Part shown: piece after piece, positions 1 to 64,000 of the stretch | How the letters are laid out: each line of letters begins with the position of its first letter | Numbering within the stretch: position 1 is the stretch's first letter | Source of the DNA: Geitlerinema sp. BBD 1991-9 | GTDB lineage: Bacteria; Cyanobacteriota; Cyanobacteriia; Cyanobacteriales; Geitlerinemataceae | NCBI GenBank assembly: GCA_001657325.1 | Contig: LWRO01000021.1 | Location: 124,001-188,000, forward strand | Reading direction: 5' to 3' | Length of the DNA: 64,000 bases | The notes under the pieces: generated by a model | Databases searched by the model: none | What the model saw: the letters and a program-made list of their open reading frames with translations, nothing else | Told to the model about the DNA's origin: nothing | Made by a program: the position numbers and the translations under genes

Positions 1-1
1 C

Positions 2-1138
2 CATCCTCCCATCTGCGATCTCGATACACTTTCCCCCGATTGGAGCCTCCTCGACTGGGATAATTATTACTACACGCCCCTCAACGTGCGTCTCGCCGTT
101 CCCAACTACGCCCGAGGATGTCCGTTCCGCTGTCGCTTCTGTTCTCAGTGGAAATTCTGGCGGAAGTACCGCTCTCGAACGCCAGAAAAATTCGTCGATG
201 AAATCGAAGAACTCGTCAAAGACTACAACGTCGGATTCTTCATTCTCGCCGACGAAGAACCGACGATCAGCAAGCCTCGCTTTATTGCATTATGCGAAGA
301 GTTAGTCAAGCGAAAATTAGACGTTCACTGGGGCATTAACACCCGCGTCACAGATATTTTACGCGACGAAAAAGAACTCGCGTTGTATCGCAAAGCGGGA
401 TTGGTTCACGTTTCTCTCGGAACCGAAGCCGCCGCTCAATTGAAACTCAATTTGTTCCGCAAAGAAACCACGATCGAAGAAAACAAACGCGCGATTAACC
501 TGCTCAAAGAAAACGGTATCGTTGCCGAAGCACAGTTTATCATGGGCTTGGAAAACGAAACCCCAGAAACGATCGAGGAAACTTATCGGATGTCTCGGGA
601 TTGGAAGCCCGATATGGCGAACTGGAATATGTTCACGCCCTGGCCGTTTTCCGAGTTGTTTGAAGATTTAGGCGATCGCGTTGAAGTTCGCGACTACTCT
701 CAATACAACTTCGTCACGCCGATTATGAAACCGGAGGCGATGGAACGAGAGGACGTTCTAAAAGGCGTTTTGCGGAACTACGCCCGGTTCTATATGTGGA
801 AAACGCTAGAGTATTGGTTCGTCAAAGATCCTTTCAAACGGAAGTATTTGTTGGGATGTTTGAAAGCATTTGCGGTCACGACGTTGAACAAACGCTTTTA
901 CAATCTCAACCGCGTCAAACAGAAAGGATTGGGGATGGAAATCGAACTCGGTTTCGACGAGACGAAAATCCTCTCTCGCGAGGAAATCGCAAAACGCAAG
1001 CAAGAACACCCCGAATTGGCCGCCGATGTCGATTTTACGGGAACGATTTCTGCTTGTGGTGCGCCAAAGGATCTCGAATACCACGAGGAGACAGAGTCTG
1101 AGTTGGAAAATGCCAGTTCGACGACGATTAAAATTTGA
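2..1138 (+). CDS. bchE: Anaerobic Mg-protoporphyrin IX monomethyl ester cyclase (5' truncated by window edge)
   Basis: B12-binding-type radical SAM enzyme that forms the isocyclic ring E of chlorophyll without O2, using water as oxygen source. The frame is open from base 2, so the gene starts outside the window; the GTG at 86 is an internal Val, not a start. The radical SAM CX3CX2C cluster (CPFRCRFC) lies at about 119-142, followed by the family signature SQWKFWR. The N-terminal cobalamin-binding domain is upstream and unseen. About 378 residues are visible of the roughly 500-550 usual for BchE. In cyanobacteria it works at low oxygen beside the aerobic AcsF cyclase. Another B12-binding radical SAM protein is possible, but the context of that signature fits BchE well. 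Confidence 0.85.
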   Translation, partial: HPPICDLDTLSPDWSLLDWDNYYYTPLNVRLAVPNYARGCPFRCRFCSQWKFWRKYRSRTPEKFVDEIEELVKDYNVGFFILADEEPTISKPRFIALCEELVKRKLDVHWGINTRVTDILRDEKELALYRKAGLVHVSLGTEAAAQLKLNLFRKETTIEENKRAINLLKENGIVAEAQFIMGLENETPETIEETYRMSRDWKPDMANWNMFTPWPFSELFEDLGDRVEVRDYSQYNFVTPIMKPEAMEREDVLKGVLRNYARFYMWKTLEYWFVKDPFKRKYLLGCLKAFAVTTLNKRFYNLNRVKQKGLGMEIELGFDETKILSREEIAKRKQEHPELAADVDFTGTISACGAPKDLEYHEETESELENASSTTIKI

Positions 1139-1216
1139 TTGAAACGAGAGAATAATGGGAAGACGATCGGTTGAAGTATTGACATCTTCCCATTTTTTTG
1201 GTCTGTTGGAGTTGTC

Positions 1217-1244
1217 GTCGGGGCGAACGGCCGTTCGCCCCGAC
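1217..1244. terminator. Perfect 28-bp palindrome, possible bidirectional terminator
   Basis: The left arm GTCGGGGCGAACGG is followed immediately by its exact complement, ending at 1244. It lies downstream of bchE and cobN, which converge. There is no clear U-tract, so it may be a REP-like palindrome rather than an intrinsic terminator. Confidence 0.45.
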
Positions 1245-1382
1245 AAGGGTCTTGGTATCATAGGCAATCAAATTACACCGCAATTCCAACAAACCCATTT
1301 TTTTGTTTACGGCTTGGCTGAAGGTTTGACTCAAAGGGAGAGAAAGACGATCGAAATCTCATCCCAAGTTATCCAACCGCAA

Positions 1383-1522
1383 GGGTGCATCTCAAACTTG
1401 CTAAAATATGCAATATAAGAAGGTCGCCTCTCAGTTTTGCGATCGCAACCCCACCCATCCTCCCCTGTTTAAAGGGAGGTGCCGAAGGCGGAGGGATCTT
1501 TCTACGAAATTGAGATGTACCC
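1383..1522. mobile_element. MITE copy 1 (GGGTGCATCTCA family)
   Basis: Left end GGGTGCATCTCA at 1383 and right end TGAGATGTACCC at 1511-1522 form terminal inverted repeats. The flanking octamers AACCGCAA (1375-1382) and AATCGCAA (1523-1530) match at 7 of 8 bases, consistent with an 8-bp target duplication. The core carries the family's GC-rich palindromic block. Orientation is opposite to copies 2, 3, 4 and 6. No coding capacity; it must have been moved by a transposase in trans. Confidence 0.75.
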
Positions 1523-1565
1523 AATCGCAAATTGAACTTTGCGTCTAAAATTATTGAGGTGGAAA

Positions 1566-4500
1566 TTATTGAGGTGGAACTAGCTTTCTTTCGATCTTCG
1601 CCTCGGCTTCTAAAGCGATCGATCTCAAATCATCTAACATTTCCAAGTTTGCATTTTTCCACATTCCTCGCTGGTTGGCTTCCAACAATCGTTCCGCCAT
1701 GTCTCGCAATGCCCAGGGATTTTTATCGCGGATGAATTCTTGCACTCGATCGTCAAACACGTAAGCTTGGGCGACTCCCTCATACATAAAATCTTCCACG
1801 CAGTTCGTCGTCGCATCATAGGCGAACAAATAATCGAGTGTTGCCGCCATTTCAAACGCACCTTTGTACCCGTGGCGCATCACGCCTGCAATCCATTTGG
1901 GGTTCACCACGCGGGAACGATACACCCGCGCAATTTCCTCGCGCAACGATCGAACTTTGGGATTTTCCACCCGAGAATTATCGCCAAAATAGGTTTGTGG
2001 CGATTCACCTCGCGCGCTTTTGACAGCAGCGGCGAGTCCCCCTTGAAATTGATAGTAATCGTCGGAATCGAGAAGATCGTGTTCGCGGTTATCTTGGTTG
2101 TGTAACACCACTTGCATCTGTTGCAACCGCCACTGAAATGCCTCCGGTTCGGACGTTCCTTCTCCGTCTTCGTAAGCGTAGCTACTCCAATTAATATAAG
2201 CCTGCGCCAAATCTTCCGCACTCGTCCAATTTTGCGCTTCAATTAAACCTTGTAAACCCGCACCGTAAGCACCCGGTTTCGATCCAAAAACACGATAACT
2301 CGCTCGACGTTTAGCACGTTCTGCCGTTAATCCTCGTGCCTCCCAAGCTTGTGTTTCCTGACAAACTTTCGCCGCGATCGAATTTTGTTCGGACGGTTCG
2401 TCTAACTCGGAAACGGCGCGAACGGCTCGATCGAACAATTCGATTAAATTGGGAAACGCATCGCGGAAAAACCCCGAAATGCGCAACGTGACATCGACGC
2501 GGGGACGTTGTAACACCGACAGCGGTAAAATCTCGAAATCCACCACTCGACGCGCCATTCCATCCCACACGGGTTTGACCCCCAACAACGCCAACGCCTC
2601 GGCGATATCGTCACCCCCCGTTCGCATCGTCGAAGTTCCCCACACCGACAATCCCAAGGTTTTCGGGTATTCGCCATGGTCTTGAGTGTATCGATCGATC
2701 AGCACGTCTGCTGCTTTTCGTCCTACGTCCCAGGCGCTTTCCGTGGGGATGGCGCGAATGTCCACAGTGTAAAAGTTTCGTCCTGTGGGAAGCACTTCGG
2801 GACGGCCTCGTGTCGGCGCACCCGCAGCACCCGAGGGAACGTATTTTCCTTGTAATCCTCGCAACAAATTCTCGATTTCGCGATGGGTTTGAGACAACGC
2901 CGGAAGTAGTTTTTCGCGAATCCAGTCGAGTTCTTTTGCTGTTTCTAGCAAATGTGTCGGGTTCGGCTCTCCAAGGATGACTCGTTCCACCCACATCGCC
3001 GCCTCGGTTTCTAATGCTTCCACAACATCACCAACGGTTCGGAACGTTCTGTCTTTGACACCATTTGAGGCTTGATTTGAGGCTTCAAATCGCTGATTTA
3101 ACGGAGTCGTCAACGGGTTAAATTCTAATCCCCAATCTTCTGCGATCGATCGCGTCAAACCCAACCGTTCTCCACCAGGACACCGTGCGATCGAAACGAC
3201 TAAATCTCGCAATTGCTCGCTCTGGGGACATTTCCCAAAAATATGCAATCCATCGCGGATTTGTGCCTCTTTCAACTCGCACAAATAGCCATCGAGCTGC
3301 GTCATTAATTCCGTTTCGTCGAGATCCTCAGCAACTCCTAAATCTCGATGCAAATTTTCGACTTTAACTAAATTTTGAATTCGCTCGCCGATCGAACTCA
3401 GCCGCGACGGATTTAAATTTTCCGCCTCGTAATATTCATCAACTAATCCTTCTAAACTCTGAAGTTTTCCGTATAACTCAGCTCGCGTCATGGGGGGTGT
3501 CAGGTGATCGAGAATGACTGCCTGAGCGCGTCGCTTCGCTTGGGAACCTTCCCCCGGATCGTTGACAATAAACGGGTAAAAATGAGGGAGTGCGCCAAAC
3601 GCAACTTCAGGATAACAGGCTTCCGATAACGCGACGCTTTTACCAGGAAGCCATTCGAGATTTCCGTGTTTTCCGACGTGAACGATCGACTGCACTTTAA
3701 ACCGTTCGCGCAGCCAGAAATAAAACGCGAGATAGTCATGCGTCGGTTCGAGATCTGGGGCGTGGTAATTTAAACTGGGGTCCCGATCGTAACCACGCGA
3801 GGGCTGAATTCCAACGAAAATATTGCCCAGTTGCACGCCAGAAATGGCAAAGTCTGTTTTGGCTTCTCCCCATCGATTTAAGATTCCGTTGCGAACCGAT
3901 TGAGGCAATCGATCGAAGTATAGTTGATAGTCTTTCAAGGATAAGGATTGCAAAACTTCTCGAATCTCAAAGCCTTCGGGATCGTTGGTAATTCCCGAGG
4001 TCAATAAATCGATGAGGTTATCAGAATTTTCGGGAATATCGCCAATGGTATAGCCGGATTGTTTCAACGCTTTCAAAATTTCTACCGTACTGGCGGGTGT
4101 ATCTAACCCAACTCCGTTCGCCAGTCGTGCGTCTTTATTAGGATAGTTCGCCAAAATCAACCCGATTCGCTGCTGTTCGGGTGGCGTTTGTCGCAACTCA
4201 ACCCAGCGTTTCGTCAGTTCAGCGACAAAGTGAATGCGATCCTCGATCGGTTCGTAAGTCACTACTTCAGTTTCGATTCGATCGTCTCGATCGCAAACTT
4301 GTTTAAAGGAAACGGCGCGAGAAATAATCCGTCCATCTACTTCTGGAAGTGCGACGTTCATCGCCACATCTCTAGGCGACAATCCTCGAAATTGAGTTTC
4401 CCACTGTTCTCGCGTTCCCCCACTCAAGATAACTTGCAAAACGGGAACGTCTAATTTTTTCCAAATTTCTAAATTGGGTTGTTCGGTGTCGAGTTTTGCT

Positions 4501-5276
4501 AGTGAAAATCCTGTGGCATTGATTAAAATTTCAATATCTTGAAACAATTCTAAAATTTCTTCTTGTACGTCGATATCTCGCAGGGAAGAAATAAAGACAG
4601 GAACGGGATGTAATTCATCTTGAATTAAGGCTTGACAAATCGAGTCAATGACTTTAGTGTTTCCTGATAAATAATGCGCTCGATAAAATAGAATACCGAC
4701 TTTTAAATTCTTAGTTTTGGGTAAGTTCGTCGGGTAGAGTCCGACTCGCGGCACAGTTTTCGGTGCTGGTGGCAAATATTCTGTATTCAAACATTTATCT
4801 GCGGCAAATTTTAAGCCATTACAAAAGTTTTCGACACCGCCTTCGTTAAAATATTGCCAAACTCGGTTGACAATTGGTAGCGCGACGGTGGAATGACTGG
4901 CTAAATCGGGATCGATTCCATCGTCTCCTGGCATAACGATCGACGATAGATCGGAAATTGCAACAGTTTCGCGAAGCACCTCTAAGCCGTAACTCCAGTA
5001 AGCACGTCCTCCGAGTAAGCGAACGATGACTAACTCAGCGTTTTGTAAAACGTCTTCAGCATAAGTATCGATCGTCAGTTGTTGTTGCAGCTGTAGCAAA
5101 TTCGCTACTCGGATTTCGGGAAAGTCATCGGGAAGACATTTCACCGCAGCGGAGAGTGTTTGGATGTCGGTATCGGCGGCGGTGATAAAGATAATGGGTG
5201 CAGGCGTTTGTTCGATGTAGATTACGCCTTCGGTGTCGGCATCCCATCCGCCAGGAATTGCTGCTATACGGTGCAT
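1566..5276 (-). CDS. cobN: Cobaltochelatase subunit CobN-like (large subunit)
   Basis: Large chelatase subunit of the CobN/BchH superfamily, 1236 aa, the usual size of cyanobacterial CobN. The long central CobN/Mg-chelatase domain includes the conserved block STMRTGGDDIAEALALLGV near residue 890. It binds hydrogenobyrinate a,c-diamide and inserts Co2+ in aerobic-type cobalamin synthesis. Cyanobacteria usually lack CobS/CobT, so it is thought to borrow ChlI/ChlD; none of these is in the window. ATG start at 5276; no strong ribosome site and no cobalamin riboswitch was recognised in the 136 bases upstream. ChlH is the main alternative, but the N-terminus and length fit CobN better. Confidence 0.85.
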   Translation of the reverse strand: MHRIAAIPGGWDADTEGVIYIEQTPAPIIFITAADTDIQTLSAAVKCLPDDFPEIRVANLLQLQQQLTIDTYAEDVLQNAELVIVRLLGGRAYWSYGLEVLRETVAISDLSSIVMPGDDGIDPDLASHSTVALPIVNRVWQYFNEGGVENFCNGLKFAADKCLNTEYLPPAPKTVPRVGLYPTNLPKTKNLKVGILFYRAHYLSGNTKVIDSICQALIQDELHPVPVFISSLRDIDVQEEILELFQDIEILINATGFSLAKLDTEQPNLEIWKKLDVPVLQVILSGGTREQWETQFRGLSPRDVAMNVALPEVDGRIISRAVSFKQVCDRDDRIETEVVTYEPIEDRIHFVAELTKRWVELRQTPPEQQRIGLILANYPNKDARLANGVGLDTPASTVEILKALKQSGYTIGDIPENSDNLIDLLTSGITNDPEGFEIREVLQSLSLKDYQLYFDRLPQSVRNGILNRWGEAKTDFAISGVQLGNIFVGIQPSRGYDRDPSLNYHAPDLEPTHDYLAFYFWLRERFKVQSIVHVGKHGNLEWLPGKSVALSEACYPEVAFGALPHFYPFIVNDPGEGSQAKRRAQAVILDHLTPPMTRAELYGKLQSLEGLVDEYYEAENLNPSRLSSIGERIQNLVKVENLHRDLGVAEDLDETELMTQLDGYLCELKEAQIRDGLHIFGKCPQSEQLRDLVVSIARCPGGERLGLTRSIAEDWGLEFNPLTTPLNQRFEASNQASNGVKDRTFRTVGDVVEALETEAAMWVERVILGEPNPTHLLETAKELDWIREKLLPALSQTHREIENLLRGLQGKYVPSGAAGAPTRGRPEVLPTGRNFYTVDIRAIPTESAWDVGRKAADVLIDRYTQDHGEYPKTLGLSVWGTSTMRTGGDDIAEALALLGVKPVWDGMARRVVDFEILPLSVLQRPRVDVTLRISGFFRDAFPNLIELFDRAVRAVSELDEPSEQNSIAAKVCQETQAWEARGLTAERAKRRASYRVFGSKPGAYGAGLQGLIEAQNWTSAEDLAQAYINWSSYAYEDGEGTSEPEAFQWRLQQMQVVLHNQDNREHDLLDSDDYYQFQGGLAAAVKSARGESPQTYFGDNSRVENPKVRSLREEIARVYRSRVVNPKWIAGVMRHGYKGAFEMAATLDYLFAYDATTNCVEDFMYEGVAQAYVFDDRVQEFIRDKNPWALRDMAERLLEANQRGMWKNANLEMLDDLRSIALEAEAKIERKLVPPQ

Positions 5277-5412
5277 AAAGGTTTAACTGAATCGATCTGA
5301 AATTTATGTTACTGTATTTATGGAGTAGTAAGTCAATCAGCTCGTAAAATTCAAATTTCGATCGATCAGATCGAAAATTTACTTTCTTGCAAGCACGATC
5401 TTCAAAAAAAGA

Positions 5413-5697
5413 TTGTCTGGAAAACGAAAAGCACGCTTTCAATTCAAAAATACAGATTCAAATTTGGATTTAGAAACCTTTATCTTGGAGCTGCTTCAAT
5501 TTTATGTTTGTGTCTCCGGACAAGTACCATCACAACAAGATCGCATTGTGGAAGACTTACAAGCTCAAGAGGATATTATAGATTTTATTGCCAAAATAGA
5601 AGAGCAATTAAATATAAAAATACCTGTCGCTGAGTGGGAGGTTGTAGAAACCGTAAACGATATCATTCTTCTCATTAAAAAATACATCAAAAAATAA
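5413..5697 (+). CDS. Small acyl-carrier-protein-like protein lacking the phosphopantetheine serine
   Basis: 94-aa reading frame on AT-rich DNA. The C-terminal half (LNIKIPVAEWEVVETVNDII) resembles helices 2-4 of acyl carrier proteins (FGIEIPDEDAEKITTVGDAV). Where ACPs have the DSL motif whose Ser carries phosphopantetheine, this protein reads about AQE, so it should not be a working carrier. The start is uncertain: a TTG at 5413 without a clear ribosome site is the only usual start codon after the in-frame stops at 5326-5331. It lies 123 bp before the DUF89 gene on the same strand. Function unknown; the ACP-like fold is an inference from a short stretch. Confidence 0.5.
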   Translation: MSGKRKARFQFKNTDSNLDLETFILELLQFYVCVSGQVPSQQDRIVEDLQAQEDIIDFIAKIEEQLNIKIPVAEWEVVETVNDIILLIKKYIKK

Positions 5698-5820
5698 TTT
5701 ATAAAATTCTCATTTTTCTAATAATTAGAAACACTGAAAATCGCATATCTTTTTTATAAAAATATCCTAAAAAATAAAATTCATGCTAAATTAAAGCTAG
5801 AACTCACACGAGGCTCAGCC

Positions 5821-6669
5821 GTGAAGTTACAAGCTGATTGCGTCCCTTGCTTATTCAAACACGCACTTCGGACGGCAAAAATTTCAACTCAAGATGAAAC
5901 CAAACATTGGGAAGTATTAAGTGGCTTAGCGAGACTGTTTTCTGAGTTACCTGAAGATACCATTCAAGTTGAAGTTGCAGGGGAAATCCAGAAAATTTTA
6001 GCGGACTCAATCGGCGATCGAGATCCCTACCGACACCTCAAACGGCATTATAACGATTTGGCGATCGAACTATCCCCCCAACTCCGAAAAGCGATCGAAA
6101 CCTCAGAAGATCCATTACTAACTGCAATTCGCGTTGCAGTCGCTGGAAATATTATCGATTTCGGCGTGAGCGATACCTTCAACGTCGAACAGACAATTCG
6201 GGACAGTTTAACTCGGGAATTTGCAGTTTTTAATTACAACAAATTTTGCCAGCACTTAGCCGAAGCAGAGACCATTCTCTACATTGCGGATAATACGGGT
6301 GAAATCGTATTCGATCGACTCCTCGTCGAACAGCTTCTACAACACAACAAGCAAGTCACAATTGCCGTTCGAGGTGGCCCGGCGATTAACGATGCAACCC
6401 TCGAAGATGCAATTTACGTCGGATTCGATAAAATAGTTCCCATCATTACCACCGGGACAGCGTTACCGGGAACGGTTTTAGCAAAAGCGAGTTTGGAATT
6501 TAAGACCTGTTTTGAATCTGCTGACTTGGTGATTTCTAAAGGTCAAGGAAATTTTGAAGGATTGTCGCACTGCTCGAGATCGATCGTGTTTCTGCTGAAA
6601 GCCAAATGTCAACCAATTGCTTCTGAACTAGGCGTTCAACCTGGAGATATGGTGTTTTACCTGAGTTAA
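5821..6669 (+). CDS. DUF89 / damage-control phosphatase family protein (ARMT1-like)
   Basis: 282-aa protein of the DUF89 family, metal-dependent phosphatases proposed to remove harmful or overproduced phosphometabolites. Visible hallmarks are an N-terminal CVPC pair (residues 7-10), AGNIIDFG at about 108-115, the metal/phosphate motif DNTGEIVFD at 157-165 and a GQGNFEGL loop near 240. Length and the CxxC fit the prokaryotic subfamily without a pantothenate-kinase partner. GTG start at 5821 with a weak ACGAGG upstream. Its substrate cannot be told from the sequence. The preceding ACP-like frame is on the same strand, but 123 AT-rich bases separate them, so co-transcription is unproven. Confidence 0.85.
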   Translation: MKLQADCVPCLFKHALRTAKISTQDETKHWEVLSGLARLFSELPEDTIQVEVAGEIQKILADSIGDRDPYRHLKRHYNDLAIELSPQLRKAIETSEDPLLTAIRVAVAGNIIDFGVSDTFNVEQTIRDSLTREFAVFNYNKFCQHLAEAETILYIADNTGEIVFDRLLVEQLLQHNKQVTIAVRGGPAINDATLEDAIYVGFDKIVPIITTGTALPGTVLAKASLEFKTCFESADLVISKGQGNFEGLSHCSRSIVFLLKAKCQPIASELGVQPGDMVFYLS

Positions 6670-6754
6670 GAATACTCAAAATTTAAAACACAAAACTTAA
6701 AATACAATACAAGTTTTTTAAGTTTCAAGCTTTGCTTGGAAAGTTAGGATGGGA

Positions 6755-6856
6755 GGGTGCATCTCAATTTCGTAGAAAGACCCCTTCGCCTTCGGCACCT
6801 CCCCTTACCAAGGGGAGGATGTGTGGGGTTTCGATCTCAAAAGTTGAGATGCAACT
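6755..6856. mobile_element. MITE copy 2 (GGGTGCATCTCA family)
   Basis: Left terminus GGGTGCATCTCA at 6755-6766; right terminus TGAGATGCAACT at 6845-6856 is slightly decayed. Flanking octamers GGATGGGA (6747-6754) and AGATGGGA (6857-6864) match at 7 of 8. The element fills most of the 220-bp gap between the convergent DUF89 and tldE genes. Its GC-rich inner palindrome may also act as a transcription stop. Confidence 0.8.
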
Positions 6857-6889
6857 AGATGGGAAGCGCACCCCCCATCCTTTCAAAAA

Positions 6890-8230
6890 CTACTCCCCAG
6901 TGATCGATAGATCGTCGACCCAAACTCGAGGACAAACACCACCAGGGGTTACTTCTCCTTCCGCTTCCACGTAGATAATCGACTTCAACACATCGCGAAT
7001 ATCACCTGCAATCGTTGCCGAATCGACACTGATTTTTTCACCTTTGTTGATGAGCCAACCGTCAAACGGCAGCGAAAACGAACCTTGCAACGCATTAACT
7101 CCAGCGTGTAACGCACTGAGATCGTCAATTAAAATGACGTTTTCTGCGGTATCCAAGCTATAGGTTTCCGAGGGGACAGAAGCAGCAAAAACATGGTAAA
7201 AATCAGGGCTGATGGTGACTTTTGCCCCCATATTCGCGTGTCCCGTCGGCTGTGCGCTCATCCGTTTTGCGGTTCCTGCACTGTGGAGAAATCCCGTTAA
7301 CGTTCCGGCTTCAATAATCGGAACCCGTCGTGTCGGTGTTCCTTCTCCGTCAAAATAACTTGGGGTTACGTTGTCGGAGTGTAGTGCATCGTTGAATACG
7401 GATAGCAATGGCGACGCGATCGAAGTTCCGAGAGAGTCCACCGTTGAAAGACTGCGATTATCGAGAACGCTTTGAGCGTTGTAAATATTCGAGAACGCAT
7501 TGAGCAAACTCAAAAAGGCTTCAGGTGAAAAGACAACGCGATATTTACCTGTTTTGACTTTTTGATAGTTCAAATGGGAAATTGTTTTTTCTGCTGCTTC
7601 TTTCAAACAGCCTTCAATATCCAAAGCATCCAAACCGACGTTGACTTTATAAGAACCCGCCGAACGGGGTTTCTTACCGTCTTGCTCGGTTTTACTGTAA
7701 AGGTAAACTGAAGCGACAGAATGCACTTCGTGACGGAGTGCGCCATTGCTGTTGAGATAGAATCGATCGATATCTCGCTGCGATAGGCCGTTGTAAGGAA
7801 CGCTGACAATGGCGGGATGAGCGTCGAGCAGTTGTTTTTCGATCTCGACCAGTCGATCGATCAGGGTTGAAACCTCAGCTTGAGGCGAGCAAACTGTTTC
7901 GATATTTTCAATCAGTTGAGTGGCTTCGGGACTGAAATCGGGAACGTGTTCTTTTGCCCCGAATTCACTGGCTTCTGATGCCGTTTTCAACGCCAATTCT
8001 AAACCACTCGGATCGGTGTCTGTGGTGGAGGTAATCCCCACTAAACGATCGTCGTTCCAAACTCGTACAGTGACGCTAGAACGGTTTGAGGCTTTGACTT
8101 GTTTCGGTTCGCCGCGATCGACTTGAACGCTGGTTTCGTCAACGCTGGAACCGTAAATGTCGTACTTTTGAACGCCCAATTTGCTGGCGATATCGCGAAC
8201 TTGAGTGGCGAGGGTATTAACGTCTGTCAT
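6890..8230 (-). CDS. tldE: TldE/PmbA-family metallopeptidase subunit
   Basis: 446-aa member of the PmbA/TldD family. The TldD-TldE heterodimer degrades unstructured peptides, and in other bacteria matures modified peptides such as microcin B17 and helps degrade the CcdA antitoxin. This subunit lacks the HExxxH zinc motif of TldD, as expected for TldE. Family features include PTRRVPIIEAGTL and the glycine-rich GHANMGAKVTISPDFY region. ATG start at 8230. It follows tldD on the same strand with about 300 bp between, containing a Uma2 gene fragment. Most cyanobacteria carry both subunits in tandem, so the pair is probably functional. Confidence 0.9.
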   Translation of the reverse strand: MTDVNTLATQVRDIASKLGVQKYDIYGSSVDETSVQVDRGEPKQVKASNRSSVTVRVWNDDRLVGITSTTDTDPSGLELALKTASEASEFGAKEHVPDFSPEATQLIENIETVCSPQAEVSTLIDRLVEIEKQLLDAHPAIVSVPYNGLSQRDIDRFYLNSNGALRHEVHSVASVYLYSKTEQDGKKPRSAGSYKVNVGLDALDIEGCLKEAAEKTISHLNYQKVKTGKYRVVFSPEAFLSLLNAFSNIYNAQSVLDNRSLSTVDSLGTSIASPLLSVFNDALHSDNVTPSYFDGEGTPTRRVPIIEAGTLTGFLHSAGTAKRMSAQPTGHANMGAKVTISPDFYHVFAASVPSETYSLDTAENVILIDDLSALHAGVNALQGSFSLPFDGWLINKGEKISVDSATIAGDIRDVLKSIIYVEAEGEVTPGGVCPRVWVDDLSITGE

Positions 8231-8250
8231 GTTGCTTGAAATCGGTAAAC

Positions 8251-8454
8251 TTAGGAATCGAACAATAACAAATGAGTGTCGAGTGTTGTTTCGGGAAAAG
8301 CCAGAGGTGTCATTCGATCGCCTCGTTTCCCAATCGGACTCATTTGAAAGATTTTTCCATCGAGTAACTCCACCCGTTTCTCGGGGTGAAGAATCCCGTA
8401 TTCTGCCATGGGATGATACTCAGTCACCGTTAACTGACGGATTTTGAGCATCAT
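8251..8454 (-). pseudogene. Uma2-family (DUF820) nuclease fragment
   Basis: 67-aa frame whose N-terminus (MLKIRQLTVTEYHPMAEYGI) and the following RVELLDGKIFQMSPIGKR match the start of Uma2 proteins, PD-(D/E)XK-like nucleases abundant in cyanobacteria. Uma2 proteins are about 180-200 aa. Here the catalytic second half is missing and the tail after GKR is unrelated. It sits between tldD and tldE, whose spacing would otherwise be short, so this looks like a remnant of a gene inserted into the operon. ATG at 8454 or 8451. Confidence 0.65.
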
Positions 8455-8536
8455 CGAATTTTCCTCAAATGCTTTCCCAGGGCGACCAAAAAGGTGCGCC
8501 CAAACCTCTGACTTCACGATCGACTCCACGATCGAT

Positions 8537-10006
8537 TTAACGACCGCCAACCGTAATCGAATCGACTTTAATGTGGGGTTGTCCGACCGTAACGTACACG
8601 TTACCGCTAACCGAACCACAGAAACCGGGGGCGAGTTCCACGTCTTGAGAACACATCGAAATTTTGTTCATAATTTCCGTGGCTTCTCCGATGAGAATGG
8701 CGCCTTTGAGCGGCTTCGTCATCTTGCCGTTTTCGATGAGATAAGCTTCTTCAACACCGAAGTTAAACTCTCCCGTCGGGCCGACACTTCCGCCACCCAT
8801 GCGCTTGCAATAAATGCCTTTGTCGATCGACGCAAACAAATCTTCAATGGTATGTTCGCCCGGCGCAATATAAGTGTTTCGCATCCGAGAAGCCGCCGCG
8901 TAAGTGTAACTTTGGCGGCGACCGCTTCCCGTGCGAGGATGTCCGGTACGGACTGAACCCGCGCGATCGGCGAGGAAGTTTTTCAAGATGCCGTTTTCGA
9001 TCAACAGCGTCCGTTGTACGGGCATTCCTTCGTCATCCATATCAATGGTGCCGAACTCGCCATCGGACAATCCTTCATCCCATGCCGTTAAACTTTCGTG
9101 TGCGATCTTTTCGCCTTTTTTATTCATAAACGGCGTGGTTTCTCGCTCGATTTGCGTGGTTTCGAGGAGGTGGCCGCAAGCTTCGTGGAAAATTACGCCG
9201 CCGAAGGAGTTCGCCATGATAATCGGGTATTGCCCCGACTCTACGTAATCGGCGTATAACATCGTTCCAGCCGCTTCAGAAACTTCGTCAGCCGTGCTGT
9301 TGTAGTCCCAATTTCGCAGAAAAGCGGGATTGCTACTATCGCCGACACGCTTGCTAATCGAGGAACGTTTGTCGCCATCCGCACACAACAAGCTATAACC
9401 CACCGATTGTGTCAGGCGGATATCGCGGGCGAAAACGCCGTCACTCGCAGCCACGAGGACTTCTTGCCAGTCGCGGAAATAGGCAGCTCGTCGCGATTGT
9501 ACGTGGGAGGCTTTGCGCTTGAGGGTGTCGTTCGCCGCTAACAACACGTCGCTCATTTCGCGCATGGAACTGCACCGATCGATCCAGTTCTCTTTGTTTT
9601 TGGTGGTGGCGTAGTCGCGCAGTAGTTCCAGGTTGATGTCGGGAATGTAGGCGTTGGGACCGGGAAGCGTGAGTCCCATGATGGAAAGGCCTTTTTCGAG
9701 CGCTGCTTTTAAGCCGTTGAAGGAAAGATCGTTCGTGCTAACGTAGCAGTCGGCTTTTCCACGAAAGACGCGCACCCCTGCCCCCGTGGAGAGTCGCGGC
9801 GAAATGCTCGTGATGGCATCGTCTTCTGCCATCCCACTGATGTAGTTGGTGCGTTCGAGGAAAAATTCGATGAAATCTGCACCAGCGGCGCGTCCGAGTC
9901 CGAGCAAAATGGAAAGCGGCGTGCGCCAGGTTTCGTCAAATCGATCGATCGGGGCGTGGTATTGGACGGTCGGCAGTCCTTTCGTCAGTAACGCGGTGGG
10001 TGGCAT
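8537..10006 (-). CDS. tldD: TldD-family zinc metallopeptidase
   Basis: 489-aa catalytic subunit of the TldD-TldE protease. The zinc motif HEACGH is at residues 274-279 within [13 protein letters not shown], the hallmark of TldD. Other conserved segments include [18 protein letters not shown] and the C-terminal [10 protein letters not shown] and [23 protein letters not shown] start at 10006. It forms a likely operon with tldE downstream; 306 bp between them are occupied by a Uma2 relic. Cytoplasmic enzyme acting on small unfolded peptides. Confidence 0.92.
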
Positions 10007-10053
10007 ATATAACGTATTTCGTCAGTATTTCACGATTCCTTAAACTCAGTGTA

Positions 10054-10196
10054 ACGTTTGTTGACGGGAAAGGGCGGATAAGAGTCGATTCCGTTATCGA
10101 TCGATCCCCCATTGGGAAAAGGGATTTTTGACTAAGTTCGCGTTATATCTCGGATCGCCGGACACTTCTTCGCCAATCCAATCCGGTCGATCGAAG
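10054..10196. repeat. Direct repeat copy A (143 bp)
   Basis: Nearly identical to 11992-12132; the difference seen is a 2-bp indel (CGTTATATCTCGG here, CGTTATCTCGG in copy B). The two copies flank about 1.8 kb holding the RTX gene. On the minus strand it encodes the C-terminal residues of a CYTH protein. Confidence 0.9.
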
Positions 10197-10198
10197 TG
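10094..10198 (-). pseudogene. Orphan 3' end of a CYTH-domain gene
   Basis: On the minus strand this copy reads FDRPDWIGEEVSGDPRYNAN and on through LVKNPFSQW to a stop at 10094. That is a normal CYTH C-terminus (the family commonly ends GDPRYYNxNLVKxPxS.W). The rest of the gene is absent: sequence beyond 10196 does not match the full CYTH gene at 12081-12503. It preserves the reading frame that the full gene has lost through a 2-bp indel. Confidence 0.7.
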
Positions 10199-10486
10199 CA
10201 ATTTTTCCCCAGTTCGATCTCGCGATGTTGGTTTCTCAATGCGTCCGTCAATCGAGGGAAGTTGGAGGAAATGTGGCGTTGCGAGAATTTCGTGAAGTGG
10301 TTCGGTTGCAACCTTCTCGCTTGTCTGCTGCCAACACCCACCCACATTGAGGTATTTGAACGTTCTAACTCTCTCAATCTTACCTTTATAAACTTTTATA
10401 ACGATTTCTAGATTAACCCGTAAAAAGTCCTAGTTTTACCTCGATAGAAATATAGAAATCTATGACTTTCGACAGGAGAAACAACA

Positions 10487-11803
10487 ATGGTTCTCAGCAT
10501 TTCAACGCAAGGCGGATTTGACTTTGGGATTGCCAGCGACAGTGACAATATTTTAGACTTCTCGCAACTCCCCAGTGGTGAAATATCTCAGCTACAGGGT
10601 TCCCTTTCAACAGATGCAATCGTCTTATTGGGTGGGAACGATATCGCCATGGACGATGCAGCGGGACGTATTTATTTCGGAAATGCTGGTAACGATGTCA
10701 TCAACGGCGGCGATGGCGAGGATACGATGTTGGGTGGTCAGGATAACGATATGCTGACGGGAGAGAGTGGAAATGATGTTTTATCCGGAGATCGCGGTTT
10801 CGACACGTTGACGGGTGGCGGTGGAGCCGACCAATTTCTCTTGGCGGCTTCGGCTCAACAGGGGAGCGATATCATCACCGATTTCCAAGATGGTGTGGAT
10901 AAGATCCGTCTCCCCGATGGCGTTTCGTTTGCCAATTTACAGGTTCAAGCGTCGGGTACGTCTACGCTGATTTTGCAGAATGGCGAACAGTTGGCGGTTC
11001 TGAGTGATGTTGCGTCTTCTTCGATCGGTCGCGATGATTTTGTGGGGGGTTCTTCTTCGCCACCAACCCCGTCAGGCGATCCGGGTGACACGCTCAGTAC
11101 GGCGTTGAACTTGGGAGCGTTGAGTGGAAACTTTTCCTATGAAGAGTTTGTAGGAACCACCGATCGAAATGATTTTTATCGTTTCGATATTCCTGCTACT
11201 AGCAACTTTAGTTACCGAATTGATGGCTTGAGCGACACTATCTACTCAAAACTGATCTTTGATGCGAACAACAATGGAGAAGTTGAGTCTTCTGAAGACT
11301 TGATTTACGATGCCGGATCGCGTGTTGTCTCGGGCAGTTCAAATTTAGGGGCAGGGACTTATTTTCTCCAAGTTTATACAGGATATAGTGATGACAATAC
11401 TAGCTACAGTTTAAGTCTCGAAACAACGCCTCGAACGATTACGACACCCGCCGATCCGGGCAATCAATTGTCTGAAGCTTTGAATCTGGGGTCTCTCAGC
11501 GGAACGATAAACTTCACGGATTTTGTTGGCACAGTCGATCGAAATGATTTTTATCGCTTCGATATTCCTGCTACTAGCAACTTTAGTTATCGAATTGATG
11601 GCTTGAGTGACACTATCTACTCAAAACTAATCTTTGATGCGAACAATAATGGAGAAGTTGAGTCTTCTGAAGACCTGATCTACGATGCCGGATCGAGTGT
11701 TGTATCGGGCAGTTCAAATTTAGGGGCAGGGACTTATTTTCTCCAAGTTTATACAGGATATAGTGATGACAATACTAGCTATAGCTTGAGTCTTTCTGCT
11801 TAA
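10487..11803 (+). CDS. RTX (haemolysin-type Ca2+-binding) protein with two pre-peptidase C-terminal-like domains
   Basis: 438 aa, preceded by AGGAG nine bases before ATG. Residues about 75-120 contain RTX nonapeptides (GNDVINGGDGEDTMLGG and similar) that fold into a Ca2+ beta-roll. Two tandem domains of about 115 residues follow (about 200-315 and 325-437), each starting DPG(D/N).LS.ALNLG and resembling bacterial pre-peptidase C-terminal domains. The copies are almost identical in DNA, so the duplication is recent. No N-terminal signal peptide; RTX proteins usually leave by type I secretion with a C-terminal signal, here replaced by the duplicated domain. Flanked by 141/143-bp direct repeats, which suggests acquisition or rearrangement. 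Probable extracellular or surface protein; substrate unknown. Confidence 0.8.
   Translation: MVLSISTQGGFDFGIASDSDNILDFSQLPSGEISQLQGSLSTDAIVLLGGNDIAMDDAAGRIYFGNAGNDVINGGDGEDTMLGGQDNDMLTGESGNDVLSGDRGFDTLTGGGGADQFLLAASAQQGSDIITDFQDGVDKIRLPDGVSFANLQVQASGTSTLILQNGEQLAVLSDVASSSIGRDDFVGGSSSPPTPSGDPGDTLSTALNLGALSGNFSYEEFVGTTDRNDFYRFDIPATSNFSYRIDGLSDTIYSKLIFDANNNGEVESSEDLIYDAGSRVVSGSSNLGAGTYFLQVYTGYSDDNTSYSLSLETTPRTITTPADPGNQLSEALNLGSLSGTINFTDFVGTVDRNDFYRFDIPATSNFSYRIDGLSDTIYSKLIFDANNNGEVESSEDLIYDAGSSVVSGSSNLGAGTYFLQVYTGYSDDNTSYSLSLSA
11089..11800 (+). repeat. Intragenic tandem duplication in the RTX gene
   Basis: About 340 bp (about 11089-11430) are repeated at about 11459-11800 with very few base differences; the stretch encoding RNDFYRFDIPATSNFSYRID to the domain end is nearly unchanged. 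A roughly 30-bp linker separates the copies. Recent duplication or gene conversion, and a hotspot for copy-number change. Confidence 0.9.
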
Positions 11804-11810
11804 GTGCAAA

Positions 11811-11890
11811 TTGCGTAGAGTGCGTTCGCGGGAAATAGAATTCGGCGGAAGTCGAGCCGATCGAATTCCCGCGTAACGCACCCGCAACCC
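11811..11890. repeat. Imperfect inverted repeat, GTGCGTT-CGCGGGAA family
   Basis: Left arm GTGCGTTCGCGGGAA (about 11819-11833) pairs with TTCCCGCGTAACGCAC (about 11866-11881), and flanking bases extend the similarity. Related inverted repeats occur near 27777-27892 and 63881-63954. It lies just after the RTX stop codon and could act as a terminator or be a second small repeat family. Confidence 0.55.
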
Positions 11891-11991
11891 TTACAATAAC
11901 CCCCCAAAATCGGTGCGTTTGGCGGATTTTGAATCTTCTCATTTTTTCCAAAAATCCACTGCCGCCTAAGGCGCTCTACTGGACTAGCGTT

Positions 11992-12132
11992 ACGTTTGTT
12001 GACGGGAAAGGGCGGATAAGAGTCGATTCCGTTATCGATCGATCCCCCATTGGGAAAAGGGATTTTTGACTAAGTTCGCGTTATCTCGGATCGCCGGACA
12101 CTTCTTCGCCAATCCAATCCGGTCGATCGAAG
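11992..12132. repeat. Direct repeat copy B (141 bp)
   Basis: Second copy of the repeat at 10054-10196, lacking 2 bp. It overlaps the 3' end of the full CYTH gene and is responsible for its early stop at 12081. Confidence 0.9.
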
Positions 12133-12503
12133 GGTTGATTTTCGTCGCTGAGTTCGACTTCTGCTAAAATCAACCCCTCGTTTTCACCTAAGAATTCGTC
12201 AATTTCCCACAGCAGATTTCCGAATTCGATCGAGTAACGAAATTTTTCAATGATGGGCTTGTCGCACAGGTTATCTAGCATTTCCCGAGCTTCGGAGACT
12301 GGAATGGTATATTCGTATTCCAATCGAGATACACCAACCGTTGCACCTTTAATTGTTAAATAGCCGGTTTCTCCAGCGATGCGAACGCGCACCGCTAAGC
12401 CTTTTTCGCGCACTAAATATCCCTGGCGGTACAGTGTTCTCGATCCTAAGTTTCGCCATCCGTCGTGGTTGACTAAAAATTTACGTTCGATTTCAGTTGC
12501 CAT
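12081..12503 (-). CDS. CYTH-domain (triphosphate tunnel metalloenzyme) protein, C-terminally truncated
   Basis: 140 aa with the diagnostic ExExK start (MATEIERKFLV), GYLTIKG and the acidic WEIDEFLGENEGLILAEVEL strands of the triphosphate tunnel fold. Bacterial members hydrolyse inorganic tripolyphosphate or thiamine triphosphate with Mg2+. The reading stops right after GDPR. The repeat copy at 10094-10198 shows that about 17 more residues (YNANLVKNPFSQWGIDR) were once encoded and that a 2-bp loss created the stop. With them the protein would have the usual length of about 157. The lost tail may weaken the tunnel; activity is uncertain. A decay intermediate or a recent mutation. Confidence 0.85.
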   Translation of the reverse strand: MATEIERKFLVNHDGWRNLGSRTLYRQGYLVREKGLAVRVRIAGETGYLTIKGATVGVSRLEYEYTIPVSEAREMLDNLCDKPIIEKFRYSIEFGNLLWEIDEFLGENEGLILAEVELSDENQPFDRPDWIGEEVSGDPR

Positions 12504-12559
12504 TTCAATACTGTTGGGATAAAGCTGGCATCTCGGACTGAGCGAATCCGAAGTTTAAA

Positions 12560-12672
12560 GGGTGCATCTAAGGGTGCATCTCAATTTCGTAGAAAGACCC
12601 CTCCGCTTTCGGCACTTCCCCTTAGTCAGGGGGGGATGGGTGGGGTTCCGATCGCAAAAGTGAGATGCACAC
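12560..12672. mobile_element. MITE copy 3 (GGGTGCATCTCA family)
   Basis: The left end is doubled (GGGTGCATCT at 12560 and GGGTGCATCTCA at 12572); the right end is TGAGATGCACAC at 12661-12672. Counting from 12560, the flanking octamers AGTTTAAA (12552-12559 and 12673-12680) are identical, a perfect 8-bp target duplication. Inner palindrome as in the other copies. Confidence 0.85.
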
Positions 12673-12757
12673 AGTTTAAAGTTTAAGAAATTCCAAGAAC
12701 AAGAAAATCCAAAATCGAGAAAATAAGCGATCTTCATTATACTAATAAAACTGCAAT

Positions 12758-12779
12758 AGGGCGGCAACAAGACCGCCCT
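12758..12779 (-). terminator. Likely terminator of the 48-aa and GH15 genes
   Basis: Stem AGGGCGG / CCGCCCT with an 8-nt loop; on the minus strand it is followed by a moderately T-rich tract (ATTGCAGTTTTATTAG). It lies just after the stop of the small gene at 12789-12935. Confidence 0.6.
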
Positions 12780-12788
12780 CAATATAAA

Positions 12789-12935
12789 TTATGGATTCAT
12801 CCAATCGAATCTTTTGTGATTTTTACCTCGCCGCCAATCCCTCATCGGCTTGTTATTCCGGCAGCGATCCCAACCGTGGGCGCGTGCGAAGAGATTGTGG
12901 TTGTAAGCGAAGCGTTGACTTTCGTGTTCGCTCAT
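12789..12935 (-). CDS. Small basic protein of 48 aa, unknown function
   Basis: Reading from ATG at 12935 gives MSEHESQRFAYNHNLFARAH, then GWDRCRNNKPMRDWRRGKNH and KRFDWMNP before TAA. Arg/Asn/His/Trp-rich and basic with no membrane segment, which suggests nucleic-acid or ribosome binding but proves nothing. Translation is supported by TGGAG nine bases before the ATG, and the stop is followed at once by a terminator-like hairpin. It lies 83 bp downstream of the GH15 gene on the same strand, so it may be the last gene of that transcript. No family recognised with certainty. Confidence 0.6.
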   Translation of the reverse strand: MSEHESQRFAYNHNLFARAHGWDRCRNNKPMRDWRRGKNHKRFDWMNP

Positions 12936-13018
12936 AGGCGTAACTCCACAATGAAACCCCAAAAGATGGCATTTAGCAAACCTAATTTAGTCACGCCAAA
13001 AGTCAATCTACCTCTATT

Positions 13019-16000
13019 TTAACGGATCGATTGGGATGTTCGCATCGTTTCCACGGTTGCCGTTTCACCTTCCGTTTCCGTTTCTTCTGCCGCCATGGTA
13101 CTGAGGAACTGGAAGGCGTTCACGATCGATTTCGCACAGACGTAAGGCGACGATTCGTAGAACGTACTCCACGCCACTGCTTTATCTTCGTCGTATCGAT
13201 CGATCCGTTCGGGATATCGTTCGTGCCACGCTAACCGTACCGCATGGCCGATCAATACGTCGAGAACGATGTAGTCGTCAATTTGAAGATCGGGATTTCG
13301 ATCGAAGATCGCCATGAGTTCGACTAACGCCTCGATCGTCAAATGGCGGTATTGCGGCGCGTGAATTTTATTGAGCAACCATTCCACCCGTAGCGCAAAA
13401 TTTTTCTCTCCAGGCGTCATTTCTGCCAAGATCGACTCGCTATCCAAACGATTTCGGCTTTCCACTTTGTCACCGATCACCAGTCCCTTACAGTGTTGTA
13501 AAATTTCCCAAGCCCCTGGATAGAAGTTTTTCGGAACTCGTCCGGCAGCCCCGTCTCGCTGGCGTTTTTTCAGCCAACTTTGCGGCGGCACTTGCTGGCT
13601 GTCGTCTTCGGGTAACACCTGCCAATCGATCGCTTTTCCAAAAGGCTTAACGTGCAATGCTTCTTGCTTTTGCAAACGGCGGTTAAAGCCCGTATATCCC
13701 GCGATCGCTTGTCGCAGTCTGGTTTTAATTTCAAACGGACTCAACTGCATGAGCTTGCCATAGGCTTCGTCTTGCGTCACCCCAAACTCGCTGACAATTT
13801 CACTAGCGAGCAGCAGGATTAAATAACCGACGCGCAACGTCAACAAGCCGTCAAACAATCGAGGTTCGGCTTGGATAATAATTCCCAAATAGATTAAAAC
13901 TTCTTGGGTTAATACGCGATCTCGAATATCTTCCCGACAAAAATGTTCGATTTTGTCCATCAAAACTTCGTAGGGAAGCGGGCGAGTAATCAGCGATCCT
14001 TCACTAAATAACTTTCCGATCGCAATGTGTTTTTGGCGAACGAGAATATCGGTAACGGCTTCTGACAGGCCGATACTCATTTTTTTGAGCAGTGCCGCCG
14101 TGTAACGCACCACCGACCAATGCACCTGAGCGTCTCCACCATTGGCTTTGACGTTGCTGGCTTTGCTGTAGAGTTCTTCAAGCAAATTCGCGACAGTGAC
14201 GGGATGTTCTTCGCCCCAACCCGTATCGAATTCGAGACCTTCTAAGGTGACTAATGTACGCAGAATTTCGACCTGCTCGTACATATTTTGAGATCGACGC
14301 AATCGATCGAGCAGAACATCAATATCTCGCTCGCATTCCAAGCTGAACTCTTGCGATGGAGACAGCGGAACGTTTCGATCTCGACGATCGATCGGATAAG
14401 CGGTACGTGCCGACGTTTTAGTTTCGGAAATGGGGGTAAACTCCGTTTTATGCAGCAAATTCACCCGTTCGGTTTTGGCCGTTAACGCCAGTTGGTTGAG
14501 GTGTCCGAGTTGTACGGGAGTTCCTTCACAGTCCCCATCTCGCAACTGCAACATCAATTGCAACAGCGCGTCTTGACCGGTTTCGACCAGTTGGCGCGTC
14601 AGCATTAATACGATTGTCGGCCGTCCTAAGTCAAACCAGTGCCGCGACACGTAAGCGATTTCACTTTTAATTTGGGCGACGAGAAAGTGATAGTCGAGGG
14701 TTAAATAAAACTGTTTTTGATTGAGGAACGACGGCAAAAAGACGGCTGTTTCGTCGTGAATTTGAAAAATGCGGGAGGTGGTCAGACTTCGCAAACGTCG
14801 GATAGGACGACCGCTGAGATTGAGTTTGTCTTCGCGCCCGACTTGGTGGTAAATCCAAGTGAGTTCTTCAGCGGGGCGAACTTGAATCGGTTCGATTTGG
14901 TCGGTGGTTTCAGTGGCGATGCCGTAAGTGGCGAGTTCGGCTTTCAGGTGTTCGTCTTCTACGAGAAGGGCGATTTGGACGACCGCCGGACTACCGTTTC
15001 GCCGTCGCAAATGCCGGCCGAGGGGATCGATGTCGCCGAGTTCGATAAAGCCTTCGTCGAGCAGTTGTGCCAACCAATAGAGACTTTGCGCCCAAACGAG
15101 CGGAACGTTTTCGTTAGGAAGGCGCGTTTGGGAATGTGGGTTTTCGCGTTCGGCTTCGATGCTCTCTTCGGGAACGTAGTACACCTCGGGCAGCAGTTGC
15201 CAACCGTTGCGTTCGACGAGGAGGGTTTCGAGTTTTTGTCGGTAGTCGCTGGCGGCCGATCGATCTCCGCGAAAGAGGTGGTTGAGATATAAATAGGTGA
15301 AAAACAGCGGCCACTCGCACTCGATATGCTCGAACTGTTGGAGTTCGTGGGGTTCGTAGTGCAGGCGGTTCGTATCTTCAATGACGGTTTGGTGTCCGTC
15401 GCGAAGGAAACGCTTGCAACCGTAATTCCCTTGCAGCTTCTCGACGATCTTGCGATGGGTTCGATCGATCAGTTGTTCGTCTTCTGCTGCAAATGCCGGA
15501 AACCCGATGACGCTCAACACGGCTGCATCGACTTCTTTCGAGTTGGATTCGCGGGGCAGTAAAGCTTCCAGGGTAATGCGCGTGCGGGCGATGTCGTCGG
15601 AGAGAATGTGTACGACGGAGGATCGATCGCCTCGCGTTCCGAACAGATTCAAACCGTCGATCGCTTCGAGAGCGGCTTTCGCCATCCCGACGGAACTGGC
15701 ATTGAGTTCGGGGTTGCCGTGGTTGATTTTGTTGCCCCGTTCCCAAATGCCGTAATCGGGGGTTCGATACGCCCGTCCGATGTAATACACCAAGTTTTGG
15801 ACGAAATTGACTTCGTCGAGCGTGAAAACGATCTGCAATCCCGACGCAGTCATCTGCGCCAACAGCAGAACGAAGATAGAGGTTGCATCGACTTGGAGGT
15901 GTCCCCACTCGTTATCGCCGACGATGGTGTGACCCGTTTCGGTGTCGTATTTGGCGTGAAGGGCATCGAGGGGATCTTGAGTGTGTTTGAAGCGCTCGAC

Positions 16001-16330
16001 TTTGGGGGCTTGGCGCATCATGGCGCACAGTAAACCCCGCATGAGTTTAACGGTGCTGTGTTCGAGTTCGTAAGCTCGCCCTTGGTGCGTGTCGAGTTTG
16101 CGGTAGGCAAGGGCGAGTCCCCAAGCGGCGAGGATGCTGTAAACGTTGTCCCGAACCCATGCGTCGGTGTAGTCGCCGTGTTCGTTGACAGCAGTACTGG
16201 CGGGAAGGAGTCCGGTAACGGGGTGTTGTTTGGCGAGGATAACGCCTTTGATGCAGGTATAGAATCGATCGAGCCGTTGGAGTCGATCGAGATCGAAGGG
16301 TGTAGAGGAATTGGAAAGGGCGGTTTGCAT
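13019..16330 (-). CDS. Glycoside hydrolase family 15-like / phosphorylase kinase alpha-like protein
   Basis: 1103 aa. The N-terminal (alpha/alpha)6 region resembles GH15 glucoamylases and the alpha/beta regulatory subunits of animal phosphorylase kinase: DYTDAWVRDNVYSI near residue 60, EWGHLQVDATSIFVLLLAQM near 170 and YGIWERGNKINHG near 210. The C-terminal half is the long helical region typical of the cyanobacterial members. Their role is not settled; glycogen or oligosaccharide metabolism is a reasonable guess. No signal peptide, so cytoplasmic. ATG at 16330; DUF3122 lies upstream on the same strand with 95 bp between. Alternative product name: phosphorylase b kinase regulatory-subunit-like protein. 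Confidence 0.85.
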   Translation of the reverse strand: MQTALSNSSTPFDLDRLQRLDRFYTCIKGVILAKQHPVTGLLPASTAVNEHGDYTDAWVRDNVYSILAAWGLALAYRKLDTHQGRAYELEHSTVKLMRGLLCAMMRQAPKVERFKHTQDPLDALHAKYDTETGHTIVGDNEWGHLQVDATSIFVLLLAQMTASGLQIVFTLDEVNFVQNLVYYIGRAYRTPDYGIWERGNKINHGNPELNASSVGMAKAALEAIDGLNLFGTRGDRSSVVHILSDDIARTRITLEALLPRESNSKEVDAAVLSVIGFPAFAAEDEQLIDRTHRKIVEKLQGNYGCKRFLRDGHQTVIEDTNRLHYEPHELQQFEHIECEWPLFFTYLYLNHLFRGDRSAASDYRQKLETLLVERNGWQLLPEVYYVPEESIEAERENPHSQTRLPNENVPLVWAQSLYWLAQLLDEGFIELGDIDPLGRHLRRRNGSPAVVQIALLVEDEHLKAELATYGIATETTDQIEPIQVRPAEELTWIYHQVGREDKLNLSGRPIRRLRSLTTSRIFQIHDETAVFLPSFLNQKQFYLTLDYHFLVAQIKSEIAYVSRHWFDLGRPTIVLMLTRQLVETGQDALLQLMLQLRDGDCEGTPVQLGHLNQLALTAKTERVNLLHKTEFTPISETKTSARTAYPIDRRDRNVPLSPSQEFSLECERDIDVLLDRLRRSQNMYEQVEILRTLVTLEGLEFDTGWGEEHPVTVANLLEELYSKASNVKANGGDAQVHWSVVRYTAALLKKMSIGLSEAVTDILVRQKHIAIGKLFSEGSLITRPLPYEVLMDKIEHFCREDIRDRVLTQEVLIYLGIIIQAEPRLFDGLLTLRVGYLILLLASEIVSEFGVTQDEAYGKLMQLSPFEIKTRLRQAIAGYTGFNRRLQKQEALHVKPFGKAIDWQVLPEDDSQQVPPQSWLKKRQRDGAAGRVPKNFYPGAWEILQHCKGLVIGDKVESRNRLDSESILAEMTPGEKNFALRVEWLLNKIHAPQYRHLTIEALVELMAIFDRNPDLQIDDYIVLDVLIGHAVRLAWHERYPERIDRYDEDKAVAWSTFYESSPYVCAKSIVNAFQFLSTMAAEETETEGETATVETMRTSQSIR

Positions 16331-16425
16331 TTCGAGCGTGTCGAGCTGGCTGTTTTGACCGTTTGCGTGGAGCGAGGTATCGCACTGACGATCGGGAACC
16401 GCCGCTTTCTGTTGAGGGAATTGGG

Positions 16426-16995
16426 TTAGTCGGCGATAACCCCGGTTTCGTTAAGAACGTCTTGCCATTCTAATATAACGGGGTAAGGGATTGGCAGCGT
16501 GCGCGGTGTGTCGCTGAGGGGAAGCGTCAGTTGTAAGGCTCCCCGTTTGGGAATGCGATCGACGATGGCGTTGAGATCGTATTCGCCGATGTTGGGAGCG
16601 GGGGATTTTTCAGCAAATCGATCGAGAACGGTTAAATTGTCACCTCGCTCGGTAGAAATTGTCAGATCGGCGGGATGTTTGAATTCAACCGCGTCGGGAA
16701 ATCCTGCGAGGCGCAGGTGGGTCTTTTGAACGATATCTTGCGTTTCGGGGTCTTGTTTGATGCGTTTGTAAAAAATTACCTGCCAGGCATCGCCCAGGTT
16801 GTCTTTAATGGTGTGTCGGGCTTGGTAGACGACTTGTCCGGGGGCTTCGGTTTGGTGGCGGACTAAGGCAAAGGCGGAGGGGGTATCCAACGAGATAGAA
16901 GCTGTCGAAATAACGAGAAGAAAAGCGATCGAAATTGTTAGCACTTTGAACGTCGATCGGAACGTCGATCGAATCGCTCTCAACAGATCGGACAT
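16426..16995 (-). CDS. DUF3122 domain protein (exported, cyanobacterial)
   Basis: 189 aa. A basic N-terminus and hydrophobic core (about 17-35) ending in SAFA suggest Sec export with cleavage near residue 43. The mature part carries the DUF3122 pattern (QVVYQARHTIKDNLGDAWQV with IFYKR, and later TLPIPYPVILEWQDVL). This family is found mainly in cyanobacteria and has no known activity. Start ATG at 16995. It precedes the GH15-like gene on the same strand and may share its transcript. Confidence 0.75.
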   Translation of the reverse strand: MSDLLRAIRSTFRSTFKVLTISIAFLLVISTASISLDTPSAFALVRHQTEAPGQVVYQARHTIKDNLGDAWQVIFYKRIKQDPETQDIVQKTHLRLAGFPDAVEFKHPADLTISTERGDNLTVLDRFAEKSPAPNIGEYDLNAIVDRIPKRGALQLTLPLSDTPRTLPIPYPVILEWQDVLNETGVIAD

Positions 16996-17119
16996 GGGAA
17001 TTTTTTGAACTCACTACTTCTGTCGATCTTAACGTGATTTTTAGAGGTTCGATCGAGCCTTTTAATGCAATCTTGAGACGCCAATTCAAACTTCAAGAAC
17101 GAGACCTCAAAAAAATCTC

Positions 17120-17147
17120 AAAAAAAAGGACAAACAACAGTTTGCCC
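17120..17147 (-). terminator. Rho-independent terminator of the Tll0287-like gene
   Basis: On the minus strand the stem GGGCAAAC / GTTTGTCC with loop TGTT is followed by eight T. It lies 54 bp after the stop at 17201. Clear intrinsic terminator. Confidence 0.85.
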
Positions 17148-17200
17148 TTCAAATTGTATTTTCAAAATACAATCGATCGTGTTGGTAGGAAATCTGAAAA

Positions 17201-17782
17201 TTATTGAAGGTAGGGAACGAAAACAGAATACATTCCGCGAAGGTCGCCAGCCTTGAAATCGTAAGCTAAATCGTTGGGATAGTTATCTTTCACGAATTTC
17301 GGACGTTCGTTTTTCGTCCCGTGACAACCGAGACAACTGGCTTCAACATTAATGCGGCGGTAGTAACGAGTTCCCGCTCGTCCGTTAACGGTTTCTTTTG
17401 CCCAAAAACCCATCAAATCGGGATTGTTTTCAAATGCGTCTAATGCCAAACTTGCCGTTTCGGTATCCGGTGCGTGGGCGGGGTTGCGGTATTTCTTAGC
17501 AATTTGCTTGACTTGCCATCCCGTTTCTTCTCCGAGTTGTTTCGCCCGCATTCCCACGGGTTTACACACTTTTTTCATCGTTTGAAGGGTGGGTTCTTCC
17601 GTCTGTCCTTCGAGTGTCGAAGCGAGTCCCGAACGCATTCGATCGAGTTGTTCGATTTCGCTAACGACTTTCGAGAGTTCGTTCGGCTCGATCGATTGGG
17701 CGCGAGCTGGTAAACTCCAAAACGTGACGCAGAACAGGGCGAGCAGGATGCTCCACACCCCGCGAACGAGTGCTGTTTTCAT
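17201..17782 (-). CDS. Tll0287-like c-type haem protein (DUF3365)
   Basis: 193 aa with a signal peptide (hydrophobic 9-24, cleavage likely after ARA at 28) and one c-type haem site CLGCH at residues 150-154. The fold family is that of Tll0287 of Thermosynechococcus, a PAS-like haem protein also related to bacterial DUF3365 sensor domains. Probably periplasmic or lumenal, acting in redox sensing or electron transfer; the partner is unknown. Start ATG at 17782; a monocistronic unit with its own terminator. Confidence 0.85.
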   Translation of the reverse strand: MKTALVRGVWSILLALFCVTFWSLPARAQSIEPNELSKVVSEIEQLDRMRSGLASTLEGQTEEPTLQTMKKVCKPVGMRAKQLGEETGWQVKQIAKKYRNPAHAPDTETASLALDAFENNPDLMGFWAKETVNGRAGTRYYRRINVEASCLGCHGTKNERPKFVKDNYPNDLAYDFKAGDLRGMYSVFVPYLQ

Positions 17783-18043
17783 GGGCTTCCGTTCGATACA
17801 CTGTCGATACGTGGTGAATAACTGCCCAACGGTCGAGAATAGGAGGGGTTGTCGGTTGTCCAGATTAGTTCGAGGCCGTCAGGCAGTCTTTTACATTATA
17901 ACCATATAGTTGATTAAAGCGAGCGATCTCGCCGCTAAAAATTTATCAAAAAAATTGGATTTTAAACCCCGTCCCTTCGACTTGTCTCAGGGCAAGCCTT
18001 CTAGGACGGCTTTACAATAGATGTTAGTGGTTAAACTGCCCAA

Positions 18044-18840
18044 ATGACACTTCGAGCGTTCCGATATCGCTTCTATCCCACTCCCGAACAAGAATCTGCG
18101 GACGGTGGGGTGCGTGCGTCTTGTCTACAACAAGGCATTGGCAGCGAGATCCCAAGCCGGGAAAGAGCAACAGGAAAAGGTGGGGTATGGCGAAACCTCG
18201 AAGATGTTGACGCAATGGAAGAAGGAAGAGGCGTTGCAGTTTCTGGGAGAAGTCTCTGCTGTCCCCCTGCAACAAGGATTGCGCCATCTCGATGAGGGAT
18301 ATACCCACTTTTTCACCGGAAGAGCCAAGTATCCCCGTTTCAAAAAGAAACGGAATGGAGGTAGCGCCGAATTTACCAAAGCGGCGTTTCGGTGGCGAGA
18401 CGGTTCTCTGTATTTGGCGAAATGCAAAGAACCGCTCGAGATCCGGTGGAGTCGCCAACTCCCCAAAGGAGCAGAACCCTCTACCGTTACGGTGCGACTC
18501 GAACCTTCGGGACGCTGGCACGTCTCCATCCTGGTAAACGACGATACCGTTAAACCGCTTCCCTTATCCGAGAAAAGTGTCGGTGTCGATGTGGGAATCG
18601 CCCATCTCGCCATCACCTCGGATGGAGAAAAGGTGGAGAATCCCCGCCTTTACAGTGAACAGCGAGCAGCGAGCAGTGAGCAGTGTCCACTGCTCACTGT
18701 TGGCTGTTCACTGCTCACTGAAAAAGCGGTGGGACACACCGTGACCGCCTGTGGAGCGAGTGTAAGACTTGAAAGACATTGTTCTGGAGAGCAACTGCGA
18801 AAAACCCTGAGCATAGTCGAAGGGGAAAGAAGCAGGAACC
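18044..18840 (+). pseudogene. tnpB: TnpB (IS605 OrfB) pseudogene, frameshifted and internally deleted
   Basis: N-terminus MTLRAFRYRFYPTPEQES (18044 onward) is typical TnpB but leaves the frame near 18095. The protein continues in another frame from 18105 (GCVRLVYNKAL). The first RuvC block is present (VGVDVGIAHLAI, about 18580). After ENPRLY the RuvC-II glutamate, the zinc finger and RuvC-III are gone; about 70 bp of CAGTGAGCAGTG-type repeats fill the gap. The family C-terminus then resumes (AVGHTVTACGASVR, about 18725). It cannot make an active RNA-guided nuclease. The frame runs on past the element into host sequence. Confidence 0.85.
18655..18722. repeat. CAGTGAGCAGTG-type palindromic short repeats
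   Basis: Heptamer-like units (GAGCAGT/GAGCAGC) and their complements (CACTGCTCACTG) form a hairpin-prone cluster at the deletion point in tnpB. Such short tandem repeats are common between cyanobacterial genes; here they lie in a coding frame. Confidence 0.7.
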
Positions 18841-18887
18841 CGAATTGCGAGGTTTGGGAATCACCGTCCTTCCAGAGCGGTGAGGAT

Positions 18888-19070
18888 GTCAAGAACGCTC
18901 AGTCAACCTGGTATATCATCAAGCGAGAGTCCGGACATTGCGACATTTGCGAGGTCGATCGTCGTGACGAAGCCGACGTCGTCCAGCAATGGGGCCCGTT
19001 CCCCTCGCAGCAAGACGCGATCGCCCGCCGCATCGGTTTAATTCGATCGGGAAAATGTCTCCCGAAATGA
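18888..19070 (+). pseudogene. Small cyanobacterial conserved protein, 5' end cut by IS insertion
   Basis: The frame reads NAQSTWYIIKRESGHCDICE, then WGPFPSQQDAIARRIGLIRS and GKCLPK. This resembles a small (about 60 aa) cyanobacterial family with the pattern WYI(V/I)KR..G.C and WGPF...AIARR(V/I)GLIR(A/S)GKC.P. Some automated annotations call it DDE transposase family, without catalytic support. No start codon exists in frame between the IS end and the gene, and the frame is now fused to tnpB. The element probably landed at the start codon. Product doubtful unless translated as a fusion. Confidence 0.6.
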
Positions 19071-19121
19071 ACAGAGGAGAAGATGGGGAGATTAGGAGAC
19101 GAGATCGATCGATCGTCAACT

Positions 19122-21995
19122 CTACTTTGCATCCATCCAATTAGAACCGGAGTGAATATCGACGACTAAGGGAACCGTCAACTCAACAGCGGATTCCATC
19201 ACGGTTTTAATTTCAGATTGCAATACGTTCCATTCCGGCTTCGGAAGTTCAAACACCAATTCATCGTGAACTTGTAGTAATAAATTTGCCTTGTAATCCC
19301 GCAGCAAATCGAACAACTTCACCATCGCGATTTTAATAATATCGGCACTCGAGCCTTGAATGGGAGCGTTGGCTGCCGCTCGTAGCGCTTGGGAATCTTG
19401 CATTCCCAACTGTTTGAGTTGAGCGAGATCGATCTCACTGGGATCGCAACCTTTCAGCTTTCGCAAACGCCCCGATTCAAAGTTAAAATAACGCCGCCGC
19501 CCCAAGATCGTTTCGACATAACCGTGAGCGATCGATTCTCGTTTCATTTGTTGCAAGTACTCGAACACCTGAGAATATCGCTGGTTGTATCGATCGATAA
19601 ATTCTTTTCCTTCCGCCGTACTCACACCCGCTTCTCGTGCAAATCGTTGCGCCCCCATTCCATAAATCACGCCGAAATTGATCGTTTTTCCCAATCGCCG
19701 CTCGTCGGGCGTAATCTCTTCTTTTTCAAATAATAATTGTGCCGTCAAGCGGTGAACGTCTCGATTATTGTGATAGGCTTCAATCAGAGCGGGTTCTTGG
19801 CTTAAATGGGCCAAGATTCTAAGTTCAATTTGAGAGTAATCTGCCGCTACTAAAATCCAGTCTTTTCTAGGAATAAAAGCCTTGCGAATTTGGCGGCTAA
19901 ACTCAGTGCGAATTGGAATATTTTGTAGGTTTGGATTAGATGAAGACAGTCGCCCCGTTGCAGTAATTGCCTGATTGAAATCCGTATGAACGCGCTTCGA
20001 TTCAGGACGAACCAATTCGGGAAGTGCATCGACATAAGTCGATTTCAACTTCGCTAACGTTCGGTTTTCTAAAATGCAGTCGATAATCGGATGATCGCCT
20101 TGAAGTCGCTCTAAAACTGTTGCATTTGTTGAATATCCTGTCTTGGTTTTGGATGTTTTTTTAGTCGATAAGCCGAGTTTCTCAAACAGCAAAACGCTTA
20201 ATTGTTTGGGAGAGTTGAGGTTAAACGTTTCACCCGCGTACTCATAAGCTTTTTTCTCGATCGAGTGCAATTCAACCTCAAGTTGCTGAGAAAGATCGCC
20301 CAAGTATTCTGTATCGATACAAATTCCCGTATATTCCATATCTGCTAAAACAGGTTCGAGGGGGAGTTCCACAGTTTCTAAAAGTTGACAAACTCGGGGA
20401 ACGACGTCGAGTTCTGCACGTAAAAGTGCCGTCAAACGATAGGTGACGTGAACGTCGGTTCCACAGTAATTCGCGACGAGAGGAATCTCGACATCACCGA
20501 TCGTTTTCCCTTTCGGAACTAAATCTTTGTAACTTTGTACAGTTAAATCGAGGTAGCGTAGAGCGAGATCGGTAAGGTTGTGCGTTGTTTCGGGGTTCAG
20601 GACGTAGCTGGCGAGCATGGTGTCGAAAACAACCCCGTTTAAGGTAATTCCGTGGCTGCAAAACACCAATCGATCGAATTTCGTATTTTGCAAAACTTTC
20701 GGATAGTCTTTGCATTCCAAAATCGGACGCAACGCTTCTAAAACGAGGGTACGATCGAGTTGCGTTCCGCGAACGTGTCCGAGGGGAATATAGGCTAAAT
20801 CTTCCGCCCCGTCTCCCCAACAACAGCCAATTCCGACTAAGCCTGCTTCGATCGCTTTCGGACTCGTGGTTTCTGTATCCCAAGCCAACGGTTTTTGAGG
20901 ATCGGTGTGGGTTGTGAGTAGCTCGATTAAATCCTGAAGTTTAGCTTCTGTATCGATAATGCGGGGGTGAATCGAAGAATTGTGAGGCTGGGTAGCGTTT
21001 TTTGTGTCTTCAGCCGTAAAAAACCACAAATCCTCGTCATCTACTTCAACCGGCGCATCAGGGGCGACTGGCGTACCACCGAGTTGAATTTGAATTTGAG
21101 GAAGGCTATCGAGCAGCGATTTTAATTCGAGTTCTTTCAGCAGCGGACGCACTTGAGATTCGTCAAACCCCTGTAAGCGATATCGATCGAAATCGACACC
21201 AAGGGGAATCTCGCGCTCGATGCGAACCATAAACTGAGTGTGATAAGCGTCGTCTTTTCCCTCGGCGAGTTTTTTATGTTGTGCGCCTTTCATCGAATCG
21301 ATCGCCTGATAAATCCTGTCGAGAGAACCGTATTGGCGAATTAATTTCACCGCCGTTTTTTCTCCGATTCCCCGCACGCCTGATAAGTTATCCGAAGAAT
21401 CGCCGCACAAGGCTTTGAAATCGATAACTTGCGAGGGAGACACGCCGAGTTTTGCTTGCACGTCTTCGTCGTGAAACTCCACGGGAGGCGCGTTTTTCGC
21501 TTTTCCGTAGCCTCCTGCGAGGTGTAAAACACTGATTTGGCGATCGTCGCTGACGAGTTGGAATAAATCTCGATCGCCGCTGAGGATTTTAACGATGTAG
21601 TGTCGATCGATCGCTTGATGCGTTAGCGTTCCGATAATGTCATCGGCTTCGTAACCAGGAGCGGTTAAGATGGGCAAGTCAAAGGCCGTGAGGAGTTGTT
21701 TCAGGTTCTCGATGTCTGGAATAAAATCTTCTGGGGTTTCCGCCCGATTCGCCTTGTAATTGTCGTCGGCTTTGTGGCGAAACGTCGGTTCGCGGGTGTC
21801 GAAGGCGACGGCGACATAGTCGGGATGATGGGTGTTGATAACGTCTAAGAGCGATCGCAGAAACCCGAAACAAATACTCGTAGGAATGCCAGTCGAAGTA
21901 CGCAAGCCCCCATCACGACTTTTGGCAAAAGCATAGTAAGCGCGATAGGCCAGAGAATGACCGTCTACCAGTAAAACGGTGGGGGAAGCGGACAC
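19122..21995 (-). CDS. polA: DNA polymerase I
   Basis: 957 aa, complete. The N-terminal 5' nuclease domain starts VLLVDGHSLAYRAYYAF and includes YEADDIIGTL. The central 3'-5' exonuclease fold keeps DTE near residue 377, so proofreading may be active. The polymerase domain has motif A VAADYSQIELR (Asp 719), motif B RLGKTINFGVIYG and motif C QVHDE (910-912). Functions in Okazaki fragment processing and excision repair. GTG start at 21995 with GGGAG about 8 bases upstream. Not part of an obvious operon. Confidence 0.97.
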   Translation of the reverse strand: MSASPTVLLVDGHSLAYRAYYAFAKSRDGGLRTSTGIPTSICFGFLRSLLDVINTHHPDYVAVAFDTREPTFRHKADDNYKANRAETPEDFIPDIENLKQLLTAFDLPILTAPGYEADDIIGTLTHQAIDRHYIVKILSGDRDLFQLVSDDRQISVLHLAGGYGKAKNAPPVEFHDEDVQAKLGVSPSQVIDFKALCGDSSDNLSGVRGIGEKTAVKLIRQYGSLDRIYQAIDSMKGAQHKKLAEGKDDAYHTQFMVRIEREIPLGVDFDRYRLQGFDESQVRPLLKELELKSLLDSLPQIQIQLGGTPVAPDAPVEVDDEDLWFFTAEDTKNATQPHNSSIHPRIIDTEAKLQDLIELLTTHTDPQKPLAWDTETTSPKAIEAGLVGIGCCWGDGAEDLAYIPLGHVRGTQLDRTLVLEALRPILECKDYPKVLQNTKFDRLVFCSHGITLNGVVFDTMLASYVLNPETTHNLTDLALRYLDLTVQSYKDLVPKGKTIGDVEIPLVANYCGTDVHVTYRLTALLRAELDVVPRVCQLLETVELPLEPVLADMEYTGICIDTEYLGDLSQQLEVELHSIEKKAYEYAGETFNLNSPKQLSVLLFEKLGLSTKKTSKTKTGYSTNATVLERLQGDHPIIDCILENRTLAKLKSTYVDALPELVRPESKRVHTDFNQAITATGRLSSSNPNLQNIPIRTEFSRQIRKAFIPRKDWILVAADYSQIELRILAHLSQEPALIEAYHNNRDVHRLTAQLLFEKEEITPDERRLGKTINFGVIYGMGAQRFAREAGVSTAEGKEFIDRYNQRYSQVFEYLQQMKRESIAHGYVETILGRRRYFNFESGRLRKLKGCDPSEIDLAQLKQLGMQDSQALRAAANAPIQGSSADIIKIAMVKLFDLLRDYKANLLLQVHDELVFELPKPEWNVLQSEIKTVMESAVELTVPLVVDIHSGSNWMDAK

Positions 21996-22117
21996 GTTAA
22001 AACTCCCAGGTACGTTGTCTGTCCTTTATTGTACGCTTTTACCGTTGCGGAAAGCGTTCCGCGCTAGAACTGGACGAGTCAACGGGGAGGTTAGGGGTGA
22101 GCCTCGATTCGACAACC

Positions 22118-22384
22118 TTAGAGATCGAGGTCGGTGACGGACTCAGCCGGCGTGTCACTCAAAGCCGGTGAGGTTTCGACAGACGACTGTGAAACGAACA
22201 TGGCGATTAGTGAGAGAACCAGAATCGCCCAAGCACTATAGAGCAGAACTCGCTCTCGCAGGGGAGCGCGACGTTCGATCGAGCGAGCGCTTTTATCAGG
22301 GCGGGCGTGTGCTTGAGATTCGCATTGCGGTTTCTCAAGCGAAGGCGAAAATTTCATAGGGGAAACCAGAACGTTGGATTTCAT
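22118..22384 (-). CDS. Hypothetical single-pass membrane protein (88 aa)
   Basis: Basic, Arg-rich N-terminal half, one hydrophobic segment at about residues 46-65 (VLLYSAWAILVLSLIAMFVS) and an acidic Ser/Thr-rich tail. Predicted to place its short C-terminus outside the cytoplasm. No family recognised. ATG at 22384; Met10 (22357) is an alternative start and neither has a good ribosome site. It lies 122 bp upstream of polA on the same strand and is divergent from the pentapeptide gene. Confidence 0.5.
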   Translation of the reverse strand: MKSNVLVSPMKFSPSLEKPQCESQAHARPDKSARSIERRAPLRERVLLYSAWAILVLSLIAMFVSQSSVETSPALSDTPAESVTDLDL

Positions 22385-22632
22385 GGCTCGTCAGTTGTCT
22401 CGTTTCAAGCTTATGGTGTTATTCTGCAGTTTTTTGGCTGACAACTCGACGATCGACATCGCACCCTGATGTGAGATCCTGAAAAATTCTAAGTGAGTGT
22501 CGCTTCGATTGTAGGTGACGGGTCTTAAGATTTATTGCGATCGAAATCACCCATCTCGATCCTCTTCTCTGCCATTCTCACCTTTGACAAGTGGTATAAG
22601 TGGGAAATTAGCGGCGTTCGAGAAAGAAAACG

Positions 22633-23145
22633 ATGACATATGGCAATCCAGCGAGACGATGGCGTGTCCTAGCAATCTTAGCGATTTGCGTGAGTTTGTG
22701 GTGGATGTTTGATGGAAGTGTCGCTCGAGCACAGGAGAACACAGTTGATTATACGTTGACGAACTTGCACGATCGGGATTTTTCCTATGTCAATCTCAAT
22801 GGTACGTCTTTCGCCGGGGCAAATATGTACCGGGCAAACTTTCAAGGGGCGAACCTCCACGGAACGATTTTGACTAAGGGAAGTTTTTTGCAAGCTAATT
22901 TAAAAGATGTCGATCTCGGCGAAGCCTTTGCCGATCGCGTGATTTTCGATCGAGCCGATCTCACCAACGCCGTTTTTACCGACGCGATCGCCAGCAGTAG
23001 CACCTTTATTGAATCTGAGATTACCGGTGCCGACTTTTCCGGAACCATTCTCGATCGATACCAAGTTAAGCTCATGTGCGAACGTGCCGATGGGATTAAT
23101 CCTGTGACGAGAATTTCAACCCGTGAGAGTTTAGGATGCCGGTGA
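22633..23145 (+). CDS. Exported pentapeptide-repeat protein
   Basis: 170 aa. A signal peptide (hydrophobic 12-26, cleavage near ARA|QE at about 33) is followed by about 18 A(D/N)LXX-like pentapeptides ([20 protein letters not shown] onward) that build a right-handed quadrilateral helix. A short Cys-containing C-terminal cap follows (LMCERADG ... LGCR). The arrangement resembles lumenal pentapeptide proteins of cyanobacteria and chloroplasts, so a thylakoid lumen or periplasmic location is likely. Function unknown. A TTGACA at 22584 could be part of its promoter. Confidence 0.85.
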
Positions 23146-23147
23146 TA

Positions 23148-23202
23148 CAGTCACCAGTTATCAGTCACCAGTCACCAGTCACCAGTCACCAGTCACCAGT
23201 CA
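23148..23202. repeat. Tandem heptamer repeat (CACCAGT)n
   Basis: CAGTCAC/CAGT units repeat about seven times, one variant (TTATCAGT). Short tandemly repeated heptamers of this kind are widespread in cyanobacterial intergenic DNA. It starts right after the pentapeptide gene stop. Confidence 0.9.
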
Positions 23203-23262
23203 TTAGCGATCGGGTATCGAGGACTGGTGAGGATAGTCGTGGGGTGATGGCTGTGTGCGACG

Positions 23263-23292
23263 AAAAAAATCCCTCGTTTTTGAGACGAGGGA
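23263..23292 (-). terminator. Rho-independent terminator of the poly-Asp RTX gene
   Basis: On the minus strand the stem TCCCTCGT / ACGAGGGA with a 7-nt loop is followed by seven T. It lies about 35 bp after the stop at 23327. Confidence 0.9.
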
Positions 23293-23326
23293 GGAAATGC
23301 GAGCAATTTGAGGAGCGACGGTTCAA

Positions 23327-25066
<1,740 letters not shown>

Positions 25067-25979
25067 GGCTGTGTTAACCTAGTTTCATCTGGAACGAAAT
25101 AAGGTTGAACCGAGTTCGATCGAGGATATTTCGAGCGAACGGTTTAACTACGTTCTTACGACGGATCGATCGAAGGCAGGTTCCTTATTTTGGATTTTAT
25201 TTTTGAACTTCTTTAGTTAGAAATTTTAGACGAAATCTGCACTCAAATTGATTAAAATGAGTTAAGATTTGATTTCGTTCCATGACAAAAAACTCAGATC
25301 CGAAGGCAACAAATTTCAGATCGAGCTAACTTTGTATCAAAAACGAAATATTCGATCGATAAAATTCGGGATGGAAGCGAGCTTTTTCCAAGCTCCCTTC
25401 GACCTCATCTTTATTTATCGAACTAAAGAATGCACCCTAAAGGCTTGCTGATTTTTTAACAAAAAGTAAAATGCACCCGTTCGGCAAATCACAACCCAGA
25501 AAGCACCCGTATCGATATTTACAAATACAGGAAGTAAAGCTCGAATCGTAAGACACGATAGCCACTTTTCTATGTGTCACACGACAATTCATCAAACGAC
25601 TGAATCCGGTTGGAAAACCCCTTTTCCCTCCACCCTATCGAGTCCTCGTGTAACAGTGTAACAACACGACTAGATTTGTTGCGATTGTTTTAAACGGGTC
25701 TATGGTGACTGGATTCTGTATACACTCCCTATAATGTTTGAAGATTCACATACATTTGACAGACCCACTTGGTTGGTATTTTCCAACCATCCCACCTTCC
25801 AAGTCAGCGATCGAAGTTCCAAAATTAGCCGCGCTTCTCTTGCTACTACACAGCTATCCGATCGCCAGCTGTATCCGAGGATCGATCGAACTCGTCCGCT
25901 TACCGCTCACTTCAACTTTCACCGAAGCTTCACCTTGGACGCCAGGAAATTCTTAAAGGAGAGAAGTTCGCAATGAGAT
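25067..25979. other. Long (913 bp) intergenic region without a recognisable gene
   Basis: AT-richer than neighbours in its first half. Weak open frames at 25269-25451 and 25734-25976 resemble nothing known and lack good starts. A TATAAT box at 25730-25735 lies in a promoter-like setting on the plus strand and could drive a short RNA towards 25980, but no -35 or terminator supports it strongly. It also contains the promoter for the poly-Asp RTX gene on the minus strand. Confidence 0.5.
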
Positions 25980-26597
25980 CTAACAAATCTTATCCAAGCG
26001 CTCGATCTCAACTCGATCGCTTCCCGGCCGAGTCCAGCGTCCCGTAGCTGAATCTCGATCGATCTCGTAAGCCATCACTCCAAAATTACGGCCGTATCCC
26101 CAATTCACAACGAGCCAATCCCCTAACCGCAAACCAATACCTTGCGTTTTGGGAGACCGACTGTTCGAGAGTTGATAGATCTCACCCACCTTACTAATGG
26201 CAAGCGTTTGAGTATATGGAGAGCGGTTGTCACTCTGCGCACCCGTTGCCTGATACAACCCTTCTAAATCGCCTGGCATCCCATCTGTTGCCCGCTCCCA
26301 GCCAACATCACCGAACAGTTGAGGGGTTGTCCAGCGACCTTCTAACGTACCGTCGGGCCGAATGCGATACAACACGACACAATAGGACAGATCGTAGCCC
26401 CATCCCGAAAACAAATAACGATCTTCAGCAAATCCCAAACCCGAGAAGTTATGCCCGTCTGTCAGCCAAACGATCTGGTACACGCGACCGAACGGAAAAA
26501 TATTCACGGTTCCAGAATAAGAACGACCGCGCATCGTTTGTGCGTCAGAAATCGTCCACGTTCCTTCAGGATGAGCTGACATTTTTAACAACTGCAT
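25980..26597 (-). CDS. Cyanobacterial hypothetical protein with two tandem homologous domains
   Basis: About 205 aa from ATG at 26597; a TTG at 26663 overlapping the preceding gene would add 22 residues. Two halves align with each other. Each begins (P/L)EG.(W/Y), then a G.(I/V)Y(Q/L) strand, (G/Q)G(L/I)G(F/L), (S/N)WGYG/WGYD and V..Y.I..(D)G...GRWT.PG. This suggests two copies of one beta-rich domain. No signal peptide or membrane segment, no catalytic motif recognised. It follows the GT9 gene directly, perhaps co-transcribed. Confidence 0.6.
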   Translation of the reverse strand: MQLLKMSAHPEGTWTISDAQTMRGRSYSGTVNIFPFGRVYQIVWLTDGHNFSGLGFAEDRYLFSGWGYDLSYCVVLYRIRPDGTLEGRWTTPQLFGDVGWERATDGMPGDLEGLYQATGAQSDNRSPYTQTLAISKVGEIYQLSNSRSPKTQGIGLRLGDWLVVNWGYGRNFGVMAYEIDRDSATGRWTRPGSDRVEIERLDKIC

Positions 26598-26659
26598 GAT
26601 TATAGATAATTGCGGGTTCGAGGAAGGAAAAACCTGCTGTTTTCCTCCCTCGAGGGAAG

Positions 26660-27631
26660 TCAACCAAACACTTTTTCGAGTACTGTATTTGGCGAGATAT
26701 CTGCCATTTTAGCCGTTGGCGATTGGATGCCCACCGCTCGATCGACGTTTGGAAGCAGTTTTGCCGAGTCAGTCGGCCCGAACAGGGCGTAAGTGTAGGT
26801 TTGAACGGCAACTCCCAAGTGCATCGGCGCGCTATCCGTACACAACATTAAGGTTGCACCCGCGATTGTCGCAGCGAGTTTACCGACATCCGGCGGTGAA
26901 ATCACCTTCAGATTACTGGTTGCTTGCGTCAACTCTCGCACGAATTCGTCGTCTTCCGGACCTCTCGCCACCACAATGGGGAGATTGGGTTGCCGTTGTT
27001 GCAGCCCTCGCACGACTTCTACCCAGTTTTCAGCGGGATAGATTTTATCGAGACCCTTCGTTTTTGCCAGTTGACTCGAACCGCCGTGAATCAAAACATA
27101 GCCACTTTCAGCAACACCGAGGCTTTGCTGTTGTGCGTCGGCCCAGTCGAGATCTTCTTTTAGCAGCGTGACGCTCATCTCGGGACGAGGCGCTTCGATT
27201 CCCAAACCGCGCACGAGATCGTGATACATATCGGCGGCGTATTGTTCGGGTTTCAGGGGAACCGGATGGGTGAGAAACATCGAGCCGTTTCCGCCGTAAC
27301 CAACGCGCGTGGGAATCCCCGTCATCCAGAGGAACAAACCGACGGCCCAGCGCTGGCCGAGAGAGAGTGCGGCATCGTATTCTCGATCTCGCACGACCCC
27401 CAACAGGTTGCCCCAATCTGCCGGGCCGTTGCGGTCTTTGAAGTCAAAGGGAACGATCGTCAACGAACCATCGTGAAAATACTTGTTGGTACGATAAGCA
27501 CCTTTGGCACGGGGTTCGACGACAACACTGAGTTCGGCGTCGGGATAGTGCCGTTTTAACTGCTCTAAAGTCGGGAAAAATAGCAGTTGGTCACCAATTC
27601 CCCCAGGAACGAGGGTGAGGATTTCTTTCAT
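26660..27631 (-). CDS. Glycosyltransferase family 9 (heptosyltransferase-like) protein
   Basis: 323 aa. Two Rossmann halves of a GT-B fold. The N-terminal LTLVPGGIGDQLLFFPTLEQL is the GT9 glycine loop; the C-terminal half has LIHGGSS near residue 177 and the nucleotide-sugar motif CTDSAPMHLGVAV with ALFGPT near 265-290. GT9 enzymes transfer heptose or related sugars to lipopolysaccharide core; cyanobacterial LPS often lacks heptose, so the sugar is uncertain. ATG at 27631. The downstream hypothetical gene starts at or near its stop codon. Confidence 0.88.
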   Translation of the reverse strand: MKEILTLVPGGIGDQLLFFPTLEQLKRHYPDAELSVVVEPRAKGAYRTNKYFHDGSLTIVPFDFKDRNGPADWGNLLGVVRDREYDAALSLGQRWAVGLFLWMTGIPTRVGYGGNGSMFLTHPVPLKPEQYAADMYHDLVRGLGIEAPRPEMSVTLLKEDLDWADAQQQSLGVAESGYVLIHGGSSQLAKTKGLDKIYPAENWVEVVRGLQQRQPNLPIVVARGPEDDEFVRELTQATSNLKVISPPDVGKLAATIAGATLMLCTDSAPMHLGVAVQTYTYALFGPTDSAKLLPNVDRAVGIQSPTAKMADISPNTVLEKVFG

Positions 27632-27776
27632 AATGAGTTACGCTTGCCAGTTCGCGTTAGCCTCTCCATCTACGGAGAATTGAGGTTCTCAATCCAGACC
27701 TTATAGTATGACCATAGGCTCAGTGTCGTCTAGGGAAATCGATCGATCGACTGTAAACCTTAACCTAGCCTTCTCC

Positions 27777-27892
27777 TAGAGCGCCAGTACAGAAGTAATG
27801 GTAGGGTGTGTGACGCGGACGAAAAATGGGTTTGAAATCCAGTTCATGAGATTTCCGTGTCACGCACCAAGCACTTTTGTACCGCTGCTCTA
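27777..27892. repeat. Long imperfect inverted repeat ending in the flotillin stop codon
   Basis: The left arm (CTAGAGCGCCAGTACAGAAG, then GGTAGGGTGTGTGACGCGG) pairs imperfectly with the right arm (CCGTGTCACGCACC, then CACTTTTGTACCGCTGCTCTAG). The TAG stop of the flotillin gene (27890-27892) lies in the right arm. Arm tips resemble the GTGCGTT repeats at 11811 and 63881. Likely a non-autonomous repeat that may end the flotillin transcript. Confidence 0.6.
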
Positions 27893-29905
27893 GTTCGCCT
27901 CCGGGTTTCCCGGTTCGGATTCAGAAGAGTCTGCGGACGAACTGACTGTCGATTCGAGGATTCGATCGATCGCTTGGGGGTCGCTGCGAAGTAAAACCAG
28001 CACTCGATCGAGGAGTTGGTTTAACTTCCCGTCTTCAAGCAATCCTTCGATCAGCGTCAACCCGCTCGTCGAGAGCATCAGTTTCGTGACGTCTTGGGAA
28101 ACACTGCCATTGCCGTTATTGCCGGGAAACGCATAAATCTTCGCATCGCCTAAAATACCAGGTTGCGGCGCGAGGGACTTGACGACCTCCGGTAATTGTG
28201 ATATAAAATCTGGCGCGAGTTCGCGGATGAGTTGCGCGTTGCGGTTGGCATCGCTGAGAACGTTTTCCGCTTGAATTTTCGCCTCGATTCCCTCAGCTTC
28301 GGCAAGCGATTTATCCCGTTCGGCATCGGCAAGCGTGCGAATGGATTCAGCTTCTAAGTCTGCCGCTTGACGCGCGATCTCTGCTTGACGGCGACGACGA
28401 AACACGTCAATTTCTACCACGTTGTTTTCGGCAATGCGCTGTTGCTCAGCCTCCTGTTGCGCGTTCAGAATGGCGAGACGTTGTTGTCGTTCTGCGCGTT
28501 CGAGTTCGATGGCTGTTTCCACCGCAGACTCGGCTTTTGCACGTTCGGCTTCTGCTTGCAAGCGTTCTTCCGCTTTCTTGGCGATCGCGATGGCGGCTTC
28601 CTGTTTCGCCAGTTCTGAGAGTTCTTCAGCTTCGGCAATTTCAACCTGTGCTTTCAGGCGGTTGGCATCGATGGTTTTCTGGCGCGCGATCTCGGCCATT
28701 TCCGCTTCTTTTTTTTGCAGCGCTTGAGCGACTTTCAGTTTTTTCTGTTGTTCTTCAATGGCAATTTCCGATTCAATTTGTCGTTCTCGAACGGCCTGCG
28801 ATTTTGCGATTTCTTCTTCTTCAACTGCCTGGGCTTGCAAGATTTTGTTTCGCTGTTCGTTCGCCGTTTCTTTGTCCTTGGATTCTTGGATTTCTCGCGC
28901 TCGTTGCGCCCTCAACGATTCAACCTCGAGTTGTTGACTCAACCTCGAGTCTTCTTCATCTTTTTCGATCTCTAACTCTTGTTTTCGTGCTTCTAATTCT
29001 CGTTGCTTTATTGTGAGTTCCGTTTGCAACCTAAATTCGCGCCGTTCCTGCTCGGTCGTGAGTTCGACTTCTTCTTTTTGCTTGATCGATCGTTGGATCG
29101 TTTCAGTTCGCAGTCGCACGCCCTGAGCGTCGAAGAAATTATTCGTGTCGTAAGTGTCGCTTTCTTCAATTTCTGAAATGGCGATGTTATTCAACGTCAA
29201 ACCGACTTTTTTAAGATCCTGCTGGATCAAATTTAAAACCTCATCAGCAAAGCCCAGTTTGTCAGAGTCAATTTCCGCCAATGTTTTGCGTTTTGCAGCA
29301 GCCCGAATCGCATCATCTGCCCGTTTTTCCAGTGCTTCTTTAATATCCGCAGGTGAAATTTGACCGTCTCTCGACAAACGAGCAGCAGCCGTTTTAACGT
29401 CTTGTTCGTCGTGGTTGACGCACACGTAAAAAGTGACGCGCATATTGGCTCGCAAGTAGTCCTGAGTGCGAACTGCGAGATTTCCAGTTCGTTCCACATC
29501 GATATTGATTTCTCGCATCGGTACCCGAGTCAGTTCGTGGAAACCCGGTAATACGATACAACCGCCGTAGAGAATGACCGTGTTTTTCTTGGCTAAAAAT
29601 CCTCCAGTTCGCACGAAAGCTTCGTTGTTCGGTGTGATTTGATAAACACGGGTATACGCCCAAAATCCTAATAGTAAAAGGATGATGATTCCGACGATCC
29701 CTAAAGCCGTTCCACCGAGGATAAACGTTCCACTTCCAATTTGTGCGAGAACGATCGAATCTTCAGATTGCTCTGTGAAAGGTTTGGGTTTCGGCGCAGT
29801 CACCTCTGCTACGATCGCCGGTGGACTTTCAGCAATCGACGGTACGAACTCCACTTTCGCCGGGTTAAACGATAATGCTTGTAGTAAAGTTAACCAGTAC
29901 AGCAT
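27890..29905 (-). CDS. Flotillin / SPFH-domain protein (YqiK-like)
   Basis: 671 aa. One membrane helix at about 62-83 (GIVGIIILLLLGFWAYTRVY) is followed by the SPFH/band-7 domain (about 90-300, starting ITPNNEAFVRTGG). A very long Glu/Ala/Gln/Arg-rich coiled coil follows (about 300-560, with the flotillin EAE-type repeats), then a C-terminal oligomerisation segment. The first ~55 residues before the helix are longer than usual. Flotillins scaffold membrane microdomains. The NfeD-like gene 87 bp upstream is the classical operon partner, as in yqiJ-yqiK. Confidence 0.92.
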   Translation of the reverse strand: MLYWLTLLQALSFNPAKVEFVPSIAESPPAIVAEVTAPKPKPFTEQSEDSIVLAQIGSGTFILGGTALGIVGIIILLLLGFWAYTRVYQITPNNEAFVRTGGFLAKKNTVILYGGCIVLPGFHELTRVPMREINIDVERTGNLAVRTQDYLRANMRVTFYVCVNHDEQDVKTAAARLSRDGQISPADIKEALEKRADDAIRAAAKRKTLAEIDSDKLGFADEVLNLIQQDLKKVGLTLNNIAISEIEESDTYDTNNFFDAQGVRLRTETIQRSIKQKEEVELTTEQERREFRLQTELTIKQRELEARKQELEIEKDEEDSRLSQQLEVESLRAQRAREIQESKDKETANEQRNKILQAQAVEEEEIAKSQAVRERQIESEIAIEEQQKKLKVAQALQKKEAEMAEIARQKTIDANRLKAQVEIAEAEELSELAKQEAAIAIAKKAEERLQAEAERAKAESAVETAIELERAERQQRLAILNAQQEAEQQRIAENNVVEIDVFRRRRQAEIARQAADLEAESIRTLADAERDKSLAEAEGIEAKIQAENVLSDANRNAQLIRELAPDFISQLPEVVKSLAPQPGILGDAKIYAFPGNNGNGSVSQDVTKLMLSTSGLTLIEGLLEDGKLNQLLDRVLVLLRSDPQAIDRILESTVSSSADSSESEPGNPEAN

Positions 29906-29992
29906 GATGAAAAATTACTCCGTATCGATTCTTGAAGCCGCAAACCGTACATCGTAAATGGTTTGAAGCGTGAAGTGTAAATCGTAAGTTGC

Positions 29993-30613
29993 TTAAGTTC
30001 CGAGCCATCGATCGCGATCGATCGAGTCGCTCGCAATAACGGTATAAACTGGCGGATGAAATTCAATAATGATGACCGTATCGCCGTGTTTCGGGACGAC
30101 CCGAGCGTCATCGGGAATTACGGCATTAATCGTCACGAGATTTTTGGCCGGATCGATCGCGTCGATTTGCCCGACTTTGTCTTCACTTTGGCGCGGAATG
30201 CGACTCGAACTGACGGTTCCGAGACAGCCAATTAATCGATCGCTACTGGCATCTTCGCCAAACGATGCAAAGAAAATCCGACCGAGGGGACGCGCGATCG
30301 AACCGCCGATAAAAACACTGACAATCCCCGTCACGAGGAAAACCAATGTGTCGAAAGGGGCTGGCGGTAGGTTGAGGGCGACGTTGACGATCCACCCAAG
30401 CAGTCCCCACAGACTGAGATCGGCGGCGAGCAACAGCATTAGGGGAACACGCCCGAGTCCCAACCAGCCGAGAACGGGAATATCGAAATCACCGTCGCTG
30501 TCGAGATTGTCTTCACCGCCTGCAGAAATCGCGACGACAAACAACAGAACGCCTGCGACGAGAAAAATCCAGTAAGGCAGGTTAGCGAGGTCGAACACGA
30601 TCGGATCGCGCAA
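29993..30613 (-). CDS. NfeD/YqiJ-like membrane protein with OB-fold, flotillin partner
   Basis: 206 aa. Three hydrophobic segments (about 13-31, 54-80 and 88-110) are followed by a C-terminal OB-like domain (about 125-200: LIGCLGTVSSSRIPRQSEDK and DTVIIIEF). This is the architecture of YqiJ/OB-fold NfeD1b proteins, usually co-encoded with flotillins and believed to help assemble their membrane domains. Start ATG at 30613. It is the first gene of the two-gene unit. Confidence 0.85.
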   Translation of the reverse strand: MRDPIVFDLANLPYWIFLVAGVLLFVVAISAGGEDNLDSDGDFDIPVLGWLGLGRVPLMLLLAADLSLWGLLGWIVNVALNLPPAPFDTLVFLVTGIVSVFIGGSIARPLGRIFFASFGEDASSDRLIGCLGTVSSSRIPRQSEDKVGQIDAIDPAKNLVTINAVIPDDARVVPKHGDTVIIIEFHPPVYTVIASDSIDRDRWLGT

Positions 30614-30710
30614 GTTCTATCCACTAGCATAGTCACTCTCGCGTCGAACGCAAGAGAACGCCAGAAAGATTTAACAGAAATCGATCGAAGCTAGGAAACT
30701 TAGAAAACAG

Positions 30711-30747
30711 AAGGTGTCGATCGACTGTGTTCTTCGATCGACACCTT
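30711..30747 (-). terminator. Hairpin terminator after the AraC-linked cupin gene
   Basis: Stem AAGGTGTCGATCGA with its complement and a short loop; on the minus strand the right arm is followed by CTGTTTTCT. It lies 53 bp beyond the cupin stop. Confidence 0.7.
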
Positions 30748-30799
30748 CTCTGAGCTACTCTGATAGCGCTACGTCATTCTCGATCGCACGCACTTGCCA

Positions 30800-31384
30800 T
30801 TAGCCCAGTTTCCAGTCCTTAAACCGCTTGGCCACTGCTTCCGGAATTTCTGGAAAGCTCGGCAGGTGGGGCGTTTCCGACATAGCAAGACCGGTGAGCT
30901 TGTTGTCTTTCATCAACCGTGGAATTTCCTCGAGGTGCATAATCATTCCCCAATCCCGCTCTGCGTTGAGGGTGCTTTTGAGATCCCCCTGTTGCTTGGA
31001 ATCGACAAACCCTTCAAAACCGTCTCGACCAGATAACTCGATGTAACGAGCCGGTGTATCCGTTGCATTCCAGAAGCAGTGCATGATGCCCCGTGGCTTT
31101 TGGACGTAGCTTCCGGCGGGAGCAGTGAACCGCAATCCATCTGCACCGCCGATCTCGAAAACGAGTTCGCTGGTAATGACGTACACCAGTTGATCTTCAA
31201 ACTTGTGGGTGTGGGGTGCCAGCAATTCACCCGGATGAATAACACCCTCCATTACAGAGAAATCTCCGCCCATATCTCTGGCTCGCACCATAATGACCAT
31301 ATCGGTTGCTGTCTTTTCTCCTTCTCCCGGTTTCTTGAGGAGATTCTTAACATCAAATCGATCGGCGACGTTGTACTGAGTCAT
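30800..31384 (-). CDS. Cupin-domain protein divergent from an AraC regulator
   Basis: 194 aa from ATG at 31384, chosen because GGAG lies nine bases upstream; longer frames lack this. Single cupin barrel: metal-site residues appear in HPGELLAPHTHKFEDQLVYV (His/His/Glu-like) and GSYVQKPRGIMHCFWN (His). It could be a small-molecule-binding protein or dioxygenase/isomerase; substrate unknown. The divergent AraC-type gene starts 124 bp away, so it is the likely regulator. Confidence 0.8.
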   Translation of the reverse strand: MTQYNVADRFDVKNLLKKPGEGEKTATDMVIMVRARDMGGDFSVMEGVIHPGELLAPHTHKFEDQLVYVITSELVFEIGGADGLRFTAPAGSYVQKPRGIMHCFWNATDTPARYIELSGRDGFEGFVDSKQQGDLKSTLNAERDWGMIMHLEEIPRLMKDNKLTGLAMSETPHLPSFPEIPEAVAKRFKDWKLG

Positions 31385-31508
31385 GGTTTTTCTCCAAGTT
31401 GTCGTTGTCGTAAGGCTATAATTCAGCGTATTGTGGCTTCCCCAAATTCCCTTTGGCCCCAGACGAAAACGATTTGACCGATCGCGCAAAGTCGATCCCG
31501 ATTCCTCA
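31385..31508. promoter_or_regulatory. Shared divergent promoter region (cupin / AraC)
   Basis: 124 bp between the two divergent start codons; must hold both promoters. No clear dyad or AraC-type direct repeat could be picked out by eye. Confidence 0.5.
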
Positions 31509-32522
31509 ATGAATGCTTCTCTAACAGTTGCCACACCTCTGATTGCGATGCGGCTTCAAATTGCTCGTGCCTGTGGTATTAATACCGATCTCGTACTCAA
31601 GCGCGTGGGTCTGAACCCAACAACGCTTTTAAATCCAATGGCGAAGCTAACTTTGGCGCAAGATAACGCAATTTGGCGAGAAATTATTGCCTTGGGAGGC
31701 AATCCAGCAATTGGGTTAAAGTTCGGCCAGTACGTTAAATTGTCGGGCATCGGAATTGTTGGCTATGTGATGATGAACACTAGAACAGCTGCTGAAGGAA
31801 TGCAGCGTTTTTGCAAGTACGAGCGTTTGTTAACCAATGCTTATCACTCCGAAATTGCTCGAGATAAATATCATCTCGCCTGTATTACGCACTGCGAAGG
31901 TGACTGGCAACCCGAACGCCGCTGTACGATCGACTTTGTAATGTCAGCCATGCGAACGTTAGCGGTGGATCTGGCGATCGATCCTCGAGCCATTTTGCAA
32001 GTTCAATTTCAGTTCGATCGTCCGGCGCATATCGAGCCGTATACTGCGGTGTTCGATCGTGCGGTGTTAAAATTCGGCTGTCCTGATAGTCGGTTAATTT
32101 TTTCCAGCGATGTCGCCGAAACTCCGGTGATTGGAGCTAATCCTGAATTGTTGGCGGTATTCGATCGACAGGCGGAAATGCTTCTGTCTAAATACGAACG
32201 GGACAATTTAAGCGACCGAGTACGCCAGAAGATTGCAGAGCGTTTAAAGGGAGAAACGCCGGCTTTGAGCGAAATTGCGACGCAGTTACATTTGAGTTCT
32301 CGAAGTCTACAGCTGAAGCTTCAAGAGGAAGGCACGTCTTATCAAATGCTGTTAGATGAAGTTCGTCGAGATGCAGCAATCTCCTATTTACAGAACAGCC
32401 AACTCAGTAAAACTGAAATTGCGTATTTATTAGGATTTTCGGAGGTTAGCGTTTTTTCGCGGACGTTCAAACGTTGGACGGGTCAAGCTCCCTCTAAATT
32501 CCAACAACAGAACGTTCAGTAG
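31509..32522 (+). CDS. AraC-family transcriptional regulator (OruR/ArgR-type)
   Basis: 337 aa from ATG at 31509. The N-terminal arabinose-binding-like domain of the PF12625 type (VLKRVGLNPTTLLNP, AEGMQRFCKYERLLT) spans about 20-205. The C-terminal double helix-turn-helix (about 230-330) has LSEIATQLHLSSRSLQLKLQ and the AraC signature (KTEIAYLLGFSEVSVFSRTF followed by KRWTGQAPSKF). It probably controls the divergent cupin gene and itself; the effector is unknown. The frame is open back to 31431, but the extra residues look non-coding. Confidence 0.9.
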   Translation: MNASLTVATPLIAMRLQIARACGINTDLVLKRVGLNPTTLLNPMAKLTLAQDNAIWREIIALGGNPAIGLKFGQYVKLSGIGIVGYVMMNTRTAAEGMQRFCKYERLLTNAYHSEIARDKYHLACITHCEGDWQPERRCTIDFVMSAMRTLAVDLAIDPRAILQVQFQFDRPAHIEPYTAVFDRAVLKFGCPDSRLIFSSDVAETPVIGANPELLAVFDRQAEMLLSKYERDNLSDRVRQKIAERLKGETPALSEIATQLHLSSRSLQLKLQEEGTSYQMLLDEVRRDAAISYLQNSQLSKTEIAYLLGFSEVSVFSRTFKRWTGQAPSKFQQQNVQ

Positions 32523-32565
32523 TACGAATTGGGGATGTTGTTAGAAACTTACCACAGATGAAATT

Positions 32566-32598
32566 TCGCCGATTAAATTTGTAGAATTTAATCGGCGA
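32566..32598. terminator. Strong hairpin, likely bidirectional terminator (AraC gene / glpD)
   Basis: 14-bp perfect stem TCGCCGATTAAATT / AATTTAATCGGCGA with a 5-nt loop between the convergent ends of the AraC gene (32522) and glpD (32743). Confidence 0.75.
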
Positions 32599-32742
32599 TT
32601 CAAAAACGAACTTCAACAGTATCTGATACTTGGTGAATGCTATACGACTTCGAGCTTAGGCATTTAAAAAGCCAACAAATTGGGCAATATTCTTACTGAA
32701 TAAGCTTGGAATTCCTCACTCTGCAAAACTTCACGATCGCGT

Positions 32743-34434
32743 TCAAGCCAAAAGTTTGTCGCTCGATCGACGACTTCCCGAAAGTGCATAATCGGGAATA
32801 CAATTATCTTCCATATAGGTGCGATATTCAGTCATTTGTCGATCGAGCGTTTCCCAACTCCAACCACCGTGCTGATGCAACACCTCCGCCACAGCTTTTA
32901 AAGTCTGCAAACCGTAACAGCAATGCATCGCAATCGACGTGCGACGGCGCAAAATATCGATGAGATGACAGGCATACTCCGACTTCACAGAATAGACGAT
33001 TTGCGCCTTAATATCCGGCAATTCCGGGGTAATCTGACTCGACAGTTCTGGTATCTCGTCGATCGGTGCTAGGACCTCCTGCGTTTTCGCACCGTACAGT
33101 TCAAACAAGTGGTAAAGTGTGGAAACCGAAAGTCGATCGCGGTATTTCCGCACCGTATCCGCAACGATCGAATCGTTCGGTAAAACAGCCCCTGGTAACG
33201 ATCTCGTCAACGTCGGACAAGGCGGCGCAGTTTTCCCCATTTTTTGAAATGCCGCATTCACCATTTCTTCTCCTACGTGGCGATAGGTGGTCAATTTTCC
33301 ACCCACCAGAGAAATCAAATTTTGCACCCCATCTTTCTGGCCGTCGACTAAAATATGTTGGCGCGTAATACTCCCCGGTTTTCCCTCGGTATTTGGAAGC
33401 GGGCGCACGCCAGAATACGTAAACTTAACACTTTCCCGTGTCAGTTGTGCCGAAGGAATAATATTGTTCGTTTCCCTCAAAAGATAGTCAATTTCGTCAT
33501 TATCTGCTTTGACTCGATCGAGATCGCCGTCGTAGCGTAAATCCGTCGTCCCAATCAAGACTTGACCCAACCAAGGCACGATAAAAAACGGTCGTTTGTC
33601 CGTTTTCGCTTCCACATACAGTGCTGTCTCAGGGGCGCCGGGAAACGTATCAACGATAATATGCGATCCCTTTGTTCCGCCAATATGAGGCGTCGAACCG
33701 ATGGGTTTTGAGGTTCCGTTTTCTACCCCCCGCTGACATACGAGATCGACCCACGGCCCGGAAGTATTAATAACAACCGTTTTCTCGTGACCCCGAACTG
33801 TAAAGGTTTCTTCCGAAAACTTATCTTCACAAGTCAAATGAGAAATTCGATCGCTCTCTCGATGCAACGCCTTTACTTCCACGTAATTCAAAACCGTCGC
33901 CCCAGCATTTTCGGCGTCCAGAATATTCTCTAAACACAATCGTTCGGCGCGGGCAACTTGACTGTCGTAATATTGCGCTCCACCGTTCAGTTTTTCCGGG
34001 TCGAGACTGCGAAAATGCTGCTTGAACTTACTAGAGGGCAGCATTCGGTGGGACAATAAACTTTTATCAAAACTGAAAATATCATAAAGAATCATTCCCG
34101 CCCAAATTTTCCAATACGGGCGAGAACGGCCCCCATAAACGGGAACGGTTAACATCAACGGTTTCACTAAATGCGGTGCCGTTCGCAGTAAAACTTCCCG
34201 TTCTCGCAGAGACTCGCGTACTAAGGGAAATTCAAAATACTCCAAATAGCGCAATCCACCGTGAACCAATCGAGTCGACCAACTCGACGTACCACTGGCA
34301 AAATCGTTTTTCTCGAGAAGGATCGTCTTCAAGCCGCGCAATGCCGCATCTCGTGCGACACCCGCCCCGTTAATCCCACCGCCGATAACGATGAGATCGT
34401 AAGTTTCACTTTGGATTGCTTGATAGTCGCGCAT
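32743..34434 (-). CDS. glpD: Glycerol-3-phosphate dehydrogenase (FAD)
   Basis: 563 aa membrane-associated FAD enzyme. N-terminal dinucleotide-binding motif DLIVIGGGINGAGVARDAALRG, then the family segment SGTSSWSTRLVHGGLRYLE and the C-terminal helical DAO_C domain. It oxidises glycerol-3-phosphate to DHAP, feeding electrons to quinone. GAGG sits six bases before the ATG at 34434. It is next to ggpS, as in Synechocystis where glpD belongs to the glucosylglycerol gene region: glycerol-3-phosphate is the acceptor substrate of GgpS, and GlpD can recycle the glycerol moiety after breakdown. Confidence 0.95.
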   Translation of the reverse strand: MRDYQAIQSETYDLIVIGGGINGAGVARDAALRGLKTILLEKNDFASGTSSWSTRLVHGGLRYLEYFEFPLVRESLREREVLLRTAPHLVKPLMLTVPVYGGRSRPYWKIWAGMILYDIFSFDKSLLSHRMLPSSKFKQHFRSLDPEKLNGGAQYYDSQVARAERLCLENILDAENAGATVLNYVEVKALHRESDRISHLTCEDKFSEETFTVRGHEKTVVINTSGPWVDLVCQRGVENGTSKPIGSTPHIGGTKGSHIIVDTFPGAPETALYVEAKTDKRPFFIVPWLGQVLIGTTDLRYDGDLDRVKADNDEIDYLLRETNNIIPSAQLTRESVKFTYSGVRPLPNTEGKPGSITRQHILVDGQKDGVQNLISLVGGKLTTYRHVGEEMVNAAFQKMGKTAPPCPTLTRSLPGAVLPNDSIVADTVRKYRDRLSVSTLYHLFELYGAKTQEVLAPIDEIPELSSQITPELPDIKAQIVYSVKSEYACHLIDILRRRTSIAMHCCYGLQTLKAVAEVLHQHGGWSWETLDRQMTEYRTYMEDNCIPDYALSGSRRSSDKLLA

Positions 34435-34550
34435 TGCCTCTGACAGTGAATGTTAGGAGCGGGGTGAGGAGTTGGGGAGATGAGGCGATCGCAGATGGGG
34501 AAACGCTCGGGTCATCCCCTCATCCGGCCATCCCCTCATCCTCTCATCGC

Positions 34551-36059
34551 CTAAACCACGGCAGGTTCTTGCGATGCCGCCGTTTCGTGTTCGGTGTGTT
34601 GGAAGATGTCAAACAAGCGATCGGCCCAGTACTTAACATCGTATTGTGTAACGGTGTCGTACATTTTCGCCATACGCTCGGCTTTGTCTTCTTCAGACAT
34701 CTCCAAGGCCCGATCGATGGCTCGATCCATTCGATCGATCGAATAGGGATTAGTCAAGATCGCTTCGGGCATTTCCACCGCTGCCCCAACGAACTCGGAC
34801 AGAATCAACGCCCCGTCTTTCCCTTCGTGAGCGACAACGTACTCTTTCGCCACTAAGTTTAACCCGTCTCGCAACGGTGTCGTCCAGCAAATATCGGCCG
34901 CTTTGTAATACGCAATTAAATCGGTAAACGGGATGGGTTGCGTAAATAACAAGACTGGCATCCAATCCAATCGAGCGAACTGTCCGTTAATTTTCCCAAC
35001 TAAGTGTTCGATTTGCTGTTGAGCCGTTCGATACACGCGCATCCCCGTTGCCGGTTGTACACAGGTCATCACGAGATGAATTTTACCGTGTAGGTCGGGA
35101 CGACGTTCTAACAAGCGTCCGTAACATTCGAGTAATTCACGATTGCCTTTGACATAATCCACCCGTCCAGCCGCAATGGCTAGGGTGCGTCCCTCTAACT
35201 GTTGTTTAATTTCCTCAATGCGCTGCTGGGTTTCGGGTTTGTTCAGCGTGTTGAGGATATGTTGGGGATTCGTTCCGACGGGGAAAGCATCGATATTAAC
35301 TAATTGACCGTTATAACGCAATTGCTTCACCACTTCCGGTTCTGCCAGAGCCGTTCCACATTCAGTAATGTGTTCGGGAACGGCACCTTTTTTAACGATT
35401 TCGACATTAAACAGACTTCGAGCGACGTTGACGAAGTTTTCTGAGTAGCGCGGAATGTGGAATCCAACAATGTCACAACACAGCAAGCTTTCAACGATCG
35501 ATTCCCGCCAAGGTAGGATGTTAAACACGTCCACAGAAGGAAATGGCGTGTGATGGAAAAAGGCAATGCGGGCGTTGGGTTTGAGTTCTCGAATGTATTT
35601 TGGGGCTAACCAAAGGTTGTAATCGTGAACCCAAATCAATGCATCGTCGGCAGCTTCCGCACAGGCAGCTTCTGCAAAAAGTTTGTTGATCGTTTTGAAG
35701 TTTTCCCAATCCGACGACTCGTAAGTGAAATGATAGGGAAACGAGTGCAAAATCGGCCAGAAGGCTTCTTTGCTGGTGATGTGGTAGAAGTGTTTGACTT
35801 GGTCGGCACTTAAAGGAATGCGACAGACGTTGTAGTTGCTTCCCTCAACGCTAACCCGCTCTTGAAATTTGTCTCGTTGTTTCGCCGTCACTTGCTTCCA
35901 AGCAATCCAAGTGCCTTGGTTGACGTTGGCGAAGAAGCTTTTCAGGGTCGGAACGATCCCGTTGGGGCTTTTTTTGTCTCGGTAGTGAACGACTCCGTTC
36001 TCGTCAACAACTTCGTCGTAGGGTTCGCGGTGGTAAAGAATGACTAAAGAAGATTTCAT
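34551..36059 (-). CDS. ggpS: Glucosylglycerol-phosphate synthase
   Basis: 502 aa from ATG at 36059 (a longer frame to 36140 adds Ser/Arg-rich residues of low credibility). GT20 family, related to trehalose-6-phosphate synthase. It joins ADP-glucose and glycerol-3-phosphate to give glucosylglycerol-phosphate, precursor of the compatible solute of moderately halotolerant cyanobacteria. Visible segments: SLVILYHREPYDE, IWVHDYNLWLAPKYIRELKP, FFHHTPFPS, GRVDYVKGNRELLECYGRLL and PLRDGLNLVAKEYVVAH. The GgpS-type N-terminus distinguishes it from OtsA. Flanked by glpD, a HAD phosphatase and gghA. Confidence 0.95.
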   Translation of the reverse strand: MKSSLVILYHREPYDEVVDENGVVHYRDKKSPNGIVPTLKSFFANVNQGTWIAWKQVTAKQRDKFQERVSVEGSNYNVCRIPLSADQVKHFYHITSKEAFWPILHSFPYHFTYESSDWENFKTINKLFAEAACAEAADDALIWVHDYNLWLAPKYIRELKPNARIAFFHHTPFPSVDVFNILPWRESIVESLLCCDIVGFHIPRYSENFVNVARSLFNVEIVKKGAVPEHITECGTALAEPEVVKQLRYNGQLVNIDAFPVGTNPQHILNTLNKPETQQRIEEIKQQLEGRTLAIAAGRVDYVKGNRELLECYGRLLERRPDLHGKIHLVMTCVQPATGMRVYRTAQQQIEHLVGKINGQFARLDWMPVLLFTQPIPFTDLIAYYKAADICWTTPLRDGLNLVAKEYVVAHEGKDGALILSEFVGAAVEMPEAILTNPYSIDRMDRAIDRALEMSEEDKAERMAKMYDTVTQYDVKYWADRLFDIFQHTEHETAASQEPAVV

Positions 36060-36197
36060 GTTTGATTTTCGATTTTCGGTAGTGTTAACGCTGCTCGAGG
36101 GAAGAGTTGAGGGGATAACCGAGCGAGGTCGTGAGGACATGACTCGATCGTCTCTTCATCTCCCCATTTTCGGATCTCTGCCATCGAGATCGTCTCG

Positions 36198-36935
36198 CTA
36201 TGAAAGCGTTTTGCTGTGGTAGTTCAAACCCTCCCAAATACCGGCAGCTCCAGGTTTTTGGCTGAGATAGACGTTGCTCATGTCCCGAAGTCGATCGATC
36301 AGCTTGGGTTCGGCATTTCCCACGGCAACACCTTTGAGTCCTGTCTCAAAGAGGGACAGATCGTTGAGGGTATCGCCAGCAACGACTGCATTGTTGAGAT
36401 CGAGGTTGAGGGCTGCTAGGGTTTTGAGTAGCGTCGGACCTTTGGATACGCCTTTCGGCATGACATCGAGGAATCGATCGGCGGACAGAACGGCATCGAA
36501 ACCTGCTTCGTCGAGTTTTTTTAAGGTACTCGGTTGCAAAACTTCAGGGTCGTAGTAGTAGGAGACGCGATATCGGGGCTCGATCGGCTGTAGGGACAAA
36601 CCCGGTTCCCCATTGAGTAACGCTTTCACAAGATCGTTGGCATTCTGCCAAATATCTGAAATCCAGCCTTGGACTTCGGCAAGCGGTTGGAAAGTTTTCC
36701 CGCAGGTGACGCTGGTGCCGACGTCGCCGATAATGTAGTCGGGAGTGGGAAATCCTGCTTCGTCGTAGAGTTGTCGGACTAAGTCGAGATCGCGCCCCGT
36801 GACAAAAACGAGTAACACTCGATCTCGATGTCGCTGGAGATAGTCGTAAAATTCAGCTCGATCGCCGTCGGAACCGCCGAGGAACGTCCCGTCGAGATCC
36901 GTGGCTAAGATTAAGGAATAACCGGAACTCATCAT
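36198..36935 (-). CDS. HAD-IIB family phosphatase (sucrose-phosphatase-like), candidate glucosylglycerol-phosphate phosphatase
   Basis: 245 aa. HAD motif I DLDGTFLGG at residues 13-21 (DxD), motif II VTGRDLDLV near 45, the conserved Lys in MPKGVSKGPTLL near 162 and motif III AGDTLNDLSLFE near 185. It resembles sucrose-6-phosphate phosphatase-type HADs. It lies directly upstream of ggpS on the same strand (138 bp). In fused GgpPS enzymes of other bacteria a HAD phosphatase also precedes the GgpS domain, so it may dephosphorylate glucosylglycerol-phosphate. Known cyanobacterial enzyme StpA is longer (about 420 aa), so this is an inference. Sucrose-phosphate or another sugar phosphate remains possible. 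Confidence 0.8.
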   Translation of the reverse strand: MMSSGYSLILATDLDGTFLGGSDGDRAEFYDYLQRHRDRVLLVFVTGRDLDLVRQLYDEAGFPTPDYIIGDVGTSVTCGKTFQPLAEVQGWISDIWQNANDLVKALLNGEPGLSLQPIEPRYRVSYYYDPEVLQPSTLKKLDEAGFDAVLSADRFLDVMPKGVSKGPTLLKTLAALNLDLNNAVVAGDTLNDLSLFETGLKGVAVGNAEPKLIDRLRDMSNVYLSQKPGAAGIWEGLNYHSKTLS

Positions 36936-37300
36936 CCATGCCCTGTACGACTAGACAGTTGAGAAGATGTCGATCGAGGGATTTACAAGCAGGTCGAGAG
37001 ACGATCGTCCCTCTCCCACGTTATCGATCGATGCCAACTCTCGACTGTCCGACCCGATGTTTTCAATGCTCGATATCGGGAAAAGATGTCCGATCTCGAC
37101 TGGTTGTCGAACGCGCTCGAAGCGCATTTTGTTTCCGAGTTTAATCTCGGCTTAAGCTTACCAAACTGGCTTTTGCTGATTTGGTATGGCAGTATTTGTT
37201 TAGTACATCATACACACAAGATACCCAAAATTCAAATTCACCGGCTTTTGAGGTATTGCGTGGGTATCGCGAACGTTATTCTTTGAGAGAGCGCAATCTT
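36936..37300. promoter_or_regulatory. Divergent promoter region between the HAD-ggpS unit and gghA
   Basis: 365 bp that must hold both promoters. Contains AT-rich DNA near 37160-37230. Weak frames here have no gene-like features. No specific operator could be recognised. Confidence 0.5.
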
Positions 37301-39811
37301 ATGGTCCAAGCCGAGACAACGTCTACACCGTCGATCGAACTCGTAGAAGAGGCAACTCAAGCATTACTCGATCGAGCAGCCGAAATCGAGACCTCGGAGG
37401 CGACTTATTTTGAAAAAAGTCAACAACTCGCCCAATACCTCGGCGCTCACTATCGCGAAGACGGTTTGACAGAAATCGGCTTTTGGGCCCCCGAACTCAC
37501 CGCCCAGGTGATGCGCCAAAAGGAAATCTATCTCGAAGTCCTCACGCCGATCGAGTCGATCGATTTTCGCCAACGCCAACAGATCTCCCGCTTTTACCGC
37601 ACTCGCCTCAACCTCGTGCAACAGGGGGAATTTTTCTGGGGCGTTATCTCGGGCATGAAGGCGGGAACCCGAGATAACGCCGGCTCGTTCTATTGGCTGC
37701 GTTATGTCGACCAACAGGGAATCCTTCGCACGATCCGCGACGTCGTACCTTACTCGCTCCCTTACGGCATTTTCGCCCCCGCAGAGGTCTACGATATCGA
37801 AAGCCTCCAAAAAAAACGCGCCGATCTCGACTATTTTGCCCACACGAGCGCGTCTCAACTGCCCGAATTTTTTACGAACACCGATCGACACGTCGATCTA
37901 ACTGCGATTCCCCGCGTTCCCGCCCCGAACAACATCCTACAAATTCACATCGGAACCGCTACGAAGGAAGGAACCCTCGAAAAGCTAACGCAACTGTACC
38001 GACGCATTTCGGACAAACTCGCCCACGACGAGCCCCTAACGCCTTCAGAGGAAAACTTCGTCAGCTACGATGCGGTGCAACTCCTTCCCACAGAGCCGAC
38101 GATCGAATTTCGCACCGACTACAGCCCGGAAAGCGAATTTTTTATCTTCATCAGCGAAGCAGAAGACGAACTCACCGTCGAACTCAACAAACCCAACACA
38201 CAAGATTGGGGCTACGACGTGCCGCTGTTGGGGTCGAGTACGACAAACCCCGCATTGCTGGGGAGTTTGCGCCCGGACGAAGTCGTTGATTTCATCGCCA
38301 CACTTCACAATTTTTCCACCGGGCCGATTCAAGTGATTTACGATTTGGTTTACGGCCATGCAGACAACCAATCGGAACTCCTCGTCAATCGGGAATACCT
38401 GAAAGGCCCCAATATGTACGGGCAGGATTTAAACCACCAACTGCCAACTGTACGGGCGATCTTTTTGGAAATGCAGCGACGCAAACTTAACACGGGTTGC
38501 GATGGCATTCGCATTGACGGCGGTCAGGATTTTCGCTTTTTCAACCCATTGTCAGGGGTGGTCGAACAAGACGATGCCTATTTATTAGCCATGAGTAACG
38601 TGGTTCAAGAAATTGGCGATTACAAGCGGTTGATGTTTACCATCTTCGAGGACGGTCGCCCGTGGCCTCAAGATGGATGGGAAGAGATTTCGACGTATCG
38701 GGATTTGATCGATAAGATGCCAGAGTCTTATCAGTGGGGGCCGTTGATTTTTGCCCACAACACGCCAACGCTGAAGGGATTTTGGGAACGGAAGTGGCGG
38801 CGGATTTTGGAAGTGATGCACATCGGGAGTAACTGGATTACAGGATGTGCCAATCACGATACAGTGCGTCGGGGCAATCAAGTCGATTTGAATCAGCCGA
38901 TCGACTGGAATTTGGGCGATACACTGTCGGACGTGCTGCGAAACGGTTACGACAATCCCGCGACGACGCTGTGGGTGTACGGGTTTAGTCCGGGTTTGCC
39001 GATGGATTTTATCAACGCCCTCGCTCACGCACCGTGGATGTTTTTCCGCAATACGGACGAACGCTATGGGGTCAAAGTCGTGTCGGAAGAGTTTGGATTC
39101 CTCGATTGGCAGATTACACCGGAAATTTACGATCGAGTGGAGTTGTTTACTCGTTTGAAGGCGTTGGGATTTACTGAACTCGAAGAGTTGCAGGCCTTCG
39201 GACGCGCACTGCAAGAGACGATGGCGGAAATGGAGTACGATCTCGTCCACGTTGCCGAAGCTTGTCAGGAATGCTTGGGGGAAGATACGACGGCTTGTCG
39301 GGTCGATCGATTGAAACTCCTCAATCACCCGGAAATGGTGCATTTTCTCAAAACACTGGACGTGGCGCAGTTGAAAACGTTCGCGCTGTCGTTTATGGAG
39401 GATTGTTTTGAGGCTTGCAAGGTGTCTTACTACGAAGATCGGATCGATCCGATCCAAACAAGGTTTAACCGGAAGTTGCGAGAGTTCCGTCACACTCGCC
39501 CGTGGCTGGGACAAAATCTCATCGGTACGGATCGCTTTGATAAGTGCTCGGAAGGCGATCGAACGATTTTTTACGGCGTTCGCAGCAATCCTAACGACGG
39601 CTCTCAAGGCATTGCGATGGCCGCACATATGGGAGGCGAACCGATGAAGGTTCGTCTCGGAGAGTGGTTGGGCATTAATTTGAATCAGTGGGAAGTTGCG
39701 GTGGCTTCGCCAGGACTCGATCGAGATGGCAATTTAGACGATCTCAACAGCTTTGAGTTGAAGGATTCGGAAGGGCTACTGCTGTGTTTTGCGCCGAAAC
39801 GCAAGCGCTAA
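37301..39811 (+). CDS. gghA: Glucosylglycerol hydrolase (GghA-like glycoside hydrolase)
   Basis: 836 aa from ATG at 37301. Distant GH13-like alpha-amylase superfamily protein: CDGIRIDGGQDFRF (about 450) carries the nucleophile-type Asp and TIFEDGRPWPQ the acid/base-type Glu, with HDTVRRGNQ near 535 as the last catalytic block. By resemblance to Synechocystis Slr1670, which hydrolyses glucosylglycerol to glucose and glycerol and lies by the ggp/glpD genes. It would let the cell degrade the solute after hypo-osmotic shift. Divergent from the HAD-ggpS unit. The family assignment rests mainly on this context and overall similarity. Confidence 0.85.
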   Translation: MVQAETTSTPSIELVEEATQALLDRAAEIETSEATYFEKSQQLAQYLGAHYREDGLTEIGFWAPELTAQVMRQKEIYLEVLTPIESIDFRQRQQISRFYRTRLNLVQQGEFFWGVISGMKAGTRDNAGSFYWLRYVDQQGILRTIRDVVPYSLPYGIFAPAEVYDIESLQKKRADLDYFAHTSASQLPEFFTNTDRHVDLTAIPRVPAPNNILQIHIGTATKEGTLEKLTQLYRRISDKLAHDEPLTPSEENFVSYDAVQLLPTEPTIEFRTDYSPESEFFIFISEAEDELTVELNKPNTQDWGYDVPLLGSSTTNPALLGSLRPDEVVDFIATLHNFSTGPIQVIYDLVYGHADNQSELLVNREYLKGPNMYGQDLNHQLPTVRAIFLEMQRRKLNTGCDGIRIDGGQDFRFFNPLSGVVEQDDAYLLAMSNVVQEIGDYKRLMFTIFEDGRPWPQDGWEEISTYRDLIDKMPESYQWGPLIFAHNTPTLKGFWERKWRRILEVMHIGSNWITGCANHDTVRRGNQVDLNQPIDWNLGDTLSDVLRNGYDNPATTLWVYGFSPGLPMDFINALAHAPWMFFRNTDERYGVKVVSEEFGFLDWQITPEIYDRVELFTRLKALGFTELEELQAFGRALQETMAEMEYDLVHVAEACQECLGEDTTACRVDRLKLLNHPEMVHFLKTLDVAQLKTFALSFMEDCFEACKVSYYEDRIDPIQTRFNRKLREFRHTRPWLGQNLIGTDRFDKCSEGDRTIFYGVRSNPNDGSQGIAMAAHMGGEPMKVRLGEWLGINLNQWEVAVASPGLDRDGNLDDLNSFELKDSEGLLLCFAPKRKR

Positions 39812-40024
39812 CTGTCGAAATCGAAAGGTGACAGCGATCGAGCGCACCGTTTCGGACGGTACTCGATCGCCGATTTCCCCCAAGAAATTGCTTACATTAG
39901 GTTCGAGGTTGAAACGCAAGTCCGAACAACTGTTTGAGGATCGGACTGAGCGCTACCATCGCAGTTTTCGCCGAACGTCTGAGTTTTCAAACGTTCGATC
40001 GACAAGACGGATCTTTATTTGGCC

Positions 40025-40050
40025 TTTTCTTGAACGAGCGTTCAAGAAAA
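40025..40050. promoter_or_regulatory. 26-bp perfect palindrome upstream of the DM13 gene
   Basis: Left arm TTTTCTTGAACG, centre AG, right arm CGTTCAAGAAAA: exact dyad symmetry. It ends 29 bp before the ATG at 40080. The TTGAACGNNCGTTCAA core looks like a TetR-type operator, but an RNA hairpin in the leader is equally possible. No T-tract follows, so not an intrinsic terminator on the plus strand. Confidence 0.6.
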
Positions 40051-40079
40051 TTCAACACACAACCACGGAGAAACAAACC

Positions 40080-40529
40080 ATGAAATTGATGACCCTTTTA
40101 ACCCTCTCGGCTCTGTTCGTCGCAGTTCCCACCGTGACGCCCCGTGTCATCGCAAGTCCCTCGAATCCCGAAGCGATCGAGACTTGGCAAGCCAGCACAT
40201 CGGTCGTAAAATCCGGCAACTTCGAGGCAGTCGAACATCCGACACAGGGCAACGCTCGCATCATCCTAGAAAACGGACGGCGTTACCTTGAAATCGGCGA
40301 AACCTTCCGCACGGATGAAGGGCCCGATCTGTTTGTGGTGTTGCATCGATCGGCATCTCCCGGGCTACACTTTAACGAAGGCGACTACATCACCCTCGGC
40401 GCGTTGCAAAGTACCACAGGCACTCAACGTTATCCGATCCCGAACGACATTAACGTGTCCGAGTACAACTCAGCAGCCGTTTGGTGTCGTCAGTTCAATG
40501 CGACGTTTGGCGCAGCACCGTTGAATTAG
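40080..40529 (+). CDS. DM13-domain exported protein
   Basis: 149 aa from ATG at 40080, with GGAG nine bases upstream; the longer frame to 39789 has no ribosome site. The hydrophobic N-terminus (about 4-20) and Ala-Ser region near 23 look like a signal peptide. The mature part is a DM13 domain (SGNFEAVEHPTQGNARIILE, GPDLFVVLHR, YPIPNDINVSEYNSAAVWCR). The Cys before the C-terminus is conserved in the family and proposed to act in redox chemistry. Periplasmic; partner unknown. A perfect 26-bp palindrome lies just upstream. Confidence 0.85.
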   Translation: MKLMTLLTLSALFVAVPTVTPRVIASPSNPEAIETWQASTSVVKSGNFEAVEHPTQGNARIILENGRRYLEIGETFRTDEGPDLFVVLHRSASPGLHFNEGDYITLGALQSTTGTQRYPIPNDINVSEYNSAAVWCRQFNATFGAAPLN

Positions 40530-40578
40530 GCGAGTCGTTCGCTCGGGTCAATTCTGGAAAGTGGTTTGTATTGATGGA

Positions 40579-40603
40579 GAGGGGCGCTCGGCATGCGCCC
40601 CTC
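40579..40603 (+). terminator. Hairpin after the DM13 gene
   Basis: GC-rich stem GAGGGGCGC / GCGCCCCTC with a 7-nt loop, 49 bp after the stop codon. No U-tract; probable terminator between two convergent genes (DM13 and aroF). Confidence 0.5.
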
Positions 40604-40655
40604 AGTCAATCGTATCAATGGATGTATGCAGGAGGTCTAGTCTGTTCGCGACGCT

Positions 40656-41711
40656 TTATGCAAAGGCCGGGCGTTTCTCCCAACGATCGATCGCGTTACC
40701 GATAACCGCGAGTTCGTCCATCAACTGACGGAACTGTTCTGGGGTCAGCGATTGCGGTCCATCAGAAAGCGCTTTTTGCGGTGTCGGATGAACCTCGACC
40801 ATCAACGCATCCGCACCTGCCGCCACTGCCGCTTTAGCCATCGCGGGAACCAAAGAGGCCCAACCCGTCCCGTGACTGGGATCGATCGTGATGGGTAAGT
40901 GGGTCAGCGTTCGCAACACGGGAATCACCGAGAGATCGAGCGTATTGCGAGTGTAGCGTCGATCGAACGTGCGAATCCCCCGTTCGCAGAGAATCACATT
41001 GGAATTGCCCGCTGCGAGGATGTATTCAGCAGCCATCAGCCATTCCTCGATCGTCGCCGACATCCCCCGTTTGAGGAGAACCGGTTTGCGCTGAGCGCCC
41101 ACCTTTTTCAACAGGGCAAAATTCTGCATATTGCGCGCGCCCACTTGTAGCACGTCGGCAACTTCCGCAATTTTATCGATATCTTCTGCATCCATGACCT
41201 CGGTAATGACGCCCAGTCCCGAGATTTCGCGGGCTTTCGCCAGTAGTTCGAGAGCACTTTCGCCGTGGCCTTGGAACGCATAGGGAGACGTGCGAGGTTT
41301 GTAAGCCCCGCCCCGTAAGAACTGCGCCCCGGCTTCCTTGACGCGCAAGGCCGTTTCGACAATCATTTCCTCGTTTTCGACGGAACAGGGGCCGGCGATC
41401 GTGACAACGGGAGAGGTTTCGCCGAACGCAACCGTTCCCTCGGGCGTGGTAACGTTCACCACGCTAGGTTCGCCGTGGCGGAACTGACGACTCGCCCGTT
41501 TAAACGGTTGTTCGACGCGCAAAACTTGCTCGATCCAAGGGCTGAGTTCTTGCAGTTGCAAGGGATCGAGATCGGCGGTATCGCCCACGAGTCCGATCAC
41601 CACCTTGTAACGTCCGATAATGTTTTCGGGCGTTAATCCCCAGGATTCCATTTCTCGATTGAGGCGATCGATCTCCTCTTGCGGAGTACCGCTTTTCATC
41701 ACGATAATCAT
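40656..41711 (-). CDS. aroF: 3-deoxy-7-phosphoheptulonate synthase (DAHP synthase, AroF/I-beta type)
   Basis: 351 aa. First enzyme of the shikimate pathway: phosphoenolpyruvate plus erythrose-4-phosphate to DAHP. The N-terminal ferredoxin-like regulatory extension (1-70, starting [17 protein letters not shown]) precedes a TIM barrel with [54 protein letters not shown] and DPSHGTG. The I-beta type with this extension is usually feedback-regulated by aromatic products, here inferred. Start ATG at 41711. Stand-alone gene. Confidence 0.95.
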
Positions 41712-41857
41712 CGGGCTACGCTCCCAAGATCGTTTTCAGCCAGCGATGCCAGCTCGTTTTTTTGCTTTTTTATATTGTATTGAATTTGACGGTCTTGACT
41801 TTGACAGATCGGGTCGATCGAACGCAACACATCAAACCCAAAGCACATCAAACACAA

Positions 41858-41980
41858 GGGGACATCTCAATTTCGTAGAATGACCCCTCAATTTCGTAGA
41901 ATGACCCCTCCGCCTTCGGCACCTCCCCTTAGCCAGGGGAGGAGGGGTGGGGTTGCGATCCCAAAAGTTGAGATGCACCC
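41858..41980. mobile_element. MITE copy 4 (GGGTGCATCTCA family)
   Basis: Left end GGGGACATCTCA (41858), right end TGAGATGCACCC (41969-41980). The octamer AAACACAA flanks both sides exactly (41850-41857 and 41981-41988). The left part contains a tandem duplication of CTCAATTTCGTAGAATGACC (about 41866-41907), making this copy about 20 bp longer. Lies between aroF and pam68. Confidence 0.9.
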
Positions 41981-42009
41981 AAACACAAAGCATCGAATAC
42001 AAAACAAAA

Positions 42010-42034
42010 GAGCGATCGAAATTCGATCGCTCTC
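42010..42034 (-). terminator. Terminator of the rpsO-pam68 unit
   Basis: 25-nt hairpin AGAGCGATCGAA-A-TTCGATCGCTCT; on the minus strand it is followed by TTTTGTTTTG. About 40 bp after the PAM68 stop. Confidence 0.85.
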
Positions 42035-42074
42035 TTGCAAAACTCACGCCTCGAGATCTCGCGCCATTCACGTT

Positions 42075-42575
42075 TTAATCGTTCGATCGAGCGGAACGCC
42101 ACGCCTCTCGAAGCCGTCCGAAGTTCGTTTGAAACTCCTCCATCCCCAAAGCTGTACCTTTGCGGTCTTCATCCCAGGAAGCCGACAGTACCCCGTAACT
42201 CACACCGATGACCCCTAAGCCGAAACAGCCCATACTCACCAGCAAGACAGCCACGTTGGGAAGGGGAAACCACGCCTGAGACACGGCAAAATAACTTCCC
42301 ACCAAAGTCAACACGCCCAGTAGCGTTGGCGTACCGCTAAACAAGGCGACGCGGGCGATCATCCGTCGGCTGACCGCCTCGGGAATTGCTTTTGAATTCG
42401 ATCGAGCGTCGGATGAGGACGATCCAGTTGCCGCTTGGGACGTGGGTTCGTCCTTTCGTTTCCCTGACGGTTGAGGTTTTGACTCTCCAGTCGGGGGCGG
42501 TGGCGACGGTTTAGACTTTTTGCGTTTTTTTCCCGGTTCAAAGGGAAGGCGGCTGCGTTGGGGGTCAGAAGCCAT
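42075..42575 (-). CDS. PAM68-family photosystem II assembly protein
   Basis: 166 aa. A long Lys/Ser/Pro-rich soluble N-terminus (KKRKKSKPSPPPP ... to about 60) is followed by the conserved IPEAVSRRMIARVALFSGTP and two membrane helices (about 75-95 and 105-130), then a DEDRKGTALG loop. This is the layout of plant PAM68 and cyanobacterial Sll0933, which help assemble CP47/PSII intermediates in the thylakoid membrane. It follows rpsO closely (14 bp), an operon order common in cyanobacteria. Confidence 0.88.
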   Translation of the reverse strand: MASDPQRSRLPFEPGKKRKKSKPSPPPPTGESKPQPSGKRKDEPTSQAATGSSSSDARSNSKAIPEAVSRRMIARVALFSGTPTLLGVLTLVGSYFAVSQAWFPLPNVAVLLVSMGCFGLGVIGVSYGVLSASWDEDRKGTALGMEEFQTNFGRLREAWRSARSND

Positions 42576-42589
42576 AAAAAAATTGTGTT

Positions 42590-42859
42590 TTAACCGCGAA
42601 TACCGAGACGACCGATCAGCGTGCGATAATGGCTTTCGTCTTTGTTCCGAATATATCCGAGCAAGCTTTTACGCTGCCCGATCATTTTCATCAACCCTCT
42701 TTGAGAGGAAAAGTCTTTTTTATTGCTACGGAGGTGCTGGCTGAGGCGGTTGATGCGTTCCGTCAGCATGGCCACTTGCACTTCAGCCGATCCGGTGTCG
42801 GTTTCGTGCTGTTGATATTCAGCCAAGATTTCTTGCTTGCGCTCTTGGGTGAGGGACAT
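42590..42859 (-). CDS. rpsO: 30S ribosomal protein S15
   Basis: 89 aa, full length. Family signature [20 protein letters not shown] and the [23 protein letters not shown] block, ending GRLGIRG. Binds 16S rRNA central domain early in 30S assembly. ATG at 42859; pam68 begins 14 bp downstream, so the two are co-transcribed. Confidence 0.98.
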
Positions 42860-42926
42860 AATCGGCTCTTCGAGTTGAACTATTGCAAATTACCAATATA
42901 TCACAGGACGTGGGGATTTCCTATGC

Positions 42927-43070
42927 TTAACGTTCCTGTCGTTGGTCTCGCTCTTGTCGTCGGCGATCGCGCCATTCGGCCAAGGTGAGATAGCCAATGC
43001 CCCCCGTCACAACGACCAACAGACTTAAAGCCGTGATGGATAACACGCTAAATACGAGATTATCGTCCAT
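42927..43070 (-). CDS. Small single-pass membrane protein (47 aa)
   Basis: Start ATG at 43070 is fixed by a near-perfect ribosome site (AGGAGGTTGT directly upstream). The protein starts MDDNLVFSVLSITALSLLVV, so residues about 7-33 form one membrane helix, and ends with a basic/charged tail EWRDRRRQERDQRQER. It resembles small cyanobacterial photosynthetic-membrane subunits in size and layout, but no family is recognised with certainty. Divergent from psb27, which starts 200 bp away. Upstream of rpsO by 67 bp on the same strand. Confidence 0.7.
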   Translation of the reverse strand: MDDNLVFSVLSITALSLLVVVTGGIGYLTLAEWRDRRRQERDQRQER

Positions 43071-43270
43071 ACAACCTCCTGAAGAGTTAACGCCTCTCGA
43101 TCGTACTTCAAGTTGGAATTGAAGAGATCGTGCTAGTTGGCACGTCGTTCGATACAACGTTCGACGCGACGATCGAGGGTCAAACGACCGGACAGAACAG
43201 ATCGCGATTTGCCTTTTCAGGTTAGGATCGACGTACTTTCAAATCTCGTCGTTATTGCCACTTTAGATTT

Positions 43271-43666
43271 ATGAATCGATTCTTATCGCGCCTGTTGGCA
43301 TTGTTATTAGTGGTGGTGGTTGGGTTAGTGGGATGCGCTCCTGGCTCTAACCTGACCGGAAACTATTCTGAAGATACTTTAGCGCTCGTAAACAGTTTGC
43401 GAACGGCGATCGAGTTGCCCGACGGCACGCCTGAAAAAATGGCAGCACAAGCGGAAGCCAAGCATGACATCGACGACTTTTTCTCGCAGTATCGTCGCAA
43501 TCCGAACGTCGCCAAACTCACGTCGTTTACCACGATGCGAACAGCACTCGATGCCCTAGCGGGACATTACCGTTCCTACGGGAACCGTCCGCTGTCGCCG
43601 AAACTCAAACAGCGTTTAGAGCAAGAATTCCGACGAGTAGAAGCCGCCCTAAAACGCGGCGCGTAA
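43271..43666 (+). CDS. psb27: Photosystem II assembly lipoprotein Psb27
   Basis: 131 aa lipoprotein. Lipobox GLVGC with lipidated Cys22, followed by a four-helix bundle typical of Psb27 (YSEDTLALVNSLRTAIELPD, INDDF-like DIDDFFSQYRRNPNVAKLTS, SFTTMRTALDALAGHYRSYG). It binds CP43 on the lumenal face of PSII repair intermediates and prevents premature binding of extrinsic proteins. ATG at 43271. Its stop is followed by a hairpin. Confidence 0.95.
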   Translation: MNRFLSRLLALLLVVVVGLVGCAPGSNLTGNYSEDTLALVNSLRTAIELPDGTPEKMAAQAEAKHDIDDFFSQYRRNPNVAKLTSFTTMRTALDALAGHYRSYGNRPLSPKLKQRLEQEFRRVEAALKRGA

Positions 43667-43684
43667 AATCGTATCGATCGACTG

Positions 43685-43722
43685 ACGCAGCACGAGTGGA
43701 ACGATCTCCACAGGTGCTGCGT
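43685..43722 (+). terminator. Hairpin downstream of psb27
   Basis: Stem ACGCAGCAC / GTGCTGCGT enclosing about 20 nt with an inner partial stem; 18 bp after the stop. Weak T-tract, so the terminator role is probable only. Confidence 0.5.
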
Positions 43723-43842
43723 TCGCGTATAACGGAAAGTAGTGGCAATCAGTCGATCTCGTTGGCGTAAGAAGGGTGCGGATGCAGACGACGATCGATT
43801 GAAAGGAAATATCAGTCGTTTCGTTCCCTCTGTTCGCTTTAG

Positions 43843-45336
43843 ATGTTTGGGTTTTTCGCTACTCTTACCGATCTCGGTCGTCGTTGGTCCTATAGCCTTG
43901 CCGCCACTTTGGCAACCACAGCGCTGACGAGCAGCAATCCGACGTTAGCCGAGCTGCCTCACTCAGTTGCGCCCTGTCGGTTGCCCGCTCAAGCCGTGGT
44001 AGAAAAGGAAATGCTTCGTCAAGAAGCTCTCAGTGGCGATACCGATGCCCTCGGACGCTATCAGATCGCGGTCGCTCGCCATCGATCGACGTTACAACAG
44101 TGTCGCCAGCAAAACTGGCCGCGACGACAAGCCATTTGGCTGCGATTGTATCCCTGCGATGCGAAATCGGGACGACTCGAGCAAGTGCTCGATCGAATTG
44201 TCAATCACGGCTACAACGAGGTTTATCTCGAAACCTTCTACGACGGCCAAGTCTTGCTTCCCGCCAACGACAACCCAACGCCTTGGCCCTCTGTCGCTCG
44301 ATCGTCGGAATTCGAGGAAGTCGATTTACTCGCTCAGGCCATCGAAAAAGGTCGAGAACGAGGTTTAAAGGTATATGCGTGGCTATTTACGATGAATTTT
44401 GGCTACGCTTACGGACAACGAAGCGATCGAGCTTCAGCCTTAGCCCGTAACGGCGAAAACCTCACCACCCTCAACCACCTTCGCGCCGACGCCTCGAACA
44501 ACGACAGTCTTCTCCACAGCTACGCCTCGCAAGCCTTTATCGATCCCTACAGTCCGCAAGCGCGACGAGATTACCAATGGCTCGTTTATTCTGTGTTGCA
44601 ACGCCAACCCGACGGCGTTCTGTTCGATTACGTGCGCTATCCACGATTGCCCGGTGCGGAGTCCGTGGCCACGAAAGTGAGCGATCTCTGGATTTACGGG
44701 GAAGCTTCTCGTACAGCACTGCTACAGCGGGCCCGCAACGACAGAGGGCGAGCGCTCCTCGAACGCTATCTCGATCGAGGCTATTTGACCGAAGAAGACG
44801 TTCGATCGATCTCCACTCGTTATCCTCAAGACGGCGAACCCCTGTGGCAAGCTACTCGAACGCCAAACGGCTCTCTTCAAACTCGCCTTTGGCATTTGAG
44901 TGTCGCCCACGCCGTGCAAGGCATTCTCGACTTTCTCGATTTGGCCGTCCAACAAGTCGATCGTCAAAACATTCCGGCTGGGGCAGTGTTCTTCCCGAAC
45001 GGCAACCAACCTGTCGGTGACGGCTTCGACTCTCGTTTACAGCCCTGGGATCGCTTTCCTGCTTCGATGGAATGGCACCCCATGCTCTACGGCGTTTGCG
45101 GCAATGCCAGTTGTATTCTGACGCAGCTAGAGCGCGTTCTTGCCTTGGCTCCCGAAGAAACTGAAATGGTGCCAGCTCTAGCTGGGGTTTGGGGCGAACC
45201 GATCTCGAACCGTCCTTCCCTAGAAGCTCAAATGTACGCACTCCGACAAGCAGCACCGCAAATCGATGCCGTCAGTCACTTTGCATACTCTTGGCAGTTT
45301 CCGGAGTCCGATCGAAACCGGAAAATGTGCGAGTAG
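43843..45336 (+). CDS. GH10-like (GHL10) family glycosyl hydrolase, exported
   Basis: 497 aa. The N-terminus (about 1-37) looks like a signal peptide ending near TLAEL. A TIM-barrel domain of the glycosyl-hydrolase-like 10 family follows: AIWLRLYPCDAKSGRLEQVL, EVYLETFYDGQVLLP, GLKVYAWLFTMNFGY, FIDPYSPQARRDYQWLVYSV and GVLFDYVRYPR. Family members are predicted outer-surface or periplasmic glycosidases; no substrate is established. ATG at 43843 is the most likely start though it lacks a strong ribosome site. Ends about 200 bp before the fused pstCA. Confidence 0.75.
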   Translation: MFGFFATLTDLGRRWSYSLAATLATTALTSSNPTLAELPHSVAPCRLPAQAVVEKEMLRQEALSGDTDALGRYQIAVARHRSTLQQCRQQNWPRRQAIWLRLYPCDAKSGRLEQVLDRIVNHGYNEVYLETFYDGQVLLPANDNPTPWPSVARSSEFEEVDLLAQAIEKGRERGLKVYAWLFTMNFGYAYGQRSDRASALARNGENLTTLNHLRADASNNDSLLHSYASQAFIDPYSPQARRDYQWLVYSVLQRQPDGVLFDYVRYPRLPGAESVATKVSDLWIYGEASRTALLQRARNDRGRALLERYLDRGYLTEEDVRSISTRYPQDGEPLWQATRTPNGSLQTRLWHLSVAHAVQGILDFLDLAVQQVDRQNIPAGAVFFPNGNQPVGDGFDSRLQPWDRFPASMEWHPMLYGVCGNASCILTQLERVLALAPEETEMVPALAGVWGEPISNRPSLEAQMYALRQAAPQIDAVSHFAYSWQFPESDRNRKMCE

Positions 45337-45381
45337 GGTTTGGGGAAAGAGCAGCGAGGCATCGATGGAGTCGATCGACAT

Positions 45382-45400
45382 CTTAAGCAGAGCTTAACGT
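45382..45400 (+). promoter_or_regulatory. Pho-box-like repeat upstream of pstCA
   Basis: Two octamers, CTTAAGCA (45382-45389) and CTTAACGT (45393-45400), are separated by 3 bp, giving the 11-bp period of cyanobacterial PhoB sites. The third unit is degenerate. It lies 137 bp before the fusion gene start. Confidence 0.55.
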
Positions 45401-45536
45401 CAACTCGTCGTTTTTTTGAGATCGTAAAAGTATCTTCGGCATCTGCTCGATACAGTCGCCCCCCAAACATCGAACGCTAACTCACGAGGCACGGAAAACG
45501 TTTCTCGAGTCGTTAGTCAATCTCAATTCCCTTTAT

Positions 45537-47465
45537 ATGAGCTGGCTCACCTCTTCCCCAGACAAAGCGCCCGATCGATTTACAACGCGAACTCTGGCAG
45601 TGGCAGTTTGGAGCGAGCGAATGTGGCAGACGCTTTTAGCCATGGCGGCGATCGTACCGATCGTGATTCTCGGGGTAACGCTGGCCGTTTTTGTCTACGA
45701 AGCCATCTTATTTTTTCGCGAAATTTCTCCCTGGCAATTTCTAACCGATACGCAGTGGACTCCACAGTATGCGAGCCAGAAGTTTGGCATCGTCGTCATT
45801 GCGAGTGGAACGCTGCTCGTTACGACAATCGCGATGGCCATCGCCGTGCCGATCGGGCTTTTAGCTGCAATTTACCTCAGCGAATACGCCTCTCCTGCCG
45901 TTCGCAGCGTTGTCAAACCGACCCTTGAAGCTTTAGCCGGAATTCCCACCATTGTCTACGGCTATTTTGCTTTGTTGTTTATCACGCCAACGCTCCGATT
46001 GTGGATTCCCGACTTGAGCGGGTTTAACGCGCTCAGTGCGGGGATTGCGACCGGTATTTTAATTACACCGACCATTTCTTCAATTAGCGAAGATGCCGTT
46101 CGATCGGTTCCTTATGCCTTGCGAGAAGGGGCTTATGCCCTGGGTTTGACCAAGCGAGAAACGATCGTTCGCATTTTACTCCCCGTCGCGTTTCCCGGTA
46201 TCGTCGCGGCGTTAACGTTGGCAGCATCTCGGGCGTTTAGCGAAACGACGATTGCAGCGATCGCCGCCGGACAGGTTCCCAAACTGACGTTCGATCCCCT
46301 CGAATCAGTGGAAACGATGACGGCATATATCCTACAAGTGAGCCTCGGTGACGTTCAAACGGATTCTCTACTGTTTCACGCCATTTTTACCGTGGGCTTG
46401 GTGCTGTTTTTAGTCACGCTGTCGATGAACGCCTGGGGGCATTGGTTGGTGCGCCGTCACAGTCGCCAGATGGCTGGACTGGAAATTCCAAGAGCCGAAC
46501 GGAACGGATCGGTTTCATCAGCGATCGATTTGAGAGTATCGATTTCGCCAATGCGGGACGGCGACCTCGAACCGCTCGATCGAGATCGGTTTGATTTCAG
46601 GATCGATCGTCGAACGTCGATCGATCGACTGTTTACCGGAATCGGACTCTTCGCCACCCTGCTAGGGATCTTCGTATTTGTTATTTTGGCGTTCCAACTT
46701 CGCGTTGGCATTTCACATATCGACTGGCAGTTTTTGACCGGTTTTCCGTCTCGCAACGCTGAAAGCTCGGGAATTTATGCGGCGTTAGCGGGAACAGTTT
46801 GGTTGATGTTGTTGACTGCTGCGTTCGCGTTTCCCGTGGGTGTAGGAGCGGCGATTTATTTGGAAGAATATTTACCCCGAAATACGTTTAGCCGCATTTT
46901 AGAAATTAATCTTGCAAATTTAGCAGCAGTTCCGTCAATTTTGTATGGATTGCTCGGACTGGCGCTGTTCGCTCGCGCCTTGCCGGGTCTAACAGGTGGA
47001 CGCAGTTTGATCTCGGCCGCGTTGGTGATGTCAGCCATCGTGTTACCGTTACTGGCCATCGCGACGCGGGCAGCCTTGCGAACTGTACCTCAAAACCAGC
47101 GTCAAGCCGCTTATGCGGTGGGAATGACGCGCTGGCAGGTTATCCGCCATATCGTTCTTCCCACAGCTTTTCCAAGGATCTTGACGGGAATGTTGCTGTC
47201 TCTCTCGCGGGTGATGGGGGAAACGGTGCCACTGATCGCGATCGGAGCGGTGGCGTATATTTCCTTCGTCCCAGGGTTGTCGCTAGAAGGGTTGAGGGGA
47301 AATTTCACCACGCTTTCTACCCAAATTTTTTATTGGGTTTCTCGTCCGCAATCTGAGTTCCAAGAAATTGCGGCGGCGGCAATTTTAGTTTTGGGAATCT
47401 TGATTTTGTCCATCGACATCATGACGTTGTTTTTGCGAGATCGCAATCAGCATCGGCGGTCGTGA
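45537..47465 (+). CDS. Fused phosphate ABC transporter permease PstC-PstA
   Basis: 642 aa single frame joining two permeases. Residues about 1-315 match PstC (LTDTQWTPQYASQKFGI, IYLSEYASPAVRSVVKPTLE, EDAVRSVPYALREGAYALGL). An Arg/Asp-rich linker (about 316-365) leads into PstA (about 366-642: HIDWQFLTGFPSRNAESSGI, FPVGVGAAIYLEEYLPRN, NLAAVPSILYGLLGL, QRQAAYAVGMTRWQVIRHIV). Each half has its own EAA loop for PstB contact. Each half resembles, but is clearly distinct from, the separate pstC and pstA genes at 50327-52257. ATG at 45537. Expected partner: the pstB immediately downstream. Confidence 0.92.
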   Translation: MSWLTSSPDKAPDRFTTRTLAVAVWSERMWQTLLAMAAIVPIVILGVTLAVFVYEAILFFREISPWQFLTDTQWTPQYASQKFGIVVIASGTLLVTTIAMAIAVPIGLLAAIYLSEYASPAVRSVVKPTLEALAGIPTIVYGYFALLFITPTLRLWIPDLSGFNALSAGIATGILITPTISSISEDAVRSVPYALREGAYALGLTKRETIVRILLPVAFPGIVAALTLAASRAFSETTIAAIAAGQVPKLTFDPLESVETMTAYILQVSLGDVQTDSLLFHAIFTVGLVLFLVTLSMNAWGHWLVRRHSRQMAGLEIPRAERNGSVSSAIDLRVSISPMRDGDLEPLDRDRFDFRIDRRTSIDRLFTGIGLFATLLGIFVFVILAFQLRVGISHIDWQFLTGFPSRNAESSGIYAALAGTVWLMLLTAAFAFPVGVGAAIYLEEYLPRNTFSRILEINLANLAAVPSILYGLLGLALFARALPGLTGGRSLISAALVMSAIVLPLLAIATRAALRTVPQNQRQAAYAVGMTRWQVIRHIVLPTAFPRILTGMLLSLSRVMGETVPLIAIGAVAYISFVPGLSLEGLRGNFTTLSTQIFYWVSRPQSEFQEIAAAAILVLGILILSIDIMTLFLRDRNQHRRS

Positions 47466-47844
47466 AATGATTTTTTATATTGTTTTCAGGGTAGCAACTG
47501 TGTGTTTTGAAATGAACCGCATAAAATAGTAAAAGGCAGGAATCGTATTGGTTGCTTTAGAAATTTATTACGTATTTGAAAAACGTAGCTTTCATCTCAA
47601 TAAGCCTTTGCAGAGGGTGCATCTCACTTTGGCGATCGCAACCCCACCCCTCCTCCCCTGGCTAAGGGGGGGTGCCGTTCGCGGTAGCGGGACGGAGTCC
47701 TTAGGCGGAGGGGTCATTCTACGAAATTGAGATGCACCCTCTGCAGATGCAATCCCGAGTTCGAGTGATTTCCACTTCAGTTACTCCCATTTCTTTCTCG
47801 TTAGGCGTTTGTTTTTCTCCCTTGCCGTTGCCCTCTTGCCGCTC
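47466..47844. other. Intergenic DNA split by a MITE inside the first pst unit
   Basis: The 379 bp between fused pstCA and pstB contain a full MITE copy (47615-47739) and no gene. Without the element the gap would be about 245 bp. The insertion may separate pstB from the pstCA promoter. Confidence 0.7.
47615..47739. mobile_element. MITE copy 5 (GGGTGCATCTCA family)
   Basis: Left end GGGTGCATCTCA (47615), right end TGAGATGCACCC (47728-47739). Flanking octamers TTTGCAGA (47607-47614) and TCTGCAGA (47740-47747) match at 7 of 8. Orientation opposite to copies 2, 3, 4 and 6. An extra 28-bp insert (about 47674-47701) lies in the right half. Confidence 0.85.
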
Positions 47845-48738
47845 ATGAACACTCAACAGACTGTCAGCCACTCGCTCGATCGCTCGATCGAGCCGTTGCT
47901 ACAGGTCGAAAACTTATCGGTGTTTTATCAAGGCGTTCCCGCGTTGGTGGACGTGAATTTGACCCTCAATCGCCATCAGGTGACGGGGTTGATCGGGCCG
48001 TCAGGATGTGGAAAAAGTACGTTTCTACGGTGTTTGAATCGCCTCAACGATGAAATTGACGGGGCGACGGTGACCGGTCGGTTGCAACTGGGCGATCGAG
48101 ATTTGTCCGCACTCCATCCCGTAGAAGTCCGTCGGCGGGTCGGCATGGTCTTCCAACGACCGAATCCGTTTCCGAAGTCAATTTACGACAACATCGCTGT
48201 CGGACTGCACGTAAACGGCTATCGCGGCGATCTCGACGAGCGGGTCGAAACCTCTCTGCGTCAAGTGGGACTGTGGGAGGAGGTCAAACACGATCTCAAG
48301 CGGCACGCTTGGGATCTCTCGGGCGGTCAGCAACAACGTTTGTGTATCGCTCGAGCAATTGCCCTCGATCCAGAACTGATTTTGATGGACGAACCCTGTG
48401 CGTCTCTCGATCCAATTTCGTCAAACCGGATCGATGAATTGCTCTGTCAAATGAAGGAACGTTACACGATCGTTATCGTGACGCACAATCTCAAACAAGC
48501 CGCGCGGGTAACGGATTCGATCGCGTTTTTTAACGTGGAAACTCGACATTCAAAACTGTCTCGCTCGGTTCAGCCTTCAGGATGGTTTGGGCTGCGCTCC
48601 CCCATGCCTGTCCCCGAACGAGAAACGATCTATCGAGTCGGGCGCTTAGTCGAGTACGCCCCAACGTTAGAATTGTTTACGCGACCGAGCCATCGGAGTG
48701 CGCAGGAGTATCTGTCAGCTGGAACTCATCGTTATTGA
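47845..48738 (+). CDS. pstB: Phosphate ABC transporter ATP-binding protein (copy 1)
   Basis: 297 aa from ATG at 47845. Walker [11 protein letters not shown]-loop [20 protein letters not shown] signature [16 protein letters not shown], Walker B LILMDEPCASLDP and switch His in VIVTHNLKQAARVTD. Unlike usual PstB (about 255-275 aa), about 25 residues rich in basic amino acids and Pro (RHSKLSRSVQPSGWFGLRSP) are inserted between FFNVE and GRLVEYAPT. The catalytic parts are intact. It probably energises the fused PstCA upstream. Confidence 0.93.
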   Translation: MNTQQTVSHSLDRSIEPLLQVENLSVFYQGVPALVDVNLTLNRHQVTGLIGPSGCGKSTFLRCLNRLNDEIDGATVTGRLQLGDRDLSALHPVEVRRRVGMVFQRPNPFPKSIYDNIAVGLHVNGYRGDLDERVETSLRQVGLWEEVKHDLKRHAWDLSGGQQQRLCIARAIALDPELILMDEPCASLDPISSNRIDELLCQMKERYTIVIVTHNLKQAARVTDSIAFFNVETRHSKLSRSVQPSGWFGLRSPMPVPERETIYRVGRLVEYAPTLELFTRPSHRSAQEYLSAGTHRY

Positions 48739-48791
48739 GCGACAGGTCGCATTTCGATCGAGACATTTTACCATCGTTCGAGATCGTTAAA

Positions 48792-48821
48792 TTTAGCGAA
48801 AATTTAACATTGTTTTAGGAA
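48792..48821 (+). promoter_or_regulatory. Pho-box-like triple repeat (distal)
   Basis: TTTAGCGA, TTTAACAT and TTTAGGAA are spaced by 3 bp each (period 11). Matches to the cyanobacterial consensus (C/T)TTAA(C/T)(C/T)(A/T) are partial, mainly in the middle unit. About 375 bp before pstS. Confidence 0.5.
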
Positions 48822-49043
48822 TGCTTCTCTCAGTCATTCTAGCGAACCCATTTGGCAAAGTAACAGACGGTTCAGACCGACCTCTCTAGGGTTCGATCGG
48901 GACGAGAGGCGAGTCGATCGAACGATCTCCTTCCCATATCACCCCAAATCTAATCTTCCAAGTGAATTCACTCTAAGCCTCAACAAACTCGATCGACAAT
49001 TCCACTCGATCCCCCTCAATTTCTCAGAAGTTTTTGCAGTTAG

Positions 49044-49073
49044 CTTAACCAAATCTTAACTTATATTTAACTT
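49044..49073 (+). promoter_or_regulatory. Pho box (three 8-bp direct repeats) controlling pstS
   Basis: CTTAACCA (49044-49051), CTTAACTT (49055-49062) and TTTAACTT (49066-49073) are separated by 3-bp spacers. This agrees with the cyanobacterial PhoB/SphR site of three octamers. It lies about 120 bp before pstS, so phosphate starvation should induce the operon. Confidence 0.9.
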
Positions 49074-49196
49074 TGCCGAACGACAAAGATCGGAATATTG
49101 GTATGTGCTGAATCACCGCGTCACAGGTGCGCGATCGGCGAACTTCGCTCCGAGCATAGAAACTTCTAAATCGAGACTGACGTTACCTATCCACAC

Positions 49197-50254
49197 GTGA
49201 ATCGTATGGCTTTCAACCTCAAATTCAAACCCAAATCTCTCTCGTTACTAGCAGGAGTTCTCGCTTTAACCTTAGCCGCCTGTAGTGGCGGTGGTGGCGA
49301 CACGACAGCTGGAGACACGGCTGCAACCGACGGCGGTTCTGGCGTGAGCGGCGATGTCCTCATCGACGGCTCGAGTACCGTCTTCCCCATCTCCGAAGCC
49401 ATGGCGGAAGAATTCATGAACGCCAATTCTGACGTTCGCGTCACCGTCGGCGTATCTGGCTCCGGTGGCGGCTTCAAGAAATTCTGCGCGGGCGAAACGG
49501 ATATTTCCAACGCTTCTCGCCCCATCAAAGAATCTGAGATCGAAATCTGCGAAGAAAACGGCATTGAATTCATCGAACTGCCTGTCGCTTACGACGGGGT
49601 TTCCGTGGTCGTTCACCCCAACAACGATTGGGTAGAGTGCCTGAAGCCTGAAGAACTCGGCAAAATGTGGGAACCTGCTGCCGAAGGTGAAATCGCCAAG
49701 TGGAACCAAATCCGCGACGAATTTCCCGACCAAGACCTAGCGTTGTACGGACCGGGAACGGACTCCGGCACCTACGACTACTTCACCGATGCGACGACGG
49801 GTGAAGAAGGCGAAAGCCGTGGCGACTACACCGCCAGCGAAGACGACAACGTGATCGTTCAAGGGGTATCGACCGACGAAGGTGGTCTGGGCTTCTTCGG
49901 ATTTGCTTACTACGAAGAAAACAAAGACGCGCTGAAAGTCGTCAGCATCGAAAATTCAGAGGGTGAGTGCATCGTTCCCAGTGAAGAAAGTATTGCAGAC
50001 GGTACTTACAATCCCTTGTCCCGTCCGATTTTCTTCTACGTCAACACCCAGCTCTCGACGAGAAGCCTGCAGTTAAAGCCTTTGCCGAGTACCAACTGGC
50101 ACAGGAAAATATGGGTCTCGTGTCTGAAGTAGGTTATGTAGCGCTGACCGACGACATCCTGGACAAATCTCGGGAGCGTCTGGGTAACAAAGTGACCGGA
50201 ACCATGTTTGAAGGGGGTTCCTCTCTGGGCGTGAGTCTGTCTGACAAGCTGTAA
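49197..50254 (+). pseudogene. pstS: Phosphate-binding protein PstS with a frameshift near 50052
   Basis: Lipoprotein substrate-binding protein of the PstS/SphX type (starting GTG 49197 or ATG 49206). Lipobox LTLAAC with Cys29, [17 protein letters not shown] and [20 protein letters not shown] form the phosphate site. The frame ends early at 50132 after [10 protein letters not shown]. One base appears lost about 50052: in the next frame the sequence continues [31 protein letters not shown] and on to TAA at 50254, a normal C-terminus. Either a real one-base deletion or a sequencing error. A truncated product of 311 aa would lack the last domain part. Confidence 0.9.
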
Positions 50255-50263
50255 ACCCAGTAA

Positions 50264-50292
50264 GTCGAGGGGCGGGGTTACCCCGTCCCGAC
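50264..50292 (+). terminator. GC-rich hairpin between pstS and pstC
   Basis: Stem GTCG-GGGGCGGGG paired with CCCCGTCCC-GAC and a short TTA loop, 10 bp after the true pstS end. No U-tract. Such hairpins often stabilise the 5' pstS message and lower expression of the downstream permease genes. Confidence 0.65.
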
Positions 50293-50326
50293 AACACTTT
50301 GATTCCATCACGTTCTCGGTTTGGCC

Positions 50327-51337
50327 ATGACTCGCGATATGCCTTCTAGTAACGTCGATCTCTGGCAACCTAATCGGACAGCCAGTAAACGTGTCGAAGG
50401 AATTGTAAAATTCATCTTCGGTGCGTTTGCGTTTTTATCCGTTGCCACGACGATCGGCATCGTTTTGACGTTAATTTTTGAAACGTTCGAGTTCTTTCTC
50501 GACGATTTTTTCCGCGACAAGCTGGCCGAGCAACTCGGGCGGCCGGTCGAAGGTTTTTTGGGAAGCATCCAAACGTTTCTCTATTCCTTCAAGCATTTCC
50601 TAACGGATACGAAATGGACACCGCTCTTTAGTAGCGCCCAGTTCGGCATCTTTGTCTTGATCGGTGCAACGGTGATGACTTCAGGGATTGCCATTCTCGT
50701 GGCACTTCCGCTCGGATTGTTTTCAGCCATTTGCTTGAGCGAGTATGCAACATCGCGCACGAGAAAGATTCTCAAGCCGATCCTAGAAATTCTCGCCGGG
50801 GTGCCGTCAGTCGTTTTCGGGTATTTCGCCTTACTGTTCATGACACCGCTGTTGAGGGCAATTAACATCCCCGTGCAAGGCTTTAACGCCCTGAGTGCCG
50901 GGCTTGTCCTCGGGATTTCCATCACGCCCCTGGTGGCCTCTTTGAGTGAAGATGCAATTTTTGCAGTTCCTCGGAGTTTGCGAGACGGGGCTTACGCCCT
51001 AGGTGCGACAAAACGGGAAACGATTATTTCCGTTGTCCTTCCGGCTGCACTGTCTGGGATCGTTTCGTCGTTGATTCTGGCAATTTCACGGGCGATCGGG
51101 GAAACGATGATCGTAACCCTGGCTGCCGGACAAAACCCCCGCTTAGGCTTTAATCCCTTCGTTCCTATTATGACGATGACGGCGTTTATCGTGCAGGTGA
51201 GCTTGGGAGATACTCCGGCGGGTTCGCTGGCGTATAAAACCATCTATGCCGTTGGGATGACGCTGTTTCTGATGACGCTCGTGCTAAATATCTTTAGCTT
51301 TTGGTTCGTCCGCCGATTCCGGGAGAAATACGAATAA
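50327..51337 (+). CDS. pstC: Phosphate ABC transporter permease PstC
   Basis: 336 aa from ATG at 50327. Six membrane helices. The conserved blocks [60 protein letters not shown] (EAA loop) and [20 protein letters not shown] identify PstC. Its stop TAA overlaps the pstA start (TAATG), so translation is coupled. Encodes the separate version of the half seen in the PstCA fusion. Confidence 0.94.
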
Positions 51338-52257
51338 TGACGACAAGAGATCCGCAAGCCCTGGAACAGAGCGCCCAACCTCCTTCCCAGCAATTTATCG
51401 CCAATCTGGACAAGCGCTACAACATCGATCGAATCTTTGCCATTGCCGTTTGGACTTCGGTCGCGATCGCCATCGTCGTCTTGGTGGTCTTGCTGCTTGA
51501 CGTTCTCATTGATGGTCTACCCCGTTTAAACTGGCAATTTCTGACGAGCTTCCCGTCTCGCAAACCCGAACAAGCGGGCTTGCTGTCGGCACTAGCCGGC
51601 AGCATCTGGATGATGGTAACGGTGGCTATCATTTCGTTTCCTTTGGGAGTCGGCGCGGGAATTTTCTTGGAAGAATTTGCTGAAGACAATTGGTTGACGC
51701 GGTTTATCGAAATCAACATCAACAACCTCGCTGGGGTTCCCTCAATTATTTACGGTTTGTTGGGGTTGATGGTTTTCGTCCGCATCATGTCGCCGATTAC
51801 GGGGGGACGGAGTTTGTTAGCCGGGGCGCTAACGTTGGTTTTGTTGATTCTGCCCGTGATTATCGTGGCGACTCGGGAGGCGTTGCGAGCTGTTCCCGAT
51901 AGCTTGCGTCTGGGGGGATTTGCCCTCGGCGCGACGCGCTGGCAGGTGGTTCGCGATCAAGTCTTTCCCATTGCTTTACCGGGGATTTTGACCGGGACGA
52001 TTTTGGCACTGTCGCGGGCGATCGGAGAAACGGCACCGCTGATTACGATCGGGGCGTTGACGTTTATTTCGTTTCTGCCAGAAAACTTGCAAAGTCCGTT
52101 TACCGTGCTGCCCATTCAGATTTACAACTGGGTGTCTCGCCCTCAAGCGGGATTCCACGTCAACGCCGCTGCGGGCATTATCGTCCTGATGGTGGTGTTA
52201 TTGGCAATGAACGCCTTTGCTATCTTCCTGCGGAATAAATTCCAACGCCGCTTTTAG
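51337..52257 (+). CDS. pstA: Phosphate ABC transporter permease PstA
   Basis: 306 aa. ATG at 51337 overlaps the pstC stop by one base. Helical permease with NWQFLTSFPSRKPEQAGLLS, FPLGVGAGIFLEEFAEDNWL, NNLAGVPSIIYGLLGL, TREALRAVPDSLRLGGFALG and VSRPQAGFHVNAAAGI. Pairs with PstC. The downstream pstB begins 75 bp later. Confidence 0.94.
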   Translation: MTTRDPQALEQSAQPPSQQFIANLDKRYNIDRIFAIAVWTSVAIAIVVLVVLLLDVLIDGLPRLNWQFLTSFPSRKPEQAGLLSALAGSIWMMVTVAIISFPLGVGAGIFLEEFAEDNWLTRFIEININNLAGVPSIIYGLLGLMVFVRIMSPITGGRSLLAGALTLVLLILPVIIVATREALRAVPDSLRLGGFALGATRWQVVRDQVFPIALPGILTGTILALSRAIGETAPLITIGALTFISFLPENLQSPFTVLPIQIYNWVSRPQAGFHVNAAAGIIVLMVVLLAMNAFAIFLRNKFQRRF

Positions 52258-52332
52258 AACGCTTTACGCCTGTTTTAAAGGACAGACGAATCTCGCCCTT
52301 ACAGACGGGTTGTCGCACTGTTGGGTATCAAT

Positions 52333-53148
52333 ATGGTTTCTCAATCTTCAAATAACGTGACAAACGCAACTTCTGACCTCGCCCTGCAAACCAACGACCT
52401 CAAGGTTTATTACGGTTCTAACCTTGCCGTGCGAGATGTCAGCCTCGACATTCCTAAAAACCAGGTTGTCGCTTTTATCGGACCGTCGGGATGCGGGAAA
52501 AGCACGGTGCTTCGTTGCTTCAACCGCATGAACGATCTGATTCCAGGGGCGCGGGTTGAAGGAAGAATTTCGTTCCACGGACAGGATTTATACGATTCCT
52601 CGGTCGATCCGGTGCAGCTGCGTCGGCGCATTGGGATGGTGTTTCAAAAGCCCAACCCTTTCCCGAAATCGATTTTTGAAAATATCGCGTTCGGGGCGCG
52701 GATTAACGGGTATAAAGGCGACATGGACGAACTCGTCGAGCAGTCGTTGCGAAAAGCTGCGATTTGGGACGAGGTGAAGGACAAGTTGCCAGAGAGTGGC
52801 TTGGCGTTGTCTGGCGGACAACAGCAGCGGTTGTGTATCGCTCGGGCGATCGCCATCGCACCGGAAATTATTTTGATGGACGAACCCTGCTCGGCGCTCG
52901 ACCCAATTTCGACCTTGCGCGTGGAAGAGTTGATTCACGAACTCAAGCAGCAGTACACGATCGTCATCGTGACCCACAATATGCAGCAAGCCTCGCGGGT
53001 GTCCGATCGAACAGCCTTCTACAACGCCGAAGCGACGGAGAAGGGGAATAAAGTCGGATATTTGGTGGAATACGACCAAACCACCACGATTTTTCACAAT
53101 CCCGCCAGGACGGAAACTCAAGATTACGTGAGCGGTCGTTTCGGTTAA
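52333..53148 (+). CDS. pstB: Phosphate ABC transporter ATP-binding protein (copy 2)
   Basis: 271 aa from ATG at 52333 (TTG at 52321 is less likely). Walker [11 protein letters not shown]-loop [17 protein letters not shown], signature [16 protein letters not shown], Walker [14 protein letters not shown], His switch [15 protein letters not shown], ending [20 protein letters not shown]. Standard size, without the insert of copy 1. Energises PstCA of the same operon. The regulator gene starts 25 bp after its stop. Confidence 0.95.
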
Positions 53149-53172
53149 TCGAGTCGCGGATTGGCAAGGTCG

Positions 53173-53967
53173 ATGAACGATGCATTTGCCCCATTTCCGG
53201 GCGGGTTATTTCATCGATCGGGCGTTCCCGATGAAATTCTCGAACCTGCTCCGCTCGTTCGGGATTGGGAAATTCAAGTGTTGGTGGTCGCTCGGGAAGC
53301 TTCGGCGAGATCGATCGTTTCTGAGATTCTATCTGAAGAAGGCTTTCGGACGATCGAAGACGAGGACGGCCGGTTTGTTTCGGCACTTCTCGAAACCACG
53401 TTTTCCAATCCCCAATCTTTTCCTTTTCATTTGGTTGTTTTGGAGTCTCAGCTTTCGCGACGCAACGGTCTCGATTTGTGCCAGCGGTTGCGGCTTCAAA
53501 AGATTTTCGTACCGATCTTGATCTTAAACGATCGAGATCGTCAAGGCGATCGAATTCTCGGTTTGGAACGCGGTGCAGACGTTTGCTTGAGCCAACCGTT
53601 CGACAGCCGCGAACTCGTGGCACTTTGTCGCAGTTTGCTACGGCGTTTTTTAGGGTATTGGTCGCAGTTCTCCGTGCTTCAATTCGAGTCCGTCAAGCTC
53701 GATACGTGGGAACATCGGGTTTGGGTTCGAGATCGAGAAATCACACTGTCTCCCCAAGAGTTTCGCTTGCTCGGGTTATTAATGAGGCACCCCGGTCGAG
53801 TGTGGACACGGGAAGAACTACTCGATCGGGTTTGGAAAAGTAACGTTCACCGAAGTACGAAAACGGTAGACGTTCATATTAGCCAACTCCGCAAAAAAAT
53901 TGAACCCGACCCCAAAAATCCCAAATACATCCAAACCATACCGGGACGGGGCTATCAGTTCGGATAA
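53173..53967 (+). CDS. OmpR/PhoB-family regulator with a degenerate (aspartate-less) receiver
   Basis: 264 aa from ATG at 53173 (AAGG nine bases upstream). An N-terminal extension of about 30 residues precedes a receiver-like domain (35-155). The winged-helix DNA-binding domain follows (165-264: LSPQEFRLLGLLMRHPGRVW, TREELLDRVW, STKTVDVHISQLRKKI, GRGYQFG). In the receiver the phosphorylation Asp is Glu91 (VVLES), the acidic pair is Ala40-Arg41, the switch Thr is Asn119 and the conserved Lys is Gln141. It cannot be phosphorylated normally. It lies in the pst operon, 25 bp after pstB, with no sensor kinase nearby, so it may regulate phosphate genes constitutively or by another signal. Confidence 0.88.
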   Translation: MNDAFAPFPGGLFHRSGVPDEILEPAPLVRDWEIQVLVVAREASARSIVSEILSEEGFRTIEDEDGRFVSALLETTFSNPQSFPFHLVVLESQLSRRNGLDLCQRLRLQKIFVPILILNDRDRQGDRILGLERGADVCLSQPFDSRELVALCRSLLRRFLGYWSQFSVLQFESVKLDTWEHRVWVRDREITLSPQEFRLLGLLMRHPGRVWTREELLDRVWKSNVHRSTKTVDVHISQLRKKIEPDPKNPKYIQTIPGRGYQFG

Positions 53968-54276
53968 ACGCTATAACTATTTTATTTGAAGTTAAAAAGT
54001 TCGACAGGCTCGGATAGCTGTTCTGGGTGCATCTCAATTTCGTAAAACGACCCCTCCGCCTTCGGCACCTCCCCTTAGTCAGGTGAGGATGGGTGGGGTT
54101 CCGATCTCAAAAGTGAGATGCACCCCCTGTTCTAGATTCCTGTTCGATAGGCTTTTAGCAATGGGTCGATTGCCGAGTGAGTTGCTTGGAAAAGTACCTT
54201 AAAGCATTTCAAAAATTCGGTGTCAAGTTCGATTCGATGGCACGAAAAACCGTTGTAATTTCTCGATAAAACAGCC
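53968..54276. other. Intergenic region with MITE before the second pstS
   Basis: 309 bp between the regulator and pstS copy 2. A full MITE copy (54025-54125) takes a third of it. The remaining AT-richer 150 bp hold the second pstS promoter. An CTTAAAGC stretch near 54200 is a weak Pho-box-like half site only. Confidence 0.55.
54025..54125. mobile_element. MITE copy 6 (GGGTGCATCTCA family)
   Basis: Left end GGGTGCATCTCA (54025), right end TGAGATGCACCC-type (54114-54125). Flanking octamers GCTGTTCT (54017-54024) and CCTGTTCT (54126-54133) match at 7 of 8. Same orientation as copies 2 and 3. It separates the regulator gene from the second pstS. Confidence 0.85.
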
Positions 54277-55323
54277 ATGAACGTCAATTACTGCTTGCCG
54301 AAACTTCTTGCGACGTGGTCGATTGGTTTGAGTTTACTCGTTCTGGGAACGGGATGCCAACAAACACTCGAACCTCCGTCTGACTCGTCAGCTCAAGCAC
54401 AAACGCCGATGAGTTCCACGATTACAGTTGATGGGTCTAGCACGGTCTACCCCATTACGAACGAAATTGCTCAAGAATACCAACTCCTCGACACTCAAAA
54501 ACCACAAATTGACGTGTCTGTCTCGGGAACGGGCGGTGGTTTTCGCAAGTTTTGCGCGGGAGAAACCGACATCAGTAACGCCTCCCGTCCTATCTCGAAA
54601 TCGGAGATGGAAACCTGTAAACAAGCAGGCATTCGTTATATCGAACTTCCCATCGCCTACGACGCACTTACGGTCGTCGTCAACCCCGATAACGATTGGG
54701 CGAGCGATATCACGCTGGCCGAACTGAAGAAAATGTGGGAACCCGACGCAGAAGGACAAGTGACGACCTGGAGTCAAGTCCGCGAGGGTTGGCCGGACGA
54801 ACCGATGATCCTTTACGGGCCGGGAGAAGATTCGGGAACCTTCGATTACTTCACGGAAGCGATCGTTGGCGAGTCTGGAGACAGTCGTAAGGACTACACG
54901 GCGAGTGAAGACGATACACTGACCGTTCGTGGGGTCAGTCGCGACCTCAACGGATTGGGCTACTTCGGCTATGCGTACTATGAAGAAAACCTGACTCAGT
55001 TGAAAGCTATCGAAATTGAAGGTGTAGCCCCTTCGCGAGAAAACGTTGTTAACAGTGAGTATCAGCCGTTTTCGCGTCCGCTGTTTATTTACGTAAACGC
55101 TGATGCGCTCGACGCCAAGCCCGAACTTGAAAGTTTTGTCGATTACTATCTCACACACGGTCGGCAGTTTGTCAAAGTTGCGGGCTACGTTGCGCTTTCC
55201 GACGAAATTTACAATCTCGCTTACGAGCATTTTGTCGATCGTCGCGTGGGAACAGTATTTGAAGGAGAAGCACAATTCGGTCTCACGATCGAAGAACTCC
55301 TGCAAAAAGAAGCTGAATTTTAA
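54277..55323 (+). CDS. pstS: Phosphate-binding lipoprotein PstS (copy 2, SphX-like)
   Basis: 348 aa, intact. Lipobox LVLGTGC with Cys27. Ligand loops [36 protein letters not shown] and [15 protein letters not shown] match PstS, and the C-terminus runs to [14 protein letters not shown]. It keeps the part that the frameshift removes from copy 1. ATG at 54277. It has its own promoter region after a MITE; it could supply the binding function for either transporter. Confidence 0.94.
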
Positions 55324-55491
55324 AGGCATTCTTCCATTGAAGAGGTAAAGAACGACCCGTGAGGAGCGAAAACTGTTTTCGCTCCTCACTTTCTCATCTC
55401 TCCATCTCTCCATCGCCTCACCTCCCCCCATCGCGGGCCGAGCTACACTAGAAATGCACTTCACATCACCCCTAGGCACGAACCACCCAAC

Positions 55492-57414
55492 ATGAAACGT
55501 CAACGGACACTCGCTTGGTTGAAGACACGATTGGGACGCACATCTCTACCCCAAGAACGCCCCCGTCAAAGCTTGCGAACGATTGCTACGACGTGGGCGC
55601 TCGTTCAAGTGTTGATGCTCGGAAGCCCAGCCCTCGCGCAACGAGAAGAGGAAGGGATGTCTTACAGCGAGTTCCTGGAAAATGTCGAACAGGGAAAAGT
55701 TGAAAAAGTCGATCTCGACCCCGCTCGTAACATTGCCCGCGTTACCCTCGAGAACCAAGACGAAAACACGCCCCCTCAAGAAGTTCGACTGTTTGAGGAA
55801 AATCCAGAGCTGATCGAACTGCTGCGAACCCACAACGTCGAAATTGAAAGTAATCCGACCCCGGACAATAGTTTTGCCGTTGGAATTTTAGGGCAACTGC
55901 TGCTCGTCCTGATTTTAGTGGGTGGGTTAATGGCCATCGTTCGCCGCTCGACTCAGTCGGGAAATAACGCTTTGAACTTTGGTAAATCCCGCGCGCGATT
56001 CCACATGGAAGCGAAAACGGGCATTGCGTTCGAGGACGTGGCGGGAATTGAGGAAGCGAAGGAAGAACTGCAAGAAGTGGTGACGTTCCTGAAGCAACCG
56101 GAACGTTTTACGGCTATTGGGGCAAAGATTCCCCGTGGCGTGTTACTCATCGGACCGCCGGGGACGGGGAAAACGTTACTCGCGAAAGCGATCTCGGGGG
56201 AAGCGGGAGTTCCGTTTTTCAGCATTTCCGGTTCGGAGTTCGTGGAAATGTTCGTGGGGGTTGGCGCGTCGCGGGTGCGTGATTTGTTCCGAAAAGCGAA
56301 GGAAAACGCCCCTTGTCTGGTATTTATCGACGAAATCGATGCGGTCGGCCGTCAGCGGGGAACGGGAATTGGTGGTGGGAACGACGAACGCGAACAAACT
56401 CTCAACCAATTGCTGACGGAAATGGACGGGTTTGAAGGCAACAGTGGCGTGATTGCCATTGCCGCAACCAACCGCCCAGACGTTCTGGATACGGCACTGT
56501 TGCGACCGGGACGCTTCGATCGACAGGTAACGGTTAGTTTACCGACGTATAACGGGCGCTTGGGTATTTTGCAGGTTCACGCCCGCAATAAGAAACTCGC
56601 ACCGGAGGTGTCTCTCGAACGCATTGCTCGTCGCACGCCTGGGTTTTCGGGTGCTGATTTGGCAAACCTCCTCAACGAAGCGGCGATTTTAACGGCCCGT
56701 CGGCGCAAGTCGGCGATCGAGGATTGGGAAATTGAAGATGCGATCGATCGAATTTCAATCGGCTTGAAATTAATGCCACTGCTTGATAGTAAGAAAAAGC
56801 GTATCATCGCCTATCACGAGATCGGCCACGCCTTGTTGATGACGTTGCTGAAAAATTCCGATCCGTTGAATAAGGTGACGATCGTGCCGCGTTCGGGAGG
56901 AGTGGGTGGCTTTGCCCAACAGATTTTTGACGAGGATATGGTCGATAGCGGGATGTACAGTCGCAGTTGGCTGATCGATCGAATGATTATCACGCTCGGC
57001 GGCCGCGCGGCGGAAACGGTGGTGTTTGGCGATGCAGAGGTGACGATTGGGGCGAGTAACGATTTGAAAGTCGTAGCGACGTTGGCTCGGGAGATGGTGA
57101 CGTTGTACGGGATGTCCGATCTCGGCCCGGTTGCGTTGGAAAGCCGCAATAACGAAGTTTTCCTCGGCCGCGATCTGATGCCGAGTTCGGAATATTCTGA
57201 GGAAATGGCAACGCAGGTCGATCGACAGGTTCGATCGATCGCCCAACGCTGCTATGAAGAAGCGTGTCGGATTTTGCAAGAAAACCGCCCGTTAATGGAT
57301 CGCTTGGTGGATTTGTTGCTGGATAAAGAGGAAATCGACGGCGAAGAGTTTCGTCGTATTGTCGCTCAAGAAACGGAATTACCCGAGCGTCAACTCGTTG
57401 CAACTCCGAATTAG
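55492..57414 (+). CDS. ftsH: ATP-dependent zinc metalloprotease FtsH
   Basis: 640 aa. N-terminal membrane anchor about 31-50 and second helix about 129-150 enclose a lumenal/periplasmic domain. The AAA module starts VAGIEEAK, Walker A GPPGTGKT 221-228, Walker [35 protein letters not shown]. The M41 protease has HEIGH at 442-446 (usual HEAGH). Cyanobacteria have four FtsH paralogues, for photosystem II repair and other quality control; which one this is cannot be settled. Start ATG 55492. A strong terminator hairpin follows. Confidence 0.95.
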
Positions 57415-57442
57415 TTCAGTTCGCACGCCGAACTCGAGCGTC

Positions 57443-57474
57443 AACCCCTCTCCCGTCGGGAGAGGGGTCTGTTT
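57443..57474 (+). terminator. Rho-independent-like terminator of ftsH
   Basis: Perfect stem CCCCTCTCCCG / CGGGAGAGGGG with a tiny loop, followed by TCTGTTTT. Starts about 30 bp after the ftsH stop. Confidence 0.85.
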
Positions 57475-57598
57475 TAGGGGTCTCTCACCGTGAGTCTCGG
57501 ACGAAAGGGAACGCCAGCCAGAGAAACGCAGGAGACGGAAGTGCTTGAGGATCGCTGGCTGATACGAAATCCACTTCTCAAATCAGCGAATAAAATTG

Positions 57599-57634
57599 CC
57601 CCCGTAGAGTCCTTGCGTGCAAGGACTCTACGGG
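57599..57634. repeat. Perfect inverted repeat fused to a half MITE
   Basis: CCCGTAGAGTCCTTG pairs exactly with CAAGGACTCTACGGG across a 4-nt loop CGTG. It runs straight into the MITE right half at 57634. It probably replaced the MITE's left half. Confidence 0.8.
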
Positions 57635-57662
57635 GTTTCGATCGCAAAAGTGAGATGCACCC
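57634..57662. mobile_element. MITE half copy 7 (right end only)
   Basis: GGGTTTCGATCGCAAAAG followed by TGAGATGCACCC (57651-57662) equals the right half of copies 2, 3 and 6. No left end and no target duplication could be found, so it is a truncated copy. Confidence 0.75.
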
Positions 57663-58157
57663 GTCGAACTTCCGTAAAAGTACGGTTGAAAAATTACAGC
57701 CGATCGGGTAATGCATTTAAAAAACAGTAAGTCAACGGATCTAACGCCTACAAATTTTAACGAAATTGCTCTCAAACAGTGTTGAGAATTTTGACATCCG
57801 TATTTCTAACTATACGTTTTATTTGTATCCGTGATTTCTAGGTTTTTTTTAAATATCGATAAAGCGTCCATAAAAATAGCTTAAAGACTGTCTTGATTCG
57901 GTTGACACATAAATATCAAAGAATTTAGTGTGAATTTAGGGTTTTCAATTTAACTAAATAAGCTCGATCGAATCGCTCGGTATAGACCAGAAACTCGATC
58001 CAGGCTTCAGAATATAGCAACACTCGATCGATCTCAAGATGCCATACACACTGCAACGTCGTTTGAAGATTTCTATAACGAACGACCTCGAGTGTGTTGG
58101 GCTTCCGTTTTCTCCTGTTCGTTTCGATCGTCGGTTTACAAAAGGATTTGATTTATC

Positions 58158-58967
58158 ATGTCTAATTTCGCGTATAAAGTTGTATCGACGTGTGCTGTTC
58201 TCTCACTCTCGATCGTGGGTTCGATCGGTTTGAGTTCTCCCGCCCGCGCCTACACGGTCTTTTTCGGCGAAGATTTAAACAACAGTTCCTATCGACCGCT
58301 CGCCGAGTACGACAAGGCCACCCAAGCAGAAGCCGATTTTCTCTCCCATCTTTCTGGTGTTGGGACTGCGACTTTTGAAACCTTTGCCACCCAAACCTAC
58401 AGTCCGCTGAGTTTAGATTTTGGAGAGGCGGGAACGGCAACGCTCAACGGACATGGTGTCATCAAATCCATTCCCGAGGGTTCCACCAACGGCTACGGAC
58501 GCTACGCTATTTCCCAAAACAACTATTGGGAAGCCAACGCCGCTGGTAATAACTTCTTGGTGGAATTTAGCGAGGCTGTAGCAGCCTTTGGATTCTACGG
58601 TGTCGATTTGGGCGATTTTGGTGGTGAACTGACTCTCAATCTGAATCTCGCCAACGGTACACAAACCGCCGTCAAAGTCCCAAACACGGTTGGACGTTAT
58701 GGTAGTACAGATGGTTCGGTGTTGTACTTCGGTTTGATTGCCGACAGCGTAGAGGAAGTATTTACCAGCTTGTCGTTCGATATGACGGCACCGGAAAGCG
58801 GTATCATGGCTGACATTTTCGCTTTCGACAACATGACGGTCGGTAGTCTCTCCCAAGTCAAACACGCGGACGGAAGCCAGTCCCAAGACGTTCCCGAACC
58901 CGCCTCGGTACTGGCGTTATTCGCGGTTGGAACCCTGGCCACTCGCATTCGCAAGCGGATCGCTTAA
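58158..58967 (+). CDS. PEP-CTERM anchored exported protein
   Basis: 269 aa. Signal peptide about 1-32 (hydrophobic core then ARAYTV). The mature part is a beta-rich region with LSVEFSEAVAAFGFYGVDLG-like strands (GFYGVDLGDFGG near 152). The C-terminal sorting signal is VPEPAS at 245-250, then a hydrophobic run LALFAVGTLAT and the basic tail RIRKRIA. PEP-CTERM proteins are processed by exosortase and deposited in the outer envelope or sheath. No catalytic motif seen. AAGGAT lies about 10 bases before ATG. Its stop overlaps that of the convergent GST by 4 bp. Confidence 0.88.
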   Translation: MSNFAYKVVSTCAVLSLSIVGSIGLSSPARAYTVFFGEDLNNSSYRPLAEYDKATQAEADFLSHLSGVGTATFETFATQTYSPLSLDFGEAGTATLNGHGVIKSIPEGSTNGYGRYAISQNNYWEANAAGNNFLVEFSEAVAAFGFYGVDLGDFGGELTLNLNLANGTQTAVKVPNTVGRYGSTDGSVLYFGLIADSVEEVFTSLSFDMTAPESGIMADIFAFDNMTVGSLSQVKHADGSQSQDVPEPASVLALFAVGTLATRIRKRIA

Positions 58968-59938
58968 ACCCCTCGATCGTGGGGAATCGTAAAGTCGATT
59001 TCCGGACCGATGGGAACGACTCCTGTGGGATTGATGGTTGTGTGGCTTTGATAGTAGTGTTTTTTAATGTGTGAGAAATTGACAGTCTCTGCAACACCAG
59101 GGGTTTGATACAGATCGCGCACGTATGCCCATAAATTGGGGTAGTCTACAATTCGGCGAACGTTGCATTTGAAATGTCCCACGTAAACTGGATCGAAGCG
59201 AACCAACGTGGTGAAGAGTCGCCAGTCTGCTTCCGTGACGAGATCGCCCGTGAGGTAACGTTGCGTTGACAGGCGTTGTTCGAGCCAATCGAGCGTGTCA
59301 AACAGGGGTTTGATTGCCTCTTCATAGGCTTCTTGGGTGGTGGAAAATCCACATTTATAGACCCCGTTGTTAACGGTATCGTAGATTCGATCGTTCAGAG
59401 TCTGAATTTCGTCTCTCAAGGATTCTGGATAGTAGTCTCCAGGTTTTGCGTTCGTGCGATCGAACGCACTGTTGAACATACGAATAATTTCCGAAGATTC
59501 GTTGTTCACAATCGTTTGAGTTTGTTTGTCCCAAAGAATTGGCACAGTAACCCGGCCGGTATAGTTCGGATCGGCTTGGGTGTAGATTTCATACAAATAC
59601 TTGGCGTTGAAAATCGGATCTTCAACAACCCCTTCACCTGGCTCGAACGTCCAACCTCGATCGCCCATAAACCAATGTACGACAGAGACCGAGATGATTT
59701 TTTCTAACCCTTTAAGTTCCCGGAAAATGAGTGTGCGGTGCGCCCAAGGACAGGCATAGGATACATAGAGATGGTAACGCCCGGGTTCTGCTTGGAAACC
59801 TCCGTTTCCTGTCGGGCCGGGGCTACCATCCGGTGTGACCCAGTTGCGGAACTGAGAGGCTTTGCGAACAAATCGCCCACCGGTGCTGGCGGTGTCGTAC
59901 CACCGATCGTGCCAAACGCCATCAATCAAAAGTCCCAT
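58964..59938 (-). CDS. Glutathionyl-hydroquinone reductase (omega-type glutathione transferase)
   Basis: 324 aa. The N-terminal thioredoxin-like domain has the active-site Cys63 in YACPWAHRTL, and the C-terminal helical domain contains LTEADWRLFTTLVRFDPVYV. This is the GS-hydroquinone reductase (YqjG/PcpF) layout. It removes glutathione from glutathionyl-quinols. ATG at 59938. Close to the cupin/SDR/TetR cluster on the same strand; a link to quinone or oxidative stress is an inference from context. Catalytic motif CPWA is intact. Confidence 0.9.
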   Translation of the reverse strand: MGLLIDGVWHDRWYDTASTGGRFVRKASQFRNWVTPDGSPGPTGNGGFQAEPGRYHLYVSYACPWAHRTLIFRELKGLEKIISVSVVHWFMGDRGWTFEPGEGVVEDPIFNAKYLYEIYTQADPNYTGRVTVPILWDKQTQTIVNNESSEIIRMFNSAFDRTNAKPGDYYPESLRDEIQTLNDRIYDTVNNGVYKCGFSTTQEAYEEAIKPLFDTLDWLEQRLSTQRYLTGDLVTEADWRLFTTLVRFDPVYVGHFKCNVRRIVDYPNLWAYVRDLYQTPGVAETVNFSHIKKHYYQSHTTINPTGVVPIGPEIDFTIPHDRGV

Positions 59939-60134
59939 ACGTTTTCTGTGAGCTACAGCCTGAATTTGGATTGAATCGAGATCGATTATTGGGGAACGAT
60001 GCGGACTGCCGCCATTTGATACGGCTGGGAGAACGGGAGAACAATCGGATTGAGTCTAAGACGTATTTTAGCTTGCCTCGGCGGGAAGCCCCGCACCCTA
60101 AACATCGATCCCGTCCTGCTTTCTCTCTCGATCG

Positions 60135-60794
60135 CTACGGCGTATCGAGATGTCCGGTTTTGACGTAAATTAAGCACCCTTCACGGCTAAACGGGGTATG
60201 CACGCTCCCCGACGGATTCCGTAACCAAGTCCCCTGGGGATAAACGCCCTGTTCGTCCTCCAGAACACCGTCTAGGACAAAAATTTCTTCGCCGCCCCAA
60301 TGCTGATGGCGCTGGAAGGTCGTACCTGCTGCCCATTTCACCAGTGCGACTTGCTCGGTTCCATAGGTATGTAACGGCATGACTTGCAGTCCGGGAACTA
60401 AGCCGGGACTCCAATCTGCTTGGGTCGTGTCGATGACGACCCGTTGTCGATCTTGTGGATGCATCTGCCAGAGTTTGACCAGGATGGTACAGCCATCTTC
60501 GCTGTAGGGCGTGTGACTGGAACCGACCGGATTGCGAATGTAAGTTCCGGGTTTGTAGTCTCCACGTTCGTCTGAAAAGATGCCCTCTAAGACCAAAAAC
60601 TCTTCTCCCCCGCCATGGGTATGAGTTGAAAAGTGGCTCTCTGGAGCATAGCGCACAATGGATGTGGCGCGAGCGACTTCCTCTCCGTCCCGTTCTAGCA
60701 TCCGTCGTTGTACCCCTATCATGGGTGAATCTGTCCAAGGCAGGTCTTCACTCCAGACAACCGCACGTTCTTTCAAATCAGCGTTCAGTTTCAT
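60135..60794 (-). CDS. Double-cupin ChrR-like protein
   Basis: 219 aa from ATG at 60794: the second of two adjacent ATGs has the right 6-base distance from GGAGG. Two related cupin halves, each with the metal motif: THTHGGGEEFLVLEGIFSDE and QHWGGEEIFVLDGVLEDEQG. Two copies of RNPxGSxHTPxSxxGC. This resembles the C-terminal cupin domain of the anti-sigma factor ChrR, but the zinc-binding N-terminal part of ChrR is absent. Likely a metal-binding sensor or enzyme. It is followed by the GST gene and preceded by SDR on the same strand. Confidence 0.85.
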   Translation of the reverse strand: MKLNADLKERAVVWSEDLPWTDSPMIGVQRRMLERDGEEVARATSIVRYAPESHFSTHTHGGGEEFLVLEGIFSDERGDYKPGTYIRNPVGSSHTPYSEDGCTILVKLWQMHPQDRQRVVIDTTQADWSPGLVPGLQVMPLHTYGTEQVALVKWAAGTTFQRHQHWGGEEIFVLDGVLEDEQGVYPQGTWLRNPSGSVHTPFSREGCLIYVKTGHLDTP

Positions 60795-60866
60795 CATTTA
60801 CCTCCATGATTCTGGTACTCGATAGAAGGCTCGGAGCGAGATCGGTTCAATAATGCTTGGGGGAAA

Positions 60867-60907
60867 GATAGCTCTTTGGGACTGAAGAGCAAGACCCAAG
60901 AGCTATC
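60867..60907 (-). terminator. Hairpin between SDR and double-cupin genes (inner)
   Basis: Stem GATAGCTCTT.GGG / CCC.AAGAGCTATC with an ~13-nt loop; on the minus strand it is followed by TTTCCCCC. Terminates the SDR transcript. Confidence 0.7.
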
Positions 60908-60926
60908 TGGTCTGATGCTTCATCAA

Positions 60927-60954
60927 CCACGCTCGATGCTGTTCGAGCGTGTGG
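60927..60954 (-). terminator. Hairpin just after the SDR stop codon (outer)
   Basis: CCACGCTCGA and TCGAGCGTG.GG form a 9-10-bp stem with a 6-nt loop, 4 bp after the SDR stop. With the next hairpin it forms a double stop. Confidence 0.6.
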
Positions 60955-60957
60955 GTT

Positions 60958-61740
60958 TCAGTTGTACTGATTGCGACCGGCCATCACGCCACCGTCTACA
61001 TCCCAAATTGCCCCTGTGACCCAACTCGCTTTGTCAGAGAGCAAAAAGGCGATCGATTCTGCTACATCGATCGGTGTTCCTACGCGACCGATGGGATGAA
61101 AATTGTTGAAGCCTTGCAAGGCACTATGAACTTGGTCTTTGGCGATAAAGCCTTCGTAGATTGGCGTTTCGACGACGGCAGGTGACACAGCATTAACGCG
61201 AATGTTTTTGTCAGCCAGCTCCATAGCCAAATGTTGTGTCAGAGAGTGCAATCCTGCTTTTGCCATGGAGTAAGACGATGATGGGGTTGCTTGAACGGCT
61301 TGTTTTGCCCACATTGAGCCGACGTTCACGATGGCACCTTTTTGTCCGCGATCGACGATCGTTTTAACAATTGCCTGGGTAATGAAGAACGTTGCTTTGT
61401 TGAGATCTAAATAGAGGTCGTAGTCTGACTCGGTGTGTTCCAAAAATGGCTTCGGCAAGAAAACTCCGGCTGCATTAACCAACAGGGTGGCATCTGCATG
61501 GTCGCGATCGAGCCGTTCGATTAAGGCTTCACGCTCTTCTGGCTTGGTAATGTCGGCACGTTCTCCAAATATATCTCCGAACTGGCTGAGTTCGGAGACG
61601 GCCGCTTGGAGTTTTTCCGGGCGATTGCCAATCAGTACCGCAGATCCACCCCGTTCGAGTACGAGCTGAGCGACTGCTTTGCCAATACCGCTGGTTCCAC
61701 CGACGACGATTAATTTTTGACCGGTAAATTCTTGAGACAC
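60958..61740 (-). CDS. Short-chain dehydrogenase/reductase (SDR)
   Basis: 260 aa. NAD(P) motif [13 protein letters not shown] (residues 12-24), NAAG at about 88-91, catalytic Tyr-x-x-x-Lys in [12 protein letters not shown] (about 155-162) and the C-terminal [16 protein letters not shown]. Classical SDR. GTG start at 61740, with AAAGGAG upstream. The promoter carries a 16-bp operator-like palindrome (61779-61794) that matches one before tetR, so TetR probably represses it. The substrate is unknown, perhaps an aldehyde or ketone. Confidence 0.93.
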
Positions 61741-61778
61741 GATCGAACTCCTTTCAGTTAAAGTGAGGTTTGATTGAC

Positions 61779-61794
61779 TATCTACTAGTAGGTA
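61779..61794. promoter_or_regulatory. Operator-like palindrome upstream of the SDR gene
   Basis: TATCTACT|AGTAGGTA is a near-perfect 16-bp palindrome (one mismatched pair). Its partner TACCTACTAGATGGTA (62401-62416) precedes the tetR gene. It lies 39 bp before the SDR start, a proper place for repression. Confidence 0.8.
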
Positions 61795-61812
61795 GATGAT
61801 GAAGTAAAAAAA

Positions 61813-62388
61813 TTACGCTTTGGGGAATTTGGCCAAAAGCAGCGGGTAGACGACTTGCTCGAACGCAATGCGGCTGTCTTCGGCTGAGCGAGCCAGCAAC
61901 TGCGCCCCTTGCAACATCGCAATGAGTCCCTTTGCTTCTTGCTCGACGGATGGCTGACATTGCCAGTTTTGCGCTTCACAGCCTTTCTGGAGCAATGCTG
62001 TTAGCCAAGCCTCGGTTTGCTGGAAAAACGCTCGAACTTCATCTCGGACAGACTGAGGTAAAACCGCAAAGTCAGCCGCTAACATGGCGCACAGACAGAT
62101 TTGGTTTTGGTGTAGGCCATCTCGGTAGAGATCGGCAAACTGTATCAGCTGCTGCTCGCAACTCGTGGGAGACTGAGCAATGCGATCGCACCGGCGAGCC
62201 ATCGTTTCTCGGTACTGCTGAACCAGCGTTCTGACCAATTCGTCCTTTGAGGGGAAGTGGTAATGAATACTGGCTTTGCGAATACCGACTCGATCGGAAA
62301 TATCGGCGTAGCTAAAGGCGCTATAACCTCGATTCCGCACAATGTCTCGGGCAACGTCTAAGATGTGTTGAGCTGTGTTTCTTTCCAT
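61813..62388 (-). CDS. TetR/AcrR-family repressor
   Basis: 191 aa. N-terminal HTH (about 8-50: ILDVARDIVRNRGYSAFSYA and ISDRVGIRKASIHYHFPSKD) is the classical TetR fold. The C-terminal helical ligand domain is of the YcdC/TetR_C type with LCAMLAADFAVLP. ATG at 62388. The same operator lies before it and before SDR, so it is self-regulating and represses the SDR. The ligand is unknown. Confidence 0.93.
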   Translation of the reverse strand: MERNTAQHILDVARDIVRNRGYSAFSYADISDRVGIRKASIHYHFPSKDELVRTLVQQYRETMARRCDRIAQSPTSCEQQLIQFADLYRDGLHQNQICLCAMLAADFAVLPQSVRDEVRAFFQQTEAWLTALLQKGCEAQNWQCQPSVEQEAKGLIAMLQGAQLLARSAEDSRIAFEQVVYPLLLAKFPKA

Positions 62389-62400
62389 GGCTTTATTGTC

Positions 62401-62416
62401 TACCTACTAGATGGTA
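62401..62416. promoter_or_regulatory. Operator-like palindrome upstream of tetR
   Basis: TACCTACT|AGATGGTA is an imperfect 16-bp palindrome whose left half TACCTACTAG matches the palindrome at 61779-61794 on the opposite strand. It starts 13 bp upstream of the tetR ATG. Probable autoregulation site. Confidence 0.75.
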
Positions 62417-62495
62417 AATGTCAAGACCAAGTTTCATCAAAAAGGTTCGCCCGTCGATCGACCGTACAATCGACCGTAAAAAACGGTTTCGAGGA

Positions 62496-63125
62496 TTATC
62501 CGTTGCCTTCTGCGGCCATAGCTCTCAGAACCAAAGCCGGATCGACCCATCGATCGCCATAGCGCATTCCCCAGTGAAGGTGAGGGCCGGTGGTGCGTCC
62601 ACTCATACCGACGCGGCCGATTCGCGCAGCTGAGGGAATTTGCTGGCCTTCTGAAATTTGAAGTCCGCCTCGTCGATCGAGTAAGGTCAATTGACCGTTG
62701 ACGCGCTGCACCTGTCCTCCCATGTGACAGTAAATATGTTCCCAGTCGCCGGATTGAACGACGAGACCGACACCACATCGATCGTCATCAATGACTTCTA
62801 CGACAACTCCCGCCCACCAGCTTCGTATGTAACTTCCCTCTGGCGCGGCAATATCTAAACCCGAGTGAAATTCGTATCCGCCGTCCCAAAGTCGGTATCC
62901 GAACGGTGAGGTATAGGCTTGAAAGTTCTCGACCGGAAAGGAGGCACCTCGCCAGGAGGTGGCAGACAAATTCGTAGCGGTAGCGTTCTGGGGTTGTCCG
63001 TTCCACGCGAGAGTACTCAAACCACTGAGAAGTGTCAGTGCTGCGATCGAACGAGATCGCCGAAATACGCGACGGACGAAGTGGAAAATAGAAGAACGCT
63101 CGATCGAATGGCGTTGCGGAAACAT
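62496..63125 (-). CDS. M23-family metallopeptidase (LytM domain), exported
   Basis: 209 aa. Signal-like N-terminus (basic 1-24, hydrophobic 27-40). The LytM domain begins SPFGYRLWDGGYEFHSGLDI with zinc ligands His87 and Asp91, and the third ligand in GPHLHWGMRYG (about 183-185). This hydrolyses peptidoglycan cross-links. The domain is a stand-alone one without LysM or coiled coil, so it may act as an amidase/endopeptidase or as an activator. Start ATG at 63125. Divergent from the following gene. Confidence 0.9.
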   Translation of the reverse strand: MFPQRHSIERSSIFHFVRRVFRRSRSIAALTLLSGLSTLAWNGQPQNATATNLSATSWRGASFPVENFQAYTSPFGYRLWDGGYEFHSGLDIAAPEGSYIRSWWAGVVVEVIDDDRCGVGLVVQSGDWEHIYCHMGGQVQRVNGQLTLLDRRGGLQISEGQQIPSAARIGRVGMSGRTTGPHLHWGMRYGDRWVDPALVLRAMAAEGNG

Positions 63126-63290
63126 TTTTGTAGATTTTGAAACGTGTGAGGGCTTGCGAAGAGAGAATCTGACCCGATGTTGTATCCGTTCTCAACAGCT
63201 TTGTCAAGTCGGGATGAAATCGTTCCGTTCTGACTTTAGGGATATCGGACGTCTGTAGCGAACGTTTGATAGTAATTTGCAAATTCCATA

Positions 63291-63740
63291 ATGTTCGTTA
63301 CGATCTGTAAAAAGTTTGTTAAGATTCTCAATTTTCTTCTTCTACCCATGTTTGCCGATCTATTTCCCTTCCGATTTTCCATCGAAACCACAACCCTTGC
63401 AGGAACAGCATTATGGTCGCTCGCTCTGTATCTCGGCTTTTTTCCCGTCGGGGAATGGATTGCCGATCGATTGATGCGGTGGTTTAATTTTGCCGAACGC
63501 TCGCTGTATCTTTCTCAAGCCGAGTTCGATCGAACTCGGCGCGGACGCGAAGCCCAAAATGCTTTCTATGCTTCGATTCTGAGTATTATTCCTTTTCTCG
63601 TTCTCGGGGGATTGTTCGAGTACGGTGTCGAGTGGGGATTGGGACGCAGTTGGGCGGTAAGTGTGGGAACGATCGCCTGTATCAGCGGCGGTGTGTACGA
63701 ACTCGGACGGCGTGACGGACAAGCCTCAAAAGACGATTGA
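63291..63740 (+). CDS. Cyanobacterial membrane protein, unknown function
   Basis: 149 aa from ATG at 63291 (Met20 at 63348 is an equal candidate, as neither has a ribosome site). Two or three membrane helices: about 35-55 (TTTLAGTALWSLALYLGFF), 92-112 (ASILSIIPFLVLGGLFEYGV) and 120-138 (AVSVGTIACISGGVYE). Between the first two a soluble stretch FAERSLYLSQAEFDRTRRGR. No known domain recognised. Followed by a hairpin. Confidence 0.65.
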   Translation: MFVTICKKFVKILNFLLLPMFADLFPFRFSIETTTLAGTALWSLALYLGFFPVGEWIADRLMRWFNFAERSLYLSQAEFDRTRRGREAQNAFYASILSIIPFLVLGGLFEYGVEWGLGRSWAVSVGTIACISGGVYELGRRDGQASKDD

Positions 63741-63753
63741 GACTCAATTTAGC

Positions 63754-63780
63754 GTGCAAATTTATCATTCAAATTTGCAC
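63754..63780 (+). terminator. Hairpin after the last gene
   Basis: 10-bp stem GTGCAAATTT / AAATTTGCAC with a 7-nt loop, 14 bp after the stop codon. AT-rich arms without a clear T-run, so a probable terminator. Confidence 0.6.
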
Positions 63781-63880
63781 GATCGAGTGAAGTTTAGCCA
63801 ATGATAATTCGTTTGAGATTCAGTCTCTTTGGGTCTGTTGGACTTAGGGTGACAAGCAGAGCCAAACTGAGTACCCTGAA

Positions 63881-63954
63881 GTGGGTGCGTTCGCGGGAAT
63901 TTCATGGACTGGACTTCCAACGAATTTAGTGGCCCGCAAACACACCCTACGCAA
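63881..63954. repeat. Imperfect inverted repeat, GTGCGTT-CGCGGGAA family
   Basis: Left arm GGGTGCGTTCGCGGGAA and right arm GGCCCGCAAACACACCC pair imperfectly. The left arm is identical to part of 11819-11833. Related to the repeat after the flotillin gene. Confidence 0.55.
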
Positions 63955-64000
63955 CTGATGTTTTTGTCAAACTGAGATATCCCCGATCTTACCTTCTTCC

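Follow-up and report, generated by a model that had tools for sequence, protein, structure and literature searches.

What does a response regulator do inside a phosphate-transport operon once its receiver has lost the residues used in phosphorylation? The question arises at a pst locus of Geitlerinema sp. BBD 1991-9, in a 64,000-nucleotide stretch of DNA that was analysed as a whole (the window). An open reading frame of 264 amino acids with an ATG start (53173-53967, forward strand) begins 24 bp 3' of the stop codon of pstB, and its position and Pfam domains bear out the original prediction of an OmpR-type protein after pstB. All genes of the locus lie on the forward strand and are arranged as pstS-pstC-pstA-pstB-regulator, with a second pstS-like gene behind them: pstS1 (49197-50254, frame broken near 50050), pstC (50321-51337) and pstA (51301-52257), both assigned from their open reading frames and from synteny with Baaleninema simplex, pstB (52321-53148), the regulator, and finally a second PstS-like binding protein (54277-55323; TIGR02136, 299.7 bits). 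The regulator is identified here as an SphR-like pseudo-response regulator from its reading frame, its domains and an orthologue in B. simplex PCC 7105, which is 72% identical and likewise lies between pstB and the second pstS (L046:10001-10795).

The surroundings of the operon deserve a brief description. The pstS1 reading frame stops at 50132 (311 aa) and the usual PstS C-terminus continues in a different frame (50051-50254); the counterpart in B. simplex is an intact 388-aa open reading frame, and either a sequencing error or a real frameshift could account for the break. Upstream, at 45537-48738, a further set of phosphate transporter genes includes a pstB of its own and encodes a permease of 642 aa in which PstC-like and PstA-like parts are fused; this fusion is present in B. 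simplex too (L046:2342-4342), and a position weight matrix scan finds no strong Pho box ahead of the set. Two related imperfect inverted repeats ('GGGTGCATCTCA...TGAGATGCACCC') occupy intergenic positions 47604-47750 and 54025-54125, one per pst cluster, and are probably copies of a single intergenic repeat family. No structured RNA was matched in Rfam between 47400 and 55600.

The regulator has the architecture of the OmpR/PhoB type, a receiver followed by a winged-helix DNA-binding domain, according to both Pfam (PF00072 Response_reg, 41.7 bits; PF00486 Trans_reg_C, 105.4 bits; both above cut-off) and an AF2 model that resembles RpaA, KdpE and MtrA. The N-terminal tail (residues 1-34, 53173-53274) is predicted to be disordered, with pLDDT below 50 over residues 8-31, and precedes the receiver (residues 35-158, 53275-53646) and the DNA-binding domain (residues 168-264, 53674-53964). 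Overall pLDDT is 84.8 and the two domains are folded, mostly with pLDDT above 90; the arrangement of the domains is unreliable (pTM 0.61), so that the arguments on dimerisation given below make no use of the model.

The receiver is degenerate in its phosphorylation pocket. Residues E40, D41, D91, S119, D137, Y138, K141 and R151 are invariant in 41 of 41 SphRs; the regulator has A, R, E, N, V, C, Q and L at these positions, and the B. simplex orthologue V, R, E, H, V, C, K and L. Both proteins thus share R41, E91 (codon GAG, 53443-53445), V137-C138 in place of the invariant Asp-Tyr, that is, the dimer-interface Asp (PMC4773095) and the switch Tyr (53581-53586), and L151. The replacements originally reported for the acidic pair (Ala40-Arg41), the phospho-Asp (Glu91), the Thr/Ser (Asn119) and the Lys (Gln141) are all found, K141Q being private to the window protein since the orthologue retains Lys. 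The alignment offers no alternative Asp at the phosphorylation site: D120 sits in the A120 column, where the orthologue has Glu. Twenty of the 63 receiver columns that are invariant in SphR are changed in both proteins, and among six pocket and switch positions picked from known receiver chemistry (E40, D41, D91, S119, K141, Y138) five are changed in both (P about 0.01). The protein is accordingly no canonical phosphorylatable response regulator; a Pfam receiver match with Glu at the Asp site, likewise in the orthologue, places it among the aspartate-less receivers or pseudo-receivers. To judge from these residues, phosphotransfer chemistry is gone in both orthologues.

In aspartate-less receivers the phospho-Asp is most often replaced by Glu (26%), and 609 aspartate-less OmpR-type proteins have been counted (PMC4395418). 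The original prediction proposed that Glu91 can mimic phosphorylation, and one could imagine a constitutive activator that binds the Pho boxes of SphR and holds the pst operon active with no need of a kinase: Asp-to-Glu changes do mimic phosphorylation in some regulators, and SphRs are the closest relatives of the protein. However, mimicry by Glu is thought to act through the conserved Thr/Ser and Lys (PMC12632262), which argues against a simple phosphomimic because the Thr/Ser is gone in both orthologues and the Lys in one. In ChxR, moreover, the Glu can be replaced without loss of DNA binding. As base-contact and transactivation residues of the regulator are altered too (see below), we consider a constitutive Pho-box activator improbable and the proposed mimicry weak.

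A remodelled pocket could also have been turned to another signal, with Cys138, which replaces the switch Tyr in both orthologues, as a redox sensor or the altered pocket as a ligand site. Thioredoxin targets do include some OmpR-type regulators of cyanobacteria (PMC4361706), and RitR provides a precedent for a redox sensor that evolved from a response regulator (PMC5965902). Yet SphR itself did not bind thioredoxin (PMC4361706), Cys138 lies in receiver strand 5 rather than at the place of RitR Cys128, and there is no sign that it is exposed; such a sensor therefore appears to us a poor candidate.

Where does this protein come from? The genome (5.98 Mb in 113 contigs) encodes 15 PF00486 domains, one of which belongs to a normal SphR on another contig (L001:985-1737) followed directly by an SphS-like kinase (L001:1766-3049), both named from intact pocket, similarity and gene order, and this separate, intact SphR-SphS pair led us to reject the idea that the regulator is SphR itself. 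The regulator scores 170.8 against the PhoB equivalog profile, under the cut-off of 296.2. It is about 47-49% identical to SphRs over the shared region, and its best matches in the other genomes searched (cyanobacteria) are SphR-like. In a tree of 54 regulators it forms with its orthologue a clade with support 1.0, placed beside all SphRs and outside the SphR clade. The stem that leads to the pair is very long (1.2 substitutions per site), and its members are 0.52 apart, compared with 0.07 for the SphRs of the same two genomes. The origin may be a duplication inside the family or an earlier one, the long stem being hard to place. There is no sign of a domain swap, since the similarity to the SphR consensus is about the same for the two domains (49% and 54%). 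The regulator has the domain architecture of the SphR of its own genome but differs from it in residues of the pocket, the dimer pair, the recognition helix, the wing and the transactivation loop, and in sitting inside the pst operon rather than beside a kinase. Two other OmpR-type regulators of the same genome, on L003 and L011, have altered acidic pairs (E-S and E-G) and keep the phospho-Asp.

The distribution of the gene is narrow. SphR and pstB occur in 14 of 14 family genomes and the regulator gene in 2 of 14, both of which keep one SphR each. The place beside pst is conserved in a second genus, but the gene is absent from 12 of 14 family genomes that keep pstB; there, pstB is followed by unrelated genes, e.g. 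thiD-like, sigma factor or folC-like, as named from inspection of translations. Sampling 391 genomes from the order and 390 from the class brought up no further orthologue at E<=1e-66, a cut-off that more divergent orthologues could escape. Between the two carriers pstB is 91% identical, compared with 81-86% to the rest of the family, which fits a single gain in their common line; loss elsewhere would be possible as well. Because 12 of 14 family genomes are without the gene though pstB and SphR are kept, the regulator is a rare lineage-specific addition and no general second layer of phosphate control; absence of the gene from relatives with the operon had been named in the original prediction as evidence against it, and at the level of the family this is what is seen.

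Within this lineage the gene is maintained. The ratio dN/dS between regulator and orthologue is 0.147 for the receiver, 0.127 for the DNA-binding domain and 0.58 for the N-terminal tail, which evolves faster than the domains; for the same genomes it is 0.031 in SphR and 0.052 in pstB, all figures being approximate because synonymous changes approach saturation (dS about 1.2). Judged on the thin basis of two known orthologues, both domains evolve under purifying selection that is looser than in SphR. We considered a pseudogene and rejected it: the frame is open in two genera, and dN/dS is well under 1 in both domains, which is not what a decaying gene would give.

What signal, then, would turn the gene on? 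A triple Pho box, CTTAACCA.aat.CTTAACTT.ata.TTTAACTT, lies 5' of the operon at 49044-49073 (forward strand) and is near-perfect for SphR, known to activate by way of three or more 8-bp repeats of this kind (PMC1906773). When the window was scanned with a small matrix of cyanobacterial Pho boxes, this site, already proposed in the original prediction, was confirmed with a score of 30.4; the next-best score (15.9) is its own reverse-strand overlap and the next independent site reaches 14.0, so that the whole 64 kb contains one strong triple Pho box. It is conserved at the same place in B. simplex (L046:5835-5864, score 26.4). The window contains no HATPase_c kinase, in agreement with the earlier remark that no histidine kinase is nearby, the closest on the contig being about 120 kb off. 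With a strong Pho box upstream and no kinase in the window, the operon including the regulator gene is most likely driven by SphR; co-transcription of pstB and the regulator across the 24-bp gap is assumed. The leader of about 120 bp between the Pho box and pstS1 (49074-49200) has a strongly conserved counterpart in B. simplex and a partly conserved one in L162. We rejected this leader as a target site of the regulator itself, since it is partly present in L162, which is without the gene.

The original prediction held the DNA-binding domain to be intact. This is true of the fold, which the AF2 model retains, but two residues of the recognition helix, an Arg of the wing and the transactivation loop are changed. 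Arg237, Trp238 and Arg257 are invariant in 41 SphRs and replaced by Ser, Gln and Pro in both orthologues; the first two belong to the recognition helix (residues 229-243, 53857-53901, from alignment and AF2). PhoB contacts bases through T194, V197, R201 and R219 (PMC3264566). By a by-hand alignment of PhoB with the regulator, the equivalents T231 and V234 are kept and two others are changed (W238Q and R257P), with the neighbouring R237S in addition; the DNA-backbone clamp R240 and T255 is kept. Binding of the regulator to the Pho boxes of SphR is doubtful because two of four base-contact positions differ from SphR, besides R237S.

The transactivation loop (residues 221-228, 53833-53856; for its role see PMC3973317) is charge-reversed with respect to SphR. 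In SphRs it reads WGxDFVGDSKT or near, with a charge of -1 in 40 of 41; in the two orthologues it reads WKSNVHRSTKT and WKRSVQRSTKT, with a charge of +3/+4. Activation by PhoB is abolished by the substitutions W184R, G185R, V190M and D192G, and E191 belongs to an acidic patch facing sigma (PMC3973317). The regulator does not have the make-up of a PhoB-type, sigma-contacting activator: W221 is kept, but Lys and Ser take the places of G185 and E191, and these two residues make a PhoB-style activator unlikely. The positive loop could just contact DNA or RNA polymerase differently.

A repressive effect might also be exerted through protein contact, if mixed dimers with SphR blunted the phosphate response. 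KdpE dimerises through three intermolecular pairs (PMC4773095), two of which, E132-R153 and D136-R158, are kept in the regulator; E147 of the dimer face is kept too, and expression from within the operon would lift the level of such a partner as the response builds. The third pair, D137-R151, invariant in SphR, is V137-L151 in both orthologues and would mismatch the Asp and Arg of SphR, so that we see little likelihood in a dominant-negative partner. Mutation of the D101-R115 region makes PhoB and PhoP monomeric, and by analogy the regulator might not dimerise, as its D137-R151 pair is changed; the matched V137-L151 may instead keep the homodimer and discourage mixing with SphR.

These elements suggest a mechanism in which the regulator, an aspartate-less OmpR/PhoB-type DNA-binding protein and divergent SphR relative confined to the lineage of this strain and B. 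simplex, would be transcribed with the pst operon from the Pho box at 49044-49073. Driven by phosphorylated SphR, it would be made only under phosphate shortage, and its activity would be set by dose instead of a phosphoryl group. It would probably dimerise via its modified alpha4-beta5-alpha5 face and probably bind DNA with an altered sequence preference, at targets that we can only infer. As the charge-reversed loop would not recruit sigma in the manner of PhoB, it would repress phosphate-responsive or other promoters or act on them as a feedback brake, a sign of regulation that is inferred from likeness to PhoB mutants. A starvation-induced, phosphorylation-independent, non-activating SphR-like DNA binder acting as a brake is the most likely of the explanations considered, and we give it a little under an even chance.

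Its main rival is a second-tier activator comparable to PtrA, induced by the first-tier system and switching on a late phosphate-starvation gene set from a site of its own, with RNA-polymerase contacts other than the acidic loop of PhoB. That R237S, W238Q and R257P occur in both orthologues suggests such a site; PtrA is a documented case of such a cascade (PMC11098088), and ChxR activates without phosphorylation though its loop residues differ from those of OmpR. Against this, mutations in the corresponding loop of PhoB abolish activation and a target site was not found, which leaves the second-tier activator rather unlikely in our estimate, below the brake. PtrA, a CRP-family protein of marine Synechococcus, belongs to an unrelated protein family and is a functional analogy only, as a second regulator under a phosphate two-component system (PMC11098088).

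Aspartate-less OmpR/PhoB regulators such as ChxR are a known class, and the regulator is not a new kind of protein. In ChxR (Chlamydia), HP1043 (Helicobacter) and RitR (Streptococcus), too, the phospho-Asp is replaced (by Glu in ChxR), other pocket residues are lost and the OmpR-type DNA-binding domain is kept; the regulator differs from them in its lineage, which is SphR-related, and in residing in a nutrient-transport operon predicted to be under the control of its own paralogue. We found no description of this regulator, its kinship with SphR, its place in the operon or its coordinated changes in the literature searched. A kinase-independent second layer beside SphS/SphR, as first proposed, agrees with the missing phosphorylation chemistry, the position in the operon and the normal SphS/SphR elsewhere in the genome, but not as a general feature of these organisms.

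The locus provides a clear example of joint change in the pocket, the dimer pair, the activation loop and the DNA contacts of a regulator paralogue, and the control and role of pseudo-response regulators are an open question (PMC12632262). With the parent type (SphR), the operon, the Pho box and a named strain (B. simplex PCC 7105) in hand, expression, targets and sign of regulation are directly testable. We tentatively propose that a kinase-blind, activation-incompetent SphR relative inside an SphR-activated operon serves as a dose-dependent brake or as a second-tier switch that reads a DNA code of its own; if true, this would be a layer of phosphate control not described in cyanobacteria.
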